23,815 bases of DNA from a virus: IMG/VR virus record IMGVR_UViG_3300020186_000392, positions 1 through 23,815 of that record; one strand, written 5' to 3'. Position 1 is the first letter of the stretch; every line of letters starts with the position of its first letter. Shown here in pieces: positions 1-23,815 of the stretch. The translations under genes and the position numbers were made by a program. Under the pieces are notes generated by a model, which made no database searches, was not told where the DNA came from, and worked only from the letters and a program-made list of their open reading frames with translations.

Positions 1-346
1 GAAATACCAAATAATCCCACGCAGATTCTTTGTTTTTATTTATATAGCGGGATTTTAAAGCACGTCGAACTGCTACACTTGTATTTAATTTCAATCTACG
101 TGTTGGATCAGATAATAAATATTTGAAATAATCTTTTCGTCTTGATAATCCATGCTTAGTTAAACGTTCTTTTCCTGCGCACCCACAAGATTTAGTTTTA
201 TATTTACTGCTTGTTAAATGTCCATGTCTAACAACAATCTTGTTTCCGCAACTACACTGGCATTCCCAAAAAGTCAAATTCAATTTTGTTTTACCGCATT
301 GTCTCATTCCATCTTTTTTCAAAACAGTAAGTCTTCCAAAAACCAT
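1..346 (-). CDS. Zn-binding, AP2/HNH-associated-type phage protein (3' end outside window)
   Basis: Open frame read leftward from ATG at 346 and running off the left edge, so the C-terminus is missing (about 115 codons visible). It begins MVFGRLTVL and then has Cys pairs (CQCSCG, later SCGC) that look like a small zinc-binding module. The FGRLTV...CxCxCG...SCGC pattern is familiar from phage proteins that carry AP2 or HNH parts, often selfish nucleases or their DNA-binding halves; the function here is inferred from that pattern only. The frame stays open upstream as far as a TAG and would add RTKNLTG, which fits the usual N-terminus of the family better; the only start-like codon there is ATT at 370, so the true start is uncertain. 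No clear ribosome binding site is seen. Confidence 0.55.
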   Translation of the reverse strand, partial: MVFGRLTVLKKDGMRQCGKTKLNLTFWECQCSCGNKIVVRHGHLTSSKYKTKSCGCAGKERLTKHGLSRRKDYFKYLLSDPTRRLKLNTSVAVRRALKSRYINKNKESAWDYLVF

Positions 347-400
347 ACCTGTAAGGTTTTTTGTTCGAATTGATTTTATGGTTTCAGTCTACCATATTTT

Positions 401-1075
401 TTATTCGTTAAGTCTTCCCTTGTTTTCCCCATATCCAGCTTTCTTTTTTAAGTTCATTATATCATCTTCTGATATTACTTGAAAAGACCAACCTCTTAAT
501 TGACAGTGATGTTTGGCGGCATTCCATTTTGATTGATTTTGCATTAATTTGCATTGATTCGCAGGTTTGATTTCCCAAATCTCTATCGCTCCATCACTAT
601 ACTCCACCAATAAGTCAGGGAAATATTGCTTCTTTTTGGCTCGGAAGAAATACTCCACAGAGAATGGCTCTACTTCATATCTAAGAACATCACCTATTTT
701 CTCCAATGATTCATATACTTCTAATTCATAACCACTTCGATAATGCAACTGTTTACCATTGTTCTTCTCGGATATGATATAACCTTCTTTGAAGTTTGGT
801 AATTTTCTTTTCTTGTTTGGATTTTTGGTGTCGTACATGACTGTCGCACGAAGTTGTCCATTTTGAGGACACTTCACAGATGGATGTTTTGTGCGAAAGT
901 GTAAACGAAGGTCACGCACCGGACAGCCACAATGCTTGAGCGGACAAACCAAGTATTCCCTGCCCTCTTCATGACCTTCAATGATGTGATCTCTCATTTC
1001 AGGATACGTATTGAAAATCTCAGCACAAACAAAGCAACAAAACTTCCTTTGGTTGTTATCTTGTGGGAATATCAT
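401..1075 (-). CDS. TnsA-like PD-(D/E)XK endonuclease with N-terminal C2H2-type zinc fingers
   Basis: A 224-residue protein. The N-terminal third has two zinc-finger-like units: CFVC followed by H-x4-H (about residues 14-35), then a second Cys pair with H-x4-H (about 44-64). The C-terminal half carries the pattern of a TnsA-type restriction-fold nuclease: an early Glu in YRSGYELEVY, then FPDLLVEY with the acidic residue, then EIWEIKP with the E-x-K pair. Such nucleases cut DNA in transposons and phage mobile or head-completion functions; the substrate here is unknown. ATG at 1075 overlaps the stop of the upstream ParB-like gene (ATGA), so the two are probably translated together. The assignment rests on motif reading. 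Confidence 0.6.
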   Translation of the reverse strand: MIFPQDNNQRKFCCFVCAEIFNTYPEMRDHIIEGHEEGREYLVCPLKHCGCPVRDLRLHFRTKHPSVKCPQNGQLRATVMYDTKNPNKKRKLPNFKEGYIISEKNNGKQLHYRSGYELEVYESLEKIGDVLRYEVEPFSVEYFFRAKKKQYFPDLLVEYSDGAIEIWEIKPANQCKLMQNQSKWNAAKHHCQLRGWSFQVISEDDIMNLKKKAGYGENKGRLNE

Positions 1076-1383
1076 GTTTTGAACTTTATTGGAACCTTTT
1101 CAATCTTTTGATCCAAAGCAACAATCAATCTGTGTAAACCATCATCAATATTATAATTTGAATGAATGATAATTGGCTGTTTGAAACCATGTGTTGATAT
1201 GCTATTAGCCAAATTTTTTAAGTAATTTGCATCTTCAATTCTCATGTTTTCCATGAGTTTTTTGTTGCCAGGATGTTGACGATCATATAATTCAGTCGTG
1301 ACAATCATTTTAACATCTTGACCGTCATGATGAGATACTGAAGACCAAGTGTCTGATTCCAACCATAAAGAAAAACTATCCAT
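1072..1383 (-). CDS. small ParB-like nuclease-fold protein
   Basis: A 103-residue protein whose second half matches the core of the ParB/Srx fold: LANSISTHGFKQPIIIH, then DDGLHRLIVAL and a final VPIKF strand. In ParB-like domains the GF-x-x-PI strand and the D-G-x-H-R segment form the nucleotide-binding pocket. Many phages carry isolated ParB-like domains, some fused to or beside nucleases; here it directly precedes the TnsA-like nuclease with a 4-base overlap and itself overlaps the end of the upstream unknown gene by 8 bases, suggesting one transcript. There is no DNA-binding helix-turn-helix, so a role in chromosome partition is unlikely. Confidence 0.6.
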   Translation of the reverse strand: MDSFSLWLESDTWSSVSHHDGQDVKMIVTTELYDRQHPGNKKLMENMRIEDANYLKNLANSISTHGFKQPIIIHSNYNIDDGLHRLIVALDQKIEKVPIKFKT

Positions 1384-1738
1384 TCGCGGCTTTCTTCATT
1401 AGCATTTTTTCAGCTTGATCTTTTTCAGTTATAACATTGATTTCTGATATGTCTTTTTCGGTAAAAATTGTTTGGTCTTTTTGTCCTTCTAGGTCTTTAT
1501 AAAGATTCACAGCGGAAAAACTGGCTTCTTTCATCCATCCTGGTGTGTGATCCTCATCTTCCGGGTCGACCATTTTCGCGTAAGTAACACGTGATGATTC
1601 TCCACCTCCGTATAAATCGCCTTTATAGGTAAAGAAAAAATTGATACCACTCATCATTGTTTTGACGTGATTCTTTTTTTCTTCATTCTCCCATAATTGA
1701 TTCCATTTCAACATTATACGTTTGGTGACATTGCCCAT
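1376..1738 (-). CDS. hypothetical protein, 120 aa
   Basis: Not recognised. It is charged and soluble, with a basic Trp-rich N-terminus (KRIMLKWNQLWENEEKK), a Gly/Tyr/Phe-rich middle and an acidic C-terminal half. No signal peptide or membrane segment is seen. It is the first gene of a three-gene minus-strand run with overlapping ends (this gene, ParB-like, TnsA-like nuclease), so a shared role with those DNA-acting proteins is possible but unproven. ATG at 1738 has only a weak ribosome binding site. Confidence 0.55.
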   Translation of the reverse strand: MGNVTKRIMLKWNQLWENEEKKNHVKTMMSGINFFFTYKGDLYGGGESSRVTYAKMVDPEDEDHTPGWMKEASFSAVNLYKDLEGQKDQTIFTEKDISEINVITEKDQAEKMLMKKAANG

Positions 1739-1755
1739 AATTGTTATATATTGAC

Positions 1756-1784
1756 TTGAATTTCTTTTCGATATTTGATATGAT
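1756..1784 (+). promoter_or_regulatory. sigma70-like promoter for the dNMP kinase-HldE operon
   Basis: TTGAAT (1756-1761), a 17-base spacer and TATGAT (1779-1784), ending 27 bases before the ATG at 1812. A ribosome binding site TGGAGT (1801-1806) follows. It lies in the divergent gap between the minus-strand run ending at 1738 and the plus-strand operon. Seen by eye only; AT-rich sequence produces chance matches. Confidence 0.45.
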
Positions 1785-1811
1785 ATATGATTCTAATTGT
1801 TGGAGTCATAA

Positions 1812-2408
1812 ATGAAAAATCCATTCATTATTGGAGTTGGTGCCCAAATCGCAAATGGCAAAGACGCGCTTTGTAATTACTTGGCAGACAAATTAGGTTC
1901 AAATTGGCATCGTGCATCATTTGCCAGTAATGTAAAGAGAATTTATTGCGAAGCATTTGGTGTTGATCTTGATTTTATTGAAAAGTGGAAGAGAGTTGAT
2001 GAGCCGCCACCTGGATTCAAAATGAACATAAGAAAAGGACTTACATTCATTGGAGATGGATATCGACAAATACAGCCAAATATCTGGATTGATATGCTTC
2101 TCAAAAACAATGAACGAAATTTAATAATTAGTGACGCACGTTATAAGAATGAAGCCGACGCCATCCGTAAAAACGGCATAGCAATTTTACTGTGGCGACC
2201 CGGACATGAGAACGATATTCAAAACGACAGCGAACAACAACTGATGCCTTTTGTCAATCAATTGAAGCGAACTAAAGATGGGGAGATTAGCGATCCATCA
2301 ATTCCTTTTGATTTGTGGATAAAAAATGATGGGGACATTGATAGTTTATATGGAAAGATCGATAACATCATCATCCCATATGTGAACAATGTCCGAAATA
2401 ATAGATAA
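1812..2408 (+). CDS. deoxynucleoside monophosphate kinase (T4 gp1-like)
   Basis: A 198-residue protein, close in length to T4 gp1 (about 240). The P-loop is at residues 10-18 (G-AQIAN-GKD), a variant of GxxxxGK[ST] found in this family with Asp after Lys. A later LIISDARYKNEADAI segment followed by a hydrophobic strand and RPG fits the LID/adenine side of the family. These enzymes phosphorylate dNMPs, including phage-specific modified ones, to supply dNTP synthesis in the infected cytoplasm. The start is supported by TGGAGT seven bases upstream. The last 20 bases overlap the start of the HldE-like gene, indicating translational coupling. Confidence 0.75.
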   Translation: MKNPFIIGVGAQIANGKDALCNYLADKLGSNWHRASFASNVKRIYCEAFGVDLDFIEKWKRVDEPPPGFKMNIRKGLTFIGDGYRQIQPNIWIDMLLKNNERNLIISDARYKNEADAIRKNGIAILLWRPGHENDIQNDSEQQLMPFVNQLKRTKDGEISDPSIPFDLWIKNDGDIDSLYGKIDNIIIPYVNNVRNNR

Positions 2409-3807
2409 AATTAGAAGTAAACGAGTTCGGGTTGCCGTCATTGGTGACTCGATGATTGACGTATACCATTATGGCAAAGTCAGTCGCATCTCTCCCGAAT
2501 TCCCAGTACCTATCCTTCATTCAAAAGAAAACCACCAGGAACTAGTTCCTGGTGGTGCTGCCAACGTTTGCTACCAATTCTCACATCTAAACGCAAAAGT
2601 ACACCTATTTGCTCCTTTGGACCTAGACGCTCTTAACATATTTAAACATAAATTTAATTTTGATGTATCTGGATGTCCAATTCTACCTGATGGATCATTT
2701 ATTCCAAAGAAAATACGTTATTATGATGACAACTTCCCATTGCTAAGAAATGACATAGAGAAACCAAATTATGGATTAGATAATTTGACTTCAATTAGAG
2801 AATCCTTATTCTCTAATTTTATCGATTATGGACAGTTTGATGTGGTGATTCTAAGCAATTACAACAAAGGATTATTCGATTCAGACTTTACGACAAAAAT
2901 ATTGTCTTATTGTCGAAAACACAACATTCCTACTGTCGTTGATCCAAAAAACAATCCTGAATGGTGGTGGGACTGTGATTATTTCAAACCAAACGCAGCA
3001 GAAGCAGAAAAAATGACTGGGCGGTTTGATTGGAAACAACAATGCGAAATGTTGAAAAACTGTGCAAAGAAAGGCATAGTGATTACACAATCGGGTTCAG
3101 GCGTTGTTGGAATGGATGAATTTGGAGAATTGTTTGAATATCGCCCACGTACCACTATAAAAGATGTCAGCAGTGTAATTGGTGCAGGTGATGCCTTCTC
3201 AGCCGTTATGGGGCTTTCTATCGCACATGGACTGCCTTTACGAGAAGCAGTCAAGTGTGCTTTTGAAGCTGGAACACAATATGTCAAGGCTCGACACAAC
3301 AGACCAATTGCATTGTATGAACTGCATCGTCAACTCGACCCACTGAATGCCAAGATTGTACCAATTGAAGAATTGGCACGATTGAGGAATGGTGTGTATA
3401 AAGATTATCGTTGGGTTTTTAGCAATGGTTGTTTTGATCTAGGAATTCACGTTGGGCATATTGCTACACTCCAGGCAGCCAAGAGTCGTGGAGATAAACT
3501 AATTGTAGCAGTAAACTCTGACGAAAGTGTCAAAAGACTAAAAGGACCAACTAGACCAATTGTAACTCTGAATGACCGCATGAAAACGGTCGCAGCACTG
3601 GAATGTGTTGATTTTGTCGTCTCGTTTGAAAAAGATGTGCCTTACAATGTAATTGATGCCATCAGACCAAATGTATTAGTCAAAGGGTCAGATTGGGCAA
3701 ACAAAACAATTAGTGGTGTTGATTTGGTAGATGAAGTGTTTTTGGTTGATTACATTCAAGGACTAAGTACAACCAGTATAATCGAGAAAATCAAGCAAAA
3801 TGGATAG
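2389..3807 (+). CDS. hldE: HldE-like bifunctional heptose-phosphate kinase / nucleotidyltransferase
   Basis: A 472-residue two-domain protein, the same length as E. coli HldE (477). Domain 1 (about 1-320) is a PfkB/ribokinase-type sugar kinase: VIGDSMIDVY near the N-terminus, PGGAANV near residue 54, and the catalytic GAGDAF at 265-270. Domain 2 (about 340-472) is a cytidylyltransferase-like nucleotidyltransferase: SNGCFDLGIHVGH with H-x-G-H at 354-357, then VLVKGSDW and the end segment with GLSTTSI. In bacteria HldE makes ADP-heptose precursors for LPS inner core by phosphorylating heptose-7-P at O1 and adenylating the product. Here it may alter host envelope sugar or supply a phage sugar; the glycosyltransferase at 19257-20024 is a possible partner (inference). 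The gene carries two perfect inverted repeats (2531-2556, 2793-2818). Confidence 0.85.
   Translation: MSEIIDKIRSKRVRVAVIGDSMIDVYHYGKVSRISPEFPVPILHSKENHQELVPGGAANVCYQFSHLNAKVHLFAPLDLDALNIFKHKFNFDVSGCPILPDGSFIPKKIRYYDDNFPLLRNDIEKPNYGLDNLTSIRESLFSNFIDYGQFDVVILSNYNKGLFDSDFTTKILSYCRKHNIPTVVDPKNNPEWWWDCDYFKPNAAEAEKMTGRFDWKQQCEMLKNCAKKGIVITQSGSGVVGMDEFGELFEYRPRTTIKDVSSVIGAGDAFSAVMGLSIAHGLPLREAVKCAFEAGTQYVKARHNRPIALYELHRQLDPLNAKIVPIEELARLRNGVYKDYRWVFSNGCFDLGIHVGHIATLQAAKSRGDKLIVAVNSDESVKRLKGPTRPIVTLNDRMKTVAALECVDFVVSFEKDVPYNVIDAIRPNVLVKGSDWANKTISGVDLVDEVFLVDYIQGLSTTSIIEKIKQNG
2531..2556. repeat. 26-bp perfect palindrome inside hldE
   Basis: ACCACCAGGAACT is followed directly by its exact reverse complement, with no loop. 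It falls on the codons for the conserved LVPGGA motif of the kinase domain, so codon choice has been bent to give the palindrome. No T-run follows, so it is not a typical terminator. Confidence 0.8.
2793..2818 (+). repeat. 11-bp inverted repeat with 4-base loop inside hldE
   Basis: AATTAGAGAAT, loop CCTT, then ATTCTCTAATT and TTATC. It resembles an AT-rich hairpin with a short T-run but lies in the middle of the hldE reading frame, so it would act inside the gene if at all. Confidence 0.6.
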
Positions 3808-3815
3808 ATACATTT

Positions 3816-4100
3816 ATGATTAAAGGATTCAAGTCTTTTCGTGAGTTTGTAGATTATCGAGAAGGTGCAAGCATTGGTGCGGGCGGCGCTGGAGCTGGAG
3901 CTGCTGTCGCTGGTAGTGGAATTACTGGTGTAGCTGTCAATCCTAAAATGATTAACAAAATGAGACAAATTGTAAAACCAAAAGACCCAACAGCAGCAGG
4001 TAAATTAAATCGAATTCTTACAAAAAAAACACAAAATCCAAATGATAGCATGGAAGATTTAACTACTGCTGTAGACCTTGAAGACGGCATTAACAAGTAA
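3816..4100 (+). CDS. small protein with possible capsid-targeting N-terminus
   Basis: A 94-residue protein. It begins MIKGFKSFREFVDYREGA, followed by an Ala/Gly-rich run (about residues 18-40), then a basic helix-prone stretch and an acidic C-terminus. The FREFV segment followed by an acidic residue and Gly/Ala-rich sequence resembles the capsid-targeting N-termini of T4 internal head proteins, which are cut by the prohead protease after L/I-x-E; this is an analogy, not a family match. Similar N-termini occur at 9896 and 23156. It starts 8 bases after hldE and probably shares its transcript. It ends directly against the stop of the convergent HNH gene. Confidence 0.5.
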   Translation: MIKGFKSFREFVDYREGASIGAGGAGAGAAVAGSGITGVAVNPKMINKMRQIVKPKDPTAAGKLNRILTKKTQNPNDSMEDLTTAVDLEDGINK

Positions 4101-4376
4101 TTACATCCATTTCTCTTCTTCATTTATCCAATAGTGAAGAACCCATTTCCCGCTCGTGCTGTAATACTTCCTATCGATTTTAATTTCGCCTGCGTGAATG
4201 CGTCTATGGCAATTAGCACAACACGTCAAGGTATTGAATGTAGTGTATTTTCCACCATCTTCGCCAGGAACGATTCTGTGTGAGTCTAGAAGTGCGTAGT
4301 CATTCTCTTTGCAGAAGTAGCACTGTCCGTCGTACAGTTTTTTGATTTGTTTTTTTGATAGTTTGTGTTCCTCCAT
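4101..4376 (-). CDS. free-standing HNH endonuclease
   Basis: A 91-residue HNH nuclease. The zinc-holding Cys pairs are C19/C22 and C53/C56, and the beta-beta-alpha active site is DSH (H33), FNTL (N48) and CHRRIH (H57, H61). Such small proteins are usually phage homing endonucleases that spread their own gene; some act in DNA packaging beside terminase, but this one is distant from it. No ribosome binding site precedes the ATG at 4376. Instead the start codon lies in the loop of a 13-bp inverted repeat (4361-4402). It ends back-to-back with the plus-strand gene at 4100, as expected of a gene inserted between two others. Confidence 0.8.
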   Translation of the reverse strand: MEEHKLSKKQIKKLYDGQCYFCKENDYALLDSHRIVPGEDGGKYTTFNTLTCCANCHRRIHAGEIKIDRKYYSTSGKWVLHYWINEEEKWM

Positions 4377-4402
4377 AACTTAATATAGTGAGGAACACAA
4401 AC
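4361..4402 (-). promoter_or_regulatory. 13-bp inverted repeat around the HNH start codon
   Basis: GTTTGTGTTCCTC (4361-4373) and its exact reverse complement (4390-4402) are separated by 16 bases. On the minus-strand mRNA the loop holds the ATG (4376-4374) as its last bases, and the 3' arm is the start of the coding sequence. A TATATTAAG sequence in the loop may be a promoter element. An RNA hairpin here could block translation, or a dimeric repressor could bind the DNA. Confidence 0.65.
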
Positions 4403-4415
4403 CAACTTGAATTTT

Positions 4416-4868
4416 TTAGACGGCGGGATCAAAGACAACTGTCTCTTTTGGTGACTCTGACTCAGCCATTGCTAACGCTATAGCAAGCCCATCGGGTGAT
4501 TGACGAATGGTATCCCAAAACTTACCTCGATAAATTGCAAACCCATCAATTGTAAACTCGTTATTCTTTGAACAATAAGTGTACTCAGCCATTACGACGG
4601 ACAAGTCAGGTATGCGGATGGGAAGCCAAAGTTTCTCTGATCCACACTTCCATTTCTTCGGCATGACTTTATCTACGTAATCAAATACAAGCTCAAGATC
4701 AACACTGGCGGTAGCCAGCAAGTGATTCCATTGCTTGTTGAGTTTGATTACTTCGTTTTCTTCTTTGATTTTTTTCTGTTGTTCAATCTCTTCAGCACAA
4801 AATTTCTTGTTTTCGGCTATTCTGGCATGACCGATTTTCAAAAGTTTATTTACAATATCTGGTAGCAT
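4416..4868 (-). CDS. hypothetical protein, 150 aa
   Basis: Not recognised. Residues about 12-45 form a charged, probably coiled-coil helix (KKFCAEEIEQQKKIKEENEV), followed by a mixed domain with Trp/Tyr/Cys residues and an acidic C-terminus ending VVFDPAV. No membrane segment. Its ATG overlaps the stop of the interrupted 52-residue gene upstream by one base (TAATG), so it was probably translated by coupling to that gene before the mobile element split it. Confidence 0.55.
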   Translation of the reverse strand: MLPDIVNKLLKIGHARIAENKKFCAEEIEQQKKIKEENEVIKLNKQWNHLLATASVDLELVFDYVDKVMPKKWKCGSEKLWLPIRIPDLSVVMAEYTYCSKNNEFTIDGFAIYRGKFWDTIRQSPDGLAIALAMAESESPKETVVFDPAV

Positions 4869-4963
4869 TAGGACTCCAAATGGGATTCCAAAGAACGAAA
4901 TTCTATTTCACGTCTAATCATTTCTTCCATTATCTGAGTTGATGTAGGTGAATTATCAACCTT

Positions 4964-5130
4964 GTGAACTACCCACGACCCTAAAGGGTCGGGGCTTCCC
5001 GTTTCAACCTCGGTCGCCTAAGTATCCAATTAAGGATGCACGGTCTTATACCAAGTCCACGGGCTTTACTTTCGGGCGTTCCGCCCGTAGTTTATCATCC
5101 CCTTTCGGGGTGTTCTAAGTGCATCACCGC
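4964..5130 (-). ncRNA. candidate omega RNA scaffold of copy 1
   Basis: The right half of the element is rich in stems: CCCC-GAAA-GGGG, GGGCG-GAA-CGCCC inside a CGGGC/GCCCG pairing, ATCC/GGAT, and the terminal CGACCC/GGGTCG hairpin. In IS605 elements this region is transcribed as the TnpB guide RNA, and the 15-20 bases beyond the right end act as guide. For this copy the guide would be AAGGTTGATAATTCAC, which lies in the interrupted gene. The RNA 5' end is a guess. Confidence 0.45.
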
Positions 5131-5312
5131 TTGGTTTTCGTGGCGATACAAGATAATAGAGTCAGTCGTACTGGTTTTATTCCCACGAAAGTAGTATTTG
5201 TTTTTGCTTCAATTTTTAGTGCATCGCCTTCATCCCCTACCCTAAAGGGTTGCACCGCCCAAAGCGGCGGTGCAACATCTACCGATGTAGGGGCTTTCGG
5301 CTCCGAAGAATG
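4964..5312 (-). mobile_element. IS200/IS605-like mini-element, copy 1 (no transposase)
   Basis: A 349-bp element read leftward. Its left end lies directly 3' of TTTAC (5317-5313 on the minus strand), the target known for IS605, and its right end finishes GTAGTTCAC at 4964. The left end folds into a CCCCTAC/GTAGGGG stem enclosing small hairpins, one with a 9-bp GC-rich arm (TGCACCGCC). The right end has a CGACCC-TTTA-GGGTCG hairpin preceded by GGGAAGCCC, typical of IS605 right ends and TnpB guide-RNA scaffolds. No tnpA or tnpB is present and there is no target duplication, as expected of this family. It is nearly identical to copy 2 (11692-12038) in opposite orientation, with differences mostly in a short AT-rich segment. 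It interrupts a small phage gene. Confidence 0.85.
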
Positions 5313-5379
5313 GTAAACCCAAACAATGAGTTCACGTCCATTGACGTGAACATGCCGTTCAATTATTTTCATCATTTTC

Positions 5380-5625
5380 TCAAGCAACACGAAACCCAGG
5401 ACAGTTATCACCTACGGGAAGTTCGTGGTTGGTACGGTTGGAATCTCTGAATCTTCGCAAGAATAACTCTACTTCTGCAATAATTATTTCTGCCTTTTCC
5501 TTATCAGATTTAAGGCAGAAATAATTATCTTTATCATCTTGGCGAGCCAAGAATTTACATTGTTCTTGACCCTTGCCAATTTTACACTCTTCGTCCAACA
5601 TAGTAAGTGGCAATAAATTTAGCAC
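5380..5625 (-). CDS. hypothetical Cys-containing protein, 81 aa
   Basis: Not recognised. The start is GTG at 5625, chosen because AAGGAG (5631-5636) lies five bases upstream, a better signal than for the internal ATG codons. Residues about 9-40 contain Cys residues in a pattern (ECKIGKGQEQCKFLA...YFCLK) that might bind metal; the rest is charged. It overlaps the preceding zinc-ribbon gene by 7 bases and is followed immediately by the interrupted small gene, so it belongs to the same minus-strand operon. The coding sequence contains a 17-bp perfect inverted repeat (5480-5528). Confidence 0.6.
   Translation of the reverse strand: MLNLLPLTMLDEECKIGKGQEQCKFLARQDDKDNYFCLKSDKEKAEIIIAEVELFLRRFRDSNRTNHELPVGDNCPGFRVA
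5480..5528. repeat. 17-bp perfect inverted repeat, 15-base loop
   Basis: ATAATTATTTCTGCCTT (5480-5496) and its exact reverse complement (5512-5528) within the 81-residue gene. The stem is long for coding sequence. The AT-rich base on both sides would let it act as a weak terminator in either direction, or it may be a protein site or the scar of an inverted duplication. Confidence 0.75.
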
Positions 5626-6179
5626 GTTGGCTCCTTACTTTTGGCACAACCCCCACATTGGATGCTGTCGCCTTTTTGAACAAAACGATTACCGGCAGGA
5701 TGCCCACACCGATCACAGGACAGTTTTCGCATGAAGTTCTTCATCGTGATAAACTTTATACGCATTTTGCGAGCTTCTGCAACCTCTCGTTCCATCGCTT
5801 GATACTTCTTTATCACCTTTGGCATTCTTTTATCGACCTTGAAGAAAAGACACCTTAGTTCCCACCAATTGCCCTGATAGTGAACTAATTTGTCACTTCC
5901 CAATACGATTTGATGTCGTTTGCAACCACACAACGTGGAGACGCTTTTTGGTTCAATTTTTTTGTCCACTGGACGTTTGCACTTCAGGCACTCAGAGTCA
6001 ATTGACGTTGAGGGGAATCCACAATTGACGCATCTAATCTTAGAACTATCCAAATGAAACCCGTGTGTAGATTGGTTCGGTTGCATGTTTTGCTCGGAAA
6101 AAGCGCCACAAAGATGGCATTGTTCCTGGTGTCGCCTCAAGTAAAGGCATCCGCAGTCATCACATTTTAGAACGCTCAT
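5619..6179 (-). CDS. multi-zinc-ribbon hypothetical protein, 186 aa
   Basis: Several Cys pairs in series: CDDCGC and CHLCG near the N-terminus (about 6-24), CVNCG and CLKC (about 50-67), CGCKRH (about 84), and a C-terminal CDRCG...CGGC ribbon (about 155-178). This spacing fits three or more treble-clef or rubredoxin-like zinc ribbons with a basic helical segment (about 115-150) between the last two. Such proteins often bind nucleic acid or partner proteins, but no family was recognised. It is upstream of and overlaps the 81-residue gene. Confidence 0.6.
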   Translation of the reverse strand: MSVLKCDDCGCLYLRRHQEQCHLCGAFSEQNMQPNQSTHGFHLDSSKIRCVNCGFPSTSIDSECLKCKRPVDKKIEPKSVSTLCGCKRHQIVLGSDKLVHYQGNWWELRCLFFKVDKRMPKVIKKYQAMEREVAEARKMRIKFITMKNFMRKLSCDRCGHPAGNRFVQKGDSIQCGGCAKSKEPTC

Positions 6180-6200
6180 AACCGTAATTCTATACGTTTT

Positions 6201-6521
6201 TTAGTGTCTAAACAAGAACATTTTGGTGATTTTTGCTTCCAAGAACGTATTGTGTGCTGCTTTCGCACGCTCTAATTTTTCTTTTTCTGTTGGTGTGTGA
6301 TTTGCTTCATAAATGGCTTGTTGGGCAATCACCTCATTGCGAAGCCAAACCTCATGATGATCTGACCACATCCAAAAAACAAGTCCGGATAAAAATAAGA
6401 TAAACATTATACCTACAGAAATCGCTAATAGTTTAGCATAACCAGTGGTTGCTGCAAATATAACCAAAAGCTGCTTCATTGCATTATCTGATTTTACATC
6501 TTCAATATTTTGTTCTTCCAT
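6201..6521 (-). CDS. small membrane protein, 106 aa
   Basis: Residues about 16-52 are strongly hydrophobic (QLLVIFAATTGYAKLLAISV and onward to a Trp-rich end), enough for one long or two short membrane helices, followed by a soluble, charged helical C-terminal half. The acidic N-terminus has no signal-peptide cleavage site. The topology is compatible with a phage membrane accessory protein, for example a holin- or spanin-like protein, but no family signature is visible. It lies 2 bases downstream of the 290-residue gene and is probably co-transcribed with it. Confidence 0.55.
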   Translation of the reverse strand: MEEQNIEDVKSDNAMKQLLVIFAATTGYAKLLAISVGIMFILFLSGLVFWMWSDHHEVWLRNEVIAQQAIYEANHTPTEKEKLERAKAAHNTFLEAKITKMFLFRH

Positions 6522-6523
6522 TT

Positions 6524-7396
6524 TTACGCTCGGTTAAATCCAAAATCACGCATATTTTCTATTAGTTGATGTATGTTTTCTTGTGGCATACCAATTAGTT
6601 CACCTAATCGTTCATAATAATAGCTACTAACTTCATTATCTCTTACTGCTTGTATTACTATTTGAACAATCTGTTTGACATGATAAGGAATCCCAACAAC
6701 TATACTTCTCGTCCGACTGTGTTTTGTACCAAAATGTTCAACTGTTTCTACTTGCATCCCACGTACATATGCCTCTTGAAGCAGCAAAGGTAAAATTGTT
6801 TCTCTGGACAAAGAACTTTCATCGAAGATTGCTGCTGGTTTCCTACCGGCCAAAACTGCCGCCACATCATCAGCTATTCCAGCGTCGTCTAAATATGATG
6901 GAGTCGGACAATCAATTGTCGCTCGATAATTTCTATACTTTTCAATCAAAAGTATTGCCTGCTTGCCCAATGAATTAAGATCATCTCCAATAAGTTCTTT
7001 CAAGTCTCGTTCTGAATGATTTGTATTTCCAATATCCCATATTATTACATTTGGATCGGGAGTTGATGCCCCATGTGGATTCGCAACAAATGTACAATGA
7101 TATTGAAGAAAGTGTCCAAATGTTTCCTCTTCTTCATCCTGTAATGGGTCTACTCCCCATTTCATGCCAGTAATATACAAATCATACAAACGATCATTGT
7201 ATTGCAATAAAAATGATACGTTGAATGGATTACTTAAACAATTCTGAATATCTTTGATGGAGTTATTAACTGAATCAGCAGTGAAATTACCTCTAATCTC
7301 CGAACGATTGAATTGACCAATGTTTAAAGTCATGTTGGTAACTCGTACCATAATGAAAAAGTCATTGGTCGTCAATCTACTCAAAGGGGCATACAT
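6524..7396 (-). CDS. hypothetical protein, 290 aa
   Basis: Not recognised. The N-terminal half (about 20-125) is rich in beta-type sequence with aromatic residues and an acidic cluster (QDEEEETFGHFLQYH), reminiscent of virion or baseplate proteins. The middle has a Pro/Ala-rich hinge and the C-terminal 70 residues are helical. The start at 7396 has AGGA about 8 bases upstream; a second Met (MVRVTN, residue 16) is possible. It is divergent from the terminase gene with only 35 bases between, so the two share a control region. Confidence 0.5.
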   Translation of the reverse strand: MYAPLSRLTTNDFFIMVRVTNMTLNIGQFNRSEIRGNFTADSVNNSIKDIQNCLSNPFNVSFLLQYNDRLYDLYITGMKWGVDPLQDEEEETFGHFLQYHCTFVANPHGASTPDPNVIIWDIGNTNHSERDLKELIGDDLNSLGKQAILLIEKYRNYRATIDCPTPSYLDDAGIADDVAAVLAGRKPAAIFDESSLSRETILPLLLQEAYVRGMQVETVEHFGTKHSRTRSIVVGIPYHVKQIVQIVIQAVRDNEVSSYYYERLGELIGMPQENIHQLIENMRDFGFNRA

Positions 7397-7431
7397 ATGT
7401 GAATTCCTAATACTCCTCCTTATATATCAGT

Positions 7432-9099
7432 ATGGATCAAACACATTATGGATATGAGCAGTGGCAAGTAGAAGAAATACGTAAATGCACAGCAAGCTAT
7501 GGTTATTTTTGCGAAAACTACGTCAGGATCATCCATCCAATGAAGGGGATCATACCTTTTCGCCTTTATGATTTCCAAAAAAGAGTTGTATCTGAATACG
7601 ATAAAAATCAATTCAATATCATCAAAAAGTTTCGACAAGCAGGCTTAACCACCGTCTCAGTAATTTGGGCGTTGTGGCGATGCCTGTTCAAATTTGAACA
7701 AAGATGTATGGTTCTGTCCAAGTCAGACCGAGAAGCAATCGGCGTCGGCAAGATTGTAGAAACCGTTTTGGAAAATCTTCCTGCCTGGATGAGTCCAGTA
7801 ATGAAGAATGATAACGATCACGAAAAGGAATTCGCTGATACTCGCTCCGTACTATGGTTCTATACTTGTGCCGCCGCACGTTCTAAAGCACTTACATATC
7901 TGATCATTGACGAAGCTGCGTTCATTCAAAACATGGACGAACACTGGAAAGCCATGTACCCTACCCTTTCCACTGGTGGTAATTGTATTGTTATTTCTAC
8001 CGTCAATGGTATGGGCAACTGGTACGAAGAGACTTGGCACCGCGCAGAAGATAAAAAGAACCAGTTCCATATTATTTCTCTGGATTATAAAGAACACCCA
8101 GACTACCGGACTGTAGAATGGGAACGTAAAACCAGAGCCAACATTGGAGAAAAAGGTTGGCTACAAGAATATTGCGGATCATTCCTCGGATCGGGCGAAA
8201 CTTACATCGATGCCAAAATATTGTCTGAATTGGAAGAATTGTGTCTTGATCCAATAGAGAAACTATTCCCAGAGTGGGACACAACTCCGCAAGACGAATA
8301 CGATGAAGAAGACTTGGCAAATCCAAACTATGAAAAAGGCGCTCTATGGGTGTGGAAAGACCCACAACCAGGAAGAGAATACATCGTTGCTGCCGATGCT
8401 GGCGAAGGTGTGCGCGCCGACAATAGCGCGTTCCACGTGATTGACACTTCTAGTTTTGAACAAGTTGCCGAATTTTATAGCAATGAAATCCCGGTTCATA
8501 AATTCTCAATGGTCATATCACAAGTCGCCACATTCTACAATGAAGCTTTGTTGGTAATGGATCACGACACAGGACCAGGAATGGCTGTGTTGAATCGTCT
8601 TGAACACACAATCCATTATCCAAATATGTATTGGGAAAACAAAAAAGGACGCGGCGAAAAGTCCGGCGTCACTCTGAGCAGAACTTCAAGACCGTTAATA
8701 CTTGAAACTTTGCAGACGAGTTTGTTAAATAGGTTGATACGAATAAGAAGTCGTCGCTTAATTCGTGAACTGAAGAACTTTGTTTACAACAAGTCTAAAC
8801 AACGTCCTGAAGCGGTCAAAGGCAAGACGGACGACCTTGTTTTATCATTGGCAATGGGATTGCACGTAACAGATGTTGCTAATCGCGATTTGCCCGTTGG
8901 CGCAGAACCGATGAACGGACGAATTGGCAAGGCAATGACCGGAAAGAACTTTGAAGATGTTAAGAAGCATTTGCAGAGTGGGTTGCCCGAAGAGTTCTTT
9001 GAGGTTGATACTCCAATTGATTTCTATGATCTTATGCCTAACTTAATGAAAAAAGAACAACATTATCGAAATCCAATCTTAAAGGAATTCGGCTGGTAG
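7432..9099 (+). CDS. terminase large subunit (T4 gp17-like)
   Basis: The packaging motor ATPase and headful nuclease. A 555-residue protein with the full two-domain layout. The ATPase has a Walker A variant with R-Q-A-G-L-T-T at 68-74, typical of T4-type terminases, Walker B YLIIDEAAF with D160/E161, and coupling motif CIVISTVNG near 185. The RNase H-like nuclease has catalytic acids in VAADAGEG (D322), VMDHDTG (D377) and GKTDDLVLSLA (D467/D468). It binds the portal and a small subunit (not seen nearby) and pumps DNA into proheads. It is a complete gene, and no inserted homing element is seen. Confidence 0.95.
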   Translation: MDQTHYGYEQWQVEEIRKCTASYGYFCENYVRIIHPMKGIIPFRLYDFQKRVVSEYDKNQFNIIKKFRQAGLTTVSVIWALWRCLFKFEQRCMVLSKSDREAIGVGKIVETVLENLPAWMSPVMKNDNDHEKEFADTRSVLWFYTCAAARSKALTYLIIDEAAFIQNMDEHWKAMYPTLSTGGNCIVISTVNGMGNWYEETWHRAEDKKNQFHIISLDYKEHPDYRTVEWERKTRANIGEKGWLQEYCGSFLGSGETYIDAKILSELEELCLDPIEKLFPEWDTTPQDEYDEEDLANPNYEKGALWVWKDPQPGREYIVAADAGEGVRADNSAFHVIDTSSFEQVAEFYSNEIPVHKFSMVISQVATFYNEALLVMDHDTGPGMAVLNRLEHTIHYPNMYWENKKGRGEKSGVTLSRTSRPLILETLQTSLLNRLIRIRSRRLIRELKNFVYNKSKQRPEAVKGKTDDLVLSLAMGLHVTDVANRDLPVGAEPMNGRIGKAMTGKNFEDVKKHLQSGLPEEFFEVDTPIDFYDLMPNLMKKEQHYRNPILKEFGW

Positions 9100-9399
9100 T
9101 CTATTGTGCTTTGACTTGTAATTCAGCAACAAGCCCTTTTGTTTCAATGAATTGAAACTTGTTGCTGGAGTTTTCATATAAGAAAAATTCATATATTGAA
9201 GTTGCGAATGCGTAACAATGGACGACAAACACGAATCAGGAAGTGGAACTGTCTTGATGTCATTACGAGAGAAGAATTTTTGCCAAACAATTCTTGCTTC
9301 CGGACTGACGGCTCCTCGATCACACATCAGTCCATTGTGACTTATTGAAGTTACTTCCATTGCCAGTTCGTACAAAAATGGACCCCACCGTTCTTTCAA
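9079..9399 (-). CDS. hypothetical protein, 106 aa (N-terminus possibly upstream of an insertion)
   Basis: The visible frame starts with TTG at 9399 and encodes KERWGPFLYELAMEV, then DRGAVSPEARIVWQKFF, a well-formed helical segment that looks like a real protein core; the family was not recognised. No good ribosome binding site precedes the TTG, and the frame is open for only four codons upstream before a stop. About 200 bases further upstream, ATG 9661 opens a short frame (MFENLAKYYYNINSK...) that reaches VLT next to a copy of the sequence found at LTLKE. Joining them would give a 127-residue protein (see ncRNA 9400-9622). The last 21 bases overlap the terminase end. Confidence 0.5.
   Translation of the reverse strand: MKERWGPFLYELAMEVTSISHNGLMCDRGAVSPEARIVWQKFFSRNDIKTVPLPDSCLSSIVTHSQLQYMNFSYMKTPATSFNSLKQKGLLLNYKSKHNRLPAEFL
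9124..9167 (+). terminator. terminator-like hairpin after terminase
   Basis: CAGCAACAAG (9124-9133) pairs with CTTGTTGCTG (9158-9167); inside, TTTCAA (9142-9147) pairs with TTGAAA (9152-9157) with an 8-base bulge. GAGTTTTC follows. It starts 24 bases after the terminase stop but lies inside the opposing minus-strand frame. Confidence 0.35.
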
Positions 9400-9622
9400 A
9401 GTTAGAAAATCTTACCTTGAAAGTTCGCTAGGACAACAAGCATCAACCTTAACCCTCATCGGAGGTTGACCTTTAATGTGTTGCCCTGCATGGCCTTGCG
9501 GCAAGGCTCTTATCTGCTATAACCTTGCGGTCACTCGCAGAATACTTGCTTTTTCTGTAGTTCTGTTTTCACCCAAAACTTTTACCTGACTTAGTAGAAG
9601 TCAGAACCGAAGTAGTCTTGCT
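9400..9622 (-). ncRNA. structured RNA candidate: independent ncRNA, leader or removable insert
   Basis: On the minus strand this stretch folds into many nested stems: CTGACTT/AAGTCAG, GTTTT/AAAAC, CAGAA/TTCTG, ACC-GCAA-GGT inside CTGC/GCAG, GCCTTG-CCG-CAAGGC, GGGCAACA/TGTTGTCC enclosing TCAACCT/AGGTTGA. An outer pairing GAAAATCTTGCC/GGTAAGATTTTC (9655-9644 with 9416-9405) could close the whole. A sigma70-like promoter lies at its 5' edge. It does not match an RNA family I can name with confidence. It would be the 5' leader of the 9079-9399 gene, or a 199-bp insertion in that gene bounded by TTCTGACTT and TTCTAACTT. Confidence 0.45.
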
Positions 9623-9628
9623 GTTGAT

Positions 9629-9657
9629 ATTATAGTAGTATTTGGCAAGATTTTCAA
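9629..9657 (-). promoter_or_regulatory. sigma70-like promoter of the structured RNA
   Basis: On the minus strand TTGAAA (9657-9652), exactly 17 bases, then consensus TATAAT (9634-9629); a start near 9622 is predicted. It overlaps the short frame from ATG 9661, so either the promoter or that frame, or both, are real. Confidence 0.5.
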
Positions 9658-9674
9658 ACATTTATGCCAACTGT

Positions 9675-9896
9675 TCAAAACCCTTTAGTGCTATCCACAG
9701 TTGTGACTTCCCACGCATTGCATTGAGGGACAAGATATGCGTTTATTTTGCCAAATATTGAACTAGACTCATTTCCAGATTCATCACAATAAGAAAAGCT
9801 GATTGATGACTTGCCGACGTACCCCAAAACAAAAACGCCTGGAGGTAAATCGGATTCGGTTTTCATTGCTTCATTTACAAAATCTCTGAATCGCAT
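9675..9896 (-). CDS. small protein with possible capsid-targeting N-terminus, 73 aa
   Basis: Begins MRFRDFVNEAMKTESDLPPG, followed by a small beta-rich domain (VFVLGYVGKSSISFSYC). The RFRDFVNEA start closely resembles the T4 internal-protein targeting peptide MKTYQEFIAEA in spacing and character, with Glu-Ala at the expected cleavage point (V-N-E rather than L/I-x-E). It lies between the tail-tube-like gene and the structured RNA on the same strand. An internal head protein is a plausible but untested role. Confidence 0.5.
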   Translation of the reverse strand: MRFRDFVNEAMKTESDLPPGVFVLGYVGKSSISFSYCDESGNESSSIFGKINAYLVPQCNAWEVTTVDSTKGF

Positions 9897-9918
9897 GAAT
9901 TATCTATTGACCTAAGAA

Positions 9919-10779
9919 TCAAAGTTCATCGTTCATTTCAATAGTATGACCTGAGCTCGCAGTCAATTTAATGCCTCTAGATTCGGGAGCCTTCTTTGGA
10001 ATGGCCTCATATCGAACTGAAGAATACGACAATGACAACGCAGTTTCGGCTTCTGATCCATCTATGGTTTTGATCCAGGTGTTTTCCATGTGCCAACTTT
10101 CAACATGAACGTTATTGTTGTACAAACGAATTTCTAATGGGAATTTTTGTCCACTCATAAAACAAGAAAACAGTTCTTTGGAATCAGCAGACGTAACAAT
10201 TTTAGAATCTAACCATTTTGCCTGACCTGGAATTAAAAACTTGGAATTCAAATGAGGAATTTCTGTTTCTGAAACGCACAAGGAAGGGCGTTGTCCTTCC
10301 GCCCAAAACATAGGAATTTCAACATTGTTATGAACTAATTTCCAAGAATACACATCAGGTTGTCCTGTAATATCCTTTGACATATGGCTGTATTTAACTG
10401 TAATAACTGTTGTAGCGACATCATTAGAACTATAGTCAAAGTCGGCACCGTGAGAAACTAGGGATAGATTTTTGAATGTCAACGTGTATAATGATTTACC
10501 ACAACCATCTAGAGCAGTGAATGTCAACGTTTCATTGAACAATTGTCGTTTGGCAAGCATGTCAGCCCATACAAGAGCGTGCATGCTATCTTTGCCTGTG
10601 GTTACATCGTAGTAGGCGAACTTGATGGTTCTGTTGACATAATCAAAACTAACACATTTGATGAATGTGTCAGGTAAATGTTCTCCAGCTAGAGTCCAAC
10701 GAAATTTGCGAGAAAAAATGGTTTCTGGCTTGCCAAGATCGCCAATTCCCATATTTGTAGAAGTAGTGTTTTCAATCAT
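9919..10779 (-). CDS. tail-tube-like virion protein (T4 gp19 fold, duplicated)
   Basis: A 286-residue protein with two similar halves. The first (about 24-135) starts FRWTLAGEHLPDTFIKCVSF and has a central helix followed by LTFTALDGCGKSLYTLTFKNL and VTVKYSHM, the beta-sandwich plus helix layout of contractile-phage tail tube proteins. The second half (about 145-262) contains HLNSKFLIPGQAKWLDSKIV and ends with a similar strand series. Two tube-like domains in one protein suggest a tube initiator, terminator or a jumbo-phage paralogue rather than the main tube subunit (inference). No signal peptide is present. Confidence 0.6.
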   Translation of the reverse strand: MIENTTSTNMGIGDLGKPETIFSRKFRWTLAGEHLPDTFIKCVSFDYVNRTIKFAYYDVTTGKDSMHALVWADMLAKRQLFNETLTFTALDGCGKSLYTLTFKNLSLVSHGADFDYSSNDVATTVITVKYSHMSKDITGQPDVYSWKLVHNNVEIPMFWAEGQRPSLCVSETEIPHLNSKFLIPGQAKWLDSKIVTSADSKELFSCFMSGQKFPLEIRLYNNNVHVESWHMENTWIKTIDGSEAETALSLSYSSVRYEAIPKKAPESRGIKLTASSGHTIEMNDEL

Positions 10780-10795
10780 TGAGGAGTATCTTTCT

Positions 10796-11593
10796 ATGTT
10801 AAGACCAATTACGAAGATTCACGGTGGGAAAAGTTATTTAAAAAAATGGATTATTGATAAATTTCCCAAAAACTATGAAAAAATGAAGTACGTGGAGCCG
10901 TGTGGTGGAGCGGCAAGCGTACTGCTTAATAAAATACGCTCGTTCTCAGAAATTTATAATGATCTAGATGTAGGACTATATAATTTAGTTTACTGTCTAA
11001 AAACCCATTCAGTAGAGTTAATCGAAAAAACACGCGCCATACCGTATACTGAAGATTCATTCCAAACCGCAAGAAACAATACATCACACGAAGGAATCGG
11101 GGCGGCTGTAGATGAACTAGTTAAGCGACGTATGAGTCGTGGCGGGTTAGGCGCTTATTTTAGTTGGAGTAATCGCGAACGTGGCGGCAAGCCGGGGGAT
11201 GTCAACGCATGGGAAACTTTCACTCAGCACTTTCTGCCACTTATCTGTGAGCGTTTGAAAGATGTAGAAATACGCAATCAAAATGTATGTGACCTACTAC
11301 CAGAGGTGGACGATTCAGACCTGTTGACATATATCGATCCACCCTATCTACAAGCAACTCGTTCAGTTAAATCTGTGTACAATGTTGAAATGGATGATCA
11401 AGAACATTGCCGTTTAGCAAATGTCCTGAATCAGATGAAGTGTAAAATAATTTTATCCGGATACTTCAATCCATTGTATGCTAAACTTTATAAAGGGTGG
11501 AGAATGGAAAGTTGTACTATTGCCAATCACTCGTCGCAGAGTAAAAAAAAGGAATCTCGTGTGGAATGTCTTTGGATGAATTATGCTAAATAA
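10796..11593 (+). CDS. dam: Dam-like DNA adenine-N6 methyltransferase with foreign C-terminus
   Basis: The start is ATG 10796, with GAGGAG upstream. A 265-residue D12-class adenine methylase, which transfers methyl from AdoMet to adenine N6. The N-terminal KIHGGKSYL segment and EPCGGAASVL are the AdoMet-binding motifs; the catalytic motif is DPPY at residues 181-184. From residue 185 on (LQATRS... to the end) the protein is a diverged duplicate of the sequence at 12614-12853: 49 of 79 aligned residues are identical by my count. This fits a chimaeric gene whose 3' end was replaced when the homing endonuclease directly downstream arrived. The stop overlaps that endonuclease start by 11 bases. 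Methylation may protect phage DNA. Confidence 0.85.
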   Translation: MLRPITKIHGGKSYLKKWIIDKFPKNYEKMKYVEPCGGAASVLLNKIRSFSEIYNDLDVGLYNLVYCLKTHSVELIEKTRAIPYTEDSFQTARNNTSHEGIGAAVDELVKRRMSRGGLGAYFSWSNRERGGKPGDVNAWETFTQHFLPLICERLKDVEIRNQNVCDLLPEVDDSDLLTYIDPPYLQATRSVKSVYNVEMDDQEHCRLANVLNQMKCKIILSGYFNPLYAKLYKGWRMESCTIANHSSQSKKKESRVECLWMNYAK

Positions 11594-11691
11594 ACTAAGT
11601 GAACTTGAAATTGGTAAAGCTGCGGAACACCTAGTTTGCGCAGATTTGATACTGAAAGGTTATCGTTCGTTTCTTGCCGATCAAGGTTTAC

Positions 11692-12038
11692 CATTCTTCG
11701 GAGCCGAAAGCCCCTACATCGTAGATGTTGCACCGCCGCTTTGGGCGGTGCAACCCTTTAGGGTAGGGGATGAAGGCGATGCACTAAAGATCGAAGCAAA
11801 ATAATTCCTACTTTCGTGGGAATAAAACCAGTACGACTGACTCTATTATCTTGTATCGCCACGAAAACCAAGCGGTGACGCACTTAGAACACCCCGAAAG
11901 GGGATAACAAACTACGGGCGGAACGCCCGAAAGTAAAGCCCGTGGACTTGGTATAAGACCGTGCATCCTTAATTGGATACTTAGGCGACCGAGGTTGAAA
12001 CGGGAAGCCCCGACCCTTTAGGGTCGTGGGTAGTTCAC
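11692..12038 (+). mobile_element. IS200/IS605-like mini-element, copy 2 (no transposase)
   Basis: A 347-bp element, nearly identical to copy 1 and on the opposite strand. It is preceded by TTTAC (11687-11691), starts CATTCTTCGGAGCC and ends GTAGTTCAC at 12038. Cutting exactly there joins TTA C to CT TAC and recovers the Leu-Pro-Tyr-Asp sequence of the endonuclease. The left end carries the same branched stem (CCCCTAC/GTAGGGG with TGCACCGCC/GGCGGTGCA inside). It has no transposase gene and no target duplication, so it must be moved by enzymes acting in trans. The few differences from copy 1 point to recent spread of both. Confidence 0.88.
11870..12038 (+). ncRNA. candidate omega RNA scaffold of copy 2
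   Basis: Same stem series as in copy 1: CCCC-GAAA-GGGG, GGGCG-GAA-CGCCC within CGGGC/GCCCG, ATCC/GGAT, then the terminal CGACCC-TTTA-GGGTCG hairpin. The adjacent guide would be CTTACGATGTCATTG, the endonuclease codons next to its conserved Asp. With a TTTAC TAM this RNA would direct a TnpB to the uninterrupted endonuclease allele. The 5' boundary is approximate. Confidence 0.45.
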
Positions 12039-12582
12039 CTTACGATGTCATTGTTGATATGCCTTCGGGACTAAAAAGAATTCAAGTTAAATCAAGTTGC
12101 AAAATGTGCAGGATTCCTCGAAAAGGAAAACTTGCTTCCTCTCCTGTCTACCGTTATTCACTTCGATGGGGCAAAGGATCAAAAAGAAAGGCTATAGAGG
12201 AATGCGATTATTTTGCATTCGTCGCAATGGACACAAAAAATATCGCTTACGCACATATTGATGACATACGAAACAAAAATGGGAAAGTTATACAATGTTT
12301 AGAGTTAAGATCAAAATCGATTGACTGCGAACTTGACGACAAAAATCATAAACCTTTTGGACGTTATATTGAAGATCACAATTGTTTTCCAGAAACAACT
12401 TTATTTATTAAAAATTCGAGAAGAGAAATTCCTAATATATATCCGACCAAATCTGGAACCTGGCGAGTTAGAAAAATCGTTGACGGCAAACGTGTAAATG
12501 CAGGTAGCTTTCCCACAATTGATAAAGCAATAATGGCATGCAACAATGCGTTTGGAACAACAGGCGTTAAATTTGATGAAGT

Positions 12583-12607
12583 ATCACATCAAAAACTTTG
12601 ATGTGAT
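12583..12607 (+). terminator. hairpin at the end of the homing endonuclease cassette
   Basis: ATCACATCAAA (12583-12593), loop AAC, then TTTGATGTGAT (12597-12607), a perfect 11-bp stem that contains the endonuclease stop codon (12599-12601). It sits at the junction between the cassette and the resident dam remnant starting at 12614. No T-run follows, so termination is uncertain; it may instead mark the cassette edge. Confidence 0.45.
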
Positions 12608-12613
12608 GAAATT

Positions 12614-12853
12614 CTACCCTCGACACGAACCGCAAAAAAGGTATACAATGTTGAAATGGACGAAGCTGCCCATATAAAACTTGCCCGAGTTCTAAACGCA
12701 GTAAAAGGAAAAGTGTTGCTGAGTGGGTACTACAGTCCACTTTACCTTAAACTTTATAAAGGCTGGAATCTCCATGTCAAGGAGATTGCCAACCACAGCA
12801 GTCAGTCCAAAAACAAGGAGCGGAGGTTAGAATGCCTCTGGACCAATTTCTAA
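12614..12853 (+). pseudogene. displaced 3' end of the resident dam gene
   Basis: From codon 12614 the frame encodes LPSTRTAKKVYNVEMD and continues to the dam C-terminus ending CLWTNF (stop 12851-12853). It matches residues 185-263 of the upstream Dam with about 62 percent identity. Homology starts right after the position of the DPPY motif, so the endonuclease cassette entered there. Its end overlaps the zinc-ribbon gene at 12832, an overlap expected for the original dam operon; this supports the downstream copy as the resident one and the upstream copy as imported. A 65-residue product from ATG 12656 would lack all catalytic motifs. Confidence 0.85.
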
Positions 12854-13065
12854 TGAGATGCATCCGATGCGGTTGGGAGGTAATAGTCGCCAAAAAAGTC
12901 GGACGACATTGGTGGTGCAATGATTGCATTAGTGGAACGAGATACACAGATGCGTTTGCAACATTATTGCCCCAACTGGTGGAAAAACCATCCGTTCCCA
13001 AAAAACTAATCGTTCCAAGAGTTACAGATATCGATATAGAGGAAATTCCCGATGAGTCTCTTTGA
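12832..13065 (+). CDS. small zinc-ribbon protein, 77 aa
   Basis: One zinc ribbon: CIRCGW at about residues 10-13 and CNDC at about 29-32, with a basic segment between, then an acidic tail. GGAGG lies just before the ATG. It overlaps the dam remnant by 22 bases and the TyrRS gene by 14 bases, so it originally sat in a dam-ribbon-tyrS operon. Such ribbons usually bind nucleic acid or protein partners; the function is not recognised. Confidence 0.65.
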   Translation: MPLDQFLMRCIRCGWEVIVAKKVGRHWWCNDCISGTRYTDAFATLLPQLVEKPSVPKKLIVPRVTDIDIEEIPDESL

Positions 13066-14239
13066 TTTAATCAGCAATGGCGCAACCATCCACCAACCAG
13101 ACGAACTCAAGAAAAAACTAGAGTCTGGTCGTCCATTGCGTGTCAAGTACGGCATCGACCCTACCGCTGCTCACGTTCACCTGGGTCATCTCGTCGGACT
13201 ACTCAAACTCAAGCAATTCATTGATGCGGGTCATCGTGGCGTAATTATTATCGGTAATTTCACCGCTCTAGTGGGCGATCCTACCGGACGCGACCAAACA
13301 CGCGCACGCCTCACACCAGATCACATCAAAGCCAACAGCGAACATTACTTGGATCAAATCAACAGAGTTATTGACCTGTCCGCTTGCGAAGTACACCACA
13401 ATGGTTCATGGTTTGCTCCTCTGCATTTACAAAATGCAATTGAGTTGATGTCCAACACCACAGTAGGACAATTACTCGCACGTGATGATTTTGCCAACAG
13501 AATAAAGTCCCAAGAACCAATACACTTGCATGAACTTCTCTACCCTGTCCTGCAAGGGTTTGACAGCGTACAGATCGCCGCAGATGTGGAAATTGGTGGT
13601 AACGATCAGTTATTCAACTTCATGCTTGCTCGCGATATGCAGAAAAAGGCGGGTCAAGATCAACAAGTCTGCATTACCGTTCCCATTCTAGTCGGTACAG
13701 ATGGCGTGCGTCGGATGGGCAAAAGTCTTAATAATTACATTGGGTTAGATGAAGAAGCTGATTCTGTCTTCTCCAAAACAATGAGTATTACAGATGAACT
13801 CGTTCCCGACTGGTGGAGATTGCTTCCCGTTGATGACCAGAAAATACCAGAAGCAGAGCCAATGGTTCAAAAGAAGGCATTGGCGTTCAGACTTGCGAAA
13901 TTCTTGCATGGCGAATTGATTGCGTTAGATGCAGCAAACGCTTGGCATAGAAGGTTTACATTACGTCAAGACCCAGAGGACATTCCTGTTGTTGACATTG
14001 CCCGTATCATGCTCAAAGATGGGCGTATGGGTATCTGTAATGCTCTGAAGGCTTGCGGATTAGTTACATCAAACAACGAAGCAAGAAAGATCATATCCCC
14101 CACTTCGGGCAATAGCGGAGTAACTGTTGGGTCGGATATGATAAAAATTGAAGACTCAACAGTTCAAATTATCATCGAAGATGGAATGATTCTACGAGTT
14201 GGAAGGCGCAGAATCGTTCGGATACATTTGACGGATTAG
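13052..14239 (+). CDS. tyrS: tyrosyl-tRNA synthetase
   Basis: A 395-residue class I aminoacyl-tRNA synthetase that charges tRNA-Tyr. The HIGH motif appears as HLGH at 43-46, after YGIDPTAAHVH; the KMSKS motif is RMGKS at 221-225. GGNDQLFN carries substrate-binding residues of TyrRS. An S4-like RNA-binding domain (about 328-395) is present and complete, so the enzyme looks functional; length fits the bacterial TyrZ-type enzymes. No tRNA gene is visible in the window, so it should act on a host tRNA or one encoded elsewhere in the phage. GAGG precedes the ATG, inside the zinc-ribbon gene. Its 3' end overlaps the opposing methyltransferase by 48 bases. Confidence 0.93.
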   Translation: MSLFDLISNGATIHQPDELKKKLESGRPLRVKYGIDPTAAHVHLGHLVGLLKLKQFIDAGHRGVIIIGNFTALVGDPTGRDQTRARLTPDHIKANSEHYLDQINRVIDLSACEVHHNGSWFAPLHLQNAIELMSNTTVGQLLARDDFANRIKSQEPIHLHELLYPVLQGFDSVQIAADVEIGGNDQLFNFMLARDMQKKAGQDQQVCITVPILVGTDGVRRMGKSLNNYIGLDEEADSVFSKTMSITDELVPDWWRLLPVDDQKIPEAEPMVQKKALAFRLAKFLHGELIALDAANAWHRRFTLRQDPEDIPVVDIARIMLKDGRMGICNALKACGLVTSNNEARKIISPTSGNSGVTVGSDMIKIEDSTVQIIIEDGMILRVGRRRIVRIHLTD

Positions 14240-14953
14240 TTTCATATTGTGTTCATAACTAATCGGGTTAATCTCAAATCCGACAGGAACTCGTCCCATT
14301 TTGAGTGCAACAAAGGCTGTTGTGAAATTACCAAGAAAGAAATCAGCAACAATGTCGCCTGGATTAGAACTATAAGCAATCATCTTTTCGACTAATTTGT
14401 CGGGAAGTTTGTTTTTGTTCTTGACCTTGCCTGGCTGATACTCCTTGTTGATTGTCCACACGTCTTCCATATCTCTGTACAAAGGGCTTCCAGATGCGTC
14501 ACGTTCGCTTGTAAAGCGACAATGTGTGTTGAATGTCACTTTGTCCTTCGGAGTCTTTTTAAGGTACAGTATGTGATAATGGGACGATACGTACTTGCGA
14601 CTGCAAAAGACTCCGAAATTGAATTTCCATATCAAATGGTTGATTGTATGAAAACCAACTTCATCAATTGCTTCTAATACAAATTTGAGGTTGGTCCAAC
14701 CAGAAACTACGTACATTGAGCCAGTTGGCTTGAGTACACGCATTGCTTCTGACATCCAAGCCATTGTAAATGATTTGTAGTCTGGCGGGGCTTCTACGTA
14801 ACCGTCTATGACATTTTCTTCTTTGCGATTATAATGTTTATCGAAAGTAGATTCTTGTATGCCGAATGGGGGATCACACAAAACAATATCGACTTCTTCA
14901 TCTGTAAGATATTGTTTGGAACCAGAGATACAGTCTGTGTTATAGATTCTCAC
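14192..14953 (-). CDS. DNA methyltransferase, N6-adenine/N4-cytosine class (beta order)
   Basis: A 253-residue methylase with the catalytic motif DPPFG at residues 27-31 and, near the C-terminus, GDIVADFFLGNFTTAFVALK followed by GFEI, a variant of the FxGxG AdoMet motif. The catalytic motif preceding the AdoMet motif marks the beta class (CcrM-like order), unlike the Dam-type gene at 10796. The target recognition region lies in between (about 100-190). No cognate restriction enzyme is beside it, so it is probably a solitary phage methylase. It is convergent with TyrRS and overlaps it by 48 bases. Confidence 0.85.
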   Translation of the reverse strand: MRIYNTDCISGSKQYLTDEEVDIVLCDPPFGIQESTFDKHYNRKEENVIDGYVEAPPDYKSFTMAWMSEAMRVLKPTGSMYVVSGWTNLKFVLEAIDEVGFHTINHLIWKFNFGVFCSRKYVSSHYHILYLKKTPKDKVTFNTHCRFTSERDASGSPLYRDMEDVWTINKEYQPGKVKNKNKLPDKLVEKMIAYSSNPGDIVADFFLGNFTTAFVALKMGRVPVGFEINPISYEHNMKLIRQMYPNDSAPSNS

Positions 14954-14983
14954 GTGTAGGTGTATTCGGTTTGTTGATTGGGG

Positions 14984-15012
14984 TTGATTTGCATAGCAAA
15001 ATCTCTTATAGT
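14984..15012 (+). promoter_or_regulatory. sigma70-like promoter for the ferritin-purF operon
   Basis: TTGATT (14984-14989), a 17-base spacer and TATAGT (15007-15012). Transcription from about 15019 would leave only a short leader before ATG 15031. It sits in the gap between the divergent methyltransferase and the plus-strand operon. Confidence 0.45.
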
Positions 15013-15030
15013 GTAAACTATATTATAGTA

Positions 15031-15294
15031 ATGAAAACTAATCACGAACCCATTATTTTATACATTCGTAAAGCGATCTCTGAATGTAAAGAAGATTACG
15101 TGTTAAATGACGTAAAGCAACATCTCCATGCCGCCTTGTCTGCTGTGCAAAAAGTTGGTAAAAAGAGGTCGGCAATGGAATCACAATCCAAATCGTTCGC
15201 AGAAGAAGCAAAAAAGAAAAACGATAAATGGATGCAAATGCTCAAGGATGGGTTAAAGATTAAACCAATGGAGGAACCAAATGAACAAGAGTGA
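15031..15294 (+). CDS. small helical protein, 87 aa
   Basis: The start ATG 15031 is preferred over TTG 14971, because the upstream extension overlaps the probable promoter. The product is charged and helical: IRKAISECKEDYVLNDVKQH, then a Lys/Gln-rich coiled-coil-prone segment and an acidic end. Not recognised. No ribosome binding site is evident, perhaps because the transcript starts only about 12 bases upstream. The last 14 bases overlap the ferritin-like gene, which has its GGAGG inside this gene. Confidence 0.55.
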   Translation: MKTNHEPIILYIRKAISECKEDYVLNDVKQHLHAALSAVQKVGKKRSAMESQSKSFAEEAKKKNDKWMQMLKDGLKIKPMEEPNEQE

Positions 15295-15706
15295 TTTGAT
15301 TAGCCGTTTGAACTTTGACATACAAAACGAATACGCACATATGCACTTTTACATGCACAGTGCCGCAATGGTTGAAGGGCTACACCGTCAGGAACTTCGT
15401 GAGTTCTTCATGGAACAAGCCGCAAGTGAGATGAAACACATTCAAGCATTTGCCGATATGATCGTTGGCTTGGGCGGCAAGCCAAATTGTTTGCCATCAT
15501 CCTTCCCAGATCATATGTCATCGCCAAATGACATACTGGAATATGCCTTACGAATGGAAACAGAAGTTGTTAACAATTATGCAGAACGCATGGACCAAGC
15601 TGCCTCACTAGGCGGCGCAGATGGCAAATGGGTTGAAGCGTTCTTGGAAAACCAGATCATTGATAGTCGAACTGATGCAGATAATATCCGTATGATGAGG
15701 AAGTAA
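15281..15706 (+). CDS. ferritin-like diiron protein
   Basis: A 141-residue four-helix protein of the ferritin/bacterioferritin type. Expected iron ligands are present: E17 (helix A, NEYAHMHFY), E50 and H53 (helix B, SEMKH), E93 or E95 (helix C), Q125 and D128 (helix D, LENQIIDSRTD). The positions match E17/E50/H53/E94/Q127 of E. coli FtnA, with Asp where Glu130 is usual. Function: oxidation and storage of iron in the cytoplasm, or peroxide protection; a role in phage infection is inference. The C-terminus is about 20 residues shorter than FtnA, lacking the fifth helix. Strong GGAGG upstream; it ends 3 bases before the next gene. Confidence 0.8.
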   Translation: MNKSDLISRLNFDIQNEYAHMHFYMHSAAMVEGLHRQELREFFMEQAASEMKHIQAFADMIVGLGGKPNCLPSSFPDHMSSPNDILEYALRMETEVVNNYAERMDQAASLGGADGKWVEAFLENQIIDSRTDADNIRMMRK

Positions 15707-15709
15707 TCT

Positions 15710-16210
15710 ATGTTCGTATTGAGTTACTTTGAACAAGATATTGATCAAAGCACAATTGAAATTATTGCGGTCAGCTCAAGCAAAGAACTTCTAGAACAAA
15801 AAAAAGAAGAGTTGCTTGGTCCGTCAAGAACTTATCGCAAAGCATATGAAGAGTTCAGGGATAAATCCAAAAATAAAATTCGAGAGTTTTGTGAACGTAA
15901 CAGATTGGATTTAAGGGCAAAGCATCGTTACAATCCTGCGTACCAAGGATTTGGCGACATACAAGGTGCAAAATTCACCAAACATTATGAAGATGAAGTT
16001 ATTGAAACTTTGGTTTGTCAATATTATTTATTTGATGGCAAACATGAAGAATCTTTATTCGGATACAATTTGGATAAAGACAAGTTGACAGAATCTCTTC
16101 CTGTGTTTGCCCCGCCTAACGCTCCAGGTAAAGTATATTGTGAAGAAAGTTGGGGCGGGCAAGGACTGACCATTACTGAGGTAGAGGAGATCAAGCCATT
16201 TGTGCAATAG
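15710..16210 (+). CDS. hypothetical protein, 166 aa
   Basis: Not recognised. It starts with a beta strand (MFVLSYFEQDIDQSTIEIIAV), followed by a long charged helix (about 28-70) and a C-terminal part rich in aromatic residues. GAGGAAG lies upstream. Its 3' end overlaps the purF start by 13 bases and carries the purF ribosome binding site, so purF translation is coupled to this gene. Confidence 0.55.
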   Translation: MFVLSYFEQDIDQSTIEIIAVSSSKELLEQKKEELLGPSRTYRKAYEEFRDKSKNKIREFCERNRLDLRAKHRYNPAYQGFGDIQGAKFTKHYEDEVIETLVCQYYLFDGKHEESLFGYNLDKDKLTESLPVFAPPNAPGKVYCEESWGGQGLTITEVEEIKPFVQ

Positions 16211-17553
16211 TAGGTATCGCTGGAGTTGATGAGGCATCCTATCTAACCTTCTTGGGGCTTCACGCTCTACAGCATAGAGGTCAGGAAGGTGCGGGAATTG
16301 CGGCTAGTGACGGAACAGATTATTCCGTACTGAGACGACGTGGATTAGTTGCTGATATCTTCCAAGAAGAAGTTTTACGAGGACTTAAAGGATCAGCAGC
16401 AATTGGACACACACGGTACTCTACCAGTGGTGGTGACACCGATTGTAATTTACAGCCATTGACCATGCGCAGTCGCATGGGATGGACTGCCGTTGCTCAT
16501 AACGGCAATTTGACAAATGCCAAAGAATTAATTGAGAGATTGGAAAAAGAAGGCGCAATTTTCCACACAACCTCCGACACAGAAGTTATTTTACACGTAA
16601 TGGCAAGATGCCGCGATATTCCGCTCCCAGATGCCGTAGAACATGCCGTTGGTCACTTAGATGGCGCATATTCATTATTGATAATGAATCAAGACTATAT
16701 GATCGCTGTGCGTGATCCTTATGGATTCCGCCCACTGATCGTTGGAGATTGTGGAGACGGGAAAGCATTTGCTAGTGAGACGGTTGCATTTGATTTGATG
16801 GGCGGAACACCTGAAAGAGAAGTCAGACCTGGCGAGATGATTGTTGTTGATCTGAAAAGAAAAACAATGACATCCAAACAAGTTTTGCAACCAAAATCAC
16901 CAAGTCGATGCGTATTTGAGTTGATTTACTTTGCGCGTCCAGATAGCGAAGTATTCAGCGTTCCAGTTTATCAGGCTCGTAAGTCTTTAGGAAGAAGATT
17001 AGCGAAAGAACAGCCAGCAATTGCTGACATTGTAGTTCCCGTTCCTGACTCTGGCGTGGCGGCTGCACTTGGATACGCAGAAGAACTTGGATTGCCTTTT
17101 GAAATGGGAATAATGAGAAGTCACTATTCCCAAAGAACCTTCATTCAACCCAAACAATCTATGCGGGAATTAGGTGTACGTCTCAAGTTGAGCGGAGTTA
17201 AATCCGTCATTGAAGGCAGACGCATCGTTGTGGTTGATGATAGTCTTGTTCGTGGGACTACGGCAAAAAAGATTATCAAGATGTTGAGGGATTGTGGGGC
17301 GGACGAAGTGCATTTACGTGTTTCCTCTCCGCCAACAATAAGCCCTTGTTTTTATGGCATGGATACGCCCACAAAAGGTCAATTAATTGCTTCTAATCAA
17401 GATATAGAAGGAATACGTGAATATATCGGAGCGGATAGTTTGGGATACCTGAGCAGAGAAGGGTTGTCTCAGGTATTCGGCAAAGGTTATTGCAGTTCTT
17501 GTTTTTCGGGTGAATATCCTACACTTGTACCACTAACCATCAAAAATCATTAA
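16198..17553 (+). CDS. purF: amidophosphoribosyltransferase PurF, ATT start codon
   Basis: First committed step of purine synthesis: PRPP plus glutamine to phosphoribosylamine. A 451-residue protein with an Ntn glutaminase domain (about 1-230) and a phosphoribosyltransferase domain with the PRPP loop VVVDDSLVRGTT near 343-355. The nucleophile Cys must follow the initiator Met: codon 16201 is TGT, giving CAIVGIAG, and the codon before it is ATT. An in-frame TGA at 16177 excludes ATG, GTG or TTG upstream; TTG 16252 would delete the active site. AGAGGAG lies 8 bases before the ATT. Cys238, Cys384, Cys432 and Cys435 match the 4Fe-4S ligands of B. subtilis PurF, so this is the iron-sulfur type. 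Confidence 0.92.
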   Translation: MCAIVGIAGVDEASYLTFLGLHALQHRGQEGAGIAASDGTDYSVLRRRGLVADIFQEEVLRGLKGSAAIGHTRYSTSGGDTDCNLQPLTMRSRMGWTAVAHNGNLTNAKELIERLEKEGAIFHTTSDTEVILHVMARCRDIPLPDAVEHAVGHLDGAYSLLIMNQDYMIAVRDPYGFRPLIVGDCGDGKAFASETVAFDLMGGTPEREVRPGEMIVVDLKRKTMTSKQVLQPKSPSRCVFELIYFARPDSEVFSVPVYQARKSLGRRLAKEQPAIADIVVPVPDSGVAAALGYAEELGLPFEMGIMRSHYSQRTFIQPKQSMRELGVRLKLSGVKSVIEGRRIVVVDDSLVRGTTAKKIIKMLRDCGADEVHLRVSSPPTISPCFYGMDTPTKGQLIASNQDIEGIREYIGADSLGYLSREGLSQVFGKGYCSSCFSGEYPTLVPLTIKNH

Positions 17554-18368
17554 GGTGGTGTTATCAAATCTCCAACGAGGAGTGTGTATGGAATTTCAAA
17601 GGTTTTACTTGGATTAGTATTTGCTCCAGTGTATTGATTGATTGTCTTTTTGGCAAAATCACCTACGCCAGCGCCAGCAGGATATTCAATAACTTCAGTA
17701 ACCCTGTCGCTTCCATCTACTGTTATTTTCTGGAATTGAAATAGTCCAGAACGTCCATACAGTAATTCCCAATCCTTCAAAACTACTGTGTAATCAAATC
17801 CTGCGTCAGTAATTATTTCTTGATCGACTACAAGACTCGTATCCAATTCTACCAACAATGCTACTGAATCAGGATCAATTGATACAATATTGTGTCTGGA
17901 GAAATAACCAGGAAGTTGAGCAATTCCAGCCTTCTTATTGAATCTTAACTTTCGTTCCGCTCCACCATTCTTGATGTAAGTTTTCCAGTTGCCTCTTGCG
18001 CGTTTGGACCTTAGTTTTACATAACTTCCGGTCTTGCCATCGGTCGCCAAACTAGCTTCATACAAAGCAGAAAAAGTAGCATCATTATTCAAAGCATCAA
18101 CAATTTCATTAGGTTTTACTGATGCAATATTAGCTGCCGTTGTTGTTACGTCAACGACGAGGATTGTCCAAGAATGACCAGCGTCAAATGAATAATACAA
18201 GGTCAAATTTGGAATACCCGTTAGGTTGTATGGACCTAAGTTCCATGCAATCATTTCAATCGCACTGTTTGTATTGCCTTTGACTCTAAAGTTTAAACTC
18301 AATTGACGGTCGCCTAAAAGAAGCGTACCCACAAATTCACTGTCAAACACATTCTGATAATAAGGCAT
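17550..18368 (-). CDS. probable virion structural protein, 272 aa
   Basis: Beta-rich soluble protein with many short strands and few Cys, such as LTLYYSFDAGHSWTILVVDV and a Gly/Ala-rich C-terminal half. The composition is typical of tail, neck or fibre proteins but no family is identified. AGGAAAA precedes the ATG. It lies 12 bases downstream of the interrupted membrane gene and overlaps the end of purF by 4 bases on the opposite strand. Confidence 0.55.
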   Translation of the reverse strand: MPYYQNVFDSEFVGTLLLGDRQLSLNFRVKGNTNSAIEMIAWNLGPYNLTGIPNLTLYYSFDAGHSWTILVVDVTTTAANIASVKPNEIVDALNNDATFSALYEASLATDGKTGSYVKLRSKRARGNWKTYIKNGGAERKLRFNKKAGIAQLPGYFSRHNIVSIDPDSVALLVELDTSLVVDQEIITDAGFDYTVVLKDWELLYGRSGLFQFQKITVDGSDRVTEVIEYPAGAGVGDFAKKTINQYTGANTNPSKTFEIPYTLLVGDLITPP

Positions 18369-18380
18369 GGTTTTTCCTAC

Positions 18381-18693
18381 TTAATTTAATGGTATATAGG
18401 CGTCGTCAAATTGATTTGGCATTATCGATATGTTGACATCAATATGGTGAACTACCCCGCCGCTAAAGACGGCGGGGCTTCCGATCCAACCAATAGCCCA
18501 AATTTTATGGGTCTTACATCAGGGCAATCGGCTATCCCTCTCGTTCGCTTCGCTCGCTCCCTACAGGGCAAACTTTTCTCATTCAGAGAAAAGTAGGGGT
18601 TTTCTCGCCGCCGTAGATAAAAATAATAATTGGAACTATAATTAGTCCTAATTTAGCAGTTCTTCTGATTATATCAGGGTCTTCACAATACAT
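18381..18693 (-). pseudogene. small membrane protein split by a mini-element (48 aa when restored)
   Basis: ATG 18693 has AGGAAAA upstream. The first 27 codons (MYCEDPDIIRRTAKLGLIIV then PIIIFIY) run to 18613. Read into the element, the frame ends after 7 more codons. Removing 18447-18612 joins Tyr27 to a further 21 codons (HIDVNISIMPNQFDDAYIPL and Asn) ending at TAA 18381-18383. The product would have one membrane helix (about 15-27). The following structural gene has its own binding site 12 bases on, so the operon spacing is also restored. Function unknown. Confidence 0.78.
18447..18612 (-). mobile_element. IS200/IS605-like mini-element, copy 3 (second subfamily)
   Basis: A 166-bp element read leftward. 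It lies 3' of TCTAC (18617-18613 on the minus strand) and ends GGTAGTTCAC at 18447. The left end has a CCCTAC/GTAGGG stem enclosing CTTTTCTC/GAGAAAAG; the right end has GGAAGCCCCGCC with a GC-rich terminal hairpin. Only the architecture, the AAGACC and GAAGCCCCG boxes and the GTTCAC end are shared with copies 1 and 2, so it belongs to a different subfamily. No protein is encoded. Bases 18478-18545 reappear, inverted, at 23748-23815 with one mismatch. The candidate guide beyond the right end is CATATTGATGTCAACA. Confidence 0.82.
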
Positions 18694-18711
18694 TGGTTTT
18701 CCTCATATGGA

Positions 18712-19251
18712 TTAATAACCCCAAAGCATACGAAATTTATTCCAGAAACCTTCCATCTTTTGTCGATTGTCATCAATCCTTACAACTCTTTGTTCTACTA
18801 ATCGTTTCTTCTCAACTTGGATTGCCGCTTCGTGGAACATATTTACCGCATCTTCCCATACTGGAAATGGTGCATATGCCTTCAATTCGCCCTCAACTTC
18901 AGCAAATACCAGATAACCATTATAAGTAGCTTTCAATTCACTGACTTTTTCATCATAAGTCTGTGATGTAATAACCAAATTGATTCCTACTTTCAAACCA
19001 TCAAAATGATATCCACGCTCAACTGTCGTCCACTCATCAGGGTCTTGAACTGATAGCTTGTCATCGTAAATCATTTCCTCTTCACGATAATACGGATCAA
19101 AATACTTGTCTCCGAACGTAGATTGAGATATAATAGGCTTGCCTAAATATTTTGCTATCATCAACAATTTTTGAGTTACTTGTTTTTTCGTTGCTTCAAC
19201 AACACGTTGTTCTATCAACGCCTGAACTTTTTCCTTCAACTTGTCTTGCAT
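18712..19251 (-). CDS. hypothetical protein, 179 aa
   Basis: Not recognised. A charged N-terminal helix (KLKEKVQALIEQRVVEATKK) that may form a coiled coil, a middle domain with many Tyr/Asp residues and a basic C-terminal helix ending FRMLWGY. No membrane segment. It lies 5 bases after the glycosyltransferase gene and is followed by the interrupted small membrane gene, in one minus-strand operon leading to the structural protein at 17550. A virion role is possible by neighbourhood only. Confidence 0.55.
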   Translation of the reverse strand: MQDKLKEKVQALIEQRVVEATKKQVTQKLLMIAKYLGKPIISQSTFGDKYFDPYYREEEMIYDDKLSVQDPDEWTTVERGYHFDGLKVGINLVITSQTYDEKVSELKATYNGYLVFAEVEGELKAYAPFPVWEDAVNMFHEAAIQVEKKRLVEQRVVRIDDNRQKMEGFWNKFRMLWGY

Positions 19252-19256
19252 AATTA

Positions 19257-20024
19257 CTATTTATCTCTTATTTTCAACATTGCAATTTTTTTCTTTCTCA
19301 AACTATTCGCAAATTGCTTCCAGTTCTGTGTAAAACAATGGTAAACAATAAAATCTTTTCTATTCCAGGCTTTATATGACTCAGGATTAAATAAATTAAC
19401 TACATCTTTTTCATCCATCAGCCTGTATTTCAATCCTTTTTGTGCAACATAATAACATATCGCAAATGTTTCTTTATGATAACATCTCCTGTTACTTCCA
19501 AATAACCATGGAGTTAATGCACATTTCTCATTCTGCAACCTATTACACGTAGGCACTAAGAAATTTGAAGCCCATTCACGAATAGTCCCATTGTTCCATA
19601 GAGTTAGCCCACCATTAAAAACAGTTGAACCGACCTCAAGAAAAGAATAATTCCAATCTGGCGTATTGACAATCCAATCATCTTGTGCTGCCGCAAAATC
19701 TACATCATTATACTTGTCAAATATCTTTTCAATGTCATCAAATATAAACGTATCACCATCAATATGTAAAACGGACTGTTCTTTACATTCAGCAAGATAT
19801 TCACGATTCAAACAAAAATAACCTTTTGAATCTTGTGATGGCTGACGATAAATAACTTCAACATTCAATGAATCTGCAAATAATTTTGGTTCACCATTCC
19901 CGATTACAAACACTCTAATCTTTATAGTTTTATTGTAATTGCGCAGCATTTTGATGCTGGTCAGCACCATACCAGAATAAAAATGATCCGTGGACGTTAA
20001 ATAACAACAGACTCGATCCGACAT
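19257..20024 (-). CDS. GT-A fold glycosyltransferase (GT8-like)
   Basis: 255 residues from ATG 20024; a TTG at 20051 would add 9 residues but overlaps the divergent protease start. SDRVCCYLTSTDHFYSGMVL is the N-terminal nucleotide-sugar-binding part. VLHIDGDTFIFDD contains the metal-binding D-x-D (D89, D91), and FNGGLTLWNNG follows, the acceptor-side motif of GT8-like enzymes. A His-containing C-terminal segment (VYHCFTQNWK) fits the last metal ligand. It would transfer a sugar from a nucleotide donor to a phage protein, DNA or host surface glycan; donor and acceptor are unknown. Confidence 0.72.
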   Translation of the reverse strand: MSDRVCCYLTSTDHFYSGMVLTSIKMLRNYNKTIKIRVFVIGNGEPKLFADSLNVEVIYRQPSQDSKGYFCLNREYLAECKEQSVLHIDGDTFIFDDIEKIFDKYNDVDFAAAQDDWIVNTPDWNYSFLEVGSTVFNGGLTLWNNGTIREWASNFLVPTCNRLQNEKCALTPWLFGSNRRCYHKETFAICYYVAQKGLKYRLMDEKDVVNLFNPESYKAWNRKDFIVYHCFTQNWKQFANSLRKKKIAMLKIRDK

Positions 20025-20044
20025 ATACACTAATGGAGTATCAC

Positions 20045-21451
20045 ATGCCAATTAATAAACTAATCCAAGTAGCAATCGATAAACTTACATCATTTATCAG
20101 ACCTGTCAATGTAATAGTCAATGATCCATTAGTTCCAATTGCAACAAGATTAGAAATTCCTGATTTGCCCAACCCGTGCCCACCATTCACCGTACAAGGG
20201 TTTTTAGGCATGGATGGTCCAGATAATTCTCTACAACATCAAGCCACAATGGTTTACACGTTCATTGTTCACGGCATTAAATCTGTCGGAGAACGCCTAA
20301 ACGTTCCACTCAACCGATGGGCTAGAACGAATTCGTTGGTTGTCATACCAAGAGCTGGCAGTCAATTCAATGCTTATTATGATGGATCGTCTCTCAGGTT
20401 TTTCTATAGCACTAATAGAAATGGCAAAATGGTATTCACCTGTGAATCATCCGATGTTGTCAGCCATGAACTCGGACATGCAATTTTGGACATAATAAGA
20501 CCTGATCTATGGGGAACTCAATCCATAGAAGCTGTTGCTTTCCATGAATCATTCGGAGACATGGTTTCAATAATAGCAGCATTATGCCATGACGAAGTTA
20601 TTGATTATGTTCTTTTGGAAACAAATAACGACCTCAGAAAAAGCAACATTGTATCACGTGTAGCAGAAGAACTTGGAGATGCTATTTATGGCGTACCAGC
20701 ACTCAGAAATGCCGTCAATGACTTCAAATACGTTTCTCCAGAGAAACTACCATCAAACGCTCCACCAGACTTGTTGGCTCGGGAACCACATAGTTTTAGT
20801 AGGGTGTTTACAGGAGCATTCTACGATGCTTTAGTTCTTCAATACGAGAAGAATGTAACTACAGATATAGATCACAAAGAAGCGTTGAAAAAGGCTCGTG
20901 ATCAAATTGGCAGTGTTTTATTCAATGGTGTTACACATGCTGCCAATATCGCTAAGTTTTTTGGGTCTGTCGCTCGTGCAATGCAAGTAACAGACTTGGA
21001 TCAAGGTGGGGCATGTGCTGATTCATTAAAAATGGCATTTAGCAATCGTGGAGTGTTGGAAGTTACACCTGTGTTTAGTGGAGCAGCAATTGCAATGGAC
21101 ATTTCTCATGTCTTGACGCACAAGTATCGTGGTGGCTTCACAATGAGGGCTGGCGGTACTAAGAAAGTCAAACTATCTAATGAAATGATATTGAGTCAAT
21201 CTCACAATCCTCTGTATGGAGTTGATATTGATATTCCAAATGATCATTATTTAGAATATGATGTATCTGGTAAATGTAAAGCAGAAATTCCAGTTAATAA
21301 AGCTGCTACTTTGGCTTCGGCAAAGATGTGTCTTGATTATCTCAACGATTCAGACAAAGTCTCTTACAATTCTGATAATCCTAGTCATAAAGAATTTACT
21401 GTATTGGATGGAAAACTTGTTCGAAATTATATTTGTTGCTGTCACGGATAA
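20045..21451 (+). CDS. thermolysin-like zinc metallopeptidase (gluzincin)
   Basis: A 468-residue protein from ATG 20045, chosen because GGAG lies 6 bases upstream; ATG 20033 has none. HELGH at 141-145 supplies two zinc ligands and the general base; FHESFGD with E168 supplies the third, giving the HExxH...E gluzincin arrangement of family M4 (compare HEXTH 142-146 and E166 in thermolysin). There is no signal peptide or propeptide, unlike secreted M4 enzymes, so it acts in the cytoplasm or virion. The C-terminus ends in three consecutive Cys, then His-Gly. A role in head maturation, tail-spike processing or cell entry is possible. The next gene starts 3 bases after it. Confidence 0.78.
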   Translation: MPINKLIQVAIDKLTSFIRPVNVIVNDPLVPIATRLEIPDLPNPCPPFTVQGFLGMDGPDNSLQHQATMVYTFIVHGIKSVGERLNVPLNRWARTNSLVVIPRAGSQFNAYYDGSSLRFFYSTNRNGKMVFTCESSDVVSHELGHAILDIIRPDLWGTQSIEAVAFHESFGDMVSIIAALCHDEVIDYVLLETNNDLRKSNIVSRVAEELGDAIYGVPALRNAVNDFKYVSPEKLPSNAPPDLLAREPHSFSRVFTGAFYDALVLQYEKNVTTDIDHKEALKKARDQIGSVLFNGVTHAANIAKFFGSVARAMQVTDLDQGGACADSLKMAFSNRGVLEVTPVFSGAAIAMDISHVLTHKYRGGFTMRAGGTKKVKLSNEMILSQSHNPLYGVDIDIPNDHYLEYDVSGKCKAEIPVNKAATLASAKMCLDYLNDSDKVSYNSDNPSHKEFTVLDGKLVRNYICCCHG

Positions 21452-21454
21452 TAC

Positions 21455-22150
21455 ATGAATTTGGCTATTGAATACATATTGCGTAATAAAAGAGTGCAAA
21501 ACATGCTAACGCTACCTTGCGCTCTTTATTTAACGACCGCAGAAAATCGTAAATTGATTGTAGGAATGCAAAACACTTACGTTTCTTCAATGCATTTAAC
21601 AGTCAAACATTGGCGAATGTGGGAAGCAACCGACAAAGACAAATTGCCTCCGTTTACTGAATATCGAGTCAATAGAGAAGACGTATTTAAACCAGGACCA
21701 ATTGTAATAGCTGGTTGTAAGATACTTGATTATTGTGAATCTCCATACCAATCTGGCATTAAGCAAGTTGCGGATTATCCATTATCACTAAGCCAACAAT
21801 CTGATTATTATGAAACACTTAATAATTTTTACGATTCAGTTTCTCATCAAAAGAATAAATTGAACTGGCTGTGGCAAGCGTTTCAATCAATTCACATTCC
21901 AGAACATCTTCGCTACGAACATGGACATGATGACATCGATGGACTAAATTTACAACGTGAAATAGTTCAATATTCTTCCAAGCCAATATGGAATACGTGG
22001 CTGTACTGGAGAAAACACTTGTTGGATTTTTCGGGCGTCTCGCCAGAACTTGTGTTTAGGCGGGAATACGTGCCAAAGGAACCTGTTGTTGAGCATTCCC
22101 CAAGGTTTTGGGAGTCTTCATATAATTCATATGGGTTCTACACCAGTTAA
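21455..22150 (+). CDS. hypothetical protein, 231 aa
   Basis: Not recognised. It is rich in Tyr and Trp, with an N-terminal alpha/beta part (LPCALYLTTAENRKLIVGMQ) and a C-terminal helical region (about 115-200), and no membrane segment. It immediately follows the metallopeptidase and precedes another unknown gene by 26 bases, forming a probable three-gene unit. Function may relate to the protease by position only. Confidence 0.55.
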   Translation: MNLAIEYILRNKRVQNMLTLPCALYLTTAENRKLIVGMQNTYVSSMHLTVKHWRMWEATDKDKLPPFTEYRVNREDVFKPGPIVIAGCKILDYCESPYQSGIKQVADYPLSLSQQSDYYETLNNFYDSVSHQKNKLNWLWQAFQSIHIPEHLRYEHGHDDIDGLNLQREIVQYSSKPIWNTWLYWRKHLLDFSGVSPELVFRREYVPKEPVVEHSPRFWESSYNSYGFYTS

Positions 22151-22176
22151 AATCAATAATAAAGTATACATATTAC

Positions 22177-22947
22177 ATGAGCAATTTTGTAAAATGGTTC
22201 CGTGTTCGACACAACATACCGGATGAAGTAATATCTGAAGCATGGCCATGGAGCAAAACTTTGGATTCATTGAGAAATGATCCAAAGTTCCAAGATCGAG
22301 TCTCAATATTTGCTAAAAATCTTGGTCTTAATGTAGTTGGTGATGCATCTTTGTGGCAATCTTTATCCAAAATTGTTGCTGTTCGTATTTACGGCAGTAA
22401 AAAAATGGGCGCAATTGAATTGTCCGATTTGGCTCACGTGTGGCAATCATTACAAGAAAAAGTTGTTGCGAGAAGTAAAAAGTCTCCAACAATTGCTCAA
22501 AAATATGGAATTACTAGACCCAAAGCGATTCCAACTAAAGTTCCAGGCGCTCAAACAACAGTCCAATGGTCACTCACTCAAGGTGCCGCTGAGTTCGATT
22601 TAGAGGAATACGAAAAGTCAAGGAGAGGTGGCGATGTGAGTAGTGTCGCAGGACCACCCTCTGGTGGTAGAACAAAACCTGGACCGGGCACAGCACCAGT
22701 TGGTTTGGGTGTTCCAGGTTCGAGCAGTGGAGGTTCAGGAAGTGATCCATTTACTTCACTAGGGTCACCGGGATCGACTGCAAGAGTTGCAGCATCACAA
22801 GCTTTAGACGCCGTAATTGCTCCATTGGTAGTCAAAGAAAAAGCAGCACATGGATCAACAAAGAAAGGTAGCGGATTTACGAAATCTGATCGTGATAAAT
22901 TAGCAGCACTACAAAGAACACAAGAGTTTATGATTCGAGGACGTTAA
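22177..22947 (+). CDS. hypothetical protein with Gly/Pro/Ser linker, 256 aa
   Basis: Not recognised. Helical N-terminal domain (about 1-105), a flexible Gly/Pro/Ser-rich region (about 150-205, e.g. PGPGTAPVGLGVPGSSSGG), and a basic helical C-terminus. The two-domain layout with a long linker suggests a structural or scaffolding protein. It ends against the opposing small gene with a 4-base overlap. Confidence 0.55.
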   Translation: MSNFVKWFRVRHNIPDEVISEAWPWSKTLDSLRNDPKFQDRVSIFAKNLGLNVVGDASLWQSLSKIVAVRIYGSKKMGAIELSDLAHVWQSLQEKVVARSKKSPTIAQKYGITRPKAIPTKVPGAQTTVQWSLTQGAAEFDLEEYEKSRRGGDVSSVAGPPSGGRTKPGPGTAPVGLGVPGSSSGGSGSDPFTSLGSPGSTARVAASQALDAVIAPLVVKEKAAHGSTKKGSGFTKSDRDKLAALQRTQEFMIRGR

Positions 22948-23156
22948 CGTTTCTTCATTTTTTTTTGTTGTTTAGGCAAAGAACCAACTTGAAATGCAGA
23001 CGTAGTTGGTTCGCACATTGATCTAACGCCCATTGGTAACTCTGGGCATCCGCCTGTTCCGCCTTTTATCAAATCTGGTCTACGAGCCTGATCCACTGTG
23101 CGTGGCGGTTCAGTCAAACCTTCGATTAACCAGTCTTTGAATTTCAGAGTATTCAC
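22944..23156 (-). CDS. small protein with possible capsid-targeting N-terminus, 70 aa
   Basis: The frame is open from TTG 23204, but GTG 23156 gives MNTLKFKDWLIEGLTEPPR, which matches the N-terminal pattern of the proteins starting at 3816 and 9896, with L-I-E followed by Gly as in T4 prohead protease sites. The remainder is Pro/Gly/Cys-containing and ends in a Lys-rich tail (PKQQKKMKKR), which could bind DNA inside the head. No strong ribosome binding site. It lies 22 bases after the TnpB fragment. Confidence 0.45.
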   Translation of the reverse strand: MNTLKFKDWLIEGLTEPPRTVDQARRPDLIKGGTGGCPELPMGVRSMCEPTTSAFQVGSLPKQQKKMKKR

Positions 23157-23178
23157 ACCATATATAGTTGAATAAATT

Positions 23179-23724
23179 TCATAATTTATTCTTTTCAGTA
23201 TCAAGGACTATAAGCTCTTGACAAATAACAATTTTATCACCAAGCCAATAAAAACCAGATTGGCGATTAAATTGCCCTTTCCATACCCAAATAGGAATCT
23301 CTATAAGATCAATCTCATGATTGCAAGCTGCATTCAAATCACTATCTGAAGTGAATCCGCAATTAGTGCTTTTGCATTTGAACGTCTTGGCTAACCTGTT
23401 TGATTTATGGACAAAACCACATGAACTACAACGTTGACTTCTAAACTTATTGTCTTGTTCAACAAAAATAAAACCTTTATCTTCGCTCAACCCAATAAGT
23501 TTTCTTTTTATCAATGTGTATGTCCAATGTGATAACTTGCGACTATTTCTTTTTCCTTTTCGTATATTAACTATCTTTTCTAGTCGAATCTCTTTCACAT
23601 TATTAAAATCCAACTGATTCAAACTCCAATTGATATAATTTTTACGATGTTCTTGCGCTCTACGGAAACCGCAACTACCTTTCTTTTTTCTTGACAAAAT
23701 ATCTTGAATCTTACTTATATACAT
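23179..23724 (-). pseudogene. tnpB: C-terminal half of TnpB (RNA-guided nuclease), N-terminus absent
   Basis: 181 residues matching the second half of IS605-type TnpB. E49 (VKEIRLEKI) is the RuvC-II glutamate, the zinc ribbon is C99/C102 with C117/C122, and D129 (DSDLNAACN) is the RuvC-III aspartate. The RuvC-I aspartate and the RNA-binding N-terminal half are missing: upstream of 23724 the frame meets a stop (TAA) and then a small IS605-like segment. The second Cys pair is spaced by four residues instead of two, and the tail after D129 is long. No right end or guide-RNA hairpin follows the stop; a phage gene follows directly. As it stands it should not be an active nuclease. Confidence 0.75.
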
Positions 23725-23747
23725 AACGAAGGTTTAAGAACTCTCGG

Positions 23748-23815
23748 AACGAGAGGAATAGCCGATTGCCCTGATGTAAGACCCATAAAATTTGGGCTAT
23801 TGGTTGGATCGGAAG
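23748..23815 (+). mobile_element. partial IS605-like segment, copy 4 (cut by window edge)
   Basis: 68 bases match bases 18478-18545 of copy 3 in reverse complement with one mismatch. By that comparison the GC-rich right-end hairpin and GTTCAC end should lie just beyond the window. A CTCTCG-GAA-CGAGAG hairpin lies at its left edge (23734-23748). The left boundary was not found: the copy 3 left-end stem is absent here. It lies where the N-terminal half of the opposing tnpB should be. Confidence 0.65.

Follow-up and report, generated by a model that had tools for sequence, protein, structure and literature searches.

A homing-type nuclease gene has probably invaded the dam methylase gene of this phage, just after the codons of the catalytic DPPY motif, supplying the gene with a new 3' end (C1) and stranding the resident one (C2) further downstream. 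The arrangement lies in a window of 23,815 nucleotides (the whole stretch of DNA that was analysed, IMG/VR record IMGVR_UViG_3300020186_000392, to which all positions refer unless another locus is named; Table 1).

Table 1. Features of the window that bear on the dam gene, the nuclease gene and the TnpB-type elements.
Feature	Position	Strand	Similarity or other details
dam ORF, complete D12-class N6-adenine methylase, 265 aa	10796-11593	+	MethyltransfD12, phrog_56
dam 5' part, codons 1-184, last residues the catalytic DPPY	10796..11347	+	MethyltransfD12, phrog_56
C1, putatively imported dam 3' end	11348..11593	+	in frame with the 5' part, completes the 265-aa methylase
Nuclease ORF, predicted PD-(D/E)XK, split by a mobile element	11583-12601	+	
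Nuclease 5' piece, residues 1-36 and first base of codon 37	11583..11691	+	LEIGKAAEHLVCADL...DQGLP motif common to phage relatives
Non-autonomous TnpB-type (IS605/IS1341-like) element, 347 bp	11692..12038	+	after TTTAC; right end ...GTAGTTCAC
Nuclease 3' piece, remaining PD-(D/E)XK core and C-terminal domain	12039..12601	+	
AP2-like, predicted DNA-binding domain of the nuclease, residues 161-207	12410..12550	+	phrog_99, JWDelta similarity
C2, putatively resident dam 3' end	12614..12853	+	severed from the 5' part, without a gene start of its own
Zinc-ribbon ORF, next gene after the resident dam	12832-13065	+	start inside C2
Second copy of the TnpB-type element	4964..5312	-	97% identical to 11692-12038
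TnpB C-terminal part, different from the family of the nuclease-splitting element	23179-23724	-	

A duplicated 3' end in the dam gene

The dam ORF is matched by Pfam MethyltransfD12 (E 4.7e-17) and by phrog_56 (E 9.4e-55). A first, sequence-only reading had held that this gene is intact and that its residues from 185 to the end are duplicated downstream, and our analysis confirms it: C2 is identical to dam residues 185-263 at 49 of 79 positions (blastp E 2.4e-32), which is far beyond chance. C2, also matched by phrog_1996 and phrog_56, forms a single open frame from the counterpart of Leu185 through to the stop codon. The homology between the two ends begins at Leu185, the codon that follows D181-P-P-Y184, and thus directly behind the catalytic motif, as the same reading had it; judged from the sequence only, the junctions of the 5' part with C1 and with C2 diverge downstream of CTAC. 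The two ends flank the nuclease ORF, and it is the upstream one that is in frame with the 5' part. At its far end C2 is overlapped by 22 bp by the zinc-ribbon ORF, whose start codon and ribosome-binding-like sequence GGAGCGGAGG are located within C2.

An intron or an intein was considered as an explanation for this layout and rejected. No group I or group II intron was matched in Rfam at gathering thresholds, and no tRNA either, and the upstream dam ends in its own stop codon, so that nothing requires splicing. Two side observations can be added here. The insert has at its right margin a perfect inverted repeat (CACATCAAA/TTTGATGTG, 12585-12605), which lies across the stop codon of the nuclease gene, a few bases 5' of C2. 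Moreover, phrog_1996 (~150 positions) and phrog_23217 (109 positions) match the C-terminal or the N-terminal part of Dam only, which suggests that split or partial dam genes exist in other phages.

Related phages with an uninterrupted dam

Based on the terminase, the nearest named record is LR756511, a 595-kb uncultured giant phage (43%), and the terminase is nearer to those of two metagenomic relatives, namely L040, on a 430-kb contig (52%), and L039 (50%). A scan with an alignment of 5' parts from related Dam proteins returned 23 loci, including this phage itself (L034) and a remote dam-like ORF (L059) that was set aside. The comparison set therefore consists of 21 related phage loci with a full-length Dam, 16 of them distinct after near-identical ones were dropped; LR756511 was found separately. 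In all 21 loci (16 distinct) and in LR756511 there is one uninterrupted dam with one end and no second copy, and the two full dam genes per relative that would have spoken against the sequence-only reading did not turn up. Counted from DPPY, the dam end of these relatives is mostly 79 residues long, reaching 86 where extra C-terminal residues are present and 71 in the divergent L058. The nuclease was searched for in 19 records and was absent from all save this phage's own contig. A scan with C2 directly yielded one distant match only, a scan with the Dam of LR756511 yielded no matches, and a scan of genome contigs yielded one distant Dam, from a Thioalkalivibrio MAG.

L039 and L040 have a neighbourhood in common with the window, comprising the HNH gene, TerL, dam, a ferritin-like gene and homologues of the genes at 17550 and 18712, to which L040 adds HldE and a homologue of the gene at 20033. 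In both, this shared neighbourhood contains neither the nuclease nor a duplicate dam end, and the two loci can be taken to serve as empty sites. In L039 the ATG of the next gene lies inside the Glu-Cys codons and gives a 22-base overlap with dam, the very geometry of C2 and the zinc-ribbon gene. The expectation that relatives would show an uninterrupted dam followed directly by the zinc ribbon was borne out for dam in the 21 loci and failed for the zinc ribbon, of which no homologue was found in phages, viral contigs or the relatives' records; the gene was accordingly dropped as an exact anchor for the empty site. A contig of the same phage from another sample was likewise discarded as an empty-site witness, as it carries dam with C1 and ends at the repeated element.

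Two of the relatives show further peculiarities. In L036 (2267-3004) a cysteine-rich ORF that resembles HNH-type mobile endonucleases, with no confident Pfam match, overlaps the start of another dam of this clade; given this ORF, dam may be a recurrent target. In L039 (10831-11841) the homologue of the window gene 17550-18368 matches in two pieces separated by a gap of ~170 bp, possibly another insertion.

Which end is resident, and how the ends diverged

Across the 30 positions at which C1 and C2 differ, the letters of 15 relatives gave 102 votes to C2 and 42 to C1 (site bootstrap P 0.011), and of the columns invariant in these relatives C2 keeps 16/16 and C1 15/16. The GC3 values are 0.31 for C1 and 0.25 for the nuclease gene vs 0.49 for C2, with 0.36 for the dam 5' part and 0.39 for the zinc-ribbon gene; this contrast is supporting evidence only, because the pieces are short (~80 codons per dam end), and the codon use of C2 is itself unusual for this phage. 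Since C2 is nearer to the relatives and keeps the 22-bp overlap seen in L039, the comparison supports C2 as the resident end and C1 plus the nuclease as the insert. Here too the sequence-only reading holds up, which had assigned the downstream copy to the resident gene by its zinc-ribbon overlap and had the upstream copy arrive with the endonuclease. The polarity could in principle be reversed, with the 5' part and C1 resident and the nuclease inserted behind them together with a donor end, C2. The same final order would be expected in that case, and C1 is indeed in frame with the 5' part. We nevertheless regard this as very unlikely. C2 and not C1 is nearer to the relatives and overlaps the following gene in the conserved way, it is C1 and not C2 that matches the composition of the nuclease, and on this view the exact start of C2 at codon 185 would go unexplained.

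In the trees, C1, C2 and the dam 5' part all fall in the L039/L040 clade (100/99 for the 5' part, 88/88 for the ends), and C1 and C2 form a sister pair (93/75 in the larger tree, 98/95 in the smaller). Given that the two ends group together, the donor would be a related phage and not a distant one; for the same reason the trees single out no individual donor phage. The imported end does not group with a lineage other than that of the native end, and the donor would belong to the same clade or be unsampled. The phylogeny of the 3' ends against the 5' part had been proposed as a check together with the sequence-only reading, which counted a grouping of both ends as a simple tandem duplication against itself. 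The grouping is literally there; the simple tandem duplication is not, as the synonymous sites are saturated while the protein is conserved.

A partial duplication of the dam 3' end in place, with the nuclease inserted between the copies, would account for C1 and C2 being each other's nearest relatives. The divergence speaks against it: pS between the ends is 0.80 (saturated) and pN 0.33, with 28/23/51 differences by codon position. When neutral evolution was simulated to 56-63% nucleotide identity, ~20-26 of the 79 residues were left and ~1% of the runs were stop-free, yet C2 is stop-free, has all of the invariant residues and has no start codon from which the full end could be made. An untranslated copy could not have stayed intact so long, and we consider duplication in place highly improbable. 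The combination of saturated synonymous and conserved nonsynonymous sites instead indicates that the ends diverged as working genes in separate genomes. Likewise, the intactness of C2 implies that until recently both ends belonged to functional methylases and were under purifying selection, i.e. in different genomes, before they met.

The nuclease gene between the two ends

The ATG of the nuclease gene overlaps the dam stop codon, with an overlap of 11 bp. When the flanks of the mobile element are joined (TTTAC then CTTACG), they encode one 223-aa protein with ...DQGLPYDVIVDMPSGLKRIQVKSS... and bring ...DQGLP directly before YDVIVD... (GLPYD). Independent phage relatives conserve a DQGLPYDxxVD...RVQVK core, of which YD...RxQVK is invariant in ten aligned nuclease sequences. 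The joined nuclease matches phrog_24524 (E 4.3e-22) and PDDEXK_5 (E 3.6e-5), the latter with 24.2 bits and below the cut-off of 26.1, which is passed by two nuclease relatives tested. Its C-terminal domain matches phrog_99 (HNH endonuclease, E 3.9e-5) and is 35% identical to the C-terminal stretch of the HNH endonuclease of Achromobacter phage JWDelta (JJJA_0062), in which Pfam AP2 follows HNH_3, the AP2 match being below the Pfam cut-off. In the predicted structure, which is of moderate confidence, the AP2-like region forms strands and then a helix. A fold search with this model placed SPARDA nuclease chains and I-Ssp6803I at the top and two plant AP2 structures lower, all non-significant, and a sequence search of the joined nuclease against solved structures gave no significant match.

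We infer from this anatomy that the nuclease is a homing endonuclease. Like a free-standing homing gene, it combines predicted catalytic residues with a predicted DNA-binding part, and it sits at its target gene here and is absent from the same site in the relatives. The homing endonuclease of the sequence-only reading is thus retained as a putative PD-(D/E)XK nuclease with an AP2-like tail, with the qualification that the gene is interrupted in this genome. No allele carrying an intact copy of the joined nuclease was found, and around the nuclease relatives there were no duplicated gene ends, except for one 14-codon translated match at L020.

Alternatively, ordinary recombination might have brought in a donor dam with an adjacent PD-(D/E)XK nuclease, be it a restriction partner or a recombination nuclease, through a crossover in dam and an illegitimate right end, with no homing involved. 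This is possible because relatives of the nuclease often lie beside other methylases: they lie directly next to N6-adenine methylase genes, or overlap them, in L011, L012, L013, L015 and Klebsiella phage KO-TP1 (L033), and in L014 one lies near a D12 dam. The nearest relatives, commonly methylase-adjacent, are moreover without the AP2-like domain, which would suit a restriction-like or recombination role. Such adjacency can mean that a methylase-linked nuclease was converted to a homing enzyme, or that it was never a homing enzyme. However, despite these methylase neighbours, neither the joined nuclease nor that of L015 matched known restriction-enzyme or defence models, and the methylase-adjacent relatives are few, related, and found in the DNA-metabolism regions of phages, in which methylases are frequent. 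An additional AP2-like domain is a typical feature of mobile HNH-AP2 endonucleases, and, as with homing sites, the target gene is interrupted precisely after its best-conserved motif. On balance, we find ordinary recombination rather unlikely and favour invasion by a homing-type nuclease. As an observation in its own right, the phrog_24524-like PD-(D/E)XK family, of unknown function, is recurrently methylase-adjacent in small phages and could be a methylase-linked nuclease family.

A TnpB-type element inside the nuclease gene

The copies of the element that splits the nuclease gene are preceded by TTTAC and end in TTCAC. Apart from the two in the window, more copies occur in L065 and L066, also after TTTAC; the IMG/VR contigs with copies outside the window are 3300020213_000286, 3300020195_000651 and 3300020057_000772. 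At blastn sensitivity the element was not found in named phages and plasmids. A full-length related element, L076 (G021:16129-17771, on a 54.8-kb phage contig), has the same kind of ends and encodes a 409-aa TnpB, from which we conclude that the nuclease was silenced by a protein-less element of the TnpB type. Read from its sequence, the nuclease is thus split, and hence predicted to be dead in this genome, by an element without protein genes of its own.

Since there are several copies of the element, at which another contig of this phage breaks off or continues with a different flank, the window might be an assembly chimera. Contig IMGVR_UViG_3300020213_000476, from another metagenome, corresponds to window positions 5796-11704 at 99.98% and ends at the element. 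Against a chimera, the two flanks are halves of one nuclease gene in which DQGLPYD is restored in frame, and C2 is connected to the nuclease through unique sequence. That the flanks together restore a motif conserved in independent relatives shows the assembly across the element to be right, and the chance of a chimera is in our view next to negligible.

The right end of the element resembles the 3' end of an omega-RNA, and the sequence to the right of the in-nuclease copy would serve as a guide against intact nuclease alleles. Food for speculation is a broader scenario, which we judge unlikely: the PD-(D/E)XK-AP2 family would consist of free-standing homing elements that spread in phage methylase genes with spare 3' ends, making insertion cheap, and TnpB acting in trans would cut intact nuclease alleles (with a nuclease-sequence guide, by TTTAC) and home the small element into them. 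If true, one homing system would parasitise another.

Other features of the window

The TnpB fragment at 23179-23724 lies near the end of the window, and a 69-bp repeat at 23747-23815 has its match elsewhere, at 18478-18546; fragment and repeat probably represent another family of TnpB-type elements in this phage, the second one. The gene at 401-1075 (-) encodes a phage protein with a TnsA-like endonuclease domain (Pfam E 2.7e-17) and an apparent N-terminal zinc finger. The same stretch of phage DNA holds genes for an HldE-like protein (2389-3807), a tyrosyl-tRNA synthetase (13052-14239) and PurF (16252-17553); the synthetase and HldE are also present in the 430-kb relative containing L040.

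A proposed history of the locus

The cutting, the route of repair and the arrangement in the donor are the steps that we infer. The donor would have been a related phage, in which the nuclease gene probably lay directly behind the 3' end of dam. The nuclease would have cut the uninterrupted dam of the recipient in the codons just after DPPY. On the left side, repair could then have used the homology of the dam genes and run through the donor's C1 and nuclease gene, and on the right side it could have joined the copied DNA to the cut recipient end, C2. The outcome would be a chimeric, complete methylase made of the resident 5' part and the donor 3' end, followed by the nuclease gene and the stranded resident 3' end. 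In such an allele the cut site would be destroyed on both sides, and the allele would thereby be protected. The stranded C2 may survive partly because the start signals of the next gene lie in it. Insertion of the TnpB-type element would have come later, breaking the nuclease gene in two and ending its activity in this genome.

Comparison with known systems

In the open-access literature, which misses most subscription papers, we found no phage example in which a complete replacement end is supplied and no description of PD-(D/E)XK with an AP2-like domain as a free-standing homing enzyme. This putative nuclease architecture, and the nested attack on it by a TnpB-type element, add to the interest of the locus. 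The homing endonuclease I-Ssp6803I is intron-encoded and without an AP2 domain. It is a PD-(D/E)XK enzyme (PDB 2OST) and the fold match of our nuclease model to it is weak and below significance. The HNH-AP2 phage endonucleases, such as that of JWDelta, have the C-terminal AP2-like domain in common with the nuclease, but their catalytic core is HNH and not PD-(D/E)XK.

Phages offer two closer parallels. The ShiLan element is an HNH endonuclease gene in a mycobacteriophage DNA methylase (PMC11855218). As here, the endonuclease gene lies at conserved residues of a phage methylase, without an intron or intein, and the insert opens with 11 in-frame residues that are similar to those past the insertion site (PMC11855218). 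It differs in that the HNH gene is read out of frame within one continuous methylase, and in that the resemblance is short and provides no complete replacement end. The T4-type endonuclease genes mobE, in nrdA of phage Aeh1, and mobA, in the topoisomerase gene of T4, split their host genes (PMC2988022). They too are free-standing endonuclease genes that lie, with no intron, in a part of a phage gene that is critical for its function, but the host gene then yields two proteins that must reassemble, and no replacement 3' end is supplied (PMC2988022).

The nearest likeness is to the gene hybrids formed by mobile ORFs in fungal mitochondria, i.e. atp6 of Allomyces macrogynus and atp6, cox2, nad3 and atp9 of Glomus sp. 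(PMC3630166). The parallel with Allomyces atp6, which the sequence-only reading had already drawn, stands: an endonuclease ORF lies in the gene, a diverged foreign 3' end completes it, and the native end is found downstream (PMC3630166). As in the fungal hybrids, the native end is the one closer to the sister species (PMC3630166), although the sister phages are distant (~50% identity), which makes this point weaker than in the fungal cases. With this locus, a way for a selfish nuclease to avoid the cost of gene breakage, so far described from fungal mitochondria, would be extended to a giant phage, and the case is a clear one in that the imported end of the gene is distinguishable from the native one. 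The chimeric methylase also raises a directly testable question, namely whether homing reshapes phage methylase genes. Finally, the fungal hybrids involve LAGLIDADG or GIY-YIG endonucleases in mitochondria, whereas here the gene concerned encodes a phage methylase, and the putative PD-(D/E)XK nuclease has in turn been broken up by a transposable element.
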